DNA of 64,000 nt. It comes from Erysipelothrix amsterdamensis. GTDB taxonomy: Bacteria > Bacillota_I > Bacilli_A > Erysipelotrichales > Erysipelotrichaceae. This document shows, in pieces, positions 1-64,000 of the stretch. The position numbers and the translations under genes are program-made. The notes under the pieces were generated by a model, which saw only the letters and a list, made by a program, of their open reading frames with translations, had not been told where the DNA came from and ran no database searches. Each line of letters opens with the position of its first letter. The first letter of the stretch is position 1. The DNA is taken from NCBI RefSeq assembly GCF_940143175.1, contig NZ_OW659496.1, positions 1,240,001-1,304,000 of the forward strand. Direction: 5' to 3'.

Positions 1-241
1 ATCGATGTAAGTTTACAACTGCTGCACGTTTTTCTTTTAAGTAACGTGCTACCTCTTCAGATTCTTCAAATGATCTCGGTTCAAATAAAACCATTTTTGT
101 ATCTGATGGTAATTTAGGCGCCTCTGATGATGCGCGTGGTGTTTCATATTCGCTCAAGCTCTCAGCCTCCTCGTCAGTAAGTTCAAGATATTCATCTTCA
201 ACCGGTGTAAGAATATTTTTAAGTTTATCTTTAAAGCTCAT
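1..241 (-). CDS. sepF: Cell division protein SepF, N-terminal part
   Basis: Partial gene: the start codon is at 241 and 80 codons are present before the window edge. SepF polymerises at the division site, tethers FtsZ to the membrane and helps septum assembly. The sequence has the usual layout: a short N-terminal membrane-binding helix (MSFKDKLKNIL), an acidic disordered linker (about residues 15-45), then the start of the conserved core with MVLFEPRSFEESEEVARYL and AAVVNL, which is characteristic of the family. A GGAGG site lies 7 bases before the ATG. It sits downstream of hpf in the same direction, with about 50 AT-rich bases between them. The C-terminal half is outside the window. Confidence 0.93.
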   Translation of the reverse strand, partial: MSFKDKLKNILTPVEDEYLELTDEEAESLSEYETPRASSEAPKLPSDTKMVLFEPRSFEESEEVARYLKEKRAAVVNLHR

Positions 242-293
242 CGTTCAAACCTCCGTTTTGATAAGTATATCATATCATAATAATAGTTTAAAA

Positions 294-836
294 TTAATCG
301 TTATCGCGATCAACCTCAAGCAATCCATAATCGCCGTCAAGACGTTTATAGACAACTGCTACATCTGATGTTTCATCATCTGTATAAATAAAGAATGAGT
401 GACCCAACATTTCCATATCTACAATCGCATCATTAAGATTCATTTTTTCAGCCACAATGGATTTAGTCTTAACAAGTTTAGATTCTTCTTTTGCCTCTGA
501 TTCTGCAATCATATTTAAAAATGCTTGTGATAATCCCTCACGGTTTTTACGTGAAATTTTTGTTTTATGACGACGAATTTGATCTTCTAATTTATCAACA
601 ACACGGTCAAGTGCTGCGTAGAAATCTTCGTGTAAAACTTCCGCACGTAATGGTCCAATTTTAGAAGTAATTGTAACTTCTACTTTAGAACCTTGAGGAT
701 AAACATTCACAACCACATTTGCACGCCATGAGTCATCTACCTCAAAATACTTGTGTAAGAATTCTAATTTTTCTTCCACTTTTTCCTGCATTGCATCTGT
801 GATTTCCACATTTTTTCCATGAATATAAACTAACAT
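294..836 (-). CDS. hpf: Ribosome hibernation promoting factor, long form
   Basis: 180 residues, the usual length of the long HPF form of Firmicutes. The N-terminal ~100 residues are the S30AE/YfiA fold that binds the decoding centre of the 30S subunit (MLVYIHGKNVEITDAMQEKVEEKLEF at the start, in family position). A linker leads to the C-terminal dimerisation domain (about residues 125-180, with DAIVDMEMLGHSFFIYTD), which pairs two ribosomes into inactive 100S dimers in stationary phase. The start at 836 is supported by AGGGAGGG eight bases upstream. It stands alone between the phospholipase-family gene and sepF. Family assignment is secure. Confidence 0.96.
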   Translation of the reverse strand: MLVYIHGKNVEITDAMQEKVEEKLEFLHKYFEVDDSWRANVVVNVYPQGSKVEVTITSKIGPLRAEVLHEDFYAALDRVVDKLEDQIRRHKTKISRKNREGLSQAFLNMIAESEAKEESKLVKTKSIVAEKMNLNDAIVDMEMLGHSFFIYTDDETSDVAVVYKRLDGDYGLLEVDRDND

Positions 837-864
837 ATAAAACCCTCCCTATTATTGTTGTTTT

Positions 865-1851
865 CTATTTTTGATAAATACTATCATAGTATTTCATCTC
901 ACGTCCTGGTGGACGCCCTGTATCATATCGGCGATCACCAAGAAGTGCGTCGAAATTTACAGGTTCATTGTGTTCTAATGCATCGTTTAAAGCCCCGATG
1001 CATTCACTTCCTAGCACAATGGACGACTCATAGAGTTCCATAAATGTCTCGTTCGATGTTTCATCGATATTTGTTGGGTTTGACCATGTATCACGCTTTA
1101 AATTAAGAACGTCGTATCGCGCATCGATATTCGAATTAACGATATGACTTGAAAACGCCCACGGATAAGCCATTTTACGTTCCAGTTTCTGAATCACTGG
1201 AGTCATAATATTGTGCGGATCGTATAAATAACTCAAAATCTTTTTAAAGGAGCAAATTGCTTCTTCAATCACTAAAGGTTCTAAATATATTCCAAAAACT
1301 TGAACGAGCATTGCTTGATAGAATGATGCAATAACCCGTCGCTCTTCTTCATTGACATCGACAAAACGTTTCGGTTTTAACGATGCCATATCACGCCCTT
1401 TTACATACGTAACCATTAATGAATCAAGCATTGACTCGTACCGGAAATGCCAGTAACGTGTAGCTCCAGCTATTTCCCCACCACGATAAAACACAAATGG
1501 ATGCGCAAGAGAATCTAAAGACCAATGTTGAAAATGTCCGGCAATAAACGCAATAAGAATTGTTTTTCTTCGTTCATCTTTCATTTCCTTTATAAAACTC
1601 ACCGCTTGATTATAAAAATCATTAACATGAGTTCGGTGTACAATCCCACCATAATCAGCGACAATTTTATTCAGTTCCTGATCTTGCCATGGAAATACTT
1701 TGTAGTAAAACAAAATATCTGGACCATTGCTCCCAAGTAAATACGCCCTTGGATGTTTTTTTATCGCTTTTTGGACTGTCGACACGTCAAGTTCATTATA
1801 AACATCGAGTGCCATCAGCCCATGTGTAATAACATTTGGTATGACGGCCAC
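865..1851 (-). CDS. Zinc-dependent phospholipase C family protein
   Basis: About 325 residues matching the zinc-dependent phospholipase C superfamily (bacterial PLC/S1-P1 nuclease-like fold). Likely metal ligands are visible: an early ITHG, then GSNGPDIL near residue 40, HRTHVNDF near residue 75 and AGHFQHWSLDSLAHPF near residue 105. There is no signal peptide, so unlike secreted alpha-toxins it is probably cytoplasmic, as in many uncharacterised Firmicute members. The start is odd: the open frame begins with GTG at 1851, but the AGGAGG site runs directly into that GTG. Relatives usually begin MPxxITH, which corresponds to an ATA codon at 1842-1840, eight bases after AGGAGG. The exact substrate is unknown. 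Confidence 0.8.
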   Translation of the reverse strand: MAVIPNVITHGLMALDVYNELDVSTVQKAIKKHPRAYLLGSNGPDILFYYKVFPWQDQELNKIVADYGGIVHRTHVNDFYNQAVSFIKEMKDERRKTILIAFIAGHFQHWSLDSLAHPFVFYRGGEIAGATRYWHFRYESMLDSLMVTYVKGRDMASLKPKRFVDVNEEERRVIASFYQAMLVQVFGIYLEPLVIEEAICSFKKILSYLYDPHNIMTPVIQKLERKMAYPWAFSSHIVNSNIDARYDVLNLKRDTWSNPTNIDETSNETFMELYESSIVLGSECIGALNDALEHNEPVNFDALLGDRRYDTGRPPGREMKYYDSIYQK

Positions 1852-1880
1852 CTCCTTTATTACATTCTAACAAATTACCT

Positions 1881-3008
1881 CTAAAGTTGCACCACTTTAA
1901 CACAGTTTTCATATTCTACAAATTCCAATTCAAGTGCTACCGCAACGGCTTCATTTACGACTTGACCATGAAATATATTTAAACCGTTTTTAATTCCTGA
2001 ATCATGCATAACTGCATCATGAATTCCACTGTTTGCGATTTTTAATGCATACGGTAATGTTGCATTTCCTAACGCATAAGTTGAAGTCTTTGGTACTGCA
2101 CCCGGCATGTTGGTAACACAGTAATGAACAATTCCCGCTTCAACAAACACTGGTTTGCTGTGTGTTGTGGGATGACTTGACTCAAAACATCCCCCTTGGT
2201 CAATCGCAACATCAACCAAGACTGTCCCTGGTTCCATGATTTTCAAATGATCACGTGTGACTAACTTCGGTGCACGTGCTCCAGGTAGTAAGACACTCCC
2301 AATCACAACGTCTGCACGACGAAGCTCATCTTCAATGTTTTTTGAATCACTATAAATCGTATTTACAGCAGTACCAAATACATCTTCGATATACGCAAGA
2401 CGATCTAAATTTCGGTCCATCACGCTCACCGTTGCGCCTGTTCCTAAAGCTGTTTTACAAGCACTCATTCCCACAACGCCACCACCAATAATGACAACAT
2501 GTCCACCGCGAACTCCCGGAACACCTGACAACAAGATTCCCTTGCCACCATAGGTCTTTTCTAAATATTTCGCACCCTCTTGAATTGATAGGCGTCCTGC
2601 AACCTCAGACATCGGCTTTAGAAGTGGTAATCGACCCAACTCATCCGTTACGGTCTCATAAGCTACCGCTGTAATATTACGCTCCATTAATGCTTTTGCT
2701 AAGGGTAAATTATCCGCTAAGTGTAGATACGTAAAAAGAATTTGATTGGCTTGCATGAGTTCATATTCTTCAGAAATGGGTTCTTTAACCTTTATGATCA
2801 TTTCTGATTGTTTCCAAACAGATGCAGCATCATCGCAGATAATCGCACCATTGTTTTGATATTCTTTATCGGTAAATCCACTTCCGAGCCCTAACCCAGC
2901 CTCTACATAAACTTCATGACCATTTTTAATATATTCAATAACATGTGAAGGCATAATCCCAACACGTTGTTCAAAATCTTTTCGTTCTTTTACAGATCCT
3001 ATACGCAT
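1881..3008 (-). CDS. ald: Alanine dehydrogenase
   Basis: 375 residues from the ATG at 3008; oxidises L-alanine to pyruvate and ammonia with NAD+, or the reverse. The N-terminal substrate domain starts MRIGSVKERKDFEQRV and contains KVKEPISEEY. The Rossmann NAD domain shows VVIIGGGVVGMSAC near residues 170-182, followed by the VMDRNLDRL strand. Length matches the family. The frame is open for 17 codons further upstream, but the ATG at 3008 has an AAGGAG site and overlaps the stop of the HAD gene by one base (TAATG), which implies translational coupling. The two genes therefore form one unit. Ald is usually catabolic or supplies alanine in starvation. Confidence 0.93.
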   Translation of the reverse strand: MRIGSVKERKDFEQRVGIMPSHVIEYIKNGHEVYVEAGLGLGSGFTDKEYQNNGAIICDDAASVWKQSEMIIKVKEPISEEYELMQANQILFTYLHLADNLPLAKALMERNITAVAYETVTDELGRLPLLKPMSEVAGRLSIQEGAKYLEKTYGGKGILLSGVPGVRGGHVVIIGGGVVGMSACKTALGTGATVSVMDRNLDRLAYIEDVFGTAVNTIYSDSKNIEDELRRADVVIGSVLLPGARAPKLVTRDHLKIMEPGTVLVDVAIDQGGCFESSHPTTHSKPVFVEAGIVHYCVTNMPGAVPKTSTYALGNATLPYALKIANSGIHDAVMHDSGIKNGLNIFHGQVVNEAVAVALELEFVEYENCVKVVQL

Positions 3009-3745
3009 TAAAACAACTCCTTTATTTTCTTTAACAAATCTTCGCGTGTTCCGCTCCAATCACACAGATAATCGGTTCCACGATGAATCAGATTATCTGT
3101 TAGTAACCATGTTTTCATCCCAAACTGAGACGCCATCATATCTTCTTCGACATCATTTCCAATCATTAAACATGTTTTTGGATCCAACATATTATCACGT
3201 ATGATTTCTTCATAGTACATTGGGTTTGGTTTACAATGATGGTTTTTCTCAAATCGGGTAATATCATCAAAGTCATCCAATTCAAGGCCCGACCACCAGA
3301 TGCGTTTATCTGTAGCCAGTTTTGGGAAAAGCGGATTTGTCGCTAAAATTACTTTATAACCCTTTTCTTTGAGGTAACGCACCGTTTCAACCATCGGTTT
3401 TGAAATCGATGTTACAGTTTCAACGATATTGTATTCATTTTCATAATAATCATCTAATATCGTATCAATTTGATGTTTGATTTCCGATCCAACAAGGGAT
3501 TCAAAACAAGTATAAAAAACCTGTTCGTTTGTTTTAAATCCATCCTTATTTTGAATCATTGCCGCACTTGATTTCCACAAGGCCTTAGCCATCAATTCCG
3601 GTTCGATTATATGTGCAACCTTTTGCGTAATTGATGTTAAATATGTTCGTTCAAAGTCATCCCCATCAAGCGGTAGAATTGTACCGTCCAAATCAAAGAG
3701 TACTGTATCAATTCCGAGTGCATTGCTCAAGTTTACATTTTTCAT
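3008..3745 (-). CDS. HAD-family hydrolase
   Basis: 245-residue haloacid dehalogenase superfamily phosphatase. Motif I is VLFDLDGTILPLDG near residues 17-29 with the nucleophile Asp and the second Asp; motif II is ILATNP near residue 133; the motif III/IV region has KPNPMYYEEI and MIGNDVEEDMMAS. The insert between motif I and II is helical (type C1 cap). Such proteins dephosphorylate small phosphorylated metabolites, and the substrate cannot be read from sequence. A GGGAGG site precedes the ATG. The stop overlaps the ald start by one base, so the pair is co-translated, but I see no evident metabolic link. Confidence 0.88.
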   Translation of the reverse strand: MKNVNLSNALGIDTVLFDLDGTILPLDGDDFERTYLTSITQKVAHIIEPELMAKALWKSSAAMIQNKDGFKTNEQVFYTCFESLVGSEIKHQIDTILDDYYENEYNIVETVTSISKPMVETVRYLKEKGYKVILATNPLFPKLATDKRIWWSGLELDDFDDITRFEKNHHCKPNPMYYEEIIRDNMLDPKTCLMIGNDVEEDMMASQFGMKTWLLTDNLIHRGTDYLCDWSGTREDLLKKIKELF

Positions 3746-3825
3746 GTGTTACCTCCCACTTTTTTGAATTATATCATAAGTGTTAAATATTCTTATCATT
3801 AAGTTTCAATCTATCGCTCATTTTA

Positions 3826-3854
3826 TTGCTTAATGAACCTCAATTTGTTATAGT
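3826..3854 (+). promoter_or_regulatory. Promoter of the mgtA leader
   Basis: TTGCTT at 3826-3831 and TATAGT at 3849-3854 are separated by 17 bases. The transcript would begin near 3861, directly before the strong ribosome site of the leader ORF, so almost all of the 5' leader is the ORF itself. Confidence 0.6.
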
Positions 3855-3878
3855 TTTAAAGCGAGGAGGTGGAAACCA

Positions 3879-3968
3879 ATGGAAGGTCAGAGTTGCATGA
3901 ACGATAGTATTAGTGAACGATCTTTGGATGATGACCCCTTGGGTGCACCTCAAGAAAGTCATCGATAA
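3879..3968 (+). CDS. Acidic/proline leader peptide upstream of mgtA
   Basis: 29-codon ORF (starts MEGQSCMNDS, ends APQESHR) with a near-perfect GAGGAGGTGG ribosome site, too short for routine gene calling. Residues 17-20 are Asp-Asp-Asp-Pro. In Salmonella the mgtA leader MgtL also has acidic residues alternating with prolines, and such stretches destabilise the translating ribosome when Mg2+ is low (intrinsic ribosome destabilisation). Its position 40 bases before an MgtA-type ATPase fits the same role. A hairpin (3929-3964) is built from the codons of the Asp-Pro stretch and beyond. The ORF and ribosome site are seen; the sensing role is inferred by analogy. I recognise no homolog of this peptide. 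Confidence 0.65.
   Translation: MEGQSCMNDSISERSLDDDPLGAPQESHR
3929..3964 (+). promoter_or_regulatory. Hairpin at the 3' end of the mgtA leader ORF
   Basis: Outer stem GATGAC (3930-3935) pairs with GTCATC (3958-3963); inner stem CTTGGG (3938-3943) pairs with CTCAAG (3949-3954) around a five-base loop. There is only a weak T tract behind it. A second hairpin, TTCATAC/GTATGAA (3975-3994), stands just before the mgtA ribosome site AAGGGAG. CCCTT at 3936-3940 could also pair with AAGGG of that site. The arrangement suits attenuation, but which structure forms is unknown. Confidence 0.5.
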
Positions 3969-4008
3969 ATTTTGTTCATACAAGACAGTATGAAGGGAGT
4001 TTATAACT

Positions 4009-6597
4009 ATGTCAGAAATGAAAAAAGAGCTAATTCAAACACTTCAACTTAATCAAGAAGATTTGTTTGAACAATTGGATGCATCTCCGGAGGGTTATAC
4101 ATCCAATCGAGCAGAGGAAAAGCTCGAAGAATTTGGTCCAAATGTGATCAAACCTCAAAAGAAGAAAAACCCTCTTATTGGATTCGTTAATGTTTTAATT
4201 AATCCATTTAACTTAGTATTGATGGTAGTTATTGTAATTACATTTATTACAGATATTTTATTAACACAGGAAAAAGATTATTTAACCATTTCGATTTTAG
4301 CGATTATCATTATAATTTCGACGCTAATTTCATTTATTCAGGATGAACGCTCAAGTGCGGCCAGCGAGAAACTCTTAAATATGGTGTCAAATACAACGGC
4401 AGCACTACGTGATGGTCAGTTTATTGAAATTCCAATTGATGATTTGGTCTTAGGTGATGTTGTACGGCTTTCTGCCGGAGACATCATTCCAGCTGATATG
4501 CGTGTAATATCCGCAAAAGACTTATTTATATCACAAGCCACATTAACTGGTGAATCACAACCCATCGAGAAGTTTGTAAAGTTTGATGAGTCTCAAATGG
4601 ACGCAGACAGTGATTACACGAACTTATGTTTAATGGGAACTAACGTTGTTTCCGGTACAGCTCGTGCAGTTGTAATTCGTACTGGGAGCGATACCTATCT
4701 TGGACAAATGAATCGATCATTAAAGAATTCGAAACGTCCAAACAGTTTTGAGAGCAGTATTTCGACAGTAAGTCGCTTACTCATGAAATTAATGCTAATC
4801 ATGTTACCCGCTATTTTCATCATTAACTGGGTGTTTAAAGCAAATCCAATTGAATCTTTTGTTTTTGCACTTACTGTTGCCGTTGGATTAACACCAGAAA
4901 TGTTACCCGTTGTATTGAGCAGTGGCTTGGCACGTGGTGCCATCAACATGTCAAAGCATCAAACGATCGTAAAATCACAAAGTTCAATTTCATCATTTGG
5001 TGAGATGGATGTATTATGTACCGATAAAACGGGGACGATAACTCAAGATGATATTATTTTAGAACGCTACATGGATACAACCGGTGAAGATGACATGCGT
5101 GTATTACGTCATGCTTATCTGAACTCTTATTTCCAAAGCGGACTCAAAAACTTGATTGACCTCGCTATTATTGAACGTGCAACAAGTTACAATATGGATG
5201 ACCTTGTAAACTATTACACAATTGTTGATGAGATTCCTTTTGACTTTGCACGCCGTCGAATGAGTGTTATTTTGGAAGATAGTAACGATAAAAAACAGCT
5301 CATTACAAAAGGTGCTGTTGAAGAAATTATGAAATTATGTTCACACATTGACCGAGATGGAAAAGTATTTCCACTTGACGATGAAACGCGTGAAGAAGCA
5401 ATGGATGTATATATGCAACATAATAATGACGGTTTGCGTATGATTGCTGTTGCTCAGAAAAATGAATTGCCTACAGATCATGAGTTTGGTGTCGAAGATG
5501 AGAAAGATTTGGTTCTAATCGGTTTCATCGGTTTCCTTGATCCACCTAAAGAAAGTGCCAAACCAACAATTGAAAGTTTAAACCGTCATGGTGTTGATGT
5601 TGTAGTTATCACTGGTGATAGTTTAGGCGTTGCTAAAAAAGTATGTAGTAAAGTTGGTATTGATACTGAAGTAACTTATATGGGTAAAGATATTGAAGAA
5701 ATGAGTGATGAACAGCTTCAATCCGTTGTTGAATCCTGTCACCTCTTTGCTAAAATATCCCCTGTACAAAAACAACGTATTGTAGAAGCATTCCAAGCGA
5801 ATAATCATACCGTTGGTTTCTTAGGCGACGGCATTAACGACGCGCTTGCACTAAAACAAGCTGATGTTGGTATCTCGGTTGATACTGCTGTAGATATCGC
5901 TAAAGAGAGTGCTGACATCATTCTTCTGAAAAAAGACTTAACTGTTTTAGAAAAAGGAATTATGGAAGGCCGTAAGACCATTGTAAATATGATTAAGTAT
6001 CTCGAAATGGCTGTAAGTGGTAATGTTGGGAATATGATTTCCGTAATTGTAGCAAGTGTGTTCTTGCCATTCTTACCACTATTACCTGTTCATATTCTTG
6101 TTCAAAATTTACTCAGTGATCTTGCCCAAACTGGAATTCCATTCGATAACTGTGATGACTCAGATCTCGATAAACCTCGCAAGCTTGAATCAGAACGATT
6201 GGTTCACTTTATGTCTGTATTTGGACCTTTAAGTTCTGTCTTTGATATTATGTGCTTTATCGTGTTATGGTATGTTCTAGGCGTGAATACAGCCGAACAA
6301 GCTACCTTATTTCAAACATTCTGGTTCACATTCGGAATCTTATCTCAAGCACTCATTATCTTTGTAATTCGTGCTAAAAAGCCGTTCTCATTCAAAAACA
6401 AACCTGCATCAATTTTGGTTGGTGTATCGACACTTGCTGTCATTATTACCTTGATCTTCGTTCTAACACCGCTTGCTAAGTCAATTGAACTTCAAATCTT
6501 AAGTTTAAACCATCTGACATATGTTCTTGGAATCGTAGGTCTATACCTTATTACCACCGCAATTGTTAAGAAATTTGTTTGGACGCCATTGGATTAA
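4009..6597 (+). CDS. mgtA: Magnesium-importing P-type ATPase
   Basis: 862-residue P-type ATPase of the type IIIB Mg2+ family; moves Mg2+ into the cell at the cost of ATP. Visible motifs: N-terminal cation-transporter domain (residues 10-75), actuator loop LTGESQPI near residue 180, phosphorylated Asp in CTDKTGTIT near residue 340, and GDGINDALALKQADVGIS near residue 610. After this, IPFDNCDDSDLDKP near residues 708-721 resembles the IPFDNVD segment typical of MgtA/MgtB. About ten membrane spans. AAGGGAG precedes the ATG at 4009. Transcribed alone, after the acidic leader ORF, and followed by a strong terminator shared with rpmE2 on the other strand. Regulation by Mg2+ is likely. Confidence 0.94.
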   Translation: MSEMKKELIQTLQLNQEDLFEQLDASPEGYTSNRAEEKLEEFGPNVIKPQKKKNPLIGFVNVLINPFNLVLMVVIVITFITDILLTQEKDYLTISILAIIIIISTLISFIQDERSSAASEKLLNMVSNTTAALRDGQFIEIPIDDLVLGDVVRLSAGDIIPADMRVISAKDLFISQATLTGESQPIEKFVKFDESQMDADSDYTNLCLMGTNVVSGTARAVVIRTGSDTYLGQMNRSLKNSKRPNSFESSISTVSRLLMKLMLIMLPAIFIINWVFKANPIESFVFALTVAVGLTPEMLPVVLSSGLARGAINMSKHQTIVKSQSSISSFGEMDVLCTDKTGTITQDDIILERYMDTTGEDDMRVLRHAYLNSYFQSGLKNLIDLAIIERATSYNMDDLVNYYTIVDEIPFDFARRRMSVILEDSNDKKQLITKGAVEEIMKLCSHIDRDGKVFPLDDETREEAMDVYMQHNNDGLRMIAVAQKNELPTDHEFGVEDEKDLVLIGFIGFLDPPKESAKPTIESLNRHGVDVVVITGDSLGVAKKVCSKVGIDTEVTYMGKDIEEMSDEQLQSVVESCHLFAKISPVQKQRIVEAFQANNHTVGFLGDGINDALALKQADVGISVDTAVDIAKESADIILLKKDLTVLEKGIMEGRKTIVNMIKYLEMAVSGNVGNMISVIVASVFLPFLPLLPVHILVQNLLSDLAQTGIPFDNCDDSDLDKPRKLESERLVHFMSVFGPLSSVFDIMCFIVLWYVLGVNTAEQATLFQTFWFTFGILSQALIIFVIRAKKPFSFKNKPASILVGVSTLAVIITLIFVLTPLAKSIELQILSLNHLTYVLGIVGLYLITTAIVKKFVWTPLD

Positions 6598-6604
6598 AAA
6601 CAAT

Positions 6605-6637
6605 AGCCCTTATCTTTTAAAAGATAAGGGCTTTTTT
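6605..6637. terminator. Bidirectional terminator, mgtA / rpmE2
   Basis: Perfect 14-bp inverted repeat (arms 6605-6618 and 6619-6632, AGCCCTTATCTTTT and its complement) followed by T residues on the plus side. It lies between two convergent genes. Confidence 0.9.
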
Positions 6638-6638
6638 A

Positions 6639-6884
6639 TTACTTCGCGTTAAACTTGCGATTAAATTTCGCAATTTGACCCTCAACACGTGCCTCACGTT
6701 GTTTTCCCGTATAAAACGGATGCGATGTTGAAGAGCTATCAAGATTCACAAGTGGCATCACGGTACCATCCTCAAGTGTTATCGTTTTATCAGTTTTAAT
6801 CGTTGAACCAATAATAAATTGAGCTTGCGTGTTGATATCCATAAATACTACATTTCGATATTCTGGATGAATTCCTTTTTTCAT
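6639..6884 (-). CDS. rpmE2: 50S ribosomal protein L31 type B
   Basis: 81 residues, the length of the type B L31 family. It has MKKGIHPEYRNVVFMD at the N-terminus and the type B signature SSSTSHPFYTGKQ near residues 51-63. It has none of the Cys residues of the zinc-binding type A L31, so it is the zinc-independent form. In many bacteria the C-minus form replaces RpmE during zinc shortage; here no type A copy is in view. Its ribosome site (AAGGG) lies inside the last codons of the upstream 35-codon ORF, so the two are co-translated. A conserved promoter lies before that ORF. Confidence 0.95.
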   Translation of the reverse strand: MKKGIHPEYRNVVFMDINTQAQFIIGSTIKTDKTITLEDGTVMPLVNLDSSSTSHPFYTGKQREARVEGQIAKFNRKFNAK

Positions 6885-6886
6885 AC

Positions 6887-6994
6887 TTATTTTCCCTTCT
6901 TTCGATAGTGTTTAATAATCTTTAGTGCTCGTTTTCGTGTTTTAAGATTGGGTGATTTAAGATTTCGATATGCAGTTGAACGATCATTTTTCAT
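6887..6994 (-). CDS. 35-aa basic protein, probable small metal-homeostasis family
   Basis: Short ORF missed by length cut-offs: ATG at 6994 after a GGAGGG site, stop at 6887, only two bases before the rpmE2 start. The peptide (starts MKNDRSTAYRNLKSPN, ends HYRKKGK) is strongly basic with the segment LKTRKRALKIIK. From memory it resembles a tiny Firmicute family named putative metal homeostasis protein, often near zinc-responsive ribosomal genes; I cannot confirm this without a search. The strong SD, codon structure and tight coupling to rpmE2 make it a real gene. It could also be an RNA- or ribosome-binding peptide. Confidence 0.75.
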   Translation of the reverse strand: MKNDRSTAYRNLKSPNLKTRKRALKIIKHYRKKGK

Positions 6995-7010
6995 AGGTTC
7001 CCTCCTCTAG

Positions 7011-7060
7011 TTGCAAACGTTTCGCATTTAGATATTATCCTACTCTCTATAATTTGTCAA
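7011..7060 (-). promoter_or_regulatory. Promoter and near-palindrome before the sORF-rpmE2 unit
   Basis: TTGACA (7055-7060, minus strand) and TAATAT (7032-7037) with a 17-base spacer. The near-palindrome TTGCAAACGTTTCGCA (7011-7026) covers the expected transcript start, a good operator position. It does not match the usual Zur box and is two mismatches from a cre site, so the regulator is open. Confidence 0.65.
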
Positions 7061-7061
7061 T

Positions 7062-7094
7062 AAAAAAAGACAGGTGGCTTAAAGCACACGTGTC
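7062..7094 (-). terminator. Terminator of sbcDC
   Basis: On the minus strand GACACGTGTGC and GCCACCTGTC form an imperfect stem around a five-base loop followed by seven T residues; the stem includes the last codons of sbcC. Confidence 0.7.
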
Positions 7095-10000
7095 TGAATT
7101 GTACTGCCTTTTTCTGTCTTAGTAATAATAATTTGCTGTTCTATAAGTGTTTTCAACTCTGGTACATGAGAGATGATTCCGACATATTCCGCAGTGCCCG
7201 CCAGATCTGTTAAAGACTTCATAGCCTGTTGAAGTGAGGCTTCATCCAAGGTTCCAAATCCTTCATCGATAAAGAGCGCATCTACGCGTACTGAGCCTGA
7301 GAAGCGTTGAACTACATCAGATAAGCCTAAAGCGAGGGATAACGAAGCTTTAAACGATTCCCCACCGGATAACGATTTAACGGACCTAATCTTCCCAGTA
7401 TATTGATCGTAAACATCCAAATCCAAGCCCGACTTTGTGTTGAGCCTTTCAGCTTTTTCTTGTCGTAAAAGAACATATCGATTTGAAGTCATCGGTGTAA
7501 AACGCTTATTGGCTTCTTCCACAATGTAATCAAAATAAGCCGATTGAACGTAATGTTCTAATGCAATCTTTTGTTTACCGCTTAAATCTCCATTCGCGGT
7601 TTTTGAAAGACCGTCCATAATTGCCCCTTGACGTTCCATCGTCAAACTATTCTTTTGGATCGTCTCTAAACGTCTTAAGACAGATTCCAGTGTAGTTATG
7701 TTTGTTGAAGCGGCTTGCACCGTCTTATTAAGCGAGACGATCGATCTTTCAATTTCTTGCTTCGCCTCAGATAAGTATTCTAATGTATGAGGTGGTTTCG
7801 TTTCACGTTGAACTTTTAATTGATTGATTTCAGAACGAATTTGTATCATGCGCTCATCATAAGTTTTTAAAATTGAAGCTTCGTTTTGTAGTGTTATTTC
7901 GTTTACCGTTTCCCACTCAATCTCATGGATATCAAGATTGTATTGATTACAGAGATCAAGAAGTTGTTGCTGTTTAAGTTGATACTCATTTTCTTCTGTT
8001 TTGAGTTGTTTAGCGATCTCACTTTCTTGTGTTTTGATTTGTTCAAGCTCTGTTGATGTTGATTGATACAACTCTAAATCTTGTTGTTCTTTCGCTTCCA
8101 TCTCTTTAATTTGATGATGAAGTGGCTCGATTTTCGCTATCAATACTTCTATACTATCAAACTCTAAATTAGATTGAATCATCTTGATTTCAGATTCTAG
8201 AGCTGCATGACGCATATGTTCTTGCTTCATAGATTCGTTAAGTTCATCAAGATTTTTCTTTAATAACTCCATGTTTTGTTGCTGTTCGTGCATTGATTTT
8301 ATCTTCGAATTTAATGTCTCATGCTCAACACGTTTTAATTCCATCAATGATTTCAAATCTTGAATTTTAATTAAAATCTCATTGAATTCTACTCGAGTCG
8401 CATTCTCATCATCTTCTTTAATGAATTCATTAAGATTTGTGATCTTTGTGTTAATCACATGGCAAGTTTGCGCTTGGTTCTGTTGGACCTCTTGTTTCTT
8501 AAACACTTCTTGCTTTAATTCCTGTATTTGGTCGTAGGTTAAAACTGAATCCATAAGTAACGCGGGATGTGGATGCTCCAACGATCCACAAACTGGACAT
8601 GCATGATCATCTTCAAGACTTTGTGCTAACAATCCTGCTTGTTCTTTGTAATATCGTAATTCATGTTGAATAAGCTGTTCGTTGGCGTTAATGTATTCTT
8701 TTTCAGCCATTTTAAAAGAATCCTGCTCTTTCATCAAAAGCACTTCTAACTCTCGTTTTGTATCAAAGGATTCGATTCGTTTTAGAAGTTGCTCACGTTG
8801 ACTCAGATAGGTTTCTAATTGATGCTCTTGAACGATTTTTTCTTTCTCGATCCCATAAGAACGATCTCTAAGCATTTCAAGCGTTGTTTTGAGTTCTTCT
8901 TGTTTTGCTAATTCCTCTGCAATCTTCACTTTTTGTAACTTTAGTTCATCTAGACGCTTAATTACCGAGTTGTATGTTACTTTTGTGGACTTCAGGGTCT
9001 CATATTGCGGTAACATTTTTTGGTATTGTTCTGCTTGGCGCTTTGCATGTTCAAGCTGGTTCATCCGTTCATTTCGATTTAAATATCGTGTCTTAATTGC
9101 AACGAATCGTTCTTGAATGTTTATATTTTTCGCTTGAATGTCTTGATATCGACGCTCGATTGTTGAGTATTTTAGTTTCTTTGCTTCTAATTCTTTATGT
9201 AAGGGCATCAACTTATTAAAGATAAGAGTTTGCGTTTCGAGGTTTTTTCGAAGCAATTCGTAATGATCTTTTTGATTTAAAAGCTGCGCCAATTCGTGTT
9301 CTTTTTCTTTAAGTAGATTAAGTGTATGTTGGTACGTTTCCCATGCTTTCATTGATTCAAGAATCACATCACGCTTCTTGTTTAGGTTTTTTTGATCGCT
9401 AAGATAATCTGTATGTTTGTTTACCATTACACCATGTTTAACTTTTAAATCACTATAGACATCTTCTAAATTAAAACCTGTGTATTCGATGCCTTCTTCA
9501 AGATTGGGTAAGCCTACTAAAACACTCTTTACTTCCTGTTTCGTTTGCTCTAATTCACGCTTGAGTTCTAAATTTTTCTGTTTCAGTTTATCTTGCAGTT
9601 TAAGATAAAATCGTGTGTCAAAAAGGGTTCGAAATATATCCGATCGCTTAGTGCTCGAGGCATTTAGAAGTTCTAGAAATTCCCCTTGCGCAATCATCAC
9701 GACTTGTTTAAATTGTTGAGCATCCAAGCCCACAATCTCGATTATTTTCGCATTAACCATTTTAATATCATCAAGTTCTTGACCATTAGGGAGATACAAT
9801 TGTACACTTGCGTTTTGGACTGTCGTTCCTTCACCACGCGCTTTTAAGCGCTCATAACGGGGTTTGCGAACAATTCGATAGGTCTCATTTCTATGACTGA
9901 AGCTTAGATCCACATACGTTTCCACAGATGCATCCGCATAATCACTGCGAAGAGAATCCGACTGACGTTGACTTCCACTGGCTACATCATAAAGTGCAAA

Positions 10001-10144
10001 CGAAATCGCATCAAACAATGTCGTTTTACCTGCTCCAGTATCTCCAGTTATTAAAAATAACCCTTGATGAAATTGGGTAAAATCCACCGTCGTTTCTTCA
10101 AAATAGGGACCGAATGCACGCATCGAAAGAAGTATCGGTTTCAT
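7079..10144 (-). CDS. sbcC: Exonuclease SbcCD, ATPase subunit SbcC
   Basis: 1021-residue SMC-like ATPase that with SbcD cuts hairpins and processes double-strand ends. N-terminal Walker A is GDTGAGKTT near residues 35-43; the C-terminal half has the signature SLSGGESFKASLSLALG and Walker B DALFIDEGFGTLDE. Long coiled coils between them are interrupted near residue 518 by the zinc hook CPVC, at which two molecules join. Length is normal. The ATG at 10144 overlaps the sbcD stop by four bases (ATGA), so the two subunits are coupled. The order sbcD-sbcC is the common one. Confidence 0.95.
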   Translation of the reverse strand: MKPILLSMRAFGPYFEETTVDFTQFHQGLFLITGDTGAGKTTLFDAISFALYDVASGSQRQSDSLRSDYADASVETYVDLSFSHRNETYRIVRKPRYERLKARGEGTTVQNASVQLYLPNGQELDDIKMVNAKIIEIVGLDAQQFKQVVMIAQGEFLELLNASSTKRSDIFRTLFDTRFYLKLQDKLKQKNLELKRELEQTKQEVKSVLVGLPNLEEGIEYTGFNLEDVYSDLKVKHGVMVNKHTDYLSDQKNLNKKRDVILESMKAWETYQHTLNLLKEKEHELAQLLNQKDHYELLRKNLETQTLIFNKLMPLHKELEAKKLKYSTIERRYQDIQAKNINIQERFVAIKTRYLNRNERMNQLEHAKRQAEQYQKMLPQYETLKSTKVTYNSVIKRLDELKLQKVKIAEELAKQEELKTTLEMLRDRSYGIEKEKIVQEHQLETYLSQREQLLKRIESFDTKRELEVLLMKEQDSFKMAEKEYINANEQLIQHELRYYKEQAGLLAQSLEDDHACPVCGSLEHPHPALLMDSVLTYDQIQELKQEVFKKQEVQQNQAQTCHVINTKITNLNEFIKEDDENATRVEFNEILIKIQDLKSLMELKRVEHETLNSKIKSMHEQQQNMELLKKNLDELNESMKQEHMRHAALESEIKMIQSNLEFDSIEVLIAKIEPLHHQIKEMEAKEQQDLELYQSTSTELEQIKTQESEIAKQLKTEENEYQLKQQQLLDLCNQYNLDIHEIEWETVNEITLQNEASILKTYDERMIQIRSEINQLKVQRETKPPHTLEYLSEAKQEIERSIVSLNKTVQAASTNITTLESVLRRLETIQKNSLTMERQGAIMDGLSKTANGDLSGKQKIALEHYVQSAYFDYIVEEANKRFTPMTSNRYVLLRQEKAERLNTKSGLDLDVYDQYTGKIRSVKSLSGGESFKASLSLALGLSDVVQRFSGSVRVDALFIDEGFGTLDEASLQQAMKSLTDLAGTAEYVGIISHVPELKTLIEQQIIITKTEKGSTIQTRVL

Positions 10145-11280
10145 AAATTTTCCTCCTGAATTTCGTCGATCATCGCGCTCACAATTTCAGATTCCTCTTG
10201 ATTAAAATCGCGCCCATTAAGTGTCGTGAAAAAAGCATTAAAAAGATCATACGGCTTTTGTTCTAAAATTTCAGAAGCTCGTGATAACGATGTCTCTGAA
10301 GAAGTACGTGCATTATCAAAATCCAAACTTACGAGATTTAGATAAACACTTCTTAATTTATGAAGTGCATCCTCTTGAATAATATCATCGGTCAAGATTG
10401 CATGAATATAATCTTCAGTAATATCCTTTTTACCTATTTCATAAAGTTCTTGTAATGGACCTTTAAGAATCCGTACATCCCGCAATGGCTTCATATCCAT
10501 AAACGATATCGAAACATCCTTATCAAGATTGATAACGATTAATTGTTTTTTATGCATCCATTCAGAGAACGAATATTTTAACGGTGATCCTGCGTAACGA
10601 ATCGAATCGCGTCCAATCGCTTGAGGTCGATGAATGTGACCGAGCGCTACATAATCAAATGCTTTAAATAAAGACGCATCAATCGCATCCAAACCTCCTA
10701 CCGAAGGTCCAATTTCTGAATCTGATAAAATTGGTGTTGTTCCATTACCAATTACAAATTGGTGTGCAATCGCGACATTACGATCCTTTTGATTGATCTT
10801 TAAATCTTGAAAGATAAACTCAAATGCTTCTTGGAACGTCGTCCCTGTAAACTCAGGATGGCAGTTTCGCACCATGGACGGTTTTATATAAGGAATCATG
10901 TGAAAATGAACAGGTCCGAAATCATCCTTAAGTGTCACAACCGGAATAGAACCTGTATAATGAGACGCTAAATAAATATCGTGTTCTTCGAAAAGAGCAC
11001 GACCAACACCCAGACGCTCTTGAGAATCGTGATTCCCTGAAATGATTAAAACATGAATGCGACGATGGGATAATTGCGTCAAAAAATCATCCCAAACTTC
11101 AAATGCTTCTGCACTTGGATTTGCTTTGTCATAGACATCCCCTGCAATAATTAAAACATCCGGTTTGATGTTATCTAAGCTTTCAATAATTTGGTTTAGA
11201 ACGTACCGCTGATCATCAATAAGACTGAAGTCATTCAGTCTTCGACCAATATGTAAATCTGCTATATGGACTATTTTCAC
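10141..11280 (-). CDS. sbcD: Exonuclease SbcCD, nuclease subunit SbcD
   Basis: Calcineurin-like phosphoesterase subunit of SbcCD with metal-binding motifs in order: DLHIGR, GDVYDKANPS, SGNHDSQERLG, and GHIHRPQ near residue 220. I chose the GTG at 11280 (VKIVHIADLHIG), which agrees with the family N-terminus and has an AAGAG stretch about ten bases upstream. The frame continues upstream to a TTG at 11328, adding 16 residues that do not look like the family. From 11280 the protein is 379 residues. The stop overlaps sbcC. Confidence 0.92.
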   Translation of the reverse strand: MKIVHIADLHIGRRLNDFSLIDDQRYVLNQIIESLDNIKPDVLIIAGDVYDKANPSAEAFEVWDDFLTQLSHRRIHVLIISGNHDSQERLGVGRALFEEHDIYLASHYTGSIPVVTLKDDFGPVHFHMIPYIKPSMVRNCHPEFTGTTFQEAFEFIFQDLKINQKDRNVAIAHQFVIGNGTTPILSDSEIGPSVGGLDAIDASLFKAFDYVALGHIHRPQAIGRDSIRYAGSPLKYSFSEWMHKKQLIVINLDKDVSISFMDMKPLRDVRILKGPLQELYEIGKKDITEDYIHAILTDDIIQEDALHKLRSVYLNLVSLDFDNARTSSETSLSRASEILEQKPYDLFNAFFTTLNGRDFNQEESEIVSAMIDEIQEENL

Positions 11281-11402
11281 ACTATCACTCTTTTCTACCT
11301 CTATCTTACCACAATCTTTCAAATTCAAGCGTGGAATTGTACTTCGATTTGGCGTTTAAAAGAGCACCCGCTTCATGATTTTAATGTTCTTTAAGAGAAG
11401 GA

Positions 11403-11430
11403 TTGTTTTCTTATTTAATTATGCTAATAT
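11403..11430 (+). promoter_or_regulatory. Promoter of the G5/Excalibur gene
   Basis: TTGTTT (11403-11408) and TAATAT (11425-11430) with a 16-base spacer, 20 bases before the start codon and directly ahead of GGGAGGG. Confidence 0.55.
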
Positions 11431-11450
11431 CAGAGTATTGGGAGGGTATT

Positions 11451-12332
11451 ATGTTAAGAAAAAGAAAGAAATCAATCAGTGATTCATCACAAAAATTGAG
11501 AGTAAGTAAAAAGAAGTGGTTTCGTCGAGACCATGAATCTATCGAAAAAAATAACGAACAATTAGAGCAGGAGCCTCAACGTAAACCAAATTGGTTTACA
11601 CCAAAGAAAACTATCGCACTTGTTTTAAGCCTTGGAGTTGGTGCCCTTGGAGCGTATTCTATGGATGCAAATCGCGTTTACAGTTTAACGCTCGAAGAAA
11701 ATGGACAAGCACTCCGAGAACCATTTCTATACACTAATTCTAAAAACACTGAAGTCAGATTACCGAGCGAATCCGATTTTAAAGATGTTGAGCAAGGAAG
11801 TTTTAAGGGTTGGTATGATGATCAAGGTAACAACATCACCCATTTAAAATTGGTGAAAGACACACGTGTTGAAGCAAAATGGTATGCGATGCATACTGAA
11901 GAGAAAGTCGTACTCAATGAAACCCCGTTTAAGAATATCGAAGAAACAGATGATTCCTTACTTGAATCTGAAAGTTATCAAAAGCAAGTTGGGAAGATTG
12001 GGATTGATGAGACACGTAAACAATTGGTGTATCGTGATGATAGTCTCTATAAAGAATCCATCATTTCCGAAAAAAACCTTCAACTTAAAACGGATGCAAT
12101 TTGGGTTAAAGGGACAAAACCCATTCCTGTAACCCCTACGATACAAGCGACACCTGCTGTAGAATCCGTAAATCATGTGGTTGCAAGATCTGAGGTAAAA
12201 TCAGAATATTATAAGAACTGTACCGAACTTCGAAAAGTCTACCAAAGGGGTGTTGGGAGTGATCATGAAGCATACAGATTACCACTTGACCGTGACCGAG
12301 ATGGATGGGCTTGTGAAGCGAAAGGAAATTAG
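11451..12332 (+). CDS. Exported protein with G5-like and Excalibur domains
   Basis: 293 residues from the ATG at 11451 (GGGAGG site seven bases upstream; an in-frame ATG 48 bases earlier lacks a site). A very basic N-terminus of about 55 residues precedes one hydrophobic span (TIALVLSLGVGALGAYSM), so the rest is probably outside and membrane-anchored. Next is a Listeria/Bacteroides-repeat-like module (FKGWYDDQGNNI ... VEAKWYA), then a segment resembling a G5 domain (KVVLNETPF ... GKIGIDETRKQLVY), a short Thr/Pro linker, and a C-terminal Excalibur domain with YYKNCTELRKVY and the calcium loop DRDRDGWACE. Role unknown; cell-wall or envelope binding is plausible. It stands alone. Confidence 0.78.
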   Translation: MLRKRKKSISDSSQKLRVSKKKWFRRDHESIEKNNEQLEQEPQRKPNWFTPKKTIALVLSLGVGALGAYSMDANRVYSLTLEENGQALREPFLYTNSKNTEVRLPSESDFKDVEQGSFKGWYDDQGNNITHLKLVKDTRVEAKWYAMHTEEKVVLNETPFKNIEETDDSLLESESYQKQVGKIGIDETRKQLVYRDDSLYKESIISEKNLQLKTDAIWVKGTKPIPVTPTIQATPAVESVNHVVARSEVKSEYYKNCTELRKVYQRGVGSDHEAYRLPLDRDRDGWACEAKGN

Positions 12333-12340
12333 AAAACACT

Positions 12341-12376
12341 AAAAAGAGAAGGCTTAAGCCTTCTCTTATTTTTTTA
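12341..12376. terminator. Bidirectional terminator
   Basis: AAGAGAAGGCTT and its exact complement form a perfect 24-base palindrome (12344-12367), flanked by five A residues on the left and a T run on the right. It serves the Excalibur gene on the plus strand and overlaps the last codon of galM on the minus strand. Confidence 0.85.
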
Positions 12377-13349
12377 ATGTATAGGTTGTGACTTCTGAGT
12401 ATGGGTTTTCTTCTGAATACCAAGGAACACGAGCTCCTGGTAAAAATTCAGGCTCAATTGCGATGGCTGAATGATTCCACGCAAATTGACCTTGACCATT
12501 TTTAAAACTCTCATCGAAATAATTTGCAAAATAGATTTGAACTGCCGGACATGATGTTTCAATAAGCAAGGATTTGTTCATAGCCGACAATAAAACACGC
12601 TTGTCACCGTTTAATTGATAATTGTGGTCAAGATGACGCGTGTTATCAAATTGTGGATGGTAGCCTTGTAAAACGGACTCAAGTGAGGGATTACTTCGCA
12701 AATCAAAAACTGTATCCGTAACATCAATAAATGTACCGTCCGTACATAAATCTTCATCAAGATAGGCTACACGATCCGCATCAACAAGAAGATGATGCTG
12801 TGACAAATCCCCATGACCCAACAAATCAAAATACATATGATTTGTAAGATTTAGAGGCATGGAACATGAAGGCGTTGCAGTATAGCTAATTGATAATGAT
12901 GAACCCTCTAAACGATAGATGATCTCATAGCGAACATTACCGGGATACCCATCACGTTCATGATTAAAATCTCCTTCAAGTACAACAATGGGTTCATCAT
13001 CGTCATAAAGACTTTTAATCGTTAAATTGCGAGAAGATAAGCCCTCATATCCTCCATGTAAATGCGCGGAACCATTATTCTGACTTAAATGCAGAGTCGT
13101 ATCATTTAGAGTAATAACACCCTCTCGCGTTCTGCCCGCCAAAGGTCCCACACTGGATCCAAGATAAACCGTATTATTGAGGTAATCCTCATAATTCATA
13201 TATGACGTTACCACATTCATATCACCAGTTAACTTAAAAGAGGTTATGGTACCTCCAAGCGTTAAGACTTTAACTTCAGCTTCATTTGTTTGTAAAGTAA
13301 TCTCCTTGACGTTTTGTTGGTGTGTCATCACCTGTTTCACATTTAACAT
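12366..13349 (-). CDS. galM: Aldose 1-epimerase (galactose mutarotase)
   Basis: 327-residue mutarotase that interconverts alpha- and beta-galactose, giving galactokinase its substrate. Features: GRTREG near residue 77, the catalytic His in NLTNHMYFDLLGHGD near residues 168-182, and the catalytic Glu in EPEFLPGARVPWY near residue 302. AAAGGGG precedes the ATG. It is last of the mgl-gal operon, after galK, separated by a 52-base gap holding a hairpin. galT and galE are not in this window, so the Leloir steps after Gal-1-P are encoded elsewhere. Confidence 0.93.
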   Translation of the reverse strand: MLNVKQVMTHQQNVKEITLQTNEAEVKVLTLGGTITSFKLTGDMNVVTSYMNYEDYLNNTVYLGSSVGPLAGRTREGVITLNDTTLHLSQNNGSAHLHGGYEGLSSRNLTIKSLYDDDEPIVVLEGDFNHERDGYPGNVRYEIIYRLEGSSLSISYTATPSCSMPLNLTNHMYFDLLGHGDLSQHHLLVDADRVAYLDEDLCTDGTFIDVTDTVFDLRSNPSLESVLQGYHPQFDNTRHLDHNYQLNGDKRVLLSAMNKSLLIETSCPAVQIYFANYFDESFKNGQGQFAWNHSAIAIEPEFLPGARVPWYSEENPYSEVTTYTLKK

Positions 13350-13373
13350 ACTATTTCCCCTTTATGAATGTCG

Positions 13374-13399
13374 AAAAGGATGTGAGGCCACATCCTTTT
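13374..13399 (-). promoter_or_regulatory. Intercistronic hairpin galK-galM
   Basis: 11-bp perfect stem (AAAAGGATGTG and complement) with a four-base loop, without a clear T tract on the minus side. It is more likely an mRNA-stability element or leaky terminator than a full stop for the operon. Confidence 0.55.
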
Positions 13400-13401
13400 C
13401 T

Positions 13402-14565
13402 TTATTTAATTTGATGTGTGCCTTCACCAACCGACGCAACATAGAATGTTGCTTCATATCCAATTTTATCAGCATATTGCTTGCCGACATTTTTAATGAA
13501 TGCATCAACGTGTTGATTCTCAACAATCGCAATCGCACATCCACCAAATCCAGCACCCGTAACACGAGCACCGATCGTTCCTGTTTGACTCCATGCACTT
13601 TCCACAAGTGTATCAAGTTCAATACCCGTTACTTCATAATCATCGCGTAGTGATTGATGGCTTTCATTCATGAGCAATCCGAAAGCATTAATATCACCCG
13701 ATTTTAGCACTTCTGAAGCACGTTTTGTTCGTTCGTTTTCACTTACTGCATGATAAGCACGACGATACACCACTTTATCTTCAAAAAGCGATTCTTTTGC
13801 CATCAATTGATCCAAGGAGAGATCACAGAGGTGTTCAATATTATATTCCTCTTTAAGAATAGCAAGTGCTTTTTCGCATTGAGCTCTGCGTTCATTATAA
13901 GCAGAATCCGCTAATCCACGACGTTTATTCGTATTCGCAATAACAATGGATGCATCCCCAAGTTCTACAGGAACATATTCATAAGCAAGCGTATTTGTAT
14001 TTAATAAAATTGCATGATCTTTTTGTCCCATCCCCACAGCAAATTGATCCATAATACCACAATTAACACCAATAAATTGATTCTCTGCTTTTTGTGATAA
14101 TTTAACACATGTAATCATATCTTCATTGAAATGAAACAGTTTATTAACAATCCAAGCCGTTAAAACTTCAATTGAAGCAGAGCTTGAAAGACCCGCTCCA
14201 TTCGGAATATTTCCGTAATAGAGAATATCCAATCCAAAGTCACATACATGACCTTCCAACTCAAACATCTTAATAACACCCTTTGGATAATTAGCCCAAT
14301 CATCTTTTTCATCGTAAACAAGTTGGTCTACTTCTGAAGTAATGATGCCTAAATTTTCAAAATTTGTTGAATAAAGATTGAGTTGTTTATCGTTACGCTT
14401 ACGAACAAGCGCATACGTACCGTATGTAATCGCACAAGGGAACACAGAACCGCCGCTATAGTCAATATGTTCTCCAATTAAATTAATACGACCTGGTGCA
14501 AAGAACTCAAATTCATGGCTTACACCAAATACGGTTTCAAATTGTTGTGCTAGTTGTTTTTCCAT
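13402..14565 (-). CDS. galK: Galactokinase
   Basis: 387-residue GHMP kinase that phosphorylates galactose at C1. The galactokinase signature GRINLIGEHIDYSGG lies near residues 26-40, the phosphate loop PNGAGLSSSASIEV near residues 120-133 and the C-terminal GHMP motif GTIGARVTGAGFGGCAI near residue 335. Cytoplasmic. It follows mglC with only two bases between stop and start, so it belongs to the galactose uptake operon, and is followed by galM. Induction by galactose through the LacI-type regulator is likely. Confidence 0.96.
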   Translation of the reverse strand: MEKQLAQQFETVFGVSHEFEFFAPGRINLIGEHIDYSGGSVFPCAITYGTYALVRKRNDKQLNLYSTNFENLGIITSEVDQLVYDEKDDWANYPKGVIKMFELEGHVCDFGLDILYYGNIPNGAGLSSSASIEVLTAWIVNKLFHFNEDMITCVKLSQKAENQFIGVNCGIMDQFAVGMGQKDHAILLNTNTLAYEYVPVELGDASIVIANTNKRRGLADSAYNERRAQCEKALAILKEEYNIEHLCDLSLDQLMAKESLFEDKVVYRRAYHAVSENERTKRASEVLKSGDINAFGLLMNESHQSLRDDYEVTGIELDTLVESAWSQTGTIGARVTGAGFGGCAIAIVENQHVDAFIKNVGKQYADKIGYEATFYVASVGEGTHQIK

Positions 14566-14567
14566 AA

Positions 14568-15578
14568 TTATTTCTTACGAGTCGTCTTACGGATATCAAG
14601 TGCAACGGCAATAATAATAACAACACCTTGGATTACGTTTGTCATGTCCGGTGATACCCCTAAATAGGATAGACATACTTTCAAGAGTTCGAAAACAAAT
14701 ACCCCAAGAAGAATACCTGGAACCGTACCTTGTCCACCGGCAGTTGATACACCACCAATTGTTGCGGAAGCAATCGCTTCAAGTTCATAACCTTGTCCAG
14801 CAGAAGGTCCAACTGAACCAGTTTTAGCGGATAATAAATAACCTGCTAATCCGTAGAGGAATCCTGCAAGTGCAAAGATACGTACTTTAGAGCGACGAAC
14901 GTTAACACCTGAAACTTCAGCTGCATTTTCATTCCCACCAATTGCATACATGTATTTACCATGTTTTGTTTTATTAAACAAGATCCACATTAAGATACCC
15001 ACAAAGATTGCAATAATCGTTAGGTATGGAATTGCTCCAAATATTTTACCTTGTCCAATTTGAATAAACTCATCTTTAAATGTACCGATAGGTTTATTTT
15101 GACCGTAAAGCATGTTGATACCATAAATCATAATTTGAGTGCCAAGTGTTGCTAAAAACGGTGGAACATTTAGATAGGCAACAATAAGACCGTTAATCAT
15201 TCCAAATACAGTACATACAACAAGTACGATAAGCAATGGTACAAATAAAGGCATATCTGGAACATTTGGAAAGAACTTTCCAATAAAGTCTGGTTTTTGA
15301 ACCAGTGTTCCTGTGATTAAAGCTGATAGACCCACAATACGTCCTGCAGATAAGTCCGTTCCGCGAATGATTAAAGTTCCCGAAACACCTAAAGCAATAA
15401 TAAAGCGTACTGATGTATTCGCTAAAATGTTAGAAACGTTACCTACGGTAAAGAAGTTATCTTGCGTAATACCTGTAAACAGAATCATAACCGCAACCAC
15501 GATATACATAGAGTAATTTGTTAAAAAATCTTTAAGATCGAATTTTTTATCTTTTTTTTCAAATAAATGCGTTGTCAT
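14568..15578 (-). CDS. mglC: Galactose/methylgalactoside ABC transporter permease
   Basis: 336-residue membrane protein of the MglC/RbsC permease family with about ten hydrophobic spans. Motifs typical of the family: IRGTDLSAGRIVGLSAL near residues 66-82, PPFLATLGTQ near residue 137, GGNENAAEVSGVNVRRSKV near residue 215 and EAIASATIGGVSTAGGQG near residue 267. It forms the membrane channel for MglA and the substrate-binding lipoprotein MglB. It starts 12 bases after the mglA stop and precedes galK. The next gene makes galactose the probable substrate. Confidence 0.93.
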   Translation of the reverse strand: MTTHLFEKKDKKFDLKDFLTNYSMYIVVAVMILFTGITQDNFFTVGNVSNILANTSVRFIIALGVSGTLIIRGTDLSAGRIVGLSALITGTLVQKPDFIGKFFPNVPDMPLFVPLLIVLVVCTVFGMINGLIVAYLNVPPFLATLGTQIMIYGINMLYGQNKPIGTFKDEFIQIGQGKIFGAIPYLTIIAIFVGILMWILFNKTKHGKYMYAIGGNENAAEVSGVNVRRSKVRIFALAGFLYGLAGYLLSAKTGSVGPSAGQGYELEAIASATIGGVSTAGGQGTVPGILLGVFVFELLKVCLSYLGVSPDMTNVIQGVVIIIAVALDIRKTTRKK

Positions 15579-15590
15579 AATTTTTCTCCC

Positions 15591-17093
15591 TTATTCCATA
15601 AACTTCGTTGCAAGCGTCATAACACTTTCTTGTGTTGCTTCTTTTTTATCTAAGAAGCCTGAAACACGACCCTCGCACATAACCATAATACGATCTGAGA
15701 CCCCTAATAACTCAGCCATTTCAGAAGAAATCATAATGATACTTTTCCCTTCAGCAGCTAATTCATTAATAATTTGGTAAATCTCAAATTTTGCTCCAAC
15801 ATCAATTCCACGTGTTGGTTCATCTAAAATCAGAATGTCAGGATTGTTGGCTAACCAACGCGATAAGATTACTTTTTGTTGGTTCCCGCCAGATAAATTT
15901 TCAATATGCGTTTTCTTGCTTGCAGTTTTAATGTTTAATCGATCAATACTACTATCTACAACTTCGCCTATTTTTTTATCATCTAAAAGACCCTTATGAA
16001 TATACTGATCAATGGATGCAATGGCAACGTTATCCGATACGGATAAGACACCAAAGATCCCATTACCGCGTCGGTCTTCAGTAACAAGTGCAATACCATT
16101 TCGGATTGCATCTTGCGGACGATTAACAACAAGTTGTTTATCACCCAATTTCACAATACCGTGATCAATGGCACGCATACCGTAAATTGCTTCCATAAGT
16201 TCGGTACGCTGAGCTCCTACGAGCCCCCCTACCCCCAAGATTTCACCACGTTTTAATTCAAAGTAACACTCTTTAAATGATAATGGATTTGGTGACGTTA
16301 AATTCTCAACGCGTAAGACAACTTCTTCAGTCGGTTCGTTTGTCTTTGGTGGGAACAAACTTTTCAACTCACGTCCAACCATATTCTTGATAATGGAATC
16401 ATTGGTCATCTCACTTGCTGGCCATGTACCAACATAACAACCATCCCGCATGATTGTAATTTCATCCGAAATCCTTAAAATTTCATCCATCTTGTGAGAT
16501 ATATAAACGATTGCGATTCCTTTTTTGGTAAGTTTGTCAATAATTGCGAACAGTTTCTCCACTTCTGTAGCAGTTAATGACGATGTTGGCTCATCCATAA
16601 TTACAACTTTCGCGTTATGTGAAATTGCTTTTGCAATTTCAATTGACTGCATTTGCGAAACGGTCAGTTCATTAAGTAAGGTTGTTGGCTCCACATCCAA
16701 TCCAACCTCTTTTAATAAACGATCTGTTTCTTCATACATTTTCTTATGATCAACTGTTTTAAACTTAGTCATTGGGTAATTTCCTAAGAAAATATTCTCC
16801 CCAACAGTCATCATCCGAATTGGTTGTAATTCTTGATGAATCATTGAAATTCCTGAATCAATGGCTTCCTTTGCATCTTTAAATTCGACCTCATTACCAT
16901 TAAAGATTACTGATCCAGAGTCTCTGTGATAGATCCCATATAAACATTTCATCAACGTTGATTTTCCAGCTCCATTTTCACCCATTAGTGCATGAACTGT
17001 ACCCGGTTTTAATCGTAAATTGACATGGTCTAATGCTTTAACCCCAGGGAATGTTTTATTAATATCTTTCATTTCTAGGATGTATTCGCTCAT
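15591..17093 (-). CDS. mglA: Galactose ABC transporter ATP-binding protein (double ABC)
   Basis: 500 residues with two ATPase modules. The first has Walker A GENGAGKST near residue 35, signature LTVSQMQSIEIAKA and Walker B VVIMDEPTSSL; the second lacks a standard Walker A (GVGGLVGAQRTEL) but has LSGGNQQKVILSRWL and ILILDEPTRGID, the usual asymmetric layout of MglA/RbsA. The ATG at 17093 has GAAGGT seven bases upstream; the frame is open 17 codons further with no site. It powers MglC. A hairpin lies between mglB and this gene, which may reduce mglA expression relative to mglB. Confidence 0.94.
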   Translation of the reverse strand: MSEYILEMKDINKTFPGVKALDHVNLRLKPGTVHALMGENGAGKSTLMKCLYGIYHRDSGSVIFNGNEVEFKDAKEAIDSGISMIHQELQPIRMMTVGENIFLGNYPMTKFKTVDHKKMYEETDRLLKEVGLDVEPTTLLNELTVSQMQSIEIAKAISHNAKVVIMDEPTSSLTATEVEKLFAIIDKLTKKGIAIVYISHKMDEILRISDEITIMRDGCYVGTWPASEMTNDSIIKNMVGRELKSLFPPKTNEPTEEVVLRVENLTSPNPLSFKECYFELKRGEILGVGGLVGAQRTELMEAIYGMRAIDHGIVKLGDKQLVVNRPQDAIRNGIALVTEDRRGNGIFGVLSVSDNVAIASIDQYIHKGLLDDKKIGEVVDSSIDRLNIKTASKKTHIENLSGGNQQKVILSRWLANNPDILILDEPTRGIDVGAKFEIYQIINELAAEGKSIIMISSEMAELLGVSDRIMVMCEGRVSGFLDKKEATQESVMTLATKFME

Positions 17094-17122
17094 GTCTGTC
17101 ACCTTCCTATCCTTATAAATAT

Positions 17123-17148
17123 TCAAGTGTGCCGTTAAGCACACTTGA
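17123..17148 (-). promoter_or_regulatory. Intercistronic hairpin mglB-mglA
   Basis: 10-bp perfect stem TCAAGTGTGC/GCACACTTGA with a six-base loop and no T tract, in the 80-base gap after mglB. In binding-protein operons such a structure commonly protects the upstream message, so the binding protein is made in excess. Confidence 0.6.
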
Positions 17149-17173
17149 GATTAAACATTAACGTATTTTTAAA

Positions 17174-18256
17174 TTATTGAGCGTCACGTTCTGCGTAACG
17201 TTTTACTGCTTCTTCTACAGTTTCTTTACGAGCTTCTGCGCGTTTAAGTTCTGCTTCTTCAGGTTTAGTTACCCCAACATAATCATGCCAGTAGTAAGCT
17301 GAAACATCTTTACCTTGTAATAATTCAAGAGCTACATCAACTGCTGTATGTGATTGGTTAAAGTGGTCATTTAGAACTGTCCCAGTTAACTTACCACCTT
17401 TTAGAAGTTCGATCGCATCCGGAATCGCATCAACACCAACTACAAAGATGTCTTCGCCGACTTTACGTCCTGCAGCTTCGATTGCTGTAACAGCACCAAC
17501 TGCCATACCATCATTATTTGCAAATACTACTTCTAATTTATTACCAAATTGTTCTAAAGCGTTTGCTGTAAATTCTTGTCCTTTAGCTGTATCCCAGTTT
17601 GCTTGGTAAGGTTGAGCTAAAGCATTTGTTTTAACGCCTTTTTCTTCAAGACCTTTAACTGAGAACTCTGTACGTTGTTTTGCATCAACGTTTGCAGGGT
17701 CACCCATTAAAGTAATGTAGCTTACAGATCCATCGCCATCGATGTCACCTTTGTTTTCAAGGTTTGCAATCATGTAACCTTGGATAGTTCCTGATTGTGT
17801 TGCATCAGCTCCAACATAAGTTGTTTTTCCTGGCCAGATTTCTAATTCTTGTGTTTCTGGTTCGCGGTTAATAAATACAACTGGAATGTCTTTTGCTTTT
17901 GCTGAATTGATAATTGAACCTGCTGCGGTAGGGTCAACCATGTTTGCGATAATTAAATCTTTACCTTGAGCGATAAAGTTATTAATTTGCTCTGTTTGGT
18001 TTGCTTGGTCTTGCTTACCATCTTGAATATCAAGTTTGTAAGTATTTCCATCTTTTTCCCCTACTTCTTTAAAGTATGATGCAAGTTCTTCACGATATAG
18101 AGTCATGAAGTTATCATCGAATTTATAGATTGCAACTCCGATGTTGTATGTCTTTCCACCTTCATTAGCATTTCCTTCTGCTCCACCTTTTGATGAGCAT
18201 CCGAATAAAGTAAGCGCTAACAATGATACCAAAATCAATTTACTCAATTTCTTCAT
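17174..18256 (-). CDS. mglB: Galactose/glucose-binding lipoprotein
   Basis: 360-residue periplasmic-binding-protein type 1 lipoprotein. The signal peptide MKKLSKLILVSLLALTLFGC ends in a lipobox (LFGC, Cys20), so the mature protein is lipid-anchored outside. The body matches the MglB family: GVAIYKFDDNFMTLYREEL, VDPTAAGSIINSAK, VFINREPE, VGADATQSG and FANNDGMAVGAVTAIEAAG. It delivers galactose (probably also glucose) to MglC/MglA. AGGAGGAAG precedes the ATG. First gene of the operon, directly behind the regulated promoter at 18310-18338. Confidence 0.95.
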   Translation of the reverse strand: MKKLSKLILVSLLALTLFGCSSKGGAEGNANEGGKTYNIGVAIYKFDDNFMTLYREELASYFKEVGEKDGNTYKLDIQDGKQDQANQTEQINNFIAQGKDLIIANMVDPTAAGSIINSAKAKDIPVVFINREPETQELEIWPGKTTYVGADATQSGTIQGYMIANLENKGDIDGDGSVSYITLMGDPANVDAKQRTEFSVKGLEEKGVKTNALAQPYQANWDTAKGQEFTANALEQFGNKLEVVFANNDGMAVGAVTAIEAAGRKVGEDIFVVGVDAIPDAIELLKGGKLTGTVLNDHFNQSHTAVDVALELLQGKDVSAYYWHDYVGVTKPEEAELKRAEARKETVEEAVKRYAERDAQ

Positions 18257-18283
18257 CTGTACTTCCTCCTGTACTAAATTCTA

Positions 18284-18296
18284 GTAAATGTTTTAC
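18284..18296. promoter_or_regulatory. Operator O1, GTAAA-N3-TTTAC
   Basis: GTAAATGTTTTAC, inverted repeat just downstream of the predicted mglB transcript start. One of three copies of the same pattern around the mgl operon and its regulator gene. Confidence 0.6.
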
Positions 18297-18309
18297 CACT
18301 AGCAAGGTC

Positions 18310-18332
18310 ATAATAACCCATGTAAGCGCTTA

Positions 18333-18338
<6 letters not shown>
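18310..18338 (-). promoter_or_regulatory. Promoter of the mgl-gal operon
   Basis: TTGACA (18333-18338) and TATTAT (18310-18315) on the minus strand with a 17-base spacer; the spacer contains the palindrome TAAGCGCTTA (18323-18332). Confidence 0.8.
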
Positions 18339-19373
<1,035 letters not shown>

Positions 19374-19403
19374 TTATTGATTCATGCTTCTATCTTGATT
19401 TTA

Positions 19404-19415
19404 GTAAATTTTTAC
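19404..19415. promoter_or_regulatory. Operator-like repeat upstream of the regulator gene
   Basis: GTAAATTTTTAC, the same half-sites as O1 and O2 but with a two-base centre, 46 bases before the regulator start codon. It is consistent with autoregulation. Confidence 0.5.
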
Positions 19416-19429
19416 TTGATTTACCAGTG

Positions 19430-19951
19430 TTATTTACTAATTTCTTCAAGTACTGCTTTTGCTTTGCGACGAAGTTGGTACGTATACACCGCTAGAACGC
19501 CGCCAGCACCAATTATTATAAAATAAAGATTATTTCGATAATTTAGATATAAATAGATGAAAAATACTAACAATGATCCAATAACGATTCCACTAAATCG
19601 TTCGATGCGGTGAACCATCATTTTTATCACTTCACTGCGATCATCGTTAAATGAAATAATCGGTTCATTTGAACGCGGTCTTGCGAAATAGTAATATGTA
19701 CCACCTTTCTCACTGCTATAGGTGCAGATCAATATAAATCCTTGATCAAGATATTGTTGCTTTAAGTCATCATCCATAGGTTCAATGGTATACGCAACTT
19801 CAAAGTTTAACTTCGCAGGTTCATTCTGACAAAAATGGTATCCATTGCCATCAAATTGTTCCAGCATCAAGCCTTCTTCTGCCTTAGCCTCTAAGTATTG
19901 AACCTCTTCTTTAAATTCAATGATCGAAAATGTTGTTTTATCTAATTTCAT
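19430..19951 (-). CDS. DUF2812-like membrane protein
   Basis: 173 residues. The N-terminal part resembles DUF2812: FKEEVQYLEAKAEEGLMLEQF, then YHFCQNEPAKLNFEVAYT, then a Gly-rich strand ending in YYYFARP. Two hydrophobic spans follow (IVIGSLLVFFIYLYL and LYFIIIGAGGVLAVYTY) with a basic tail, so the domain is probably cytoplasmic and anchored. DUF2812 genes often accompany PadR regulators, but none is beside this one. Function unknown. It ends just before the regulator's upstream operator and begins after the valS terminator, so is probably a separate transcript. Confidence 0.7.
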   Translation of the reverse strand: MKLDKTTFSIIEFKEEVQYLEAKAEEGLMLEQFDGNGYHFCQNEPAKLNFEVAYTIEPMDDDLKQQYLDQGFILICTYSSEKGGTYYYFARPRSNEPIISFNDDRSEVIKMMVHRIERFSGIVIGSLLVFFIYLYLNYRNNLYFIIIGAGGVLAVYTYQLRRKAKAVLEEISK

Positions 19952-20010
19952 TTTAATAACCTATCCTTCTAAGTTCGATTATACACGTACAATCCTAAAT
20001 TAAGCAAATT

Positions 20011-20033
20011 AAAAGGACCCTGACGGTCCTTTT
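20011..20033 (-). terminator. Terminator of valS
   Basis: AAAAGGACC/GGTCCTTTT nine-base stem with a five-base loop and T-rich tail on the minus strand, directly after the valS stop. Confidence 0.85.
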
Positions 20034-20034
20034 A

Positions 20035-22620
20035 TTATTGTAATTGTTCTAACACAAGTGCTAATTGACGGCGGTATTCTTCAAGTTTACCACGCTCTTC
20101 AAGTACTTTTGCTTCTGGAGCTTTCGCAATAAATTTTTCATTTGAGAGCATTTTTTCAGCACGAGAAATCTCATTCTCGAGCTTTTGTTTTTCTTTTTGG
20201 AGCTTTTCAATTAACGCTTCACGATCTACAAGTTCTTCTTGTATTAATCGAATGGCACCCCCGTGAATGGGTTGTGTAATACTATCTTCTGGCAAGGTAT
20301 TGATTGTAACTTTAGCCATCGACTCAAACATATGGGTGAGCACTTCATTTAATGCATAAGGACTGTTATTTGCATCTAAAAGAGATACATTGAGAGGTTT
20401 TGAAGGCTTAACATCATAACTTACACGCACCTCACGTACAGCTTGAATCGCCTCAATCATAAAGTCGACTTCTTCAAGATCTCCAGTTTCAATTTCCACA
20501 GCCACCGGCCATGATTCGATATTAATTGAATCTAAATGATTTGGAAGTGCACAGTATATCTCTTCCGTAACAAATGGCATAAATGGATGTAAGAGGATGA
20601 CAATATTTTTAAGCATGTGGGATAACGTTGCTTTTGTTGCGTATACTACATGCTCATCATCACTTTGCAATCCACTCTTACTTAATTCGATATACCAACT
20701 GCAGAAATCATCCCAAACAAAACGAGATAGCGTATTCCCAACAAGAGCAAATTCATATTTATCCATATTACGGGATACTTCTTCCAGTGTTTGGTTGAAT
20801 TTATGAATTATGTGACGATCAACTTGAGATAATTGTGCTTTTTCGATTTGATAAACATCATCTTCAATATGCATCAATACAAAACGCGAAGCATTCCAAA
20901 TTTTATTTATAAAATTCCAAGATGCCTCAACTTTTTCGGGCATATAGCGCATATCTTGACCTGGAGTTGAATTGGTTGTTAAGAAATAACGCAAGGCATC
21001 AACACCATACGTTTCGATCACATCCATGGGATCAACACCGTTTCCTAAAGACTTACTCATCTTACGTCCATCTTGATCACGAATTAATCCGTGGATTAAG
21101 ACATCTTCGAAAGGACGAGAATTGGTAAAGTAACGTGCTTGGAAGGCCATACGAGCAACCCAGAAGAAAATAATGTCATATCCTGTTACTAAAACATTTG
21201 TCGGATAATAACGTTCTAAATCTTCCGTATTTTCAGGCCAACTTAGTGTTGAAAATGGCCATAATGCACTTGAGAACCATGTATCTAAAACATCTTCATC
21301 TTGACGCCAATTATCAATATCTTCAGGTGCTTCAAGTCCAACATAAATTTCCTCAGTTTCTTTATGGAACCATGCTGGAATACGATGTCCCCACCACAAT
21401 TGACGTGAAATACACCAGTCTTCAATATTATCCAACCAACGCGTAAAAGTATTTTCAAATCGTTCTGGATAAAAATTAATTTTATCATCGCCGTTTTGGT
21501 GAGCCAGCACTTCATCCGCTAAGGGTTTCATCTTAACAAACCATTGTTTTGAAAGATACGGCTCAACAATAACATCCGTACGTTCTGAATGACCAACTTG
21601 ATGAATATGCTTTTCAATCGAAACAAGTTTGCCATCTGCTTCAATATCCGCAACCAAAGCTTTACGACATTCAAAACGTTCCATGCCTTGATATTTACCC
21701 GCAAGTTCATTCATAGTTCCATCAGGATTCATACAAATTGGCATCTCTAATCCATATTTTTCACCAATCACGAAGTCATTAGGATCATGGGCAGGTGTAC
21801 ATTTCATAACACCTGTACCAAATTCAATATCAATATAATCATCCGTAATAATAGGTAAAGACTCTCCATTTGCAGGGTTGATTGCATGTTTACCAACTAC
21901 ATGGGTGTATCGAGAATCTTCCGGATGAACCACAATACAAACATCTCCAAACATTGTTTCTGGGCGTGTCGTAGACACTTTAAGCGTTTCACCGGTTTCC
22001 AATACAGTATAATCAAAAGTATAGAAATTACCTTCAACTTCCTTATGGATAACTTCGATGTTAGACAGTGCCGTTTGAGCCTCAACATCCCAGTTGATAA
22101 TTCGGTAACCTTGGAAAATTAACCCGTCATTGTATAAATCTACAAACACTTTATTTACTGCTTGGTTTAAACCTTCATCCAATGTAAAACGTTCACGAGA
22201 ATAATCCACAGAAATCCCAAGTTTAGACCATTGTTCTCGAATATGCCCAGCATATTCATCTTTCCATTCCCAGGACTTTTCTAAAAACGCTTCTCGCCCA
22301 AGGTCGTAACGAGAAATTCCTTGTTCGCGCATTTTCTGTTCAACTTTAGCTTGAGTTGCAATTCCCGCATGATCCATTCCTGGTAAATAAAGTGCATCCT
22401 TACCCAAGAGACGTTGATAACGAATGATAATATCTTGTAGGGTATTATCCCATGCATGCCCAAGATGTAATTTCCCAGTAACATTTGGCGGTGGGATTAC
22501 TAAAGAATATGGCGTTTTTGATGTATCCCCTGCAGTAAAATAACCTTTCTCAATCCATTCATTGTATTTATTTAATTCAATTTCGTTGTGAGCATACTTC
22601 TTCGCTAATTTCTCGGTCAT
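20035..22620 (-). CDS. valS: Valyl-tRNA synthetase
   Basis: 861 residues from the ATG at 22620 (AAGGAGG seven bases upstream); an earlier in-frame start would add 29 unrelated residues. Class I synthetase charging tRNA-Val. HIGH motif is PNVTGKLHLGHAWD near residue 45, a large editing insertion follows (residues ~190-360, with TTRPETMFGD), and KMSKS is present as DGRKMSKSLGNGVDP near residue 520. The C-terminus is the valS-type coiled coil with basic heptads (EKLQKEKQKLENEISRAEKML). It is the second gene behind the T-box and overlaps the acetyltransferase end by 44 bases, so they are co-transcribed. Confidence 0.97.
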   Translation of the reverse strand: MTEKLAKKYAHNEIELNKYNEWIEKGYFTAGDTSKTPYSLVIPPPNVTGKLHLGHAWDNTLQDIIIRYQRLLGKDALYLPGMDHAGIATQAKVEQKMREQGISRYDLGREAFLEKSWEWKDEYAGHIREQWSKLGISVDYSRERFTLDEGLNQAVNKVFVDLYNDGLIFQGYRIINWDVEAQTALSNIEVIHKEVEGNFYTFDYTVLETGETLKVSTTRPETMFGDVCIVVHPEDSRYTHVVGKHAINPANGESLPIITDDYIDIEFGTGVMKCTPAHDPNDFVIGEKYGLEMPICMNPDGTMNELAGKYQGMERFECRKALVADIEADGKLVSIEKHIHQVGHSERTDVIVEPYLSKQWFVKMKPLADEVLAHQNGDDKINFYPERFENTFTRWLDNIEDWCISRQLWWGHRIPAWFHKETEEIYVGLEAPEDIDNWRQDEDVLDTWFSSALWPFSTLSWPENTEDLERYYPTNVLVTGYDIIFFWVARMAFQARYFTNSRPFEDVLIHGLIRDQDGRKMSKSLGNGVDPMDVIETYGVDALRYFLTTNSTPGQDMRYMPEKVEASWNFINKIWNASRFVLMHIEDDVYQIEKAQLSQVDRHIIHKFNQTLEEVSRNMDKYEFALVGNTLSRFVWDDFCSWYIELSKSGLQSDDEHVVYATKATLSHMLKNIVILLHPFMPFVTEEIYCALPNHLDSINIESWPVAVEIETGDLEEVDFMIEAIQAVREVRVSYDVKPSKPLNVSLLDANNSPYALNEVLTHMFESMAKVTINTLPEDSITQPIHGGAIRLIQEELVDREALIEKLQKEKQKLENEISRAEKMLSNEKFIAKAPEAKVLEERGKLEEYRRQLALVLEQLQ

Positions 22621-23167
22621 AATATTCCTCCTTGAGTAGTCCATAACATATGACATCTTCATATCCGTCTTCAAACTTTGCCGATTGACGTTTAATGCCT
22701 TCTTCAATAAAACCTAATTTACGTGCGACAGCACCGGAAGCTGGGTTACACTTTAAGTGTTTGAGTTCCATACGACGCACATCATAATTTTCAAATGCGA
22801 AATCCAAGATGGCAGATGCTGCTTCGGTCACAAGACCTAATCCCCAAAATCGTGGATTCAGTGCATAGCCCATTTCATAGACACCTTCTGATGCACTAAC
22901 CGGCCAAAAATCACAGGTACCAATCATTCGACCATTATTTTTTAAAGTAATCGCAAATGCTTCAGGCCAACCTTTACTTGGTCGGGATAAAAAGACATCT
23001 TCGATTACCTGTTTTGTATCCTCAACACTTTGATGAGGTTTAAATCGTGTCATGCGTGATACCTGATACGTTCGCGCATAAAGATACATATCATCTGCAT
23101 CTTCCATAACCACAGGACGAAGAACCAATCGTTCCGTTTCGAGTCTTAAATCTGTCGTTGGCTTCAT
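22577..23167 (-). CDS. GNAT acetyltransferase, RimJ/RimL type
   Basis: 196 residues from the ATG at 23167 with an AGGAGG site. The N-terminus (TDLRLETERLVLRPVVMEDADDMY) and the acetyl-CoA loop region (YALNPRFWGLGLVTEAASAILDFAFE, then NPASGAVARKLGF) are those of ribosomal-protein-serine/alanine N-acetyltransferase relatives. Substrate unknown. It is the first gene behind the valine T-box and its last 44 bases overlap valS, an uncommon arrangement. The valS ribosome site and start are inside this gene, so translation of one must affect the other. Confidence 0.85.
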   Translation of the reverse strand: MKPTTDLRLETERLVLRPVVMEDADDMYLYARTYQVSRMTRFKPHQSVEDTKQVIEDVFLSRPSKGWPEAFAITLKNNGRMIGTCDFWPVSASEGVYEMGYALNPRFWGLGLVTEAASAILDFAFENYDVRRMELKHLKCNPASGAVARKLGFIEEGIKRQSAKFEDGYEDVICYGLLKEEYYDREISEEVCSQRN

Positions 23168-23184
23168 AATTCCTCCTACAAAAT

Positions 23185-23400
23185 AAAAAAAACACCATCC
23201 AAAGGACGATGAATCGTGGTACCACCTTAATTTACATACATATGTATGCCTCATTGCCGTTAACGCGGGCCACGTAACATCTTACTTAAGTTCAGACATC
23301 AATCTCCCAAGCTACATTCACCAGTGCATAAGATTGTTTCACACCAACCAACAATTCTCTTTGCTTAATACAAGGGTTACTCTTCTTGTTCAACGATTTA
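23185..23400 (-). promoter_or_regulatory. T-box riboswitch, valine type
   Basis: Leader ahead of the acetyltransferase-valS unit. The minus strand shows the Stem I features AGTAA, AGAGA and GGTTGGTG, then the specifier loop with GAATGTAGC (GAA at 23319-23317), the T-box AAGGTGGTACCACG (about 23228-23213) and a terminator (23193-23211) followed by eight T residues. The bulge TGGT expects a tRNA with an A discriminator base, as tRNA-Val has. GTA (Val) lies one base after GAA; a strict reading directly after GAA gives TGT. The downstream valS makes valine the likely ligand. Confidence 0.88.
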
Positions 23401-23404
23401 TCTT

Positions 23405-23433
23405 ATTTTATCATATACACACTTACACGTCAA
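23405..23433 (-). promoter_or_regulatory. Promoter of the valS T-box
   Basis: TTGACG (23428-23433) and TAAAAT (23405-23410) on the minus strand, spacer 17 bases. Confidence 0.75.
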
Positions 23434-23444
23434 TTGAACCCTCG

Positions 23445-23471
23445 AATATAAAAAAAGAGCTTGCGCTCTTT
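23445..23471 (-). terminator. Terminator of the first ATP-grasp gene
   Basis: AAAGAGC/GCTCTTT stem with a four-base loop followed by T residues on the minus strand; overlaps the stop codon. Confidence 0.8.
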
Positions 23472-24492
23472 AATAAGTTTTAATATATTGATCGTAAATT
23501 GGTTTTACACCGACTTTTTCATCAGACATACTTGGAATTACTTGGAATGGACCTGTGGACGAATTTCCTTCGATAATCTCCGGACCATCAACCCCAACTG
23601 CAACATCCCACCCCATATAACGAACTTGAGGAATTACAAGACAAGCTTCTTGAATACTTGAAATAAGTTGTTCATAATGAGGAACTTTAAAACCAATTAA
23701 GTCAGTTCCTATAATTGGATGCTTCGTATGTTGATTACAGTTTTTATCAATAAATGGATATACAACTGTTCCCGATTCATCAAGAATGGTATACATACCC
23801 CCTTGACCAATGTTGTCAACGTGACTTCCAAGACCTGATTTTAGGACTGATACCAAAATTCTTGGAATGTTTTCATCATCTAAAAATGTAATGACACGTA
23901 AGGTGTTCACACTCGTAGGTGACAATTCATTCATCTTAGGATGTTGCTTGAAGAACTCTTCAATGAGATATTGACGGTTGTCCATCAGTGCAACATATAA
24001 CTTCTCAAAATCAAGATCTGGATTTTCATTCACATCAACAACTTCAATTCCTCGCCCAACATAATCAGTTGTTCGCTTAGCCATAACCTTACCGTGCTTA
24101 CGAACAAAAGCTTCAAGACCTTGAGCATCACTTTCGCGAATATCAAATGTATCGCGGTGAACGAAATCACTAAAACGCTTCACAAAAATCGACTTATCAT
24201 CAAAAATATCAAGATATTCTGGATCGTTATAGTACTTCGCAATACGCGCAGAATGACCTAAAGTAATAAACGTCTCGCGCTGCTTACTGTTTAAATCATA
24301 AAATTCAAACTCATTGTAATCAACGTAGCCTGCTGTATACTTGAATGAACACCAAACCATATCAAAGAATAGAACGATACGAGAACGACCACTCTTTTCA
24401 TGGGCATATTGGATTGCATTCTTAAATCCTGAAAAATCCATACTAAAAAGACGTTTAAAATAATACTTAATTTTCCAAAATAATTTTTTCAT
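23470..24492 (-). CDS. ATP-grasp enzyme, sugar-transfer-associated type (copy 1)
   Basis: 340 residues from the ATG at 24492 (GAGGGA site); another ATG five codons upstream lacks one. The core matches the ATP-grasp family found with sugar transferases (PF14397-like): GKVMAKRTTDYVGRGIEV, YLIEEFFKQHPKMNELSPTSVNTLRVITF, GQGGMYTILD and YMGWDVAVGVDGPEIIEGN. ATP-grasp enzymes join a carboxylate to an amine or thiol using ATP; the substrate here is unknown, and a cell-surface polysaccharide or peptide modification is plausible. A clear paralog lies at 29634-30632. No membrane span or signal. It follows engB after a 56-base gap. Confidence 0.8.
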   Translation of the reverse strand: MKKLFWKIKYYFKRLFSMDFSGFKNAIQYAHEKSGRSRIVLFFDMVWCSFKYTAGYVDYNEFEFYDLNSKQRETFITLGHSARIAKYYNDPEYLDIFDDKSIFVKRFSDFVHRDTFDIRESDAQGLEAFVRKHGKVMAKRTTDYVGRGIEVVDVNENPDLDFEKLYVALMDNRQYLIEEFFKQHPKMNELSPTSVNTLRVITFLDDENIPRILVSVLKSGLGSHVDNIGQGGMYTILDESGTVVYPFIDKNCNQHTKHPIIGTDLIGFKVPHYEQLISSIQEACLVIPQVRYMGWDVAVGVDGPEIIEGNSSTGPFQVIPSMSDEKVGVKPIYDQYIKTY

Positions 24493-24548
24493 TTTCGTCC
24501 CTCTCATGTATTCGATAGCAATTAAATTGAATTTAACGCTACTTATTA

Positions 24549-25124
24549 TTAAATATTCTGTTCAATAAACTTAATTATTGGATCACGTGTCTCATTTTTA
24601 AGAGTTGAAAATTCAAGTACTGTAACATCTGGGAATTCTTTAAATACATCCCGTTTGATGTTATTAATTTTATTCTTTGATAATTTATCAACTTTTGATA
24701 AGACAAGTGCATAACGAATCCCATAATGAATTGCGAATTGAATCATCATAAGATCATCTTGACTTACGCCACGACGCACATCTACAAGAACGAGCATAAC
24801 AGATGGGTGACGCAGTTCAAAATAACTATCCATTAAAGTCCCATAATGAATTTGCTCCTGTTTGGATCGATTTGCGAAACCATAACCCGGTACATCGGTT
24901 AAGATGACTTCTTCATTAATATGATAGAAGTTGATTAATCGCGTTTTTCCAGGTGTTTGTCCAACATAAGCGAGTTTTTTACGATTTGTAATGGCATTGA
25001 TCAATGAAGATTTTCCAACATTTGATTTTCCAACCATGACAATTTCTTTTTGTCCCGTCTCTGGAAATTGAGACGAATGCGCAGCTGAAATAATCAACTG
25101 CGCATCATTTGTCTTCCAAGCCAT
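24549..25124 (-). CDS. engB: Ribosome biogenesis GTPase EngB (YsxC)
   Basis: 191-residue TRAFAC GTPase required for late 50S assembly. G1 is GKSNVGKSSL near residues 32-41, G3 is DVPGYGFANRS near residue 77 and G4 is LSKVDKL near residue 142. Normal length. The ATG at 25124 overlaps the lon stop by one base (TAATG). lon-engB is a conserved neighbourhood in Firmicutes, so the assignment and coupling agree. Confidence 0.96.
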   Translation of the reverse strand: MAWKTNDAQLIISAAHSSQFPETGQKEIVMVGKSNVGKSSLINAITNRKKLAYVGQTPGKTRLINFYHINEEVILTDVPGYGFANRSKQEQIHYGTLMDSYFELRHPSVMLVLVDVRRGVSQDDLMMIQFAIHYGIRYALVLSKVDKLSKNKINNIKRDVFKEFPDVTVLEFSTLKNETRDPIIKFIEQNI

Positions 25125-27439
25125 TAAATAAGCGCTTCTTTCAACACTTCTTCAATGGTTTCGCATGGAATAAATGTAACACTTTCCTTAACAACATCGG
25201 GAACTTCTGCTAAGTCTTTTTCATTTAATTTTGGAATAACGATACGGTTAATACCTACACGGTGTGCAGCCAGTGATTTTTCTTTCAAACCACCAATTGG
25301 CAAGACATTTCCACGCAATGTAATTTCACCAGTCATCGCAAGATTCGCACGTACTTTATTATCCGTTAAAGCACTAATTAATGCAGTGGTGAAGGTAACC
25401 CCTGCGGAAGGACCATCTTTCGGAACAGCACCTTCAGGCACATGAACTTGAACGTCATGTTTTTCAAAGAAATCCGGTGCAATGTTTAAGCTACGAGCAT
25501 GACTCTTAACATATCCCATTGCAATTTCTGCAGATTCTTTCATTACATCACCTAATTGACCCGTCACAACAAGACGACCCTTACCTTCATAGGTGGTTAC
25601 TTCGATTGGGAGCACATCCCCACCAAATTGAGTATAAGCAAGACCCGTTACAACACCTACTTGGTCTTTCTTCTCTTTTTGACCATATTCGAAAATAATT
25701 TGGCCTAACCATTCGGTAATAAGTTCTTTATTGATTGTGATTGTTTTCTTGCCGTCTTTTAAGATTGCAAGAACTGTTTTTCGACATAATGATGCGATTA
25801 CGCGTTCTAATTGTCGAACACCCGCTTCACGTGTATAGTGACGAATTACATAACGTAATTGTGCATCACTCATACGGAATTGAGATTTTTTGAGTCCGTT
25901 TGATTCCAATTGTTTTGGTATCAAGTGTTCTTTCGCGATATTCAGTTTTTCTTCTTCAGTATAGGAACTGAGTTGAATAATTTCTAAACGATCGCGTAAC
26001 GCTTCAGGAATATCACCTAAATAGTTTGCAGTCGCAACGAACATAACATTTGATAAATCATAAGGTTCTTCTAAGTAGTTATCACTAAACATTTTATTTT
26101 GTTCAGGATCCAACACCTCGAGCATTGCACTTGAAGGATCGCCCTTGTAATCGGATGCCATTTTATCAATTTCATCGATCAAGAACACTGGATTCACGAC
26201 ACCTGCTTTTTTCATTCCCTGAATAATACGTCCAGGTAATGATCCAAGATAAGTACGACGGTGACCACGGATTTCCGCTTCATCACGTACCCCACCTACA
26301 GATGCTTTTACAAATTCACGACCAAGTGAATCGGCAATTGATTTTGCAAGTGATGTTTTCCCAACTCCTGGAGGACCCACTAAACAAATGATTGGAGCTT
26401 CTAAATTCCCAGTCATTTCTTTTACTGCAAGATACTCCATAATACGATCTTTAACTTTATCTAATCCAAAATGATCATCATCCAGTTTTTCACGTACAAG
26501 ATTTAAATCTTTAATATCTTCCGTTTGTTGCCACCATGGTGTCTTCAAGAGCCATTCTAAATATGAACGCACAACTCCAGACTCACCCGATGCTTGGGGT
26601 AACATTTCATAACGTCGCAACTCTTCCATTGCTTTTTCCTTAACATACTCTGGATAAGGGTTGTTCTCGATCATTTCGCGGAACTCATCACTGTCCTCAC
26701 CAACATCACCAACATCACCCAATTCTTCACGAATAGCACGCATTTTTTCTCTTAGGTAATATTCACGTTGGTTTTCTTCAACACGATCTTTAACTTTCTC
26801 ATTGATAGTGTTTTCAATTTGAGCAAGTGTATGCTCACGTTGAATTTCTTCAATAATCATAAGAAGTCTTTCATTTACACTAAGTTCTTCAAGTAATTCC
26901 TGCTTGCGTTCAAGTTGAAGTGGGAAGTATTGAGCAAATTGATCACTCAATTGAGATGCAGATACACCCATCGTTAATTGATTAACAATTTCAGTAGGAA
27001 TCGTTATATTTTGAACAGAAACCTGTTCGATTTCATTTGTGATACGACGAACCAATGCCATTTCTTCATTTTCTTCGCCAATAACATCTTCCAATGCTGT
27101 AACGGCACCAAAAAGCATGCGTCCATCATCATTTAATGTATCGATTTTTACACGTTTTAATCCTGTAAATGTAACACGTAAAAAGCCTTGTTTACGTTTA
27201 ACAGCTTTGATATTAACAAGTGATCCAAACTCAAAAAGTTCATCTTGACGTGGATCATCCACAAGAATGTCTTTTTGACTAACAAGCACTACTTGTCCAT
27301 TAAAGAACTTTTCTGCTTCATCAATTGCATTCATGCTTTTATGACGTCCAACCTCAATCATAATTTCTTGTTCTGGAAACACAATAACACCGCGCGTTGC
27401 AACAACAGGAACGCTTATTGTTATATTTTTTTCGCTCAT
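25124..27439 (-). CDS. lon: ATP-dependent protease Lon
   Basis: 771 residues, standard LonA. The N-terminal substrate-binding domain begins IPVVATRGVIVFPEQE-like (SVPVVATRGVIVFP), a coiled coil lies near residues 190-250, and the AAA+ module has GPPGVGKTSLAKSIAD near residue 355 and FLIDEIDKM. The C-terminal protease domain has VPEGAVPKDGPSAGVTF with the catalytic Ser near residue 677 and LPIGGLKEKSLAAHR with the catalytic Lys about 43 residues later. It degrades misfolded and regulatory proteins. AAAGGAGGG precedes the ATG. No separate promoter fits in the short gap after the tig terminator, so it depends on readthrough or on a promoter inside tig. Confidence 0.97.
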   Translation of the reverse strand: MSEKNITISVPVVATRGVIVFPEQEIMIEVGRHKSMNAIDEAEKFFNGQVVLVSQKDILVDDPRQDELFEFGSLVNIKAVKRKQGFLRVTFTGLKRVKIDTLNDDGRMLFGAVTALEDVIGEENEEMALVRRITNEIEQVSVQNITIPTEIVNQLTMGVSASQLSDQFAQYFPLQLERKQELLEELSVNERLLMIIEEIQREHTLAQIENTINEKVKDRVEENQREYYLREKMRAIREELGDVGDVGEDSDEFREMIENNPYPEYVKEKAMEELRRYEMLPQASGESGVVRSYLEWLLKTPWWQQTEDIKDLNLVREKLDDDHFGLDKVKDRIMEYLAVKEMTGNLEAPIICLVGPPGVGKTSLAKSIADSLGREFVKASVGGVRDEAEIRGHRRTYLGSLPGRIIQGMKKAGVVNPVFLIDEIDKMASDYKGDPSSAMLEVLDPEQNKMFSDNYLEEPYDLSNVMFVATANYLGDIPEALRDRLEIIQLSSYTEEEKLNIAKEHLIPKQLESNGLKKSQFRMSDAQLRYVIRHYTREAGVRQLERVIASLCRKTVLAILKDGKKTITINKELITEWLGQIIFEYGQKEKKDQVGVVTGLAYTQFGGDVLPIEVTTYEGKGRLVVTGQLGDVMKESAEIAMGYVKSHARSLNIAPDFFEKHDVQVHVPEGAVPKDGPSAGVTFTTALISALTDNKVRANLAMTGEITLRGNVLPIGGLKEKSLAAHRVGINRIVIPKLNEKDLAEVPDVVKESVTFIPCETIEEVLKEALI

Positions 27440-27462
27440 AGCAATCCCTCCTTTAAGGATAA

Positions 27463-27483
27463 AAAAGACGCTAAGCGTCTTTT
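27463..27483 (-). terminator. Terminator or attenuator between tig and lon
   Basis: AAAAGACGC/GCGTCTTTT stem followed by T residues on the minus strand, only 24 bases before the lon start codon. Confidence 0.75.
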
Positions 27484-27485
27484 AA

Positions 27486-28757
27486 TTAAGCAAGAGTTTC
27501 TTGTACTAGCTCCATCGCTTTTCGTAATAAGATATCGTATCCGATAGCATCTGGTGAAACTAAGTTTTTAACTTGGTCAAGTTCCATGCCGTATGCTTCA
27601 GAAATTGTTGTAAATTCTTTTTCAATTTCTTCGTCTTCTACTTTTAATCCTTCAACTTCAGCAATTTTTTCAAGTGTTAAGCGAGTGCGTACACGTTTTT
27701 CTGCATCTTCACGCATTTGTTCTTTAACATCTTCTTTAGATTGTCCAAGAATTTGTGAGTAAAGATCGAAGTTCATACCTTGTTGTGCAAGACGTTGGTT
27801 GAATTCATTAAACATTTGGTTTAATTCTTCTTCAATCATTGCTGCTGGAATGTCAATTTTCGCATTGTTTGAAATTGTTTCAACAAGTTCTTCATTTACG
27901 CGATCTTCTTCTGCTTGTTCACGTTGTGCTTTAAGATTTTTCTTAATTGAATCTTTAAGTGCATCTAATGATGTAATTTCTTCATCATCTAACAATTCAA
28001 CAAACTCATCGTTTAATTCTGGTAACACTTTTGTTTTTACTTCGTGTAATTTAACTTTGAAGACAACTGGTTGACCAGCTAGGTCTTCTACATGGTATTC
28101 TTCTGGGAAAGTGATATCTAAATCTTTTTCATCTTCTGAAACCATACCGATCATTGCTTCTTCGAAACCTGGAATAAATGAGTTTGAACCAATTTCTAAT
28201 GTATAGTTCTCGCCTTTACCACCTTCAAATGCAACACCGTCTTTAAATCCTTCAAAATCCATTACAACTGTATCGCCGTTTTCTACTGCGCCATCTTTAA
28301 GTTGTAATTCTGCTTGTTCTTCTTGTAATTTAACAAGTTCTGCTTCGATATCTTTAGCAGATACTGTGATACGTTTACGTTTGATATCAAGGCCTTTATA
28401 TTCGCCAAGTTCAACTTCTGGTTTAACTGTAACGATAAATTTCAATGTTAATGCGTCTTCAGTCATTGCTTCAATGTCTAATTCTGGTGTTGCTACGGGT
28501 TCAATTTTTTGTTCAACCATTCCCGCAACAAATGCTTCATTAGCGATTGCATTAACTGCATCCATCATAATCATTTGTTCGTTTACTTGTTTACGAGCTA
28601 ATTCCTTAGGTGCTTGTCCTTTACGGAACCCTTGAATTTCAACGTTTTTAATTGCATTTTCTAAAGTTTTATCTTGTGCTTTTTTCCAAGCTTTTTCTTC
28701 AACTTCAACAGTTAATAATCCTGTTGAGTTTTCATTTAATGTCCATGTAGATTTCAT
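27486..28757 (-). CDS. tig: Trigger factor
   Basis: 423-residue ribosome-associated chaperone and peptidyl-prolyl isomerase. The N-terminal ribosome-docking signature is GFRKGQAPKELARK near residue 42. The FKBP-type PPIase domain is at about residues 155-245 (DGAVENGDTVVMDFEGFKDG and GSNSFIPGFEEAMIGM), followed by the helical C-terminal arms with the AEVEGLKVEDEEIEKE stretch typical of the family. Normal length. AGGAGG precedes the ATG. A CIRCE element and a sigma-A-type promoter stand directly upstream, so it is probably HrcA-controlled. lon and engB follow. Confidence 0.96.
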   Translation of the reverse strand: MKSTWTLNENSTGLLTVEVEEKAWKKAQDKTLENAIKNVEIQGFRKGQAPKELARKQVNEQMIMMDAVNAIANEAFVAGMVEQKIEPVATPELDIEAMTEDALTLKFIVTVKPEVELGEYKGLDIKRKRITVSAKDIEAELVKLQEEQAELQLKDGAVENGDTVVMDFEGFKDGVAFEGGKGENYTLEIGSNSFIPGFEEAMIGMVSEDEKDLDITFPEEYHVEDLAGQPVVFKVKLHEVKTKVLPELNDEFVELLDDEEITSLDALKDSIKKNLKAQREQAEEDRVNEELVETISNNAKIDIPAAMIEEELNQMFNEFNQRLAQQGMNFDLYSQILGQSKEDVKEQMREDAEKRVRTRLTLEKIAEVEGLKVEDEEIEKEFTTISEAYGMELDQVKNLVSPDAIGYDILLRKAMELVQETLA

Positions 28758-28780
28758 GTTTGTCCTCCTAGTACTTCACT

Positions 28781-28808
28781 ATTATAACATAACTTTTAGC
28801 ACAGTCAA
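28781..28808 (-). promoter_or_regulatory. Promoter of tig
   Basis: TTGACT (28803-28808) and TATAAT (28781-28786) on the minus strand with a 16-base spacer; the -35 lies within the CIRCE element. Confidence 0.75.
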
Positions 28809-28822
28809 CACACGAGTGCTAA
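28796..28822. promoter_or_regulatory. CIRCE operator (HrcA site)
   Basis: TTAGCACAG (28796-28804), nine bases, then GAGTGCTAA (28814-28822). Against the consensus TTAGCACTC-N9-GAGTGCTAA this is 16 of 18 positions. It covers the -35 of the tig promoter. Confidence 0.88.
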
Positions 28823-28871
28823 AAACTTACCACCACTCTATTTTAACTGAAACGAGTGATTTTTGCATTCT

Positions 28872-29507
28872 TTATACTTTATACAAATAAGTGTTCACTG
28901 TATCTAAAATCTCCTCAGCTTTTAAATCTTTAATTGGTACTGGAAATGCGTCGAGTACACGTTGCTCCAGAGCACCAAGACAAAGAATCAATAAACTCGG
29001 ATTTTCAGATTCAAGCATATCACCCAGTTGTAACACACATGATTGATACGATGTGGATTCAAATGGATTTTCCAATTGTGATGTATCGATCACATGTTCC
29101 GTCATCTTTAACTTTAAATGTAACTCCATATCAATCGATTGATCAATCAAAAAAAACAAAATTTGCTTTTTAATCCAATCTTCGATGTATTCATCTACGA
29201 GCCATTTTTTAATATGTGATAGTTCATTACGTAGATTCATTCGTTCCAAAGAAATAATGGCTTTATGTTGTAAAAGTTCATTACCGCGGAATGCTTCCTC
29301 CAGGTCTTCAATATCTTCGTAGTATTTACTTGATGGGGTTGTATCAATTCGTAGTGAATCACGAATTGTTTGAAGTTGTGTAAAATATGGTTCGGGTACA
29401 TAAGGCATTCTCAATTCTTCGTCGATAAGCACAAGTGCCTCACGCGTTTTTCCTTCGTCAAGAAAGCTCTGAATTGAGTCCATGCAAGTTTCATAATAGT
29501 TGTTCAT
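28872..29507 (-). CDS. DUF3196-like helical protein
   Basis: 211 residues from the ATG at 29507 (AAAGGAAAA site); an upstream in-frame start lacks one. It begins YYETCMDSIQSFLDEGKTREALVLIDEELRMPYVPEPYFTQL, which resembles DUF3196, a tetratricopeptide-like helical family seen mainly in Mollicutes and Erysipelotrichia; this is recalled, not searched. The rest is helical with no catalytic motif, suggesting a protein-protein interaction role. It sits upstream of the CIRCE-tig promoter in the same direction and has no conserved partner that I recognise. Confidence 0.65.
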   Translation of the reverse strand: MNNYYETCMDSIQSFLDEGKTREALVLIDEELRMPYVPEPYFTQLQTIRDSLRIDTTPSSKYYEDIEDLEEAFRGNELLQHKAIISLERMNLRNELSHIKKWLVDEYIEDWIKKQILFFLIDQSIDMELHLKLKMTEHVIDTSQLENPFESTSYQSCVLQLGDMLESENPSLLILCLGALEQRVLDAFPVPIKDLKAEEILDTVNTYLYKV

Positions 29508-29612
29508 ACTTTTCCTTTCATACTGTTTCATTTTAACACACTTTTGTTTGATAAAAAACAAAAGTAACGCATTTGTTTTGCTTATCTTTTAAAAGGGTTC
29601 GAAACAAAAATA

Positions 29613-29635
29613 AAACCTCGACGATGTCGAGGTTT
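29613..29635 (-). terminator. Terminator of the second ATP-grasp gene
   Basis: AAACCTCGA/TCGAGGTTT stem around five bases with a T-rich tail on the minus strand; overlaps the stop codon. Confidence 0.85.
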
Positions 29636-30632
29636 AAATATCGATAACTTTTCGAAATTTCGGTAATAAGCCTTCCTTAGAACCGGTTAAACTTGGTTTC
29701 ATTTGGAATACGCCAGTATTGTAATTTCCTTCGATGAGAGAAGGTCTTTTTTGACCAATTGCGACATCCCATCCAACATATTGGATTTGCGGAACTTCAC
29801 GTGCCGCACGATCAAGCATCTCAACAATTTCATTGTATAGCGGAACTTGAAAACCAACAATCTCAGTACCTGTAATAGGGTGCTTTTTAAAAGCAACTGC
29901 ATCTTTATCAAATGCTGGATATAAAACTTTGCCACCATCGTCCAAGACCGTATACATTCCACCAGCACCAAAATTATCCAAGTGCCCTCCATTACCAATT
30001 TTTAAAACACCTTCAAGCACATGAACATCCTTACCGTCGAAAAATGTAATCATACGAAGTGTATTGACACTTTCAGGATAAAGGGAAGACATTGCTTCAT
30101 GTTGAACAAAATACTCCTCAATTAAAAACTGACGGCGTTCCATACGTTCTTTTTTAAACAACTCAAAATCTTCAATTTCTGCCGTAACAAAACGTTCCAC
30201 GCCATATCCCATAAGACTATCTGTCACTTTTGCCATTACAACATCATGTCCTGCTAAAAACGCTTTAACTAAGTCATCTGATGATTCGCGTAAATCGACA
30301 AAATCACGCCCAATATACTCTCGAAATACTTTATTAAATTCTGACTTATCTGCAAATTTATGTCTGAATTCTTTCTGATTATATTTTACGATGATAGAGT
30401 TTGCGATACCGCCGGTAATAAACGTCTTGCGTTCCGCACGATTCAATAAATAAAACTCAAACTCGAAGTAATCTAAATAACCCGACTGATAGATAAATGA
30501 ACATCCAATCATATCTAAAAGAATAAACAATCTAAATTTACCTGTTTCTTTACTAATGACACCAGCAATTCGCCACATATTTTTATAATCTAATGCTTTT
30601 AATCTTCTAAAATAATACTTAATTCGACCCAT
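29634..30632 (-). CDS. ATP-grasp enzyme, sugar-transfer-associated type (copy 2)
   Basis: 332 residues, clearly paralogous to the protein at 23470-24492 over its whole length: shared YYFRRL-type start, FRLFILLDMIGCSFIYQSGYLDYFEFEFY, DVVMAKVTDSLMGYGVE, YFVQHEAMSSLYPESVNTLRMITFFDG, GAGGMYTVLDDGGKVLYP and YVGWDVAIGQKRPSLIEGN. The invariant VNTLR and GWDVA segments suggest both copies are active but with different specificity. Function unknown; see copy 1. GGAGGT precedes the ATG and it has its own promoter (30657-30685), so it is transcribed independently. Confidence 0.8.
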   Translation of the reverse strand: MGRIKYYFRRLKALDYKNMWRIAGVISKETGKFRLFILLDMIGCSFIYQSGYLDYFEFEFYLLNRAERKTFITGGIANSIIVKYNQKEFRHKFADKSEFNKVFREYIGRDFVDLRESSDDLVKAFLAGHDVVMAKVTDSLMGYGVERFVTAEIEDFELFKKERMERRQFLIEEYFVQHEAMSSLYPESVNTLRMITFFDGKDVHVLEGVLKIGNGGHLDNFGAGGMYTVLDDGGKVLYPAFDKDAVAFKKHPITGTEIVGFQVPLYNEIVEMLDRAAREVPQIQYVGWDVAIGQKRPSLIEGNYNTGVFQMKPSLTGSKEGLLPKFRKVIDI

Positions 30633-30656
30633 GCTTTACCTCCACATACTCAATCT

Positions 30657-30685
30657 ATAATAACCTTAGTTTTCATTTCAGACAA
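30657..30685 (-). promoter_or_regulatory. Promoter of the second ATP-grasp gene
   Basis: TTGTCT (30680-30685) and TATTAT (30657-30662) on the minus strand, spacer 17 bases. Confidence 0.6.
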
Positions 30686-30692
30686 GACCATA

Positions 30693-31520
30693 TCAATATC
30701 CGAATAGTTGAACCCAATACCAATTCCCATCAGGGGCTTGGTAAAGTGCACACGCACCCGACTTAAAATCATCTAAAATATTTGCTCGATGGCTGGGTGA
30801 TTCCATAAAGCCATTCATGGCACTTTCTACTGAAAACGCACGTTTCGCTAAATTCTCCGCAAAGATTAATTGAGGATTTAGACTATCCCAAGAACTCCCA
30901 TCTGGACGACGGTGTTCAAAACTTTTCTCAAGATCCACTGCACGAATCCCAGCATACTCAAATAGAGACTCTGACCATGTTAAAACATCTAACTGATGAT
31001 CTTTTCGAATCTGATTCACATGATTAAACATTAAAAGCGATGCTTCTTTATCAATTTGCTCCGAATTCACGATAATTTCTTTGATTCCAACCCGCGTAAT
31101 TTCATCAACAGGAGCATAAACAACTTCCGTATATTGAACCGAAGAATCAACCAAATCGTTATTTTTATAGAGTTCTTTGTAAACTGTTCGTTTCAGTCCT
31201 GCTTTTCCTTCTTGATCTGTAATCGTTTCTCCCTGATTCATACTTTCATCATTTTTTTCAAGTGTATCAAAGGGAATGGGAGTTTCTTCACTTCGATAAT
31301 CCTCAACAAAATGATCCGCCGTTTCAGGTTCTAAATCGTCCTGTTGCTCTGTTTTTGTAATTTTTGAACGCTTTGTATTGATAAGGTTCTTTTTCATAAT
31401 TTTTGGGGGCTGTTGTTCAACTGTTTTCTTGGATATTCCTTGGAAATATCCAACGCCACATCCTAAGCAAAAGACCAATAATCCAAAAAATCCAATAATG
31501 TATTTCTTTTTTACTTTCAT
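30693..31520 (-). CDS. Exported CAP-domain protein with G5-like segment
   Basis: 275 residues from the ATG at 31520 (GGAGGGG site). A hydrophobic N-terminus (IIGFFGLLVFCLGCGVGYF) acts as signal or membrane anchor. A Lys/Glu-rich disordered region follows, then a short G5-like segment (GKAGLKRTVYKELYKN ... TRVGIKE) and a C-terminal CAP/SCP domain of about 115 residues: MFNHVNQIRKDHQLDVLTWSE, FEHRRPDGSSW, IFAENLAK, MESPSHRANILDD and WYWVQLFGY. CAP-domain proteins are secreted, with varied roles at the cell surface or with a host. It resembles the exported Excalibur protein at 11451 in architecture. Role unknown. Confidence 0.83.
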   Translation of the reverse strand: MKVKKKYIIGFFGLLVFCLGCGVGYFQGISKKTVEQQPPKIMKKNLINTKRSKITKTEQQDDLEPETADHFVEDYRSEETPIPFDTLEKNDESMNQGETITDQEGKAGLKRTVYKELYKNNDLVDSSVQYTEVVYAPVDEITRVGIKEIIVNSEQIDKEASLLMFNHVNQIRKDHQLDVLTWSESLFEYAGIRAVDLEKSFEHRRPDGSSWDSLNPQLIFAENLAKRAFSVESAMNGFMESPSHRANILDDFKSGACALYQAPDGNWYWVQLFGY

Positions 31521-31632
31521 ATGCCCCTCCATATAAAGTTCTTGTATAATTGTACTAAATTTTCACATAAAATCCTATTGTTAAATTCATTTTATCGCGT
31601 AGATTATATTTTATGTGAATTTTTATGGAAAA

Positions 31633-31661
31633 CATAAAAAAAACACCAAATAATTGGTGTT
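31633..31661 (-). terminator. Terminator after tRNA-Arg(TCT)
   Basis: AACACCAA/TTGGTGTT stem followed by eight or more T residues on the minus strand. Confidence 0.85.
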
Positions 31662-31673
31662 ATTGTTTAAATT

Positions 31674-31749
31674 TGGCGTCCCCGGAGAGATTCGAACTCC
31701 CGACCACACGCTTAGAAGGCGCGTGCTCTATCCACTGAGCTACGGAGAC
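31674..31749 (-). tRNA. tRNA-Arg (anticodon TCT)
   Basis: 76 bases including an encoded CCA. The acceptor stem GTCTCCG/CGGGGAC, D arm AGCTCAGTGGATAGAGC, anticodon loop CTTCTAA (anticodon TCT, reads AGA/AGG) and T arm with GTTCGAATC are all in place. It follows yfcE in the same direction and may be cotranscribed; a long hairpin (31761-31793) lies between them. Confidence 0.96.
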
Positions 31750-31807
31750 AAATTGTGCTCTATGCGTCTACAATAATATCATTAAGACGCATAGAATACA
31801 ATGCTTT

Positions 31808-32278
31808 TTATAAATCTCTTTCAAATAATTCCTCTACGGTTACTTTATCTTCTGTAATCGTGATTTTTGCGAAACATGTTGGTGATCCATCGCGATTATA
31901 ATAGAGCGAACCTGGATTAATCAAAAGAATCCCATCCACATCTTTGACGACGGGAACATGGGTATGTCCATAACACGCAATCGTGCAACGGTGTTCCTTT
32001 GCGAGCGCGATAATATCATCTTCTATATGGCGATAACGCATTAAATGACCATGAGCCACAAAAATACGCGTGCCTTTTACATCTACGACCAATGATTCTG
32101 GATATTTATAAAAGGTATCGTTATTGCCTGTAACTGCGCTAAAAGGTTTCATGGATTCATAATCAAGTTCATTATCGCCACAATGAATGTAGGCATCCGC
32201 ATGAGGATATTTTTGTAAAATTGCGTCGAGAACTTTTTTCTTACCATGGTTATCACTGCAAACGATAATTTCTGTCAT
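31808..32278 (-). CDS. YfcE/MJ0936-type metallophosphoesterase
   Basis: 156 residues with the compact calcineurin-like phosphodiesterase motifs in order: SDNHGKK, HCGDNELD, GNND, HGHLMRYR and YGHTHVPVV ... NPGSLYYNRDG. In other bacteria these hydrolyse small phosphodiesters in vitro, with the physiological substrate unknown. It overlaps the murI stop by four bases (ATGA) and is last of the long cvpA-mutS2-uvrC-murI series. Bacillus has the related ysnB after racE, so the neighbourhood is partly conserved, though the intervening nucleotide pyrophosphatase gene is absent here. Confidence 0.88.
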   Translation of the reverse strand: MTEIIVCSDNHGKKKVLDAILQKYPHADAYIHCGDNELDYESMKPFSAVTGNNDTFYKYPESLVVDVKGTRIFVAHGHLMRYRHIEDDIIALAKEHRCTIACYGHTHVPVVKDVDGILLINPGSLYYNRDGSPTCFAKITITEDKVTVEELFERDL

Positions 32279-33024
32279 ATTGTTTCCACCTTTTCTATCG
32301 ATCCAAAAAGACTTTCAATTTGTCTTTCCATTTTTTGAGCGTCACCTGTTGTTAAGGTCTTGCATGATGTTGTTAAAAACGCATAGTTCATCGCAACATA
32401 TTCATAAATCGGACGTCTTGAATCATGAATTTGACCCGTATATATTTTTATAAAAGCATCATACACGAGTGGATAATGCGTACAACCTAAAATAAGATCC
32501 GTTGTCTCAAGAATTGGTTTTAATTCATTTTCCAAATAGGTATCCAATTCTAAGTTTTGATTCAAACCCTCGATAATATTGACCAATTCAGGAAGGGCAA
32601 TTTCCCTAACGTCAATCAATCCTTTTTCTTGAATAAAATTGCGATATGCATGTGCATTGAAGGTTGCAAGTGTCGATACAACACCAACACAAGTATCAGC
32701 TTTCGCTTCAATTTGTCCAACCGTTAATTCGATGATACCAATCAAATTCATATCTGGGAAATGATTTCGTGCAGTGGCAAGCGCAACGGCTGAAACTGTA
32801 TTACAAGCAATCACGACATCCATAATGTCGTGATTGTGGAACCACTTCATCGCTTGAAGAGTGTAAGCAATGATGGCGTCATCCGATTGATTTCCATAGG
32901 GGGCGTTTTTTTGATCTGCATACAAAACCAAAGAAACAGGATCAAGACGCTGTTTTAGGTATTGATAAACACTATAACCGCCAAGACCAGAATCAAAAAT
33001 CCCCAAGGTCTTAATTTTTTTCAT
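32275..33024 (-). CDS. murI: Glutamate racemase
   Basis: 249 residues from the ATG at 33024 (the frame extends three codons further). Makes D-glutamate for peptidoglycan. Family motifs: GIFDSGLGGYSV near residue 7, YADQKNAPYGN near residue 36, IACNTVSAVAL with the first catalytic Cys near residue 70 and LGCTHYPLVYD with the second near residue 180. Start codon lies inside the end of uvrC and has a weak site, so it is probably translated by coupling. It is followed immediately by the phosphoesterase gene. Confidence 0.95.
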   Translation of the reverse strand: MKKIKTLGIFDSGLGGYSVYQYLKQRLDPVSLVLYADQKNAPYGNQSDDAIIAYTLQAMKWFHNHDIMDVVIACNTVSAVALATARNHFPDMNLIGIIELTVGQIEAKADTCVGVVSTLATFNAHAYRNFIQEKGLIDVREIALPELVNIIEGLNQNLELDTYLENELKPILETTDLILGCTHYPLVYDAFIKIYTGQIHDSRRPIYEYVAMNYAFLTTSCKTLTTGDAQKMERQIESLFGSIEKVETI

Positions 33025-34783
33025 GATAATCATTCCAATCTATATGTAGTATATCATACAAATCACTCGCAACATCTTCTGGTAAAACACTCTGAAGCGT
33101 TTCTAAAGAAGCCGCACGAATATTCTTCAGAGATCCAAATTTCTTATAAAGTTCCTTCTGTCTTACTTTACCCAATCCACTTACTTCATCAAGAATGGAG
33201 CGTGTCATCGCTTTTTTTCTTAAATTACGGTGATACGTTATAACAAAACGGTGTACTTCATCTTGCATTTGCATAAGGAAATTAAAGAGCGGACTTGTTT
33301 TATTAATCGTAATTAAGGTTCCATCTTCACGCATTAAAGCATGCGTACGGTGACGATCATCCTTTACCAAGGAACAAACCCTTAAATCAAGTTCAAGGTC
33401 ACTGAGAACCTCTAACGCTGCATTAAGCTGAGGTTTCCCACCATCAACTAAAATTAAATCCGGCATTGGTTTAGATTCTCGCATTAAACGGAAATATCGA
33501 CGATACAAAACTTCCTTCATCGAAGCAACATCATCATTCCCTTGATGTAATTTATAACGACGATATTGGTTTTTATTCGGTTCACCATCATCATAAACAA
33601 CACAGGCAGAAACTGCGAAAGCTCCTGAAATATGAGAGTTATCAAAAACCTCAATACGATGAATCAACGAACTCATACCTAAAGCATCACTTAAATCGCT
33701 TAACGCTTCATCTTTAAATTGTTGGCGTTCACGAAGAATCGAGAACTGATCATCAAGTTGTTGTTGCGCATTTTTTTGCGTAATTTCCAACAACGTCTTT
33801 TTCTTACCACGAAGTGGCACTTTTACATCTGCACCCAAAACCTCTCCCAACTCTTCTGCGTCCACTAAATCTGGAACATATATTGTTTTAGGAAGCGGTT
33901 GGTTCTCATAGAATTGTGCAATAAAAGAAACAAAAGCATCGAGTGGTTCTTCCATACATGCCTCAACCGCCATGCTACGCTCTAACAAGCGACCACCACG
34001 AACAAAGAGACCTACAATCGCGATATACCCTTGATAATATGCAAAGTGAAACAAATCAAACCGTTCATTTAAAGAAAATTGAACTTGTTGTTTGTCACCA
34101 ATATAGTCCAAAGCATGCAGCTTTTCTTTATAGACTTGTGCCAACTCAAAATTTAAAGATTGACTTGCTTCAAGCATTTTCCGCTCCAACTCATCCTTAA
34201 ACGGCTTTATATTACCATTTAAAATACTCATCACATTTTGACGCCAAACATCCAGTTCTTCCGGTGTATAACGTTTACCTGTGCGATTAAACGCGCTGTA
34301 AATAGCTAAAGTATTGGGTAATAATGTATCTCCAGTAGGCACTGAGTCATTTAGAAGACGGGCCATATCACGGGCCGCTGTCGCATCAGGATACGGACCA
34401 AAATAATGAAATTGCTTGGATTGCTTACGATCTCGCGCAACCAAAACTTCCGGTTTTCCTTCTCGTGGAATTTTTAGATATGGATACGATTTATCATCCA
34501 TAAATATGATATTGAATTGAGGCCGATGTTCTTTAATTAAATTAATTTCTAGAATTAAAGATTCTTTCTCTGTACTTGTAATGATAAATTCGAAATCATC
34601 AATTTGGCGAACCATACGTGTTGTTTTATGATCATGGGCACCCGTAAAGTAGGAACTTACGCGATTCTTTAACCGCTTCGCTTTCCCTACATATATGATT
34701 TCCCCATTCTTATTTTTCATGAGATAACAACCCGGCTCCATGGGCAAACGTCTAAGTTTTTCCTCAATCGTTGAGCGTGTCAT
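33011..34783 (-). CDS. uvrC: Excinuclease ABC subunit C
   Basis: 590-residue nucleotide-excision-repair nuclease. GIY-YIG domain at the N-terminus (EPGCYLMKNKNGEIIYVGKAK), UVR coiled-coil near residues 193-228 (KDELERKMLEASQSLNFELAQVYKEKL), the RNase H-like C-terminal nuclease (RIEVFDNSHISGAFAVSACVVYDDGEPNKNQYR and LILVDGGKPQLNAA) and a final helix-hairpin-helix pair (VSGLGKVRQKELYKKFGSL). It overlaps mutS2 by four bases and murI by 14. Length is normal. Confidence 0.96.
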   Translation of the reverse strand: MTRSTIEEKLRRLPMEPGCYLMKNKNGEIIYVGKAKRLKNRVSSYFTGAHDHKTTRMVRQIDDFEFIITSTEKESLILEINLIKEHRPQFNIIFMDDKSYPYLKIPREGKPEVLVARDRKQSKQFHYFGPYPDATAARDMARLLNDSVPTGDTLLPNTLAIYSAFNRTGKRYTPEELDVWRQNVMSILNGNIKPFKDELERKMLEASQSLNFELAQVYKEKLHALDYIGDKQQVQFSLNERFDLFHFAYYQGYIAIVGLFVRGGRLLERSMAVEACMEEPLDAFVSFIAQFYENQPLPKTIYVPDLVDAEELGEVLGADVKVPLRGKKKTLLEITQKNAQQQLDDQFSILRERQQFKDEALSDLSDALGMSSLIHRIEVFDNSHISGAFAVSACVVYDDGEPNKNQYRRYKLHQGNDDVASMKEVLYRRYFRLMRESKPMPDLILVDGGKPQLNAALEVLSDLELDLRVCSLVKDDRHRTHALMREDGTLITINKTSPLFNFLMQMQDEVHRFVITYHRNLRKKAMTRSILDEVSGLGKVRQKELYKKFGSLKNIRAASLETLQSVLPEDVASDLYDILHIDWNDYHEKN

Positions 34784-37068
34784 TGTTTTAACTTCACAAT
34801 GGTTGCACCCATACCACCATCACCAACACCGCCTAATTCATAGGAGCCTACATTTTTATTGCGGCGAAGTGTTTGGTGAACCGCAGTACGCAGCTGACCC
34901 GTACCGTGGCCATGAATGATTCTAAAGGTTGGTACTTTATGAAGTACACATTCATCAATGTATTTCTCTACCTGAGGCATCGCTTCTGAAACACGCAGGC
35001 CAATGATGTTTAACTCTGTTTTAAACGACGAACGCGCATCCACACTGTGACTTCGTGTTGGTTTTACTTTCACTTTTTTGGCAGGTCCTGCAACCCGTGT
35101 AAGTTTCCCTAAGTCGACATTAACTTTTAATCCACCAATCGATACAAACGCAGTATTTTTTTCAATTGAATCAACAACACCCACCTGGTTTGTGGATTTC
35201 AATTGGACGCGGTCCCCTTTACCGATGGTTTCATCAACAGCTGTTTCAGCTTGTAATGATTGAATTTGCTTTACTGCTTTTTTTCGAAGATCTGGACGGT
35301 TTGTTTTATTTAAAACATCTAATTGTCGTTCAGCCTCTTCAACCATTTGTTCCAATAACGCTTCATTTTCCTCACGCAAAGCTTGTTCTTTACGAACAAA
35401 CTCGGCTTCAAGCGCTTTTTGTTTCATAAGTGCTTCGTGTTTAAGATTTTCAACTGCTTCTTTTTCTTTTAAAAGTTCTTGTTCAAGTTTATCTTGTTCA
35501 TTAATTTTCGCTTCGAGAATTTCAAGTAAGTGATCTGCTTCATACTGACCTTCTTGTTTGTATTTAAACGCACGGTCAATAATATCGGCTTGTAAACCTA
35601 AACGTTTAGCAATCGCAAACGCATTGGATTCACCCATGACATTTTCACGATAACGATAGGTAGGCTTGAGGTTCTGTAGATCAAATTCAACACTTGCAAT
35701 GAGAATATCTTCATATTGAGTACCGTATTTTTTAAGTCGTGAAAAGTGCGTCGTTGCAATAACCCAACACCCAACATCTCTAAAATGATCCAGAATTGCC
35801 ATCGACAAACTTTCACCTTCTAAAGGATCGGTTTGCGAACCTAACTCATCCAACAACACAATTGATTTCGAAGTTGCTTGTGCATTAACTTTTGTCATGG
35901 TTTCCATATGAGCGGAAAACGACGATAATGATTTTTCAATAGACTGTTGATCTCCAATATCCACAAACAACTGGTCAACCAACATCACTTCAGCAGATTC
36001 CGCACAGATTGGACATCCGGCTAAAGTCATGAGAATGGATAATCCCATTGTCTTTAAACTTACACTTTTTCCCCCGGTATTCGGACCACTGATTAAAATC
36101 ATTTTATGAGGCGGGGTCAGTGTATACGTGTTTGCGACAACCTCTTTAGGATTAATTAATGGATGACGTGCATTTTTTAAGTTCAATCGATCTTGCGTTA
36201 GTGTTGCGACCACCGCATCATGATGTGCTCCCCACTCCGCTTTCGCAAAAAGGCAGTCGATGATGGCTACAGTATCAAGGTCAGCACTAAGTTGTTGTGC
36301 ATCGTGTGCGATCAAATTTGACGTTTCGCGACAAATGCGTTCGATTTCAGTTTGTTCTTGGTGAATAAGACTTTGATATTCATTTTGCATTCGCGCTAAA
36401 AAGGCAGGCTCAAAATAAACCGACTGCCCGCTCGCTGATTCACCATAAATTGTACCTTCAAGTTTATATTTATCTGAAGGTTTCACTAAAAATGTCCGAC
36501 GTCCGTGTTGTAACGAAACAACAGCTTCACTAAGCATTGCACGATTTTTTGTTAAAAACTCTTGAGTTTTATTTTCTATATTTTGTTCAAGCGCTTTACT
36601 TTGACGTCTCAGTTCACCTAAGTGTGTACTTGCGCGATCTAAGACTTCACCCTGTTCTCCAAAACAATGTTCGATATGTTTCAGTGTTGACTCCGTAACT
36701 TCCAAACTTTCGAACAAATCCTCAAGCGCAGGATAAGATCCTTCTAAATTTTTAAATTGTTTTTTAAGACGTTCAAGACCTTGCATAAAGCGTCCAACAT
36801 CTACTATATCTTCTACCGATAAAGTTCCACCCTTTTCAGCAAGTGTTAAAGCATAGGCGACATCTGTGATGCCACCAAATGACATAGAACCATTAACAAC
36901 TACTAATTGTAATGCATCTTTAGCACGCGCTAAATCACGCTTCACAATTAGTGAGGAAAATGAAGGAACCGTATTTAAAACCGCTTCCTTACCCAATGAA
37001 AAGGATGCATAATGAGCTATTCGCTCAAGCACTTTATCGAACTCTAATCGAGACGATGTATTATTCAT
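34780..37068 (-). CDS. mutS2: Endonuclease MutS2
   Basis: 762 residues. MutS-type lever and ATPase domains (ISGPNTGGKSVSLKTMGL near residue 328 as Walker A, IVLLDELGSQTDPLEG as Walker B) followed by a coiled coil and the C-terminal Smr nuclease domain (residues ~690-762, with LNIIGLRVSEAMPQVEKYI, IHGHGTGQLRTAVH and GGMGATIVKLK). It lacks the mismatch-binding N-terminal domain of MutS. MutS2 suppresses recombination in some species and rescues collided ribosomes in Bacillus. It overlaps both uvrC and cvpA. Confidence 0.95.
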   Translation of the reverse strand: MNNTSSRLEFDKVLERIAHYASFSLGKEAVLNTVPSFSSLIVKRDLARAKDALQLVVVNGSMSFGGITDVAYALTLAEKGGTLSVEDIVDVGRFMQGLERLKKQFKNLEGSYPALEDLFESLEVTESTLKHIEHCFGEQGEVLDRASTHLGELRRQSKALEQNIENKTQEFLTKNRAMLSEAVVSLQHGRRTFLVKPSDKYKLEGTIYGESASGQSVYFEPAFLARMQNEYQSLIHQEQTEIERICRETSNLIAHDAQQLSADLDTVAIIDCLFAKAEWGAHHDAVVATLTQDRLNLKNARHPLINPKEVVANTYTLTPPHKMILISGPNTGGKSVSLKTMGLSILMTLAGCPICAESAEVMLVDQLFVDIGDQQSIEKSLSSFSAHMETMTKVNAQATSKSIVLLDELGSQTDPLEGESLSMAILDHFRDVGCWVIATTHFSRLKKYGTQYEDILIASVEFDLQNLKPTYRYRENVMGESNAFAIAKRLGLQADIIDRAFKYKQEGQYEADHLLEILEAKINEQDKLEQELLKEKEAVENLKHEALMKQKALEAEFVRKEQALREENEALLEQMVEEAERQLDVLNKTNRPDLRKKAVKQIQSLQAETAVDETIGKGDRVQLKSTNQVGVVDSIEKNTAFVSIGGLKVNVDLGKLTRVAGPAKKVKVKPTRSHSVDARSSFKTELNIIGLRVSEAMPQVEKYIDECVLHKVPTFRIIHGHGTGQLRTAVHQTLRRNKNVGSYELGGVGDGGMGATIVKLKQ

Positions 37069-37726
37069 ATTTTTCTAAATACTCCCTAATCTGTACTTCA
37101 TTAAATCCGTGTTTTTCAAGCCACTTCACCATAGCGGTTTGCTGGCTTGGAGATAACTGTTGATCTGTAATAATACTTTGAATCGCAGCATTTTGATTCA
37201 TAAAGTCATCAAATGATCCTAAAATCGGTGTTGCTGCGCGTTCGACATACACCAACCAGGTATTGTCGATGATTTCTTGACCATTTTTAACAATCGGTGT
37301 TGTTAAAAAGACACAAATCAACACGAGCTTAAGTGCAAAAAACGCAACGCTGAAGACACCACCAATTGCAGAATTCACTTGTTTTACTAATGGAACTTTT
37401 GAAATTATGGTTGCAAGCGGTGTTACCAGCAATAAAACCACACGAATCACAACGAATAAAATTACGAACCATATCAACTGATTCATTTGATGTACAACGA
37501 GTTGATTAATGGTTAGAAACCCAGTTCCAGATGCTTTGAAGAATTGGAATATTTGCACAAATACAGGTGCGAAAATCCATGCTGCAAAAAGCGATACAAA
37601 AGTTCCCACAACATCAACGAGCTGCAGCAACAAACCTTTCTTATATCCAATATAAAGGGTCACCGCAAACCAAATAATAATAACCCCATTTAAGTAACCC
37701 ATCCAATCATTGGGAAACATCACCAT
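37061..37726 (-). CDS. CvpA family membrane protein
   Basis: 221 residues from the ATG at 37726, which has AAGGAG eight bases before it. About four membrane spans with the CvpA pattern: WMGYLNGVIIIWFAVTLYIGYKKGLLLQLVDVVG, AAWIFAPVFVQIFQFF, LIWFVILFVVIRVVLLLV and the amphipathic VNSAIGGVFSVAFFALKLVLI. CvpA relatives (YshB in Bacillus) often precede mutS2, as here. Function is poorly known; E. coli CvpA is linked to colicin V production and envelope stress. It overlaps mutS2 by eight bases and is divergent from rnhC. Confidence 0.86.
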   Translation of the reverse strand: MVMFPNDWMGYLNGVIIIWFAVTLYIGYKKGLLLQLVDVVGTFVSLFAAWIFAPVFVQIFQFFKASGTGFLTINQLVVHQMNQLIWFVILFVVIRVVLLLVTPLATIISKVPLVKQVNSAIGGVFSVAFFALKLVLICVFLTTPIVKNGQEIIDNTWLVYVERAATPILGSFDDFMNQNAAIQSIITDQQLSPSQQTAMVKWLEKHGFNEVQIREYLEKYE

Positions 37727-37786
37727 AAAATCACTCCTTCTTTTTTTATTTAATGAGTTCAACTATTAATTTCAATCGAAATAGTC

Positions 37787-37792
37787 TATATT
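37787..37792 (+). promoter_or_regulatory. -10 element of rnhC at leaderless distance
   Basis: TATATT ends seven bases before the rnhC ATG, the usual distance to a transcript start, and no Shine-Dalgarno sequence lies in between. No good -35 is visible. Confidence 0.45.
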
Positions 37793-37798
37793 ATTAGT

Positions 37799-38686
37799 AT
37801 GACAACTATTACAATAAAACTAACAGACAAACAGATAAACGAATTAAAATCACGATATTCAAAATATCCAATTCGTTACGATATTCAATACACACACTTC
37901 CAAATTAAGGGAAGTGATGTCACCATCACAGCCTACACCAGCGGTAAGGTTGTTTTCAGCGGTGAAGGCGCAGAATTTCACGCTTCATCTTATTCTGATC
38001 AAACTTCAAAGCCCAAATCACCGCTTGCATCAACACAGCAGATTGAAGGATCGATGGCAGGCAGCGACGAAGTGGGTACTGGAGATTACTTTGGTCCAAT
38101 CACCGTCTGCGCTTGTATCGTAAACGAATCTGACTTGCAACGAATTCCCGTTGCGGAAATTGTCGATTCAAAACAAATGACAGACGATAAGATTCGAAAA
38201 ATTGCTCCAATCCTTAAAAAAGAACTTCAATACAGTCTTCTTATTCTTGATAATAAAAAATACAACCGTGTCCATGACACAATGAACATGAATGTCATCA
38301 AGGCAAAACTACATAATCAAGCATTCTTAAATCTTAAAAAACGATATGAAATGCCACCTTACGCAATCATTGATCAATTTATGGCCGAGAAACCTTATTA
38401 CAACGCACTCAAAGGAGAACCTGAAATATTTCGTGGGCTTATCTTCGAAACAAAAGCAGAGAACAAGTTTATTGCAGTCGCATGCGGTGCAATTATTGCT
38501 CGATTTGGTTTTTTAGATTACCTCGATAAACTCTCAACAAAATATGACTGCGTCTTTCCTAAAGGGGCAGGTGCCCATGTTGACACATTTGGAAAAGAAT
38601 TTGTTAGACGGTATGGAAAAGAAGAACTTGATAATGTTGCGAAAGTTCACTTTGCCAATACAGCACGAATTCTTAACGATGCGTAA
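37799..38686 (+). CDS. rnhC: Ribonuclease HIII
   Basis: 295 residues. The N-terminal TBP-like substrate-binding domain (residues 1-80) is followed by the RNase H2/H3 catalytic domain with GSDEVGTGDYFGPITVCACIV near residue 90, ESDLQRIPVAEIVDSKQM, YAIIDQFMAEKPY near residue 195 and KFIAVACGAIIARFGFLDYL. It cleaves RNA in RNA-DNA hybrids. cvpA-mutS2 on the opposite strand is its usual neighbourhood in Bacillus, where all run together. No ribosome site precedes the ATG, suggesting a leaderless message. Its last 14 bases overlap comEB on the other strand. Confidence 0.94.
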   Translation: MTTITIKLTDKQINELKSRYSKYPIRYDIQYTHFQIKGSDVTITAYTSGKVVFSGEGAEFHASSYSDQTSKPKSPLASTQQIEGSMAGSDEVGTGDYFGPITVCACIVNESDLQRIPVAEIVDSKQMTDDKIRKIAPILKKELQYSLLILDNKKYNRVHDTMNMNVIKAKLHNQAFLNLKKRYEMPPYAIIDQFMAEKPYYNALKGEPEIFRGLIFETKAENKFIAVACGAIIARFGFLDYLDKLSTKYDCVFPKGAGAHVDTFGKEFVRRYGKEELDNVAKVHFANTARILNDA

Positions 38687-39152
38687 GCGAAACACAAATT
38701 GCTTTATCAATTTTTCGATAAGAAACACCAGCAGCATCAAGCATGCGCTTCGATACTAAGACAGCATCCGTTCCTGCGTACTTATCATCTTCATAAACAA
38801 TTTCTTTAATACCACTTTGAATAATTGCCTTGGAACATTCATTACATGGGAACAATGATACATAAATCGTACACCCTTGTAAGGATTGGGTCGCATTCAA
38901 AATTGCATTTAATTCTGCATGAACCACATATGCATATTTCGTCGTTTGAAAATCTCCCTCGCGTTCCCAAGGAAACGCATCATCACTCAATCCCGTTGGA
39001 AGGCCATTATAGCCAATTCCAACGATTTTTTTTTGCTGATCTACAATTGCTGCACCAACTTGAGTTGAAGGATCTTTAGAACGCAACGCAGACAAATGAG
39101 CGAGGCCCATAAAATATTCATCCCAAGAAATGACATTATCTCGTTTACTCAT
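38673..39152 (-). CDS. comEB: dCMP deaminase / ComEB family
   Basis: 159-residue zinc deaminase. Zinc-binding and catalytic residues are in HAELNAILNA near residue 78 and LFPCNECSKAIIQSG near residue 105. The N-terminus (ISWDEYFMGLAHLSALRSKDPSTQVGAAIVD) is standard for dCMP deaminase. It converts dCMP to dUMP for thymidylate synthesis. The stop lies within the end of rnhC, so transcripts converge. It is the next gene after the rhomboid protease and in the same direction as lspA-rluD, but upstream. Confidence 0.92.
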   Translation of the reverse strand: MSKRDNVISWDEYFMGLAHLSALRSKDPSTQVGAAIVDQQKKIVGIGYNGLPTGLSDDAFPWEREGDFQTTKYAYVVHAELNAILNATQSLQGCTIYVSLFPCNECSKAIIQSGIKEIVYEDDKYAGTDAVLVSKRMLDAAGVSYRKIDKAICVSLTHR

Positions 39153-39160
39153 AAAACCCC

Positions 39161-40360
39161 CTACTTCATAAAACCGCTTAAACGGTTTGCATAATTTTTA
39201 AACCCAAGTTCATACCAGCTATTAATAACCGACATATCCAACCTTGGGCTTGATAAGGTACCCGCATGTTGCGTCATCACAACCACAATCCCTACCACAA
39301 ATACAGCAGATAGTACCATTGTTCCTTTGCGTAAATAATCCCAATCTTTTCGTTTTGAGAAAACAAGTCCACACAATAATCCTGCAATCAATCCCCCTAA
39401 GTGGGCTGTTGCACTAACACCTGGTAATGAACTGATAATGAGATTAATAAATAAGACCTGAAAGACTTGAGACATAACTTTAGGGTTACGCATCGCTTTT
39501 GTTTCAAATAAATAGACACACATTGCGCCTAACAACGCAAACAGTCCACCACTAATACCAAGACCGATGACACCCTCATCCAGAATAAAGACAAATGCAT
39601 TACCCATAAGAATACCCGCGATTAGAGTAAAGAGATATTTTTTCCCTTCCATCACAGTTTCCATAACCACGCCTAAATTTCTGAGAGCCATTAAGTTCAT
39701 GATTAAGTGTAGAAAAGAAATATGAAGAAAACCTGCAGTAATAAATCTGAACCATTCATGAGCATGAACGATAAACGGTTTATAAAAGGCACCTAACATC
39801 ACTGCAACAGTATTAATGTTTATCTCTGAAACTAAAATTAAGTATTGTGCGAGTAAAAAAACAACAACACAAATCATTGAGATGACATTGGTTACAGGAA
39901 AAGAACGGTATCGTGCTTGTTTTTGCATTCTACCGATCGTTTTTTTCAAATTAAGCACTGCCTTTGAAAGCGAGCGATCTGGATTTTGGCTTATTTTTAA
40001 AAGTCCACTTAAATCACCGTATGAGGTAAGAAGTTGTGAGGATGAGATAAAATTCGGTCCTACAACCACATTCACATCATCTCCGACTTTATCCTCTTGA
40101 TTAACACTAATATTAAGCCCTTCTGCCTTTGTTTTAAATACAAGGGCGAGACTTTCACGATGTTTTGAAATCATCTCGCGATCAATATTTGAAAGGGATG
40201 TGGAGGTAACCATAATAATCGCATTGTCCTCAACATTTTGATTCACAAGCCAAACCTGTGAACTGTCTTGAGTCATTGAAACCATTTGATATTGAAAATG
40301 CTTCATAAAATAGTTTGCGACTTCAATTACCCATGCATCATATTGAGACTTTGTATACAT
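39161..40360 (-). CDS. Rhomboid-family intramembrane serine protease
   Basis: 399 residues. An N-terminal soluble domain of ~165 residues (GluP-like) precedes about seven membrane spans. The rhomboid signature is present: HEWFRFITAGFLHISFLHLIMN near residue 203, the catalytic Ser in GLGISGGLFALLG near residue 270 and the catalytic His in TAHLGGLIAGLLCGL near residue 320. This resembles GluP/YqgP of Bacillus, which cleaves membrane proteins. AGGAGG precedes the ATG at 40360, which overlaps the stop of the pseudouridine synthase gene (TAATG). Confidence 0.9.
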   Translation of the reverse strand: MYTKSQYDAWVIEVANYFMKHFQYQMVSMTQDSSQVWLVNQNVEDNAIIMVTSTSLSNIDREMISKHRESLALVFKTKAEGLNISVNQEDKVGDDVNVVVGPNFISSSQLLTSYGDLSGLLKISQNPDRSLSKAVLNLKKTIGRMQKQARYRSFPVTNVISMICVVVFLLAQYLILVSEININTVAVMLGAFYKPFIVHAHEWFRFITAGFLHISFLHLIMNLMALRNLGVVMETVMEGKKYLFTLIAGILMGNAFVFILDEGVIGLGISGGLFALLGAMCVYLFETKAMRNPKVMSQVFQVLFINLIISSLPGVSATAHLGGLIAGLLCGLVFSKRKDWDYLRKGTMVLSAVFVVGIVVVMTQHAGTLSSPRLDMSVINSWYELGFKNYANRLSGFMK

Positions 40361-41268
40361 TAATCTAACCTCCTGATTTCCTCGATAACGTCTTTCATTG
40401 TTTGAGGTAATTCAGCTTCAAACGTCATAACCTCTTTGCTAACGGGATGCGTTAACGTTAATTTTTGTGCATGCAAGCACTGACCATTTGTTTCCCATGT
40501 ATTTTTATAACTATATGTTTGATCTCCAACAATAGGATGCTTAATATACTGAGCGTGAACACGAATTTGATGTGTACGACCTGTATCCAATTTACAACGC
40601 AACACACTAAAATCATTAAAACGTTCTGTAAGATAGAAATGTGTTACTGCATGCTTACTGTTTTGATCTGTAACTGCCATACGTTGACGGTTTTTAGGAT
40701 CACGACCAATTGGCGCATCGACCGTAGCACTTTGATGTTTAAATTGGTGATGCACAATTGCCACGTACTCTCGCGAAATTAAACGTTGCTTTAAATCTTC
40801 TACTAAAATTTCATGTGCTTCATTTGTTTTCGCAACAACTAATAAACCCGTTGTATCCTTATCAATTCTATGAACAATACCTGGGCGCAATTCGCCATTA
40901 AGATCACTCAATTGCGTTGTATGTGCCAATAGTCCGTGAACCAATGTTGGTTGATTTAACGTTGATGGTGATGGGTGAACAATTAAACCTTTTGGTTTGT
41001 TAACAACTAAAATTGCATCATCTTCATAAACAATATCTAAATCCATTGGTACTGGAACAATTGAAATTTGCTCCTCAGTAATTTCATACGCCACTACATC
41101 ATCTTCTTTTAAGCGAAGGTTTGGTTTAACAACATTACCATTTACTGTAATATTTCCATTTTTAATCCATGTTTGTAATACACTACGAGAATAATCTGTT
41201 ACAGCAAGAGCCATATACTGATCAATTCTCATTCCATCAAACATTTCTTCTACAATTAATTTATTCAT
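40360..41268 (-). CDS. RluD-family 23S rRNA pseudouridine synthase
   Basis: 302 residues from the ATG at 41268 (AGAGG site; the frame extends 19 codons upstream without one). It has the S4 domain (MRIDQYMALAVTDYSRSVLQTWIKNGNITVNG), then the RluA/RluD core with the catalytic Asp in GIVHRIDKDTTGLLVVAKT near residue 141 and LDTGRTHQIRVHAQYIKHPIVGD. In many Firmicutes this gene follows lspA (ylyB in Bacillus), as here. The exact target uridines may differ from E. coli RluD. Confidence 0.93.
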   Translation of the reverse strand: MNKLIVEEMFDGMRIDQYMALAVTDYSRSVLQTWIKNGNITVNGNVVKPNLRLKEDDVVAYEITEEQISIVPVPMDLDIVYEDDAILVVNKPKGLIVHPSPSTLNQPTLVHGLLAHTTQLSDLNGELRPGIVHRIDKDTTGLLVVAKTNEAHEILVEDLKQRLISREYVAIVHHQFKHQSATVDAPIGRDPKNRQRMAVTDQNSKHAVTHFYLTERFNDFSVLRCKLDTGRTHQIRVHAQYIKHPIVGDQTYSYKNTWETNGQCLHAQKLTLTHPVSKEVMTFEAELPQTMKDVIEEIRRLD

Positions 41269-41722
41269 ATTTTTGACCTCTTTCATCGAGATAGAGTACA
41301 ACTGCGAGAATAAAAACGCCCACAACCAAACTCATATCTGCTACGTTAAATACAGGAAACTGATATCCAAAGATATTGAACGCAAACATATCACGTACAT
41401 AGCCATAAATTGCGCGGTCAAACAAATTCCCAAAAGCACCTGCAAACATTAAGGCAATCGCTGTCAAAATGACAGGTTTATCTTCTTTTACATAATAATA
41501 AGCGAGCACGATGCAAACTGCTGTTGCAAGTACGATAAAAAGCCATTTCTGACCGTCAAACATACTCCATGCTGCCCCTGTATTACGTACATACCGAAGT
41601 GAGAAAAATCCGGGTATAACGTGTAAAGATTCCCATAATGGAATCGTTTTGTCGATCCATGCCTTTGACAGCAAATCGATAGCGATAATCACGACACTCA
41701 ATAATCCTAAACGTTTCTTCAT
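41261..41722 (-). CDS. lspA: Lipoprotein signal peptidase (signal peptidase II)
   Basis: 153 residues with four membrane spans. The catalytic Asp residues are in GNLFDRAIYGYVRDMF and FNVADMSLVVG near residues 101 and 128, and RNTGAAWSMF is the conserved second region. It cuts the signal peptide of prolipoproteins such as those at 17174-18256 and 47856-48320. It overlaps the start of the pseudouridine synthase gene by eight bases. Confidence 0.95.
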   Translation of the reverse strand: MKKRLGLLSVVIIAIDLLSKAWIDKTIPLWESLHVIPGFFSLRYVRNTGAAWSMFDGQKWLFIVLATAVCIVLAYYYVKEDKPVILTAIALMFAGAFGNLFDRAIYGYVRDMFAFNIFGYQFPVFNVADMSLVVGVFILAVVLYLDERGQKYE

Positions 41723-41787
41723 AACTTCCTCATTTCATGTGTTTATTATAACATTATCGCATATTCATTGCATATATAAAACCCCAT

Positions 41788-41814
41788 CAAAAAAGATGTG
41801 AGTCTTCACACCTT
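41788..41814 (-). terminator. Terminator of the esterase unit
   Basis: AAGGTGTGA/TCACATCTT stem (one GU pair) around four bases, followed by six T residues on the minus strand; it overlaps the last codons of the gene. Confidence 0.75.
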
Positions 41815-42819
41815 CTTAGCATATTTGTTAAGGAATCCTACAAATTCCTCAAATGTATGGACGGAATAAGGATTATCCATTTTAAATTGATACTCATGAC
41901 CTAAAACATCCGCAACATCTTCATAAAACACAGAAGTCACCGGAACTTGCAACGATTCCAATTTTTCTTGCATTTTTAAACCGTCTTCCATAAAACTCAT
42001 TTGATTACCATCCGTAATAAATGTGGGTGGAAAATCTTTAGTAACATGATTGAGAATGGATAACGATTCAACGTACGCTGTATCCATCCATGCCTTTTCA
42101 CCCATGTAAGCCCAAGCCAAGCGACTCATAAAGAAATCTAAAACACCTGAAGAAGACTGCATATTTAAAAGTCCATTTAGATCGTAAGGTCCACAAAATA
42201 ACGCAATCCCTTTAACATAACTCGGGTTTAATGTAACACTTTGATCAAGCTTTTGCGCATACTGTGAATCGACCTGAACCATCATATATTGAGATATAAT
42301 GTGTGCTCCTGCCGAATCACCCGCTAAAATTATATTATTCATATCCAAACCGAAAAGATCTGCCTGCGATTGAAGATACTGAATCGCTTCACCAACTTGA
42401 TGAACAGGAGAAGGGTAGACCGCTTCGGGAGCTAAATCATAGTTTAGATTGATGACACGATATCCTTGATAAGCTAATTGAACTGCATACTCATAGTTAT
42501 CCTGCTTGTCACCCCCTACAAAAGCACCCCCATGAACCCAAATAACCGTAGGCAATTTTTGGGTGTTCTTCGGACCAAAAAGATCAAACGTATTTCGCCC
42601 AGCCGTTGATTCATAGGTCAAATCTGTGTAAACACGAACTTCTGACTCGATTGCTTCATAACCTTCGGGTTTAACTGCCAAACCCCCTTCAAACACTCTT
42701 CGAATTAAAAAGGCAGAAGGTGCTGGATCTACGATAAAATACACCGCAACTCCACCAACAATTAATAAAACTAGAGCTAATACCGCTAAAATCCCACGTT
42801 TTATACTCGCCCGATTCAT
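41806..42819 (-). CDS. Membrane-anchored alpha/beta hydrolase
   Basis: 337 residues with one N-terminal span (GILAVLALVLLIVGGVAVYFIV). The hormone-sensitive-lipase-type oxyanion motif WVHGGAFVGGD near residue 94 and nucleophile GDSAGAH near residue 168 are clear, with Asp (FITDGNQ) and His (LGHEYQF) near the C-terminus. It is probably a carboxylesterase facing outward; the substrate is unknown. It overlaps the stop of the cysteine hydrolase by four bases. Confidence 0.85.
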   Translation of the reverse strand: MNRASIKRGILAVLALVLLIVGGVAVYFIVDPAPSAFLIRRVFEGGLAVKPEGYEAIESEVRVYTDLTYESTAGRNTFDLFGPKNTQKLPTVIWVHGGAFVGGDKQDNYEYAVQLAYQGYRVINLNYDLAPEAVYPSPVHQVGEAIQYLQSQADLFGLDMNNIILAGDSAGAHIISQYMMVQVDSQYAQKLDQSVTLNPSYVKGIALFCGPYDLNGLLNMQSSSGVLDFFMSRLAWAYMGEKAWMDTAYVESLSILNHVTKDFPPTFITDGNQMSFMEDGLKMQEKLESLQVPVTSVFYEDVADVLGHEYQFKMDNPYSVHTFEEFVGFLNKYAKKV

Positions 42820-43334
42820 CGAATCACATCCACTTGTAGACCCTCAAGCACATCAAATGTACTTTGATTTAATACTGGGTCATAACTATCTGTGCAGGAT
42901 GTATCTACAATAATTCGCGCCTCAGGACATGCAGCTTTTGCGATAACACACGTACTGATAACACAGATATTGGAAACTAAGCCCATCACCTCGATCTCAT
43001 CATAGTTTTTTTTATCTAAATAATTACCCAATTCTAAAGAGGCAAAAGTAGGTTTATTAAAAATAATCGTATCCGGCTTCACAAAGGGTTTTAAACGCAT
43101 ATCAAGTTCCCACCCGCTCGATCCCAAAATACAATGTTCAATCGGTAAACGACGCCCTTCTTGCGTTTCAAGATAATTGGATCCGTGGGTATCACGTGTA
43201 AACACAAGGTCACAATCTTGTTCATTTTCTAATTTTTCCAGAATATTCAACACCACTTGATTTGCTCCTTCAAAACCAAGCGTCCCCGATACAAAGTCAT
43301 TTTGAACATCAACGATAATGTTTAATTTTTTCAT
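42816..43334 (-). CDS. Isochorismatase-family cysteine hydrolase, nicotinamidase-like
   Basis: 172 residues from the ATG at 43334 (GGGTGGAG site); the frame is open 50 codons upstream into the MATE gene, which is not part of it. The fold motifs are VDVQNDFVSGTLG (Asp near residue 9), LPIEHCILGSSGWEL, FNKPTFASLELGNYL (Lys) and the catalytic Cys in GLVSNICVISTCVIAKAACP. The HC/SSGWEL segment is seen in nicotinamidases, but the substrate is not certain. It precedes the esterase gene (ATGA overlap), so the two form a short operon. Confidence 0.82.
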   Translation of the reverse strand: MKKLNIIVDVQNDFVSGTLGFEGANQVVLNILEKLENEQDCDLVFTRDTHGSNYLETQEGRRLPIEHCILGSSGWELDMRLKPFVKPDTIIFNKPTFASLELGNYLDKKNYDEIEVMGLVSNICVISTCVIAKAACPEARIIVDTSCTDSYDPVLNQSTFDVLEGLQVDVIR

Positions 43335-43364
43335 ATTCTCCACCCTTTTTATTTTATTGTAACA

Positions 43365-43388
43365 TAAAAAAGTCCTCGAAGGAGGACT
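43365..43388 (-). terminator. Terminator of the MATE gene
   Basis: AGTCCTC/GAGGACT stem with a four-base loop and six T residues on the minus strand, overlapping the stop codon. Confidence 0.85.
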
Positions 43389-44727
43389 ATGCTTTCTCAA
43401 GCCATTGTGATGCTTTTGAGTACAGAAGTGTAAGAACCATTGAACTAATCCATGTAACGGAGTAGCTCCAGTATACCCAATCAATTGAATGATTAATACG
43501 CATCATTATAAACAAGAATATCTGTCTTAAAATTGTGAAACACGAAATCATGATTATCATTGGAACCATTGTAAGTCCTGCACCTCTTAATGCACCACTT
43601 AGAATACTTGTCGTGCTGAGTGCAAAATAGAACGGTACCATAATCCGCAACATGCGTGCACCATACATTATAACCATAGGTTCAGGTGAAAAGAAAGCAA
43701 TCAGTTGATCTGCATAAATAAAGGTTGGAATTCCGATGATAATCACAATCCCTACCGCTAAAACGAGAGCAGTCCGAACGCCTTCCATAATACGTTCCTT
43801 ACGTCCCGCACCCAGATTTTGACCTGTGAAGGTCGTTATTGTGAGTGAGAAACTTTGCGTTGGCATTGATAAAAAAGCATTAAACTTATCTGCTGCACTA
43901 AAACCAGCGACCGCAGCGGATCCAAATGCATTAATATATGATTGAACCAAAACATTTGAGAATGAAACAACTGTCTGTTGAATTCCAGTTGGAATACCAA
44001 GACGTATAATTTCATATAATTTATCACGATGAATTCGTATGTCAGTCATCTTTAGTTGATAAATATCCTCGACACGTAATAAATGTATCCATACTAAGAT
44101 TGCGGATGTGAGTTGAGCAATAAGCGTTGCAACCGCAACTCCTAAAATCCCCATATCAAACACAATCACAAACAACAAGTCCAACGATACATTAATAAGA
44201 CTTGAAATACATAGATAAATTAAAGGATTGCGTGAATCCCCGATTGCTCGTAAAATCCCTGCACCGGAATTATAGATAACAAGACCGGTTACACCCCAAA
44301 AATAAACTCTTAGGTAAAGGGTAGCCGGTTCCATTATATTTGCAGGTGTCTTGAGCCACCCTAAAAATATCGGAGACATTACCGAACCGAAAAAAGTAAG
44401 AAAAACACTTACAATTAACGAAAACGCCATAAAGGTATGAATTGAATCATGCAATTCTTCATCTTTTTTCGCTCCAAAATAGCGAGAAATAAGAATACCA
44501 GCACCCGTTGAAATCCCCATAAACAACCCAATAATAACATTACTCAAGGGTGTACTTGCTCCAACAGCGGCAAGTGCTTCTTCACCCACATAGTTTCCAA
44601 CCACAAAGGAATCGACGGTATTGTATAATTGTTGGAATAGATTCCCAATCAAAAGCGGTATTGAAAACAAAAGCATTTCTTTCCAAATGACGCCCTCTGT
44701 CATTGACGTCTTTTTATGAATTTTCAT
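43387..44727 (-). CDS. MATE-family efflux transporter
   Basis: 446 residues with about twelve membrane spans in two similar halves. N-terminal pattern MLLFSIPLLIGNLFQQLYNTVDSFVVGNYVGEEALAAVGAS is typical of the DinF/NorM MATE superfamily, and PTGIQQTVVSFSNVLVQSYINAFG marks the second half. Exports drugs or metabolites with Na+ or H+; substrate unknown. AAGGAAGG precedes the ATG. The TATAAT -10 (44754-44759) and the palindrome TTTACGTAAA (44768-44777) upstream suggest a promoter with an operator. Confidence 0.9.
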   Translation of the reverse strand: MKIHKKTSMTEGVIWKEMLLFSIPLLIGNLFQQLYNTVDSFVVGNYVGEEALAAVGASTPLSNVIIGLFMGISTGAGILISRYFGAKKDEELHDSIHTFMAFSLIVSVFLTFFGSVMSPIFLGWLKTPANIMEPATLYLRVYFWGVTGLVIYNSGAGILRAIGDSRNPLIYLCISSLINVSLDLLFVIVFDMGILGVAVATLIAQLTSAILVWIHLLRVEDIYQLKMTDIRIHRDKLYEIIRLGIPTGIQQTVVSFSNVLVQSYINAFGSAAVAGFSAADKFNAFLSMPTQSFSLTITTFTGQNLGAGRKERIMEGVRTALVLAVGIVIIIGIPTFIYADQLIAFFSPEPMVIMYGARMLRIMVPFYFALSTTSILSGALRGAGLTMVPMIIMISCFTILRQIFLFIMMRINHSIDWVYWSYSVTWISSMVLTLLYSKASQWLEKA

Positions 44728-44753
44728 TATAACCTTCCTTCTTAACCATAAAT

Positions 44754-44777
44754 ATTATACACGATATTTTACGTAAA
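44754..44777 (-). promoter_or_regulatory. -10 and palindromic site upstream of the MATE gene
   Basis: TATAAT at 44754-44759 on the minus strand. The exact 10-bp palindrome TTTACGTAAA at 44768-44777 falls in the region between -10 and -35. The -35 itself is unclear. Confidence 0.45.
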
Positions 44778-44801
44778 TCATTAAATTAGCCACTTTTAAT
44801 C

Positions 44802-44830
44802 TTGCACATTGTTTATTCCAATGCTATAAT
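44802..44830 (+). promoter_or_regulatory. Promoter of tRNA-Leu
   Basis: TTGCAC (44802-44807) and TATAAT (44825-44830), spacer 17 bases, 21 bases before the mature tRNA. Confidence 0.8.
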
Positions 44831-44851
44831 ACAAAAGCAGTTAATATCAAT

Positions 44852-44936
44852 GCACCAGTGGCGGAATCGGTAGACGCGCACGCTTGAGGGGCGTGTGACG
44901 CAAGTCGTGTAAGTTCAAATCTTATCTGGTGCACCA
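44852..44936 (+). tRNA. tRNA-Leu (anticodon GAG)
   Basis: 85 bases with a long variable arm and encoded CCA. Acceptor stem GCACCAG/CTGGTGC, anticodon loop CTTGAGG (anticodon GAG, reads CTC/CTT), T arm with GTTCAAATC. The only tRNA on the plus strand in this window, transcribed singly with its own promoter and terminator. Confidence 0.96.
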
Positions 44937-44952
44937 AATATATATTTCACAG

Positions 44953-44977
44953 AACCAACTTCGGTTGGTTTTTTTTA
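44953..44977 (+). terminator. Terminator after tRNA-Leu
   Basis: AACCAAC/GTTGGTT stem with a TTCG loop followed by nine T residues. Confidence 0.92.
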
Positions 44978-44997
44978 TGGTTTAGTTAAATTCAAAT

Positions 44998-45025
44998 AAA
45001 AAAGAGGACCGAAATCCTCTTTTTT
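44998..45025 (-). terminator. Terminator of the four-span membrane protein gene
   Basis: AAAAAAGAGGA/TCCTCTTTTTT stem with a six-base loop; A and T runs on both sides make it usable from either strand. Confidence 0.85.
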
Positions 45026-45425
45026 ATTGTCGTTGTTCAACGACCTGAGACATTATGCGATATCCTTGGTAAAATCCACCAAACCCACCGATAAGCAAGA
45101 AATTAATCACACCTACGATATGAACATAATTATGATCTAAGGGTGAAGAAAGCCATGCCCCTAAATTATTAAAACCAATACCGATACACATTGTCATGGC
45201 TAACATCGCCAAAATATGCTGTTGGTCATCATTATGAGTATACAAAGCATAACAATTCACAAATGTAATTGCTAAATACATTGCACCCAGTTCTCGTTGC
45301 CAGCCGTAGTCAAAACCCCATATCGAGTTCGCAATCATATAACTTGGGAATATCAAATGAGATAACGCTGCCATAAAAAACACAGCCGTCATAACCGTTA
45401 AATACCCTTTTCTTCTTTTCATCAA
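45024..45425 (-). CDS. Four-span membrane protein of unknown function
   Basis: 133 residues with four hydrophobic spans (around residues 9-30, 46-62, 70-90 and 103-120) and short loops. Charged ends: basic MMKRRK N-terminus and hydrophilic C-terminus. Conserved-looking polar residues sit between spans 1 and 2 (YGWQREL). I recognise no family. It lies between tRNA-Leu and the ABC exporter genes, with a good SD (AGGGGAGC) before the ATG and a strong terminator after it, so it is a real single gene. Confidence 0.6.
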   Translation of the reverse strand: MMKRRKGYLTVMTAVFFMAALSHLIFPSYMIANSIWGFDYGWQRELGAMYLAITFVNCYALYTHNDDQQHILAMLAMTMCIGIGFNNLGAWLSSPLDHNYVHIVGVINFLLIGGFGGFYQGYRIMSQVVEQRQ

Positions 45426-45513
45426 TCCAGCTCCCCTGCATTTCCTTAATTATAGAGAAGATAAGCTAATGGTTCAAGTCCCATACTCGTACGACTTAAA
45501 ATAACCAAATAAA

Positions 45514-47097
45514 CTATTTTCTAATTTTATACGTTTTCTCAGAAAACAAACGAACACAGAGCACACCGATAATGAAATATAATGCCGTTATGATTGAAAG
45601 CCACAAATTCAAATTTGGAATATCGCTCAAACGATTGCCATTATAAGCAACCATGACAACAAGAACTTTCACTAAATTATATAGGAATCCTTTTTCTTGC
45701 ATCGATTCATTATAAGGTTGTAATGTGTAATACATTAGTAAATTATGAACACTGAAAAAAACACTTAAAAGCACTAAGGTAATCATAAAAATTTGAACTT
45801 CACCACGTATCGGAATAATTAATTGGATCCCAACCATAAAAGCTACACCTATAATTATGGGTATAAGCGGAATCATATTTAGAAACACAAGTGTCCCTAA
45901 ACGCCCTACAAACTGTTTCCAAATAATTTCAGGTCGTCGATAAAACGCATAGTTCAATAATTTTGAATCACAATTTAGATAGTATGCACGGGTCATTGAC
46001 TCCCCAATATTCAGGAGATAGACGATAAAAATATAAGGTCCAATCGATTTAAACATTTCAGTTGAAAATGGATACCAAACTTGAAAATACATATCTGGGA
46101 AAAACGATCTCAGAATCGTTAGGCTTATGACACTAACAACCACCACTGCAAGGATGACTAAAAATCTAAAACGTAGCGGTTTAAACCAGAGTCGTCGATG
46201 TCGTTCTAAAAAAAGACGATTCAACAGGCCGTAACCTTCATAACGATTAATAACTTGTTCAGATTGATCAAGATTATAATCATCATCAATTCGTAAAATT
46301 GTTTGACTCGATTTGAGGTTAATTGACGCTAGACTTTCTTCCGGACTTATTGATTGAAGCATATATAACCCATACGATTCATGAATTTGAGCTTCGCAAA
46401 TTGGTCTACGAACCAAAAACGCAATCGCCATTAAAACAATGATACCGGCTAAGAGATAAAAAACCACACCTGATAAATAATTGGTAAATAATAATACGCT
46501 AAAACTTAGTACTAAACCAAGCACAAATATCGTCTTATGTTTGCCACTTATTTTCTTATGGTAACGGTTAAAATACGCAAGATCTAAACCCTCTGCTACA
46601 ACTTTTGTCCCCAATACCACAAGAACCATCATGGATGCCACAAGTACACTTTGGTCATACATCACAACAGTAAACATTATCGCAATACAATAGAGTATGC
46701 GTTCAATAATGTCTTTGTGCAAACGGAAATTATAATATGACTTAAAGTCAACTTTGAAGGAGCGAATTAAGGTCCATTTTTCAATTGAATCATCACTTGA
46801 AATTGTACTTACACACGATCTAATTATGACCAATAGAAACCAAATAAGTTCGATAGGAACCCGCGGCAATGCTTGAGCAAGAATCCCAAAAAAAATAAAC
46901 AAATAAATAAAATGATTCGCGATCATTTTCAGATAATGAAATACCGTTACAACACGACCAAGCTTCTTTTTTCGTTCTGTATTTTCATAGACATTAGCGT
47001 AAATAACCTTCCGTAATGGTTTAATCGAACGCAGATAGTATAGAAATCGATTTGTTCGATTTACAACGTTAATATCTTTTAAAACACTATGATTCAT
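45514..47097 (-). CDS. ABC transporter permease
   Basis: 527 residues from the ATG at 47097 (no clear SD; the start lies inside the end of the ATPase gene and is probably coupled). About twelve hydrophobic spans, separated by a cytoplasmic loop of ~60 residues in the middle (NLKSSQTILRIDDDYNL). It has no recognisable sequence motif; the pairing with an exporter-like ATPase suggests an ABC-2-like exporter subunit. The size and arrangement recall the Ecs-type transporters, but I cannot assign it. The cargo is unknown. Confidence 0.75.
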   Translation of the reverse strand: MNHSVLKDINVVNRTNRFLYYLRSIKPLRKVIYANVYENTERKKKLGRVVTVFHYLKMIANHFIYLFIFFGILAQALPRVPIELIWFLLVIIRSCVSTISSDDSIEKWTLIRSFKVDFKSYYNFRLHKDIIERILYCIAIMFTVVMYDQSVLVASMMVLVVLGTKVVAEGLDLAYFNRYHKKISGKHKTIFVLGLVLSFSVLLFTNYLSGVVFYLLAGIIVLMAIAFLVRRPICEAQIHESYGLYMLQSISPEESLASINLKSSQTILRIDDDYNLDQSEQVINRYEGYGLLNRLFLERHRRLWFKPLRFRFLVILAVVVVSVISLTILRSFFPDMYFQVWYPFSTEMFKSIGPYIFIVYLLNIGESMTRAYYLNCDSKLLNYAFYRRPEIIWKQFVGRLGTLVFLNMIPLIPIIIGVAFMVGIQLIIPIRGEVQIFMITLVLLSVFFSVHNLLMYYTLQPYNESMQEKGFLYNLVKVLVVMVAYNGNRLSDIPNLNLWLSIITALYFIIGVLCVRLFSEKTYKIRK

Positions 47098-47785
47098 GAT
47101 TATCACTTAAGATATCAATAATATCTTCCTCAAATGCAGAATCATGCAAGCGACTGGAGTCCAAAAGGGTTGCATTTCCATGATGCAAGATGATCACCTC
47201 ATCACAAATATCTTTAGCAATCTGCATCATATGCGTAGATAAAACCATAATACAATCCTCTTTGAGCGAAACAAGTTGCCGTTTCATTTCAATGGATGCG
47301 ACCACATCAAATGAAGTCAGAGGCTCATCAAGAAACAAAACTTTCGGCTTCAACATCATGATGCATAACATTTGTAGTTTATTTCGCATACCGTGCGAAT
47401 AATCCTTAATCAGTTTATAGCGGTCATCTTGATTGAATTGAATCGTATCAAAATATGCATGTACATCCTCACGTATGAAACCTTGATCTTTATGAATATC
47501 AATAAAAAACGTTAAAAACTCAATACCCGTTAAGAACTCGGGCAACATTGGATTGGTGTATACAAATCCAACATCGTGCTGCGTTAACAGGCTCCCATCA
47601 TCAAAATGAGCCGTACCACTATCACGTGGTATTTCTTGACTAATACAGTTAAAGAAAGTGGTCTTCCCCGCACCATTTCTCCCCAATAACGCATAGATTT
47701 TCCCTTTTTCAAGCGTTATGTTAATGTCTTTCAAAACTTCTTGATGATCGAAAGCTTTTGAAAGATTCTTAATCTCTAATTTCAT
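47087..47785 (-). CDS. ABC transporter ATP-binding protein
   Basis: 232-residue single ABC domain. Walker A is GRNGAGKTTF near residue 36, Walker B VLFLDEPLTSFDV near residue 150 and the switch His in LSTHMM. The signature is YSHGMRNKLQ instead of LSGGQ, a variant found in exporters of the bacteriocin/drug class. Starts with MKLEIKNLSKAFDH. It overlaps the following permease by 11 bases and AGAGGTGGAAG precedes its ATG. Together they make an export or membrane-protein system of unknown cargo. Confidence 0.88.
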   Translation of the reverse strand: MKLEIKNLSKAFDHQEVLKDINITLEKGKIYALLGRNGAGKTTFFNCISQEIPRDSGTAHFDDGSLLTQHDVGFVYTNPMLPEFLTGIEFLTFFIDIHKDQGFIREDVHAYFDTIQFNQDDRYKLIKDYSHGMRNKLQMLCIMMLKPKVLFLDEPLTSFDVVASIEMKRQLVSLKEDCIMVLSTHMMQIAKDICDEVIILHHGNATLLDSSRLHDSAFEEDIIDILSDNHES

Positions 47786-47846
47786 ACTTCCACCTCTGTA
47801 TCGTTACACCAATACATTACCACACCGCAATTCGTGAAGCAATAAA

Positions 47847-47870
47847 AAATGCACGCTATAGCGTGCATTT
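47847..47870 (-). terminator. Terminator of the lipoprotein-cyclase unit
   Basis: AAATGCACGCTA and its complement form a perfect 24-base palindrome with T residues on the minus strand. Confidence 0.88.
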
Positions 47871-48320
47871 AAAGTTTTGTTGTGTTCGATAAGTTTGCAG
47901 TGCTTCCAAAGACAATACGGCTTGTTCAAATGTTGTTGAGACAATATGTAGTTCCTCTTTACTCATCATATCGAATAAATAACGATGAGAAATTAAAAAA
48001 GTTCCTGTATTGTAATCCTGGTCGGTACTAACCATTGTGAAGCGTAAGTGTTCTTGATTCAAAATTTCTTTAAACATTACAATTTCTTTTTGCGGAAGTT
48101 GTGTTAAGAACCAATCATCAACATTCTCTTTCAAATCACTAATTTGAAACGTATGCAAACGTTCTACGGTATAATCATTAACCAGTGTATCACGATATGT
48201 CTCATGAACCAGACTTCCATTCACAACATAATCTTTTTCACAGACAACCTGTTGATTCCGGTGACACCCTGTTAAGCCTAACAGCATTACCAAACAAATA
48301 TATCGCCTCGACCGTTTCAT
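47856..48320 (-). CDS. Predicted lipoprotein of unknown function
   Basis: 154 residues. Basic N-terminus MKRSRRYICLVMLLGLTGC ends in a lipobox (LTGC), so it is probably exported and lipid-modified at Cys19. The mature part has an early Cys (VVCEKDY) and a Cys near the end (KCTL) and otherwise looks like a small beta-rich domain of the YehR/DUF1307 type, though this is only a resemblance. Its ATG overlaps the stop of the cyclase gene by one base (TAATG), so the two are co-translated. The link between them is unclear. Confidence 0.72.
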   Translation of the reverse strand: MKRSRRYICLVMLLGLTGCHRNQQVVCEKDYVVNGSLVHETYRDTLVNDYTVERLHTFQISDLKENVDDWFLTQLPQKEIVMFKEILNQEHLRFTMVSTDQDYNTGTFLISHRYLFDMMSKEELHIVSTTFEQAVLSLEALQTYRTQQNFKCTL

Positions 48321-48937
48321 TATTTTAAAACTGCATATGCGCGGACAGGACTTGCTTCCGCTTCAATTTTTAGCGGTACAGCAGAAATGATAAAATCTTT
48401 ATGGTATCGTAACGAATCTAAGTTATTTAGATTTTCTAAAATCATGATATCCGCATCCATTAGAATATTGTGAACATAATATGGTTCTAAATCGGGTGAT
48501 GGAATATCCATTCCTACCATTTTGATTTGTTTTTCTACGAGAAACATTGCCAGTTCCTCCGTAAAAATCGGGTGATCTTCAAAATAAGCTTTTTCACCGC
48601 GTCGCTCATCAAATCCCGTGTAAAACACTACCACGTCCCCTGGGTTAACCAAGAGTTCGTAGTCAGGTTTATAATCAATTTCTTTCTGATTGCGAACATC
48701 AATCATCACGCCACGACCAATAAAACGGTCAATTGGGAAATTACTGATAAAGCGCTCATCACCTGATAAATGCATCGGAACTTCCACATGGGTTCCTGTA
48801 TGTAAAGATGCAGTTACTGAGTAGTTTGTATAACCATCATCTTCAAAGCATGCATCCAGATCAAATTTCGTTTTCGTATCTCCTGGGAAAACCCCAGTTG
48901 CTTCATTAAATGTTTGTGTTAAATCGATAAGTTTCAT
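48320..48937 (-). CDS. Cyclase family protein, kynurenine formamidase-like
   Basis: 205 residues of the cyclase family (PF04199-like). The metal-binding motif HTGTHVEVPMHL lies near residues 46-57, with IDLTQTF at the start, GVFPGDTK, VDVR-like IDVRNQKEI and MVGMDIPSPDLEPY, as in bacterial kynurenine formamidases. Whether the substrate is N-formylkynurenine is unproven; the trpP gene 247 bases upstream, in the same direction, makes a tryptophan-related role worth testing. It has a weak upstream site and overlaps the lipoprotein gene. Confidence 0.82.
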   Translation of the reverse strand: MKLIDLTQTFNEATGVFPGDTKTKFDLDACFEDDGYTNYSVTASLHTGTHVEVPMHLSGDERFISNFPIDRFIGRGVMIDVRNQKEIDYKPDYELLVNPGDVVVFYTGFDERRGEKAYFEDHPIFTEELAMFLVEKQIKMVGMDIPSPDLEPYYVHNILMDADIMILENLNNLDSLRYHKDFIISAVPLKIEAEASPVRAYAVLK

Positions 48938-49183
48938 ATATTTTATCCCTCGTCCCTATTATAACGAAAAATTATGTGAATGCTAGTGTGAAATTATCGT
49001 ATTTATACACACAAACATCCTGACTCCCGAGTCTTTTAGACTTTTTAATCTCATATTAAAAAGTGACACACATATGTTCCACCCATAAACATCACTCTTT
49101 ACGCCTTCATTACACATATTTAAACTTTCATGTAAAAATGCAAGAAATACTCAAAGTGTCAATGATACGAAACACTCTCAAAA

Positions 49184-49702
49184 TTAAAATCGAAGTTTTG
49201 CCTCTTTTTTTGGTTTAATTCGTTCCAACACCTTGGAAATAAGCAATACAAGAAGACTATTTACCACCATTGCCGGAAGAATGATTCCAAAAAGAAACAC
49301 TTCGAATGGTAGTTGTATCCCACCTAAGACTTGCACGACACTTAAAAATATCACACCCGAAACAAAGGTTCCAATACTCGAAATAAAGCAATAGGTTATT
49401 TTTTGATTAAATCGATTTATAAGAAACTGATAAGTGTAAAACACAAGTGGACCAGTCATTAATTTATCCACCACATTCGCAATTTCACCTCCAGGCATCG
49501 AAGTTGTCATTGCAGTTAAAAATCCGCAAACGATGCTAATGACGAGCACCTCACGAAAGGATTGCAGTTCAAACAGGGCAAAGAAAAAGAATGCAAGCAT
49601 AAAGTCGGGTTTCATCAGACCAACAGCACCAGGGACCGTGATATGTAATACAAGACCTAATGTCAGAAACAAGGTCGAAATGGTTAAATTTTTAATTTTC
49701 AT
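49184..49702 (-). CDS. trpP: Tryptophan transporter TrpP
   Basis: 172 residues from the ATG at 49702 (AAAGGAG site); the open frame continues 13 codons upstream but without a site. Five or six membrane spans. N-terminus MKIKNLTISTLFLTLGLVLHITVPGAVGLMKPDFMLAFFF and PGGEIANVVDKLMTGPLVFY match the TrpP family of Firmicutes, small tryptophan permeases. It is controlled by the T-box directly upstream, whose specifier is TGG. That agreement is strong support for tryptophan. It is the only obvious tryptophan gene here, so uptake may matter for growth. Confidence 0.93.
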   Translation of the reverse strand: MKIKNLTISTLFLTLGLVLHITVPGAVGLMKPDFMLAFFFFALFELQSFREVLVISIVCGFLTAMTTSMPGGEIANVVDKLMTGPLVFYTYQFLINRFNQKITYCFISSIGTFVSGVIFLSVVQVLGGIQLPFEVFLFGIILPAMVVNSLLVLLISKVLERIKPKKEAKLRF

Positions 49703-49777
49703 TTTATTTTCTCCTTTATCATGATTTTTAAATTGATTCACGTCACTTCATACCACAGTCATCACCTCCCTTAGAAC

Positions 49778-50033
49778 AAAAAAAACTTCACCCATACAGG
49801 GCGAAGTCTTCGCGGTACCACCTGAAACACTACGTAAAATACGTAACTCAATAGGAATACAAACATATTCCTGTCCTGTTAACGGGGACAACCGTCGTAA
49901 ACTACTTACCGAAGTGTTCATTCCGCCTTTCATGAGGCCATTCACTTTCGAAGTAAGATCTGTTCACACCAACCACAGACTCTCTGGACATACTTCTTGA
50001 AAGCTACTCATCTCAATCATAAAGTTTGTTATT
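49778..50033 (-). promoter_or_regulatory. T-box riboswitch, tryptophan type
   Basis: Minus-strand Stem I with AGTA, AGAGA and GGTTGGTG, and a specifier loop where GAA (49943-49941) is directly followed by TGG (49940-49938), the Trp codon. The AGTA/GAA pair flanks a helix (GCTTTC/GAAAGT), as in a standard loop E. T-box AGGTGGTACCGCG near 49823-49811 and terminator 49778-49807 with eight T residues. The TGGT bulge expects an A discriminator base, whereas Bacillus tRNA-Trp has G; this should be checked. Confidence 0.9.
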
Positions 50034-50039
50034 AATGCA

Positions 50040-50067
50040 ATAATATCACGAATAAGCTTACTGTCAA
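50040..50067 (-). promoter_or_regulatory. Promoter of the trpP T-box
   Basis: TTGACA (50062-50067) and TATTAT (50040-50045) on the minus strand with a 16-base spacer. It is placed 8 bases after the stop of the upstream ABC-F gene. Confidence 0.75.
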
Positions 50068-50074
50068 GCATTAA

Positions 50075-51553
50075 TTAAGGTTTTATAAATCCATCCGGAG
50101 TCATCTCAAGAACATCTTCAAATACATGATGGATAAGTTGACGGTCATGGGTAATACACCATACCGCTCCTTTATAGTCCTCCAGCATTTCATAAATTGC
50201 CATCAATGAAAACGGACTAAGATTTCGAGTTGGCTCGTCCAACAATAATGCATCAGGTTTAGTACGTAAAACTTTCAACAGCGAGATTTTTGCCTTTTGA
50301 CCTCCCGATAAAAATTCGACCGGGGTTTCCATCTCATCTGAAGTAAAGTTCAATCCCCCTAATGCATAGCGAACCTTAGTGATTGCATCTTTATCACAAG
50401 AGTCAAGACAATTTTCAATCGCATTTTTCTTAACATCAAGATTTCGATGGTAATCTTGATGCATAATACCAACATTACCGGTTATAGATTGAACAATTTC
50501 ATTAAATAAAGTTGTTTTGCCACAACCGTTAGGCCCTACAATCGCAATCTTCTCACCCGACGTCAACGTATACTTATAGTTATTTCCAATGATACTACCG
50601 TTCATGAATAATCGGTCAATGTCAAACGCAAACACAACTTTTGAGGACACATTCGTTTGCGGAAGCTTTTCGATCTTAATCGCCACCTCTTGATCACGGT
50701 GAATCAACGATTCTTGCTTTAAACGTTGTGCCTTTTGAACTTTCAAATTCTTCATTTTCTTTTGCAGACCTGGATCTGCACGATTTACATTTTGAAGTTG
50801 ATGACCAACTTTTTGATACTGCTTTTGCCACTTCGCTTCTTGTTTTGCTTGAAATCGCTTCTGAAATCGTACCTGTTGGTTATGATGGGACAAAGATCGA
50901 TTGCGACTTTGAATATATTCATCATAAGAACCTTCAAACAGAGTTAATTTTGAAATTGATTTACGGTGTAATTGTTCAAAATGAAGCACTCTATTGGCAC
51001 TATGCCTTAACGTTTCAAGATCATGTGATACAAAAATAATGGGTGCTGTTTGCACGTCCATCCAAGCTTCAAACCATATCAAACCATCCATATCTAAATT
51101 ATTAGTTGGTTCGTCCAACACATAACAGTCGACCGCTTGCATCTGCAATTTTAATAATTGAATCCGAACACATTCACCGCCACTTAAAGATGCCATACTA
51201 CGGTCATAGTCGTGTTCCGTCAACATAGGCACCATGGATAAGAACAAGGGCACAAAATCCCCAAAACGTTCCCATGAGTCCTCCAGCACAAACTCAAGAA
51301 TTGTTTGAGATCGCTCCGCCACACTTAATTCCTGACCGAGATACCCAAAAACAATCGACTCTGGATGCAAATCCCGACTCACTTTTAAATTACTTATTTC
51401 AGGACGGTTTACCAGTGATTTAAGAAAAACACTTTTACCATTGCCCTCTTCCCCAACGACACCAATACGATCACCACGATTTACAGACATAGAAAAAGAC
51501 GCGATAAGATCACGTCCCTGCTTCGTCTTAACATCTAGACTTATGTTAAACAT
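50075..51553 (-). CDS. ABC-F family ATPase (copy 1)
   Basis: 492 residues with two ABC domains and no membrane span. Walker A: GEEGNGKSVFLKSL near residue 35 and GPNGCGKTTLFNEI near residue 338; signatures LSGGECVRIQLL and LSGGQKAKISLL; Walker B CYVLDEPTNNLDMDG and ALLLDEPTRNLSPF. The interdomain linker is long, basic and coiled (residues ~210-290). ABC-F proteins act on ribosomes, and many give resistance to 50S antibiotics. The unusual first Walker A (GEEGNGKS) and the start MFNISLDVKTKQGRDLIASFSMS are shared with copy 2 at 58534. A leader ORF and SD-sequestering structure precede it, as is common for drug-inducible members. The drug, if any, is unknown. Confidence 0.88.
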   Translation of the reverse strand: MFNISLDVKTKQGRDLIASFSMSVNRGDRIGVVGEEGNGKSVFLKSLVNRPEISNLKVSRDLHPESIVFGYLGQELSVAERSQTILEFVLEDSWERFGDFVPLFLSMVPMLTEHDYDRSMASLSGGECVRIQLLKLQMQAVDCYVLDEPTNNLDMDGLIWFEAWMDVQTAPIIFVSHDLETLRHSANRVLHFEQLHRKSISKLTLFEGSYDEYIQSRNRSLSHHNQQVRFQKRFQAKQEAKWQKQYQKVGHQLQNVNRADPGLQKKMKNLKVQKAQRLKQESLIHRDQEVAIKIEKLPQTNVSSKVVFAFDIDRLFMNGSIIGNNYKYTLTSGEKIAIVGPNGCGKTTLFNEIVQSITGNVGIMHQDYHRNLDVKKNAIENCLDSCDKDAITKVRYALGGLNFTSDEMETPVEFLSGGQKAKISLLKVLRTKPDALLLDEPTRNLSPFSLMAIYEMLEDYKGAVWCITHDRQLIHHVFEDVLEMTPDGFIKP

Positions 51554-51560
51554 AGAAAAA

Positions 51561-51605
51561 CGCCTCCTTTTATTTATTATGTTTTAACGTAGGCGCATTT
51601 CCCAT
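51561..51605 (-). promoter_or_regulatory. SD-sequestering pairing in the ABC-F copy 1 leader
   Basis: On the minus strand GAAATGCGCCT of the leader ORF is complementary to AGGCGTTTTTC, which contains the end of the ABC-F ribosome site AGGAGGCG: CGCCT/AGGCG, a GT pair, one mismatch and GAAA/TTTC. An upstream hairpin GGTAGCA/TGCTATCC precedes the leader ORF. Confidence 0.55.
51570..51605 (-). CDS. Leader peptide of ABC-F copy 1
   Basis: ATG at 51605, 11 codons (MGNAPTLKHNK) then TAA, with GGTGAG a few bases upstream. It ends two bases before the ABC-F ribosome site. It lies between a promoter-like pair (51649-51677) and the gene. Likely a regulatory ORF whose translation opens the downstream ribosome site. 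Confidence 0.55.
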   Translation of the reverse strand: MGNAPTLKHNK

Positions 51606-51648
51606 AAGTCTCACCGGATAGCAATCTGCTACCTTTCTAGTCTAATAA

Positions 51649-51677
51649 AATATAACATATCTTATCTATTCGAACAA
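51649..51677 (-). promoter_or_regulatory. Promoter of ABC-F copy 1
   Basis: TTGTTC (51672-51677) and TATATT (51649-51654) on the minus strand, spacer 17 bases. The -35 is weak. Confidence 0.5.
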
Positions 51678-51701
51678 GTAAAAAGTTCTCATACGATAAC
51701 T

Positions 51702-53228
51702 TTAGTGTTTAACTTTACTTTTAAATTTTACTTTGACGCTTTCAATCGCTTGATCAAATTCTTCAATTTTCATTAACTTAACAGAAACAAAATAAACGAG
51801 CATTCCAATCAATACTACGAATACAAGTCCTGTTACCAAACTAAACTTAGGACTAATGAATGGGTAAGCGAAGAAGACCACCGCTGCCATAATTGATCCC
51901 GAAATAATCAATTTTAGAACTGTTTTGAAAATATACTTATTATTGAAATCGCCAATCATCTTGTACAAGAAATAATAAATGAGAATAAAGTATACGAGTT
52001 TTGAAATACTTGTACCAAGAGTTAAGCCCGGTAGCCCCATAAACTGAACAAAGAATAAACTCGCAACGATGTTTGACGCAACGGAGATTGCTCCATAAAC
52101 AACAGGTCGGCGTGTATCACCTAAAGAGTAAAAGACACGCAATAAAATCATCGCATTCGCATTCACAATTAATCCCAGACATGAAGCAATTAATACATTA
52201 GACGTTAAAACAACTGCTTCTGGGGTGAATGCACCACGGCCAAAAAACAATTGAACCAAAGGTTTTGATAATACCATCATTCCAAGTGTTGCCGGAACAA
52301 CAATCATATTCACTGCTATAAGCGTATTTGAAATCGAATTCTTTAAGCCCTCATCATCTCCATTAGCCGCAAACTTCGCCATTGCAGGAAAGAGCACCGT
52401 AATAATTGAACTTACAAAAAGACCAATTATTGAGTCGCTAATTTTATTTGAGTAATTCACAATCGAAATCCCACCTTCAATAACACCGGAAGCAATGGTC
52501 TTATCAAAAATTGCATTAACTTGATCAATTGACGATCCAATAATAACAGGAACCGCCATTACAAGCATGATCTTAATATGTTCATCTCGAATTTTTAATT
52601 TAAATTGATGTTTATAACCCGATCGTTTGGCAATCAGATAGATAAAAAATGACTGGCTAGCAATCGCAAGTGTTACACCATATGCCAGAAGGTAAACAGA
52701 ATTTCCTTTCGATAAAATAATACTTATAACAATGACAATATTCATGATGACATAACTGATACCATGAGCTGCAAAGCGTTCTTTAATTTGAAGATAACCT
52801 TGTAATACCGCTAAAATTGTTTGAAAGAACACAGCAAGTAATGTGATGCGTGTAAATGATACCGCCAAAGCCATTGTCTCGGCATTAAATCCTGAAGCAA
52901 AAACACGTACTAAAGGTTCTGTAAAGATTTCCGCCAATATAATAACACCCACAAAGACTACAAGTAAGATATTAATGATATTACTGGTGAACGCCTCTGC
53001 TTTATCATTACCTTCACGTTTATGAATCTTACTAAAAATCGGAATAAACGAAGTCGTAATTCCTGTTGCAATAAAACTAAACAACGAATTCGGAATTGAA
53101 GATGCAATGATGTATGCATCTGTAATCGCTGTTGCACCAAAATACTTCGCCAATAACAACTCTCTAAAAATTCCAAAGAATTTATTAAACACCATCAGCA
53201 ATATTAATACTATTGCGTTCTTTTTCAT
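51702..53228 (-). CDS. murJ: Lipid II flippase MurJ
   Basis: 508 residues with about fourteen membrane spans. MurJ/MviN-type sequence: LMVFNKFFGIFRELLLAKYFGATAITDAYIIASSIPNSLFSF at the start, with FRELLLAKYFG containing the essential Arg of the central cavity, and FFGRGAFTPEAVVLTSNVL near residue 340. It flips the lipid-linked peptidoglycan precursor. GAGAGGATT lies at some distance before the ATG. The order coaD, tRNA-Arg, murJ, ABC-F is transcribed in one direction, with a terminator after the tRNA. Confidence 0.93.
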   Translation of the reverse strand: MKKNAIVLILLMVFNKFFGIFRELLLAKYFGATAITDAYIIASSIPNSLFSFIATGITTSFIPIFSKIHKREGNDKAEAFTSNIINILLVVFVGVIILAEIFTEPLVRVFASGFNAETMALAVSFTRITLLAVFFQTILAVLQGYLQIKERFAAHGISYVIMNIVIVISIILSKGNSVYLLAYGVTLAIASQSFFIYLIAKRSGYKHQFKLKIRDEHIKIMLVMAVPVIIGSSIDQVNAIFDKTIASGVIEGGISIVNYSNKISDSIIGLFVSSIITVLFPAMAKFAANGDDEGLKNSISNTLIAVNMIVVPATLGMMVLSKPLVQLFFGRGAFTPEAVVLTSNVLIASCLGLIVNANAMILLRVFYSLGDTRRPVVYGAISVASNIVASLFFVQFMGLPGLTLGTSISKLVYFILIYYFLYKMIGDFNNKYIFKTVLKLIISGSIMAAVVFFAYPFISPKFSLVTGLVFVVLIGMLVYFVSVKLMKIEEFDQAIESVKVKFKSKVKH

Positions 53229-53369
53229 AAAATATAATCCTCTCTTAAACTCATAAAATGAGATCTTTGATTTATGTTTTTATTTATTTTATATATGCAT
53301 AAGACATTATATCATAAATCCCTTTAAAAACTGATGTGCTCACAAAGAGATCATGATAACAATAAAAAA

Positions 53370-53392
53370 ACTCTTGATACTATTTCAAGAGT
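53370..53392 (-). terminator. Terminator after tRNA-Arg(CCT)
   Basis: ACTCTTGA/TCAAGAGT stem around seven bases, followed by T residues on the minus strand. Confidence 0.82.
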
Positions 53393-53401
53393 AAAAACAT
53401 T

Positions 53402-53477
53402 TGGTGCGACTTACAAGAATCGAACTTGTGACACAGCGCTTAGGAGGCACTTGCTCTATCCACTGAGCTAAAGCCGC
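53402..53477 (-). tRNA. tRNA-Arg (anticodon CCT)
   Basis: 76 bases with encoded CCA. Acceptor stem GCGGCTT/AAGTCGC (one GT pair), D arm AGCTCAGTGGATAGAGC, anticodon loop CTCCTAA (anticodon CCT, reads AGG), T arm with GTTCGATTC. It begins nine bases after the coaD stop, so is probably cotranscribed with it. Confidence 0.96.
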
Positions 53478-53485
53478 ATTACAAC

Positions 53486-53968
53486 CTAAACTACAATATC
53501 GTATTTTCGATACAGCCGGCTTGCAACATTTTGTGGAACAAATCCTTTAAGGTCGCCACCATAACGGGCAATTTCACGTGCTACGCTTGAAGATATGTAC
53601 GAGTATTTAGGTGACGCAACCAAAAACAAAGTCTCAATCGTTTCATTTAAAACACGATTTGAAGTCGCTAATTGTAATTCGTTTTCATAATCCATAACCG
53701 CACGAATCCCTCTAACAAGAATTGGGCATGCTTGCTTTTGCGCAAAATCAATTGTAAGTCCTTCACCAATCATAACCTCAACATTTGATAGATGACTTAA
53801 ACACTCATGAGCCATTTCTAAACGCTCCGCCATTGTAAACGTTCCCGATTTTTTTTCATTAACCATTATCGCAACAACAACGTGATCAAACATTTTTGCA
53901 CAACGCTCAATTAAATCAATATGGCCAGTTGTGATGGGATCAAAAGATCCAGGATACATAACCTTCAT
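53486..53968 (-). CDS. coaD: Phosphopantetheine adenylyltransferase
   Basis: 160 residues from the ATG at 53968 (GAGGT six bases before it; another ATG two codons earlier overlaps the site). Fourth step of coenzyme A synthesis. Nucleotidyltransferase motif MKVMYPGSFDPITTGHIDLIERCAK with the (T/H)xGH element, then RGIRAVMDYENELQLA near residue 88 and YSYISSSVAREIARYGGDLKGFVP. Single gene with its own -10 (TATAAT at 53990-53995). It is followed by tRNA-Arg. Confidence 0.96.
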   Translation of the reverse strand: MKVMYPGSFDPITTGHIDLIERCAKMFDHVVVAIMVNEKKSGTFTMAERLEMAHECLSHLSNVEVMIGEGLTIDFAQKQACPILVRGIRAVMDYENELQLATSNRVLNETIETLFLVASPKYSYISSSVAREIARYGGDLKGFVPQNVASRLYRKYDIVV

Positions 53969-54101
53969 AGACATACCTCACTTAGGACTATTATAACGTA
54001 TTTCGATTTTATAAAAAAGCCAAAATCGGATAGACTTCTAACTTTTTTATTGTAGACGCTAGTTTTTGTAATAGTTTCGGAATGCATTGTGACGAAAACA
54101 G

Positions 54102-54253
54102 AAAAAAAAACACATCTGGGAGTGATGTGTTTTTTTAAAGATCCATCGTCAGTATTATTGGAGGAATACTTAATTTATATAATTTTGAGGAAATAGATTA
54201 TCTATGAGCGATGGTCTAAAGGACAAGTTTTTTTAGATAGATGAACTATCTAT
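54102..54253 (-). ncRNA. Candidate small RNA with CU-rich segments
   Basis: A promoter (TTGACA/TATAAT, 54260-54287) points into about 150 bases without a supported ORF, which end in a strong terminator (54102-54133). Near the 5' end TAGATAG/CTATCTA forms a hairpin. GACCATCG and CGATGGATC could pair across the middle, enclosing unpaired or looped TTTCCTC and TTCCTCC segments that are complementary to Shine-Dalgarno sequences. This is the layout of Firmicute trans-acting small RNAs. It fills most of the 365-base gap between coaD and flavodoxin. Regulators and targets are unknown; evidence is structural only. Confidence 0.6.
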
Positions 54254-54259
54254 AAACTT

Positions 54260-54287
54260 ATTATACCTTCCCAATGAAAAATGTCAA
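54260..54287 (-). promoter_or_regulatory. Promoter of the candidate small RNA
   Basis: TTGACA (54282-54287) and TATAAT (54260-54265) on the minus strand with a 16-base spacer; both hexamers are exact consensus. The sequence TGTAAATT/AATTTACA with an inner ATTCT/AGAAT repeat lies just upstream (54307-54338) at the end of the flavodoxin gene. Confidence 0.7.
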
Positions 54288-54333
54288 CACTTTTTACAAA
54301 AGAATATGTAAATTATACATTCTATGAAAGAAT

Positions 54334-54756
54334 TTACATTGATAGCACTCTTTTTGTTTCTTCATATGCTTCTTTCAATTGTTCTTCGGTTGGTTCCCAC
54401 TGATATGCAAACTTACGTTCCACAATACCACCGGCATCTACAATCTCCTGTTCCCAATTTTCGATCCAAACGCCTTCGCCCCAATCATACGACCCAAAAA
54501 GAACAACGCGTTTTCCAGAAAGCATTGGAAGCAGTTCATCAAAAAACGGTCTAAATTCATACTCTTCAACATTCTCATCATTCATAGCCGGTGACCCTAA
54601 GAACAATACATCTGCGTCAATTACGGATTCGGCTGTTACATCCGATACAAAGTCATTACTGCCTTCAATGCCCAAATCTTCTACTGCTTCGTAAATTGAA
54701 TCCGCAATCATTTGCGTATTCCCTGAAGCTGAATAATACACGATATTTATTTTCAT
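54334..54756 (-). CDS. Flavodoxin
   Basis: 140 residues from the ATG at 54756 (GGAGG nine bases upstream). FMN phosphate-binding loop is YYSASGNTQMIAD near residues 6-18; later GSPAMNDENVEEYEFRPF and FGSYDWGEGVWIENWEQ contribute the isoalloxazine site. Electron carrier of low potential, in many Firmicutes replacing ferredoxin when iron is short. It is single; a palindromic AT-rich repeat follows at its end but without a T tract. Confidence 0.92.
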   Translation of the reverse strand: MKINIVYYSASGNTQMIADSIYEAVEDLGIEGSNDFVSDVTAESVIDADVLFLGSPAMNDENVEEYEFRPFFDELLPMLSGKRVVLFGSYDWGEGVWIENWEQEIVDAGGIVERKFAYQWEPTEEQLKEAYEETKRVLSM

Positions 54757-54794
54757 AATAACCTCCATCGTAATTACTTACTATTATAAAATAA

Positions 54795-54820
54795 AAAATG
54801 TTAGTTTACACTAACATTTT
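54795..54820 (-). terminator. Terminator of the PTS IIB gene
   Basis: AAAATGTTAG/CTAACATTTT stem with a six-base loop and T residues on the minus strand. Confidence 0.85.
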
Positions 54821-54825
54821 TAGAT

Positions 54826-55131
54826 TTAAGCATCACCAAGTACTTTTTTCACTTCTGCGATTACAGCTTCACCATTCATCGTACCGTATGCACGCATATC
54901 GATAACTTCAATTGGTTTTTCTGGTAATTGTTTTTGAACTGTACTTAAATTAAAACGAACTTGAGGTCCTAACAGGATGATGTCTGCATCAGCACCAACG
55001 CGTGCGGCTTCACTTACAGCGTGAGCTGATATTTCTACGTCATATCCTTGTGCAGCAGCTGCTTCTTGCATTTTTGTAACAAGGATACTTGTTGACATAC
55101 CTGCTGAACATAATAAAATAATTTTTCTCAT
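54826..55131 (-). CDS. PTS lactose/cellobiose-type IIB component
   Basis: 101-residue IIB protein of the Lac family. The phosphorylated Cys is in LLCSAGMSTS at residue 8. The fold (Cys loop, then DVEISAHAVSEA, ILLGPQVRF and EKPIEVIDMRAYGTMNGEAV) is complete. It receives phosphate from IIA and passes it to the sugar bound to a IIC channel, but no IIC is in this window; the matching IIA is 1.7 kb away. GAGGATATT precedes the ATG. The sugar (cellobiose, chitobiose or other beta-glucoside) is not known. Confidence 0.92.
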   Translation of the reverse strand: MRKIILLCSAGMSTSILVTKMQEAAAAQGYDVEISAHAVSEAARVGADADIILLGPQVRFNLSTVQKQLPEKPIEVIDMRAYGTMNGEAVIAEVKKVLGDA

Positions 55132-55206
55132 AATATCCTCCTCGATATGAAACTATTATAACAACAAAGGGAAATAGTGTCTATAAGAAAGCGTTAACAT
55201 TTCCAA

Positions 55207-56736
55207 TCATTTCTTCCCAGTAAGGATCCCCATGATGTTTCTTGTAATCGCTTTACCTAACTCGTTACCGATGGTACTCATCGTACGATTCATTCCCTTT
55301 TCAATCGGTGTCTGACGGTGACGAGTTGTGGTCTTCTTACGGTTTTGTAATTTTTCTTTTTCTTTTTCTAATTTTTGTTTCTCTTTCTCAAATGCGAGAC
55401 GTTCTTTTTCAAGTTCTAAATTTACTTTTTCTTGCTCCTCTTCAATCCCTGCTTGAGTCATTTTTTCTGCTAAAGACTCATACGCTGAAAATCGATCAAT
55501 CGACTCCATGTATTTTTGATTAAAACTACTGTTTTGAATCATTGATACCCGCATGCTTGCATCCACTTCAGCCATAAGACTCTGTGGTGGTAACACGAAG
55601 GCACGTTCTGCAATTTGTGGCGTACCCTTTTCATCAAGCGTTGAAATAATCGCTTCGCCTGTACCCAGTTCCATAATAGCCGTCTCAGTATTAAAATTAG
55701 GATTGGCTCTAAAGCTTTGAGCAGCAGCTCTCACTTGTTTTTGTTCTCCTGGAGTGTACGCACGAAGTGCATGTTGGATACGGTTTCCGAGTTGACTTAA
55801 AACACGGTCAGGGACGTCTGAAGGACTTTGAGAAATAAAATAAACACCAACACCTTTTGAACGAATCAACTTAACTACAAGTTCAATACGATCCACCAGG
55901 GCTTTTGGAACATCTTTAAACAGGAGATGTGCTTCATCAAAGAAAAACACCATCTTAGGTTTCTCTACATCCCCTACTTCAGGTAATGTTTCAAAGAGTT
56001 CCGATAACATCCAAAGTAAAAAGGTTGCATAAAGGGTTGGTTGACGAAACAACTCAACACTATGAAGAATATTAATCATACCGCGACCATTTGAATCCGT
56101 ACAAATCCAATCTTGAATATCTAAAGCCGGTTCACCAAAGAAAATATCTGCGCCTTGTTCCTCTAAGAAAACAACCTTACGAACAACCGCCCCAACTGTT
56201 TGTGTCGACATTAAACCATATTGTGCAGCAAGTTCTTTATTGTTTTGGTAAACATAATCCAACATTGCTTTTAAATCCTTGATATCAAGCAACAACAACC
56301 CTTGTGCATCCGCAATTTTGAAAACTAAAGATAACACACTTGCTTGCGTTTCATTAAGATCCATAAGCTTTGAAAGCATGACTGGACCCATTTCTGAAAT
56401 CGTAGTACGAACAGGAATACCACCCTTACCGTAAATATCCCAAAACGTTACAGGAAACCCTTTATACTCAAAACCATCCACGCCAAACTTTTCAACGCGA
56501 CTGGACACATTAGGATTATCAACCCCTGCGGAGGCAAGTCCGGACACATCACCTTTAATATCCGCTAAAAACGTAGGAACACCTAAGTCACTTAATGCTT
56601 CGGTTAAAACTTTCAATGTAACTGTCTTACCGGTACCTGTAGCACCGGTGATCAGTCCATGACGATTTAACATCTGCGGTAAAATATACACAGGCGCATC
56701 GCCCTGTGCAATCCATATTTTATTTTCTTTTAACAT
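55207..56736 (-). CDS. HerA-like ATPase (DUF853 family)
   Basis: 509 residues. Walker A GATGTGKTVTLKVL near residue 31, Walker B MVFFFDEAHLLF near residue 268 and ARNG-like KGVGVYFISQSPSDVPDRVL near residue 295 fit the HerA/FtsK-like DUF853 family; the C-terminus is a Glu/Lys-rich coiled coil (EKERLAFEKEKQKLEKEKEK) and a basic tail. These hexameric motor-like ATPases are widespread but their role in most bacteria is unknown. It lies between PTS IIB and PTS IIA, with an AGGAG site. No nuclease or defence partner (NurA, DUF4297, Sir2) is adjacent. Confidence 0.85.
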   Translation of the reverse strand: MLKENKIWIAQGDAPVYILPQMLNRHGLITGATGTGKTVTLKVLTEALSDLGVPTFLADIKGDVSGLASAGVDNPNVSSRVEKFGVDGFEYKGFPVTFWDIYGKGGIPVRTTISEMGPVMLSKLMDLNETQASVLSLVFKIADAQGLLLLDIKDLKAMLDYVYQNNKELAAQYGLMSTQTVGAVVRKVVFLEEQGADIFFGEPALDIQDWICTDSNGRGMINILHSVELFRQPTLYATFLLWMLSELFETLPEVGDVEKPKMVFFFDEAHLLFKDVPKALVDRIELVVKLIRSKGVGVYFISQSPSDVPDRVLSQLGNRIQHALRAYTPGEQKQVRAAAQSFRANPNFNTETAIMELGTGEAIISTLDEKGTPQIAERAFVLPPQSLMAEVDASMRVSMIQNSSFNQKYMESIDRFSAYESLAEKMTQAGIEEEQEKVNLELEKERLAFEKEKQKLEKEKEKLQNRKKTTTRHRQTPIEKGMNRTMSTIGNELGKAITRNIMGILTGKK

Positions 56737-56794
56737 GATGATCTCCTTATTTTATGTTTCTATCTCACTAATTGCATTGTACCATGTGCCTAAA

Positions 56795-56818
56795 AATAAA
56801 AAAAGAGCCACAGCTCTT
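56795..56818 (-). terminator. Terminator of the PTS IIA gene
   Basis: AAGAGC/GCTCTT stem with a four-base loop followed by seven T residues on the minus strand. Confidence 0.78.
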
Positions 56819-57125
56819 ATTGAATTTTCTTGTGAATGTCAATAAGTTCTGTAGCCATAATTTTTAATACTTCTGCGCTCATCATTTGATCTTCAGCATG
56901 AATCAACAACAAGTTCACTTGAGTTGCGCCATTTTGAGCTTCTTGTTGAATTAATTGTGCATGAACACGATGTCCCTCAACAAATTGTTCTTCACCTTCA
57001 GCCATAAGCTGTTCTGCACGTTCGAAGTCGCCCTCTTTCGCTGCCTGAATTGCTTCCACAAAACATGAACGAGCCGACCCGTTAAATGAAATCATTTGAA
57101 AACTAAGTAATTCTAAACCTTCCAT
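56817..57125 (-). CDS. PTS lactose/cellobiose-type IIA component
   Basis: 102 residues from the ATG at 57125 (AAAGGAG site); the open frame upstream is not coding. Three-helix IIA fold: LELLSFQMISFNGSARSCFVEAIQAAKEGDFERAEQLMAEG, then the phosphorylated His in VNLLLIHAEDQMM near residue 76. Phosphorylated by HPr and passes phosphate to IIB. It is separated from the IIB gene by the HerA-like ATPase and has its own terminator. Its IIC partner is not in the window. Confidence 0.92.
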   Translation of the reverse strand: MEGLELLSFQMISFNGSARSCFVEAIQAAKEGDFERAEQLMAEGEEQFVEGHRVHAQLIQQEAQNGATQVNLLLIHAEDQMMSAEVLKIMATELIDIHKKIQ

Positions 57126-57338
57126 GATATTCTCCTTTATGTACATTGTCATTATATCAAATTCATTTTCAAATTGGTAGCCCCATAAACTGAAATAATA
57201 TTTCATTCAATTCCTTTAAATAAAGGACGTAAACCCCTTACAAGCTAAGTGTGGTTTGAAATGTTTTTTCTATATATTTCAAAAAACAACCATCGACTGC
57301 CTCGAGCGATTGTGATAAACTGTGAATATATAAAAAAA

Positions 57339-57352
57339 ACACCAACTGGTGT
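57339..57352 (-). terminator. Terminator after tRNA-Thr
   Basis: ACACCAA/CTGGTGT-type stem (ACACCAGTTGGTGT palindrome) followed by eight T residues on the minus strand. Confidence 0.85.
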
Positions 57353-57360
57353 AAATGTTA

Positions 57361-57436
57361 TGGTGCCGGCTAGAGGACTTGAACCCCCAACCTACTGATT
57401 ACGATTCAGTTGCTCTACCAATTGAGCTAAGCCGGC
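57361..57436 (-). tRNA. tRNA-Thr (anticodon CGT)
   Basis: 76 bases with encoded CCA. Acceptor stem GCCGGCT/AGCCGGC, D arm AGCTCAATTGGTAGAGC, anticodon loop ATCGTAA (anticodon CGT, reads ACG), T arm with GTTCAAGTC. It is divergent from the LURP-one gene and stands alone; the rest of the 57126-57360 gap shows no further gene. Confidence 0.96.
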
Positions 57437-57491
57437 GTGATTAAATTGTACATCTCATTTACATTCAAATCAAGACCCTAGGAGAAAAAAT

Positions 57492-57992
57492 ATGAAATTA
57501 TACGTAAAACAACACGTACTCTCGATTCGTGATCGATTTGACGTCAAAGATGAGTACGGTACTACCCTATATTCAGTGCATGGTTCGATTCTTACGATTG
57601 GTCGTAAATTCACAATCACAGACGCGACACAAACCCCCGTTGCAACCGTGAAGCATAAACCATTCCATTTTCTATCTCAATACATCATCAGCACAGCCGA
57701 TCACAATGTACTTTTGAAAAGAGATTTGTCTTTATTCAGAATGAAATTCTCACTTAGACATCTAGACTGGAAACTCAATGGTGATTATCTTGGACATCGC
57801 TATAGCATCACTTCTCATAACAAGACATTGATGACCCTCTCCAAGAAATGGTTTAGTTGGGGCGATAGTTATGAACTGAATATTCACGATGACAACAATG
57901 CATTACTTTGTCTTTGTATTACGATTGCGATTGATGCGGAACTTGCGAATTTAAGACGCACTACGCAAACGACACAAAACTCAAACACATAA
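57492..57992 (+). CDS. LURP-one-related (YxjI-like) protein
   Basis: 166 residues, with the LURP-one/Tubby-like pattern: KLYVKQHVLSIRDRFDVKDEYGTTLYSVHGSILTIGRKFTI, the strand repeat with HKPFHFLSQYIISTAD, and a C-terminal hydrophobic helix (ALLCLCITIAIDAELANL) characteristic of the fold. Bacillus YxjI is the nearest known name. Membrane-phosphoinositide-like binding is known for plant relatives but not here; role unknown. AGGAG precedes the ATG. It ends at a bidirectional terminator. Confidence 0.85.
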   Translation: MKLYVKQHVLSIRDRFDVKDEYGTTLYSVHGSILTIGRKFTITDATQTPVATVKHKPFHFLSQYIISTADHNVLLKRDLSLFRMKFSLRHLDWKLNGDYLGHRYSITSHNKTLMTLSKKWFSWGDSYELNIHDDNNALLCLCITIAIDAELANLRRTTQTTQNSNT

Positions 57993-58016
57993 AAAGAACG
58001 GAAACATCCGTTCTTT
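57993..58016. terminator. Bidirectional terminator
   Basis: AAAGAACGGA/TCCGTTCTTT stem with a four-base loop, flanked by A and T runs, between the convergent LURP-one and PPC genes. Confidence 0.9.
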
Positions 58017-58018
58017 TT

Positions 58019-58435
58019 TTAACTTTCTTTACATACATTCCCTGTAACTTCAATTTCAAGTTCCTTAAACCCAGATAACTCACCTTTTGTTCGTGTTAGT
58101 TGATGGTGTTCAAGTTCAATGATCACAATTTCCGCTGTCGACTTTACGGTACACCCTAAAGCCACATGACCTCCGAGAACTTTAAATTCGGAGTCACTGA
58201 TGGATGCATGAAGATGATGACCCCCTTGAGAAACCGTTCCAACGCACGAAACAATTTCATAGGGTCCTTGCAATTGAATTTCTTTTTTGTTGTGACCTTT
58301 ACGAAAAACAACACTGGATAAACTTCCAACGCATGTCCCTATATATCCTGATGTAATTTGAAATTTCTTACAGTAAGCATCAATTCCTTGTAATAGATCA
58401 TCACCAGGCATTAAACGAATTACATGTTCTTTCAT
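58019..58435 (-). CDS. PPC-domain (DUF296) DNA-binding-like protein
   Basis: 138 residues from the ATG at 58435 (GGTGGG site). It matches the PPC/DUF296 domain: GDDLLQGIDAYCKKFQITSGYIGTCVGSLSSVVFR, then GPYEIVSCVGTVSQGGHHLHASISDSEFKVLGGHVALGCTVKSTAEIVI with the conserved His residues that usually bind metal, and LTRTKGELSG. Plant members have AT hooks; bacterial single-domain members are of unknown function, some thought to bind DNA or nucleotides. Confidence 0.82.
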   Translation of the reverse strand: MKEHVIRLMPGDDLLQGIDAYCKKFQITSGYIGTCVGSLSSVVFRKGHNKKEIQLQGPYEIVSCVGTVSQGGHHLHASISDSEFKVLGGHVALGCTVKSTAEIVIIELEHHQLTRTKGELSGFKELEIEVTGNVCKES

Positions 58436-58533
58436 ATTCCCACCGTCCTTATTCTTTATTCTACTTGTTTTCACGCAAAGTCTCAATTAGATTCAATTTC
58501 ATTTTTCTTCACAAAAAATTCACCCGGGAAATA

Positions 58534-60030
58534 TTATGAAATAATCGAGAGTCCCGAAGCGTCAAAATAGTATATATCATGGAAGACTTCTTCAATCAAT
58601 GTCCTGTCATGTGTTACCGAAATAATCGCACCTTGATACTCATTGAGTAAGTTGTAAATAACCCCGACACTCAAAGGACTTAAGTTACGGGTAGGTTCAT
58701 CAAGAACAATGACTTTTGGTTTTTTTAGTACAAGTTTTAATAATGACACTTTTGCTTTTTGACCGCCGGATAATCGATACATTGGTGTGTTCATTTCAAT
58801 CTCCGTGAACTTTAAACTCCCAAGGTGGTTTGTTATTTTTGAGCGTTCATCTCGAGACCCTTCTACAACACAATTTTCAATCGGCGTAAGATTATAGTCC
58901 AGATTGAGTTCGTACGATTGATGCATCACCCCTACCTCATCGTTATCAAATCGTTTCACAATTTGATGCAGTAAAGTCGTTTTTCCGATGCCATTTCGAC
59001 CGACAATCGCGATACGATCTTGACTGTAAACCGTTAATTCAAGATCATGTGCTAAAACATTTTCTCCGCACTTCAATACATCTTCGTGAAATTCCAATAT
59101 TTTTTTACGATGGACGGACTCTTGTTCGTCAAAAGAAAGCTTGATCGCACCTTCGAAATCTCGTTTCTCAGGTAAAACGTCTCGTTCAAATCGTCGTTCC
59201 ATTGATTTAATTTGATGCATTTTTTTCTTCAACAGGCGTCCTTTCGCAGGATCTTGCCGCGTTTGCGTACGTTGACGATGTTCTACTTTTTGATATAACT
59301 TAAGCCAACGTTCTTCTTGTTTTTGTTTTTCCTTTTGGCGCATCTTTAGATCATGGTTGTGTTTTTGAATATGACTTAGAAAATCTTCAGAGTATGCTTG
59401 GTATGTTCCCTCATACACAGTAACACGAGAACGTGTTTTACGATGGGTCTGTTCAAGATGTACAATACGATTCGCACATGTTTGTAAGAGCATAATATCA
59501 TGCGATACAAAGATAATCGGAATGGTTTGCGAAAGCATCCAAGTTTCAAGCCAAATCAACGTATCCAAATCTAAGTCATTGCTGGGTTCATCAAGTAGAT
59601 AACAATCACAAGGATGGACCATCAACCTTAATAATTGGATTCGAACACGCTCGCCACCACTATAGGTACGCATTGATCGGTTTAAATCTCCGAGTTCAAA
59701 ATGGGGTAAAACTTCTTTTAAGAATCGTGAGACATTACCGTATAACTCCCACTTCTCGTTGATTATATAAGCTAATGCATCCATTTCAAGCTCATTCTGA
59801 GTCATTTCTTGATTTAAATAACCAAATACAACCGTATGACTGCTTACTGTTTTCGTTACATAGAGATCTTTAAGTGACGCATCTTGAGCGAGAGCTTTCA
59901 GTGTTAAACTTTTACCATTTCCCTCTTCCCCAATTAACGCAACTCGATCATTTTGATTTAAAGACATAGAAAAAGGCGCGATAAGCTCGCGCCCTGTTCC
60001 CGTCTTAATATTAAGACTAAAATTAAACAT
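58534..60030 (-). CDS. ABC-F family ATPase (copy 2)
   Basis: 498 residues, a full-length paralog of the protein at 50075-51553. Walker A: GEEGNGKSLTLKAL near residue 35 and GRNGIGKTTLLHQI; signatures YSGGERVRIQLL and LSGGQKAKVSLL; Walker B LLDEPSNDLDLDT and IVLDEPTRNLSPL. The basic interdomain linker (residues ~215-300) reads RQKEKQKQEERWLKLYQKVEHRQRTQTRQDPAKGRLLKKK. Again no transmembrane spans. Probably acts on the ribosome, perhaps in antibiotic resistance. It has its own consensus promoter and a leader ORF complementary to its start region. Confidence 0.88.
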   Translation of the reverse strand: MFNFSLNIKTGTGRELIAPFSMSLNQNDRVALIGEEGNGKSLTLKALAQDASLKDLYVTKTVSSHTVVFGYLNQEMTQNELEMDALAYIINEKWELYGNVSRFLKEVLPHFELGDLNRSMRTYSGGERVRIQLLRLMVHPCDCYLLDEPSNDLDLDTLIWLETWMLSQTIPIIFVSHDIMLLQTCANRIVHLEQTHRKTRSRVTVYEGTYQAYSEDFLSHIQKHNHDLKMRQKEKQKQEERWLKLYQKVEHRQRTQTRQDPAKGRLLKKKMHQIKSMERRFERDVLPEKRDFEGAIKLSFDEQESVHRKKILEFHEDVLKCGENVLAHDLELTVYSQDRIAIVGRNGIGKTTLLHQIVKRFDNDEVGVMHQSYELNLDYNLTPIENCVVEGSRDERSKITNHLGSLKFTEIEMNTPMYRLSGGQKAKVSLLKLVLKKPKVIVLDEPTRNLSPLSVGVIYNLLNEYQGAIISVTHDRTLIEEVFHDIYYFDASGLSIIS

Positions 60031-60085
60031 GACAAAACTTCCTCCTATTTTATGATTAATGATTTAGAAAGATTTTCTGTCCATG
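60028..60085 (-). promoter_or_regulatory. SD/start-sequestering pairing in the ABC-F copy 2 leader
   Basis: On the minus strand the leader ORF CATGGACAGAAAATCTTTC (60085-60067) is complementary to GGAAGTTTTGTCATG (60042-60028), which covers part of the ABC-F SD and its start codon: CAT/ATG, GAC/GTC, AAAA/TTTT and CTTTC/GGAAG with short bulges. Translation of the leader would compete with this pairing. Confidence 0.6.
60064..60084 (-). CDS. Leader peptide of ABC-F copy 2
   Basis: ATG at 60084, six codons (MDRKSF) then TAA, with a GGCGGTGG site four bases upstream. It lies between the consensus promoter and the ABC-F gene, 33 bases before the ABC-F start. Likely a regulatory ORF, not a functional protein. 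Confidence 0.55.
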   Translation of the reverse strand: MDRKSF

Positions 60086-60107
60086 TTCCCACCGCCTTAT
60101 TAGTGAT

Positions 60108-60136
60108 ACTATAACCAAAAACAAAGACGCTGTCAA
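60108..60136 (-). promoter_or_regulatory. Promoter of ABC-F copy 2
   Basis: TTGACA (60131-60136) and TATAGT (60108-60113) on the minus strand, spacer 17 bases. Confidence 0.75.
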
Positions 60137-60145
60137 ATAAGTCAT

Positions 60146-60628
60146 TTAAAGACCGAGTATTTCACCGATCAGTTCAATTAAGGTTTGTTCATCCGTGACA
60201 ACTGTACCCTTAAGCTTGATAAGGCCTACAGTGTATAGATTTACATAAGAAAATTGTGATTCCGCAACATCACGCAATGCGTTGATTTTCTCAACATTAT
60301 TTGCGCCTTGTTGTCGACTATCCGTATAAAGACCAATCATAGGTATGTTCGCTTGATATGCAACCCCAACCTCGGATGCAACACCCGCATCGATTGTTTG
60401 ACCGTCCAACACCGCAATAACAAGATCTGACTTCAAAAGCGCATCAGTATCCGCTTTCGCAATCATCATTGAATTCGCATAACTGTTTTTATCGTTAATT
60501 TCCATCTGTTCCTGCGGAAGGTACACTTCCAAGTTTGGATAAGCAGATCGAATTTGCGAAACCACTTCCGCATTATAACGAAACTCCATATGGGTAAACA
60601 ACGGACTTGCAAAATAAATTTTCTTCAT
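60146..60628 (-). CDS. Nucleoside 2-deoxyribosyltransferase
   Basis: 160 residues. N-terminus KKIYFASPLFTHMEFRYNAEVVSQIR and KSDLVIAVLDGQTIDAGVASEVGVAYQANIPMIGLYTDSR, with the catalytic Glu in ASEVG near residue 88, are those of the family that exchanges the base of 2-deoxyribonucleosides (salvage). GGGGG-type site precedes the ATG. It is placed after the Na/Pi transporter genes in the same direction, separated by 12 bases from the next upstream gene, so may be cotranscribed with it. Probably cytoplasmic. Confidence 0.9.
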   Translation of the reverse strand: MKKIYFASPLFTHMEFRYNAEVVSQIRSAYPNLEVYLPQEQMEINDKNSYANSMMIAKADTDALLKSDLVIAVLDGQTIDAGVASEVGVAYQANIPMIGLYTDSRQQGANNVEKINALRDVAESQFSYVNLYTVGLIKLKGTVVTDEQTLIELIGEILGL

Positions 60629-60640
60629 AATATCCCCCTT

Positions 60641-62329
60641 TTAATGTTCGTCTGAAGTATGCAACTTCACAGCTGAAAACATGTTACGTGCAATGTTAAC
60701 ACCGTGATCTCCAATACGCTCAAGAATACCTAAAATATCAATATAAATTGAACTTGTAACCTTCGCATCACAAATTCCCTCCGCCATACGTTGGAAGTGT
60801 TTTTCACGATACTTTTCTTCGATAAGATCCATATACTCCTCATCACGGCATAGTGAATCAAAGCCCGATAAATCTTCACGTTCAAAAATCTTCGTAGAAC
60901 GCTTCAACATATCCATAAGGAGTTGATACATGGTATCCAAATCACGAAGTGCATCTTCAGAAAACGATTCGCGATTCTCAAAACTCATTTTGTAGAATTC
61001 TACTAAGTTTGTTGAGAGATCACTCATGCGTTCGTAATTTTTTATAATTTCTAAGTTTTTCGTATATTCTTCGGTAATATGACCTGAAACATCTGTTTGT
61101 TTCGCAATCTCAAGCAAATACTTCGTAAGATCAGTATCCAAACTGTTAACCATTTCCTCAAGTTGCATCACAACATCATAATCTTCCATATCACGTGAAT
61201 GTAAGAATTGATTTGAAGTTTCTACAGACTCTAAAACCAAATCTGCCATTTTAACGATTGTTTTACGCGCTAATTGAAGCGCACCTTCTGGGAATGTTCC
61301 AATTAAACCGTAATCAAGAGGCTTAATTTTCTCACGTTCTTTGATTTTATCTTCTCCTGGAATTAAAAACTCCATAAGACGAATAAATGCAGGTACAAAA
61401 GGTATAATGACAATCGCAAATATGAGATTAAAGAAGAAATGGTTCAGTCCTACCGCAAATGCCGGTGAACCGCCAATTAATTCATTAACACTTACAATAA
61501 ATGCTGAGTATGGCTCAATTAATATCATAACAATAATTGCACCTGTAAAGTTAAAAATTACATGAAACCATCCGGCACGTCGAGTTGATACAGAACCACC
61601 GATGGATGCAAGCACTGCCGTAAGGGTAGTCCCGATATTTGAACCAAATACAAAAGCTGAAGCAGCGACCATCGACATCCCACCGTTTGCATAAATTTTT
61701 TGCACAAGCGCAATCACAGCCATTGAAGAGTTAATAACCGCGGTCGCAATCGTACCTGCAAAAAGCGCAAGCCAAGGACTTTGAGACATTTTAAGCATAA
61801 ATGCTTCAAAGAATGGGTATTCTTGAATCAAAATAAGCTTATCACTCATAAGCTTTAGACCCACAAACGTAATTCCAAAACCAAATAAAATCTGTCCGAT
61901 ATTTTTATACTTCTTTCGCTTTGAAAATGCAATGATCATTGCACCTACAAATAAAAAGTAAAAACCTAATTCATCAACATTTAAACCAATCATTAATGCC
62001 GTGACAGTCGTTCCTACGTTTGCGCCAATTGAAATACCAATTGCTTGATCCAAACGCATCAATCCTGCACGAACTAAACTAATCGAGATAACAGTCGCAG
62101 CGGTACTGGATTGCATAATTGCGGTAATCGCAACTCCAACCAAAATTGCCATAACGGTATTACTCGTGTATTTTTCAATATAATCTCGTATTTTAGGCCC
62201 TGCGGCTTCCTTTAATCCCTCCCCAAGGAACTTAATCCCGAGAATAAAAAGGCCGAATCCACCTAGAATGACATTAATACCCAAATCCGAAAATGACGGA
62301 TTTTGAGTTGCCAAGAATAAACTATTCAT
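60641..62329 (-). CDS. Na/Pi cotransporter family protein with PhoU-like domain (copy 1)
   Basis: 562 residues from the ATG at 62329 (GGAGG site, overlapping an earlier ATG at 62341). The N-terminal ~310 residues form the NptA/PNaS membrane domain with repeated QSS motifs (AIMQSSTAATV, TAVINSSMAVIALV) and GANVGTTVTA and GSNIGTTLTA pairs. The C-terminal ~220 residues are a PhoU-like helical domain (TIVKMADLVLESVETSNQFLHSRDM, ERMSDLSTNLVEFYKM, ILERIGDHGVNIARN). Probably sodium-dependent phosphate uptake or sensing of phosphate. A homolog follows upstream in tandem. Confidence 0.88.
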   Translation of the reverse strand: MNSLFLATQNPSFSDLGINVILGGFGLFILGIKFLGEGLKEAAGPKIRDYIEKYTSNTVMAILVGVAITAIMQSSTAATVISISLVRAGLMRLDQAIGISIGANVGTTVTALMIGLNVDELGFYFLFVGAMIIAFSKRKKYKNIGQILFGFGITFVGLKLMSDKLILIQEYPFFEAFMLKMSQSPWLALFAGTIATAVINSSMAVIALVQKIYANGGMSMVAASAFVFGSNIGTTLTAVLASIGGSVSTRRAGWFHVIFNFTGAIIVMILIEPYSAFIVSVNELIGGSPAFAVGLNHFFFNLIFAIVIIPFVPAFIRLMEFLIPGEDKIKEREKIKPLDYGLIGTFPEGALQLARKTIVKMADLVLESVETSNQFLHSRDMEDYDVVMQLEEMVNSLDTDLTKYLLEIAKQTDVSGHITEEYTKNLEIIKNYERMSDLSTNLVEFYKMSFENRESFSEDALRDLDTMYQLLMDMLKRSTKIFEREDLSGFDSLCRDEEYMDLIEEKYREKHFQRMAEGICDAKVTSSIYIDILGILERIGDHGVNIARNMFSAVKLHTSDEH

Positions 62330-62420
62330 TCTTTCCTCCATAAAAAAAATTTAGACCATCACCATAATATCACAATATCATTCAAGCATGGTACATATTT
62401 CTTTAAAAGAATGAAAAGAA

Positions 62421-62448
62421 AAAACTGAAACTTTAAGGTTTCAGTTTT
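62421..62448 (-). terminator. Terminator of Na/Pi copy 2
   Basis: AAAACTGAAAC/GTTTCAGTTTT stem with a six-base loop and T residues on the minus strand, between the two tandem transporter genes. Confidence 0.85.
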
Positions 62449-62452
62449 AGAA

Positions 62453-64000
62453 TTAGTTATTTGATTTTAGAATTACATCTTCTCGATTCGCATGCACACC
62501 AACTGCGGAATGCACATAGCGCGAAACATTAACACCATGATCACCAATACGCTCTAAAATACCAAGAACATCAATAAAGATGGAACTCGCAACTTTTTCA
62601 TCACAAATCCCTTCCGCCATACGTTGGAAGTGTTTCTCACGATATTTATCCTCAATCAAGTCTAAATACTCCTCATCGCGAATTAAAGCCTCAAAACGCG
62701 TTAAATCCTCAGTATCAAAGATCTTAAGAGAACGACGCATCATATCCATTAAGAGTTTATACATAGTATCCAAATCGTGCAATGCATCTGCTGAGAAATT
62801 CTCACGGTTCTCAAAAACCATGCGATAGAATTCAACTAAGTTCGTTGATAAATCACTCATGCGCTCGTAATTTTTAATAACTTCTAAATATTTTGTATAC
62901 GTATCCGCAATATGCGAATCTGAATTACTATGCTTCATAATCTCCAACAAATACTCCGTTAATTCCGTATCCAACTGATTCACCATACCCTCAAGTTGCA
63001 TCACGATTTCATAATCCTCATCATCTTTTGAATGAAGATATGCATGCGAAGCATCAACTGCTTCGAGCACTAAATCACCCATCTTGGTTGTACGTGCCTT
63101 CGCTAATTGAAGGGCACCTTCTGGGTAAGTATGAATAATGTCACGATCAAGGGGTTTCAGTTTTTCACGACTTCTAATTTTATCTTCTCCAGGTATTAAA
63201 ATCTTAAGAAGACGAATAAAAGCAGGAACAAACGGAATAACTAGAATCGCAAAGAAGAGATTAAAAACGAAATGCGCAATTCCCACTGCCATCGCATCCG
63301 TACCGCCCATTAATGCATTAATTTTTAAGATAAACTGTGAATAAGGTGTTACAAACAGCATCATCAAGACTGCTCCAATAACATTAAACATTGTATGGAA
63401 TAATCCAGCACGACGTGTCGCAATCGAACCACCCATTGACGCGAACAATGCCGTTACCGTTGTACCGATATTGGAACCAAATACAAATGCAGTTGCTGCC
63501 ACCATCGACATACCACCGTTACCATATATCTTTTGAACAACCGCAATTGTTGCGGAAGACGAGTTAATGATCCCCGTGAGCACTGTACCGCCCAACATTG
63601 CAAACCATGGATGATCGGATAACTGAACCATCAATGCTTCAAAGAACGGCATTTGCTGTATCAACATCAGTTTTTCACTCATAATTTGTAACCCGACAAA
63701 CGTTAAACCAAATGCAAGAACAACTTGACCATAATTCTTAATATCACGACGTGAAGCAAAGAGCACCATCATCGCACCGATAAACAGGAAGAAATAACCC
63801 ATTTCATCAATATTTAGACCCACGATAATTGCTGTTACTGTTGTCCCAATATTAGCACCCAACGAAATCCCAATTGCCTGGTCTAAGCGCATCAACCCCG
63901 CACGAACAAGCGAAATAGAAATAACCGTTGCAGCGGAACTGGATTGCATAATTCCGGTAATCAACGCCCCTATTAAAATCGCAGAAAAAAGGTTGCTTGT
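62453..64000 (-). CDS. Na/Pi cotransporter family protein with PhoU-like domain (copy 2), 5' end missing
   Basis: At least 515 residues; the reading frame stays open through the window edge, so the N-terminus is outside. Very similar to copy 1 throughout: ITGIMQSSSAATVISISLVRAGLMRLDQAIGIS, LGANIGTTVTAIIVGLN, GSNIGTTVTALFASMG and the PhoU-like end (ILERIGDHGVNVSRYVHSAVGVH). The order here is copy 2 then copy 1, so it is a tandem duplicate, with its own terminator in between. The function is probably the same general type, and differences in the PhoU domain may separate their control. Confidence 0.85.
   Translation of the reverse strand, partial: TSNLFSAILIGALITGIMQSSSAATVISISLVRAGLMRLDQAIGISLGANIGTTVTAIIVGLNIDEMGYFFLFIGAMMVLFASRRDIKNYGQVVLAFGLTFVGLQIMSEKLMLIQQMPFFEALMVQLSDHPWFAMLGGTVLTGIINSSSATIAVVQKIYGNGGMSMVAATAFVFGSNIGTTVTALFASMGGSIATRRAGLFHTMFNVIGAVLMMLFVTPYSQFILKINALMGGTDAMAVGIAHFVFNLFFAILVIPFVPAFIRLLKILIPGEDKIRSREKLKPLDRDIIHTYPEGALQLAKARTTKMGDLVLEAVDASHAYLHSKDDEDYEIVMQLEGMVNQLDTELTEYLLEIMKHSNSDSHIADTYTKYLEVIKNYERMSDLSTNLVEFYRMVFENRENFSADALHDLDTMYKLLMDMMRRSLKIFDTEDLTRFEALIRDEEYLDLIEDKYREKHFQRMAEGICDEKVASSIFIDVLGILERIGDHGVNVSRYVHSAVGVHANREDVILKSNN

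Follow-up and report, generated by a model that had tools for sequence, protein, structure and literature searches.

The analysed window, a stretch of 64,000 nucleotides of the Erysipelothrix amsterdamensis genome, carries the gene mgtA (4009-6597, forward strand), which encodes a Mg2+-translocating P-type ATPase of 862 amino acids. The product matches TIGR01524 (ATPase-IIIB_Mg, the MgtA equivalog) with 991 bits, well above the cut-off score of 611, and includes the Pfam E1-E2_ATPase and cation ATPase domains. Upstream of its ATG codon at 4009, and separated from it by 40 nt, lies a leader open reading frame of 29 codons plus a stop codon on the same strand (3879-3968), hereafter the uORF, that encodes MEGQSCMNDSISERSLDDDPLGAPQESHR. 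The uORF is preceded by a full Shine-Dalgarno (SD) sequence, AGGAGGTGG (3864-3872, forward strand), and an equivalent strong SD is present in the congeners that bear the uORF. Its codons 17 to 20 (3927-3938, forward strand) encode Asp-Asp-Asp-Pro (DDDP), a motif that is invariant as D[DE]DP across the genus. An earlier note on this DNA had described a 29-codon reading frame with a strong SD in front of a Mg2+ ATPase gene, and this description is borne out. The leader peptide has no match in NCBIfam or Pfam; it is unlikely to work as a small membrane protein of the MgtS kind, given that by inspection it is hydrophilic and has no hydrophobic stretch.

A probable promoter, formed by TTGCTT and TATAGT separated by 17 nt and with the extended -10 element TGTTATAGT, is located at 3826-3854 of the forward strand. 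We infer it from the sequence, since a consensus promoter scanner gave no call there; several congeners carry the block TTTGTTATA(A/G)T at the equivalent position. As this promoter stands right before the uORF SD, the transcript would start at the uORF, probably around position 3861 and directly 5' of the SD, which would leave no space for an M-box upstream of the uORF. No intrinsic terminator was found in the mgtA leader of the window.

Convergent to mgtA is a gene for ribosomal protein L31 (PF01197; 6639-6884, reverse strand), and a second L31 gene is present elsewhere in the genome. In E. coli, L31 counteracts the destabilisation of the ribosome by acidic peptides; the adjacency of the two genes is probably a coincidence, because the sequence downstream of mgtA differs in the loci L004 and L006. 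The window also includes two T-box leaders (RF00230), at 23199-23402 and 49794-50029, both on the reverse strand.

The earlier note had seen no M-box or other magnesium riboswitch in this leader, and the Rfam analysis agrees for the leader and for the genome: no family reached its gathering score in the mgtA leader, where a permissive scan gave matches at chance level only, and the covariance model of the M-box (RF00380) found none either there or in the whole genome. The whole genome also carries no MgtE and a single match to CorA. In two congeners, a second mgtA paralog (L065 in G008 and L066 in G004) is preceded by an M-box and then by a uORF with an acidic run (IDDDDW), MQETTDAIDDDDWIY...; the M-box was called by Rfam in L065 and seen in the near-identical sequence of L066. 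An M-box-controlled mgtA paralog (L061) is also present in the congener genome G006, whose other mgtA locus (L005) lost its uORF.

The uORF is kept at 10 of the 11 congeneric mgtA loci with readable leaders, and one further copy lies at a contig end; L005 is the exception, in which the uORF is gone and the promoter and mgtA are retained. At the congeneric locus L011 (G007:C1:938367-940951) mgtA itself appears as two overlapping matches in different frames, which suggests a frameshift or a sequencing error. All of the eight divergent lineages compared have D[DE]DP, in which the sole amino-acid change is Asp to Glu. When all pairs of these lineages are compared, the differences within the motif at the first, second and third codon positions are 0, 0 and 57, a coding signature that points to selection acting on the peptide. 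In these lineages the distance from the start codon to the motif varies only by whole codons, the motif beginning at codon 14 to 17, most of the leader peptide outside D[DE]DP varies, and the C-terminal tail is free. The earlier note had raised the question of whether the acidic and Pro codons are kept while the rest varies, and the eight lineages answer it in the affirmative. Residue 2 is Glu in most lineages of the genus, and Asn or Lys in L010 and L012.

Leaders of this kind extend beyond the genus. A uORF was defined as an ATG-initiated frame of 8-60 amino acids with an SD match of at least 6 nt, located within 320 nt of the gene; as controls we used 138 genes whose intergenic regions measure 100 nt or more, drawn from 20 stretches of 20 kb. 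By this rule, a strong-SD uORF precedes 39 of the 94 Bacillota mgtA genes and 5 of the 138 control genes (Fisher 3e-13). An acidic residue 2 (Asp or Glu) occurs in 32 of these 39 uORFs, as compared with 13% of background genes (p 7e-22); given that the loci are not phylogenetically independent, five of the 39 belonging to the genus of the window, both p-values overstate the evidence, while the effect sizes are unaffected. The rarity of such uORFs before control genes and the third-position-only pattern of D[DE]DP in the genus argue that the leader ORF of the window did not arise by chance, and acidic uORFs in front of genes for Mg transporters form a genuine pattern of wider occurrence. MgtL-like ORFs (MDPDPTPL) were recovered only in loci from Proteobacteria, and serve as a positive control. 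A tally with an M-box pattern, which misses some of the M-boxes detected by Rfam, gave 8 loci with both elements, 31 with the uORF only and 7 with the M-box only. In the mycoplasma-type genomes of L171 and L174, where TGA encodes Trp, a conserved uORF, MSPLSSFNDEVPI..., is present 5' of mgtA.

Outside the genus two types of output were observed. In the terminator-type leaders an intrinsic terminator follows the uORF, whose codons pair with the 5' arm of the terminator (p 0.006). In the anti-SD-type leaders the mgtA SD lies under an anti-SD arm (0 of 50000 permutations), and this arm also pairs with codons 2-16 of the uORF (own partners -27.6 vs -18.9 kcal/mol, 0 of 50000). In both types a uORF free of ribosomes is predicted by these pairings to favour expression, that is, the direction of MgtL and MgtQ. 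As in the genus, Ser is mostly encoded by AGT in the mgtA leaders of other Bacillota, and in those other leaders GGAAGT pairs with the anti-SD arm.

For the genus leaders, RNAalifold on the alignment returned only seven pairs and no covarying or compensatory change; since indels shift the hairpin arms, this was replaced by a swap test, in which the arms of each species are compared with arms exchanged between species. Two hairpins were predicted, both on the forward strand. The first spans the whole uORF (3866-3951) and pairs the uORF SD and start (3866-3879) with the distal codons (3939-3951, PLGxP). The second (3965-4004) takes in the stop codon of the uORF and occludes the mgtA SD, AAGGGAG (3993-3999). 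Own partners were better than swapped ones for the first hairpin (p 0.004; 0.038 with other segment limits), and the test gave p 0.02 (0.07 with other limits) for the second, modest values that are to be weighed in view of the many segment pairs tried. No support was obtained in the genus for a pairing of DDDP with the uORF end (p 0.17-0.26), nor for one of the uORF middle with the anti-SD arm (p 0.19-0.31), although the latter is attractive by eye in L001, L006 and L007. The placement of the DDDP codons in the left arm of a hairpin, given in the earlier note, holds for one minimum-energy fold; in a slightly shorter fold they form the right arm of the whole-uORF hairpin.

On these grounds we propose, with about an even chance of being right, that the uORF is translated and acts as a cis-regulatory gate on mgtA translation, with DDDP as its likely Mg2+-linked sensor. 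The two hairpins would form the output, the uORF SD being held by its own distal codons and the mgtA SD being hidden by the hairpin over the uORF stop; because of this overlap, access to mgtA would depend on the travel of ribosomes along the uORF. The Asp-Asp-Asp-Pro stretch would be the sensor, as an acidic, Pro-containing nascent chain near the N-terminus would destabilise the ribosome, and more so at low Mg2+. We infer that the uORF is translated, that DDDP destabilises the ribosome in E. amsterdamensis, and that Mg2+ is the signal sensed; by analogy, it is plausible that the sensing principle is the same as that of MgtL. Several observations count against this mechanism: D[DE]DP starts at codon 14-17 instead of right after Met, L010 and L012 lack an acidic residue 2, L005 has no uORF and yet keeps mgtA, and the alternative pairing of the uORF middle with the anti-SD arm lacks support in the swap test.

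A further objection came from folding the genus leaders with the stretch covered by a ribosome blocked. With the ribosome at DDDP, the mgtA SD is predicted to be as closed as in the naked RNA in most genus sequences, whereas with the ribosome near the uORF end it is predicted to be open; the leaders of L006 and L007 gave more ambiguous folds. The statement that the ribosome falls off and mgtA is switched on therefore does not follow from the structure visible in the genus. The opening of the mgtA SD only near the uORF end, together with the location of the uORF stop codon within the anti-SD arm, would fit plain translational coupling, in which ribosomes that finish the uORF melt the mgtA SD hairpin; the uORF would then be a constitutive or initiation-controlled gate, and DDDP would set the fraction of ribosomes that arrive, with no Mg2+ sensing. 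Such coupling leaves unexplained both the strict amino-acid conservation of D[DE]DP and the acidic uORFs before mgtA across Bacillota, and we consider it unlikely.

Less probable still is a Mg2+ sensor made of RNA only, in which high Mg2+ would stabilise both hairpins and close both SDs, low Mg2+ would loosen them, and the peptide would be incidental. The swap test of the uORF SD with the distal codons speaks for it, and so does the N-terminal block of the uORF. At codon 3 the amino acid is Gly, Asp, Val, Ser or Pro depending on the lineage, and the third base is always T, residue 5 is Ser (AGT) in 7 of the 8 lineages and Cys (TGT) in L068, and over codons 3-6 (3885-3896 in the window) the nucleotides NNT-CRR-AGT are kept across most of the genus; their retention despite amino-acid change hints at a constraint on the RNA in this block. 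In D[DE]DP, however, the changes fall at third positions only, which is the opposite of a constraint at the RNA level, no Rfam family matches the leader, and the RNAalifold consensus has no covarying pairs.

The earlier note had proposed a specific version of the switch, in which ribosomes fall off at DDDP when Mg2+ is low, the mgtA SD is thereby released from a CCCTT segment, and mgtA is turned on. MgtL and MgtQ offer a precedent, and the complementarity of CCCTT and AAGGG is indeed present in the window, but this long-range pairing is not conserved (swap test p 0.81; L010 and L012 have no CCUU, and the SD of L007 is GGGAGG) and was rejected; as a local arm distinct from CCCTT hides the mgtA SD, this version is very improbable. 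We give equally little credence to a uORF that senses some other translation stress, for instance the supply of proline or EF-P, tRNA charging or drugs that target the ribosome. In its favour, Pro is conserved in DDDP and often also at LGxP, and mgtP of Salmonella responds to charged tRNA-Pro (PMC8092293), but the uORFs have only 1-3 Pro codons, in most lineages not consecutive, and the acidic codons are conserved as strictly as Pro.

Returning to a uORF that gates mgtA through DDDP, the sign of the response depends on the premise adopted. Judged by MgtL, MgtQ and the remaining Bacillota leaders, mgtA would be expected to be expressed as ribosomes abort under low Mg2+; static folding predicts the opposite sign in the genus, with opening as ribosomes reach the uORF end. 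The genus has a sensor-like peptide but no supported alternative pairing, and the response may have either sign.

More interest attaches to the acidic mgtA leaders as a wider set than to the single leader of the window. No earlier description of uORFs before Bacillota mgtA was found in the literature searched, which took in few subscription papers. Tentatively, and with a confidence slightly short of even, we suggest that acidic leader ORFs with competing pairings (uORF with the anti-SD arm, or uORF with the terminator arm) represent a widespread and so far undescribed Mg2+-sensing system before Bacillota mgtA, which would work either by itself or following an M-box in series; the D[DE]DP leader of the window would be a lineage-specific form, with the sensor moved to the middle of the peptide and an output made of a self-sequestering uORF and an SD hairpin. 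In enterobacteria, the destabilisation of the ribosome by acidic nascent chains is a well-characterised Mg2+ gauge. With acidic uORFs in front of mgtA throughout the Gram-positives, this destabilisation would become a general, perhaps repeatedly evolved, Mg2+ sensor, and would explain how Mg2+ import is controlled in bacteria that have no M-box, such as E. amsterdamensis. Leaders with an M-box and a uORF in tandem would carry two Mg2+ sensors per transcript, and the Bacillota leaders would offer many natural variants for learning which features of a peptide destabilise the ribosome.

Among the known systems, the M-box (ykoK) governs mgtA in many Bacillota, in several loci directly 5' of a similar uORF, and is absent from the genome of the window. 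The mycobacterial uORF Rv1805A, which is associated with an M-box and acts through competition of SD1, anti-SD and SD2 (PMC12810186), also stands between Mg2+ sensing and a Mg2+-related operon; in contrast to the window leader, it is M-box dependent, its peptide is specific to mycobacteria, and it does not precede mgtA. In MgtL and MgtQ the acidic codons make the leader less well translated and increase mgtA and mgtB, respectively (PMC11282234, PMC8092293). For MgtQ of Salmonella the increase in mgtB is brought about by alternative stem-loops that free the RBS (PMC8092293). MgtQ shares with the window leader an acidic uORF, a stem-loop that occludes the RBS before a Mg2+ ATPase gene and a translational output, as this is read from the predicted structure of the window leader, and its competing pairings (uORF with anti-SD, anti-SD with SD) are also seen in other Bacillota leaders. 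However, MgtQ has 8 amino acids and is located between mgtC and mgtB, whereas the window uORF has 29 codons and lies at the 5' end of the transcript, and a competing pairing like 2:3 of MgtQ is statistically unsupported in the window genus (p 0.19-0.31). In E. coli, mgtA goes up when ribosomes drop off at the EPDP of MgtL under low Mg2+, and acidic residues play a part if they are located among the first 30 codons (PMC11282234). With MgtL of Salmonella and E. coli the window leader has in common a short acidic, Pro-containing ORF with a strong SD directly 5' of mgtA, a conserved acidic-Pro motif, and an acidic residue 2 in most lineages of the genus. The differences are that EPDP occupies codons 2-5, right after Met, while D[DE]DP starts at codon 14-17, and that MgtL works through a Rho switch while the output in the window looks like an SD hairpin, with no visible Rho switch. 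By inspection, MgtL (MEPDPTPLPRRR...) has no similarity to the window peptide beyond M-E/D, so the description of the latter as an unrelated peptide is right with regard to sequence and has to be qualified for the acidic residue 2, common to MgtL-type and other Bacillota leaders. The window leader is thus like MgtL and MgtQ in anatomy and logic, and falls outside the MgtL family both in sequence and in the position of its motif.
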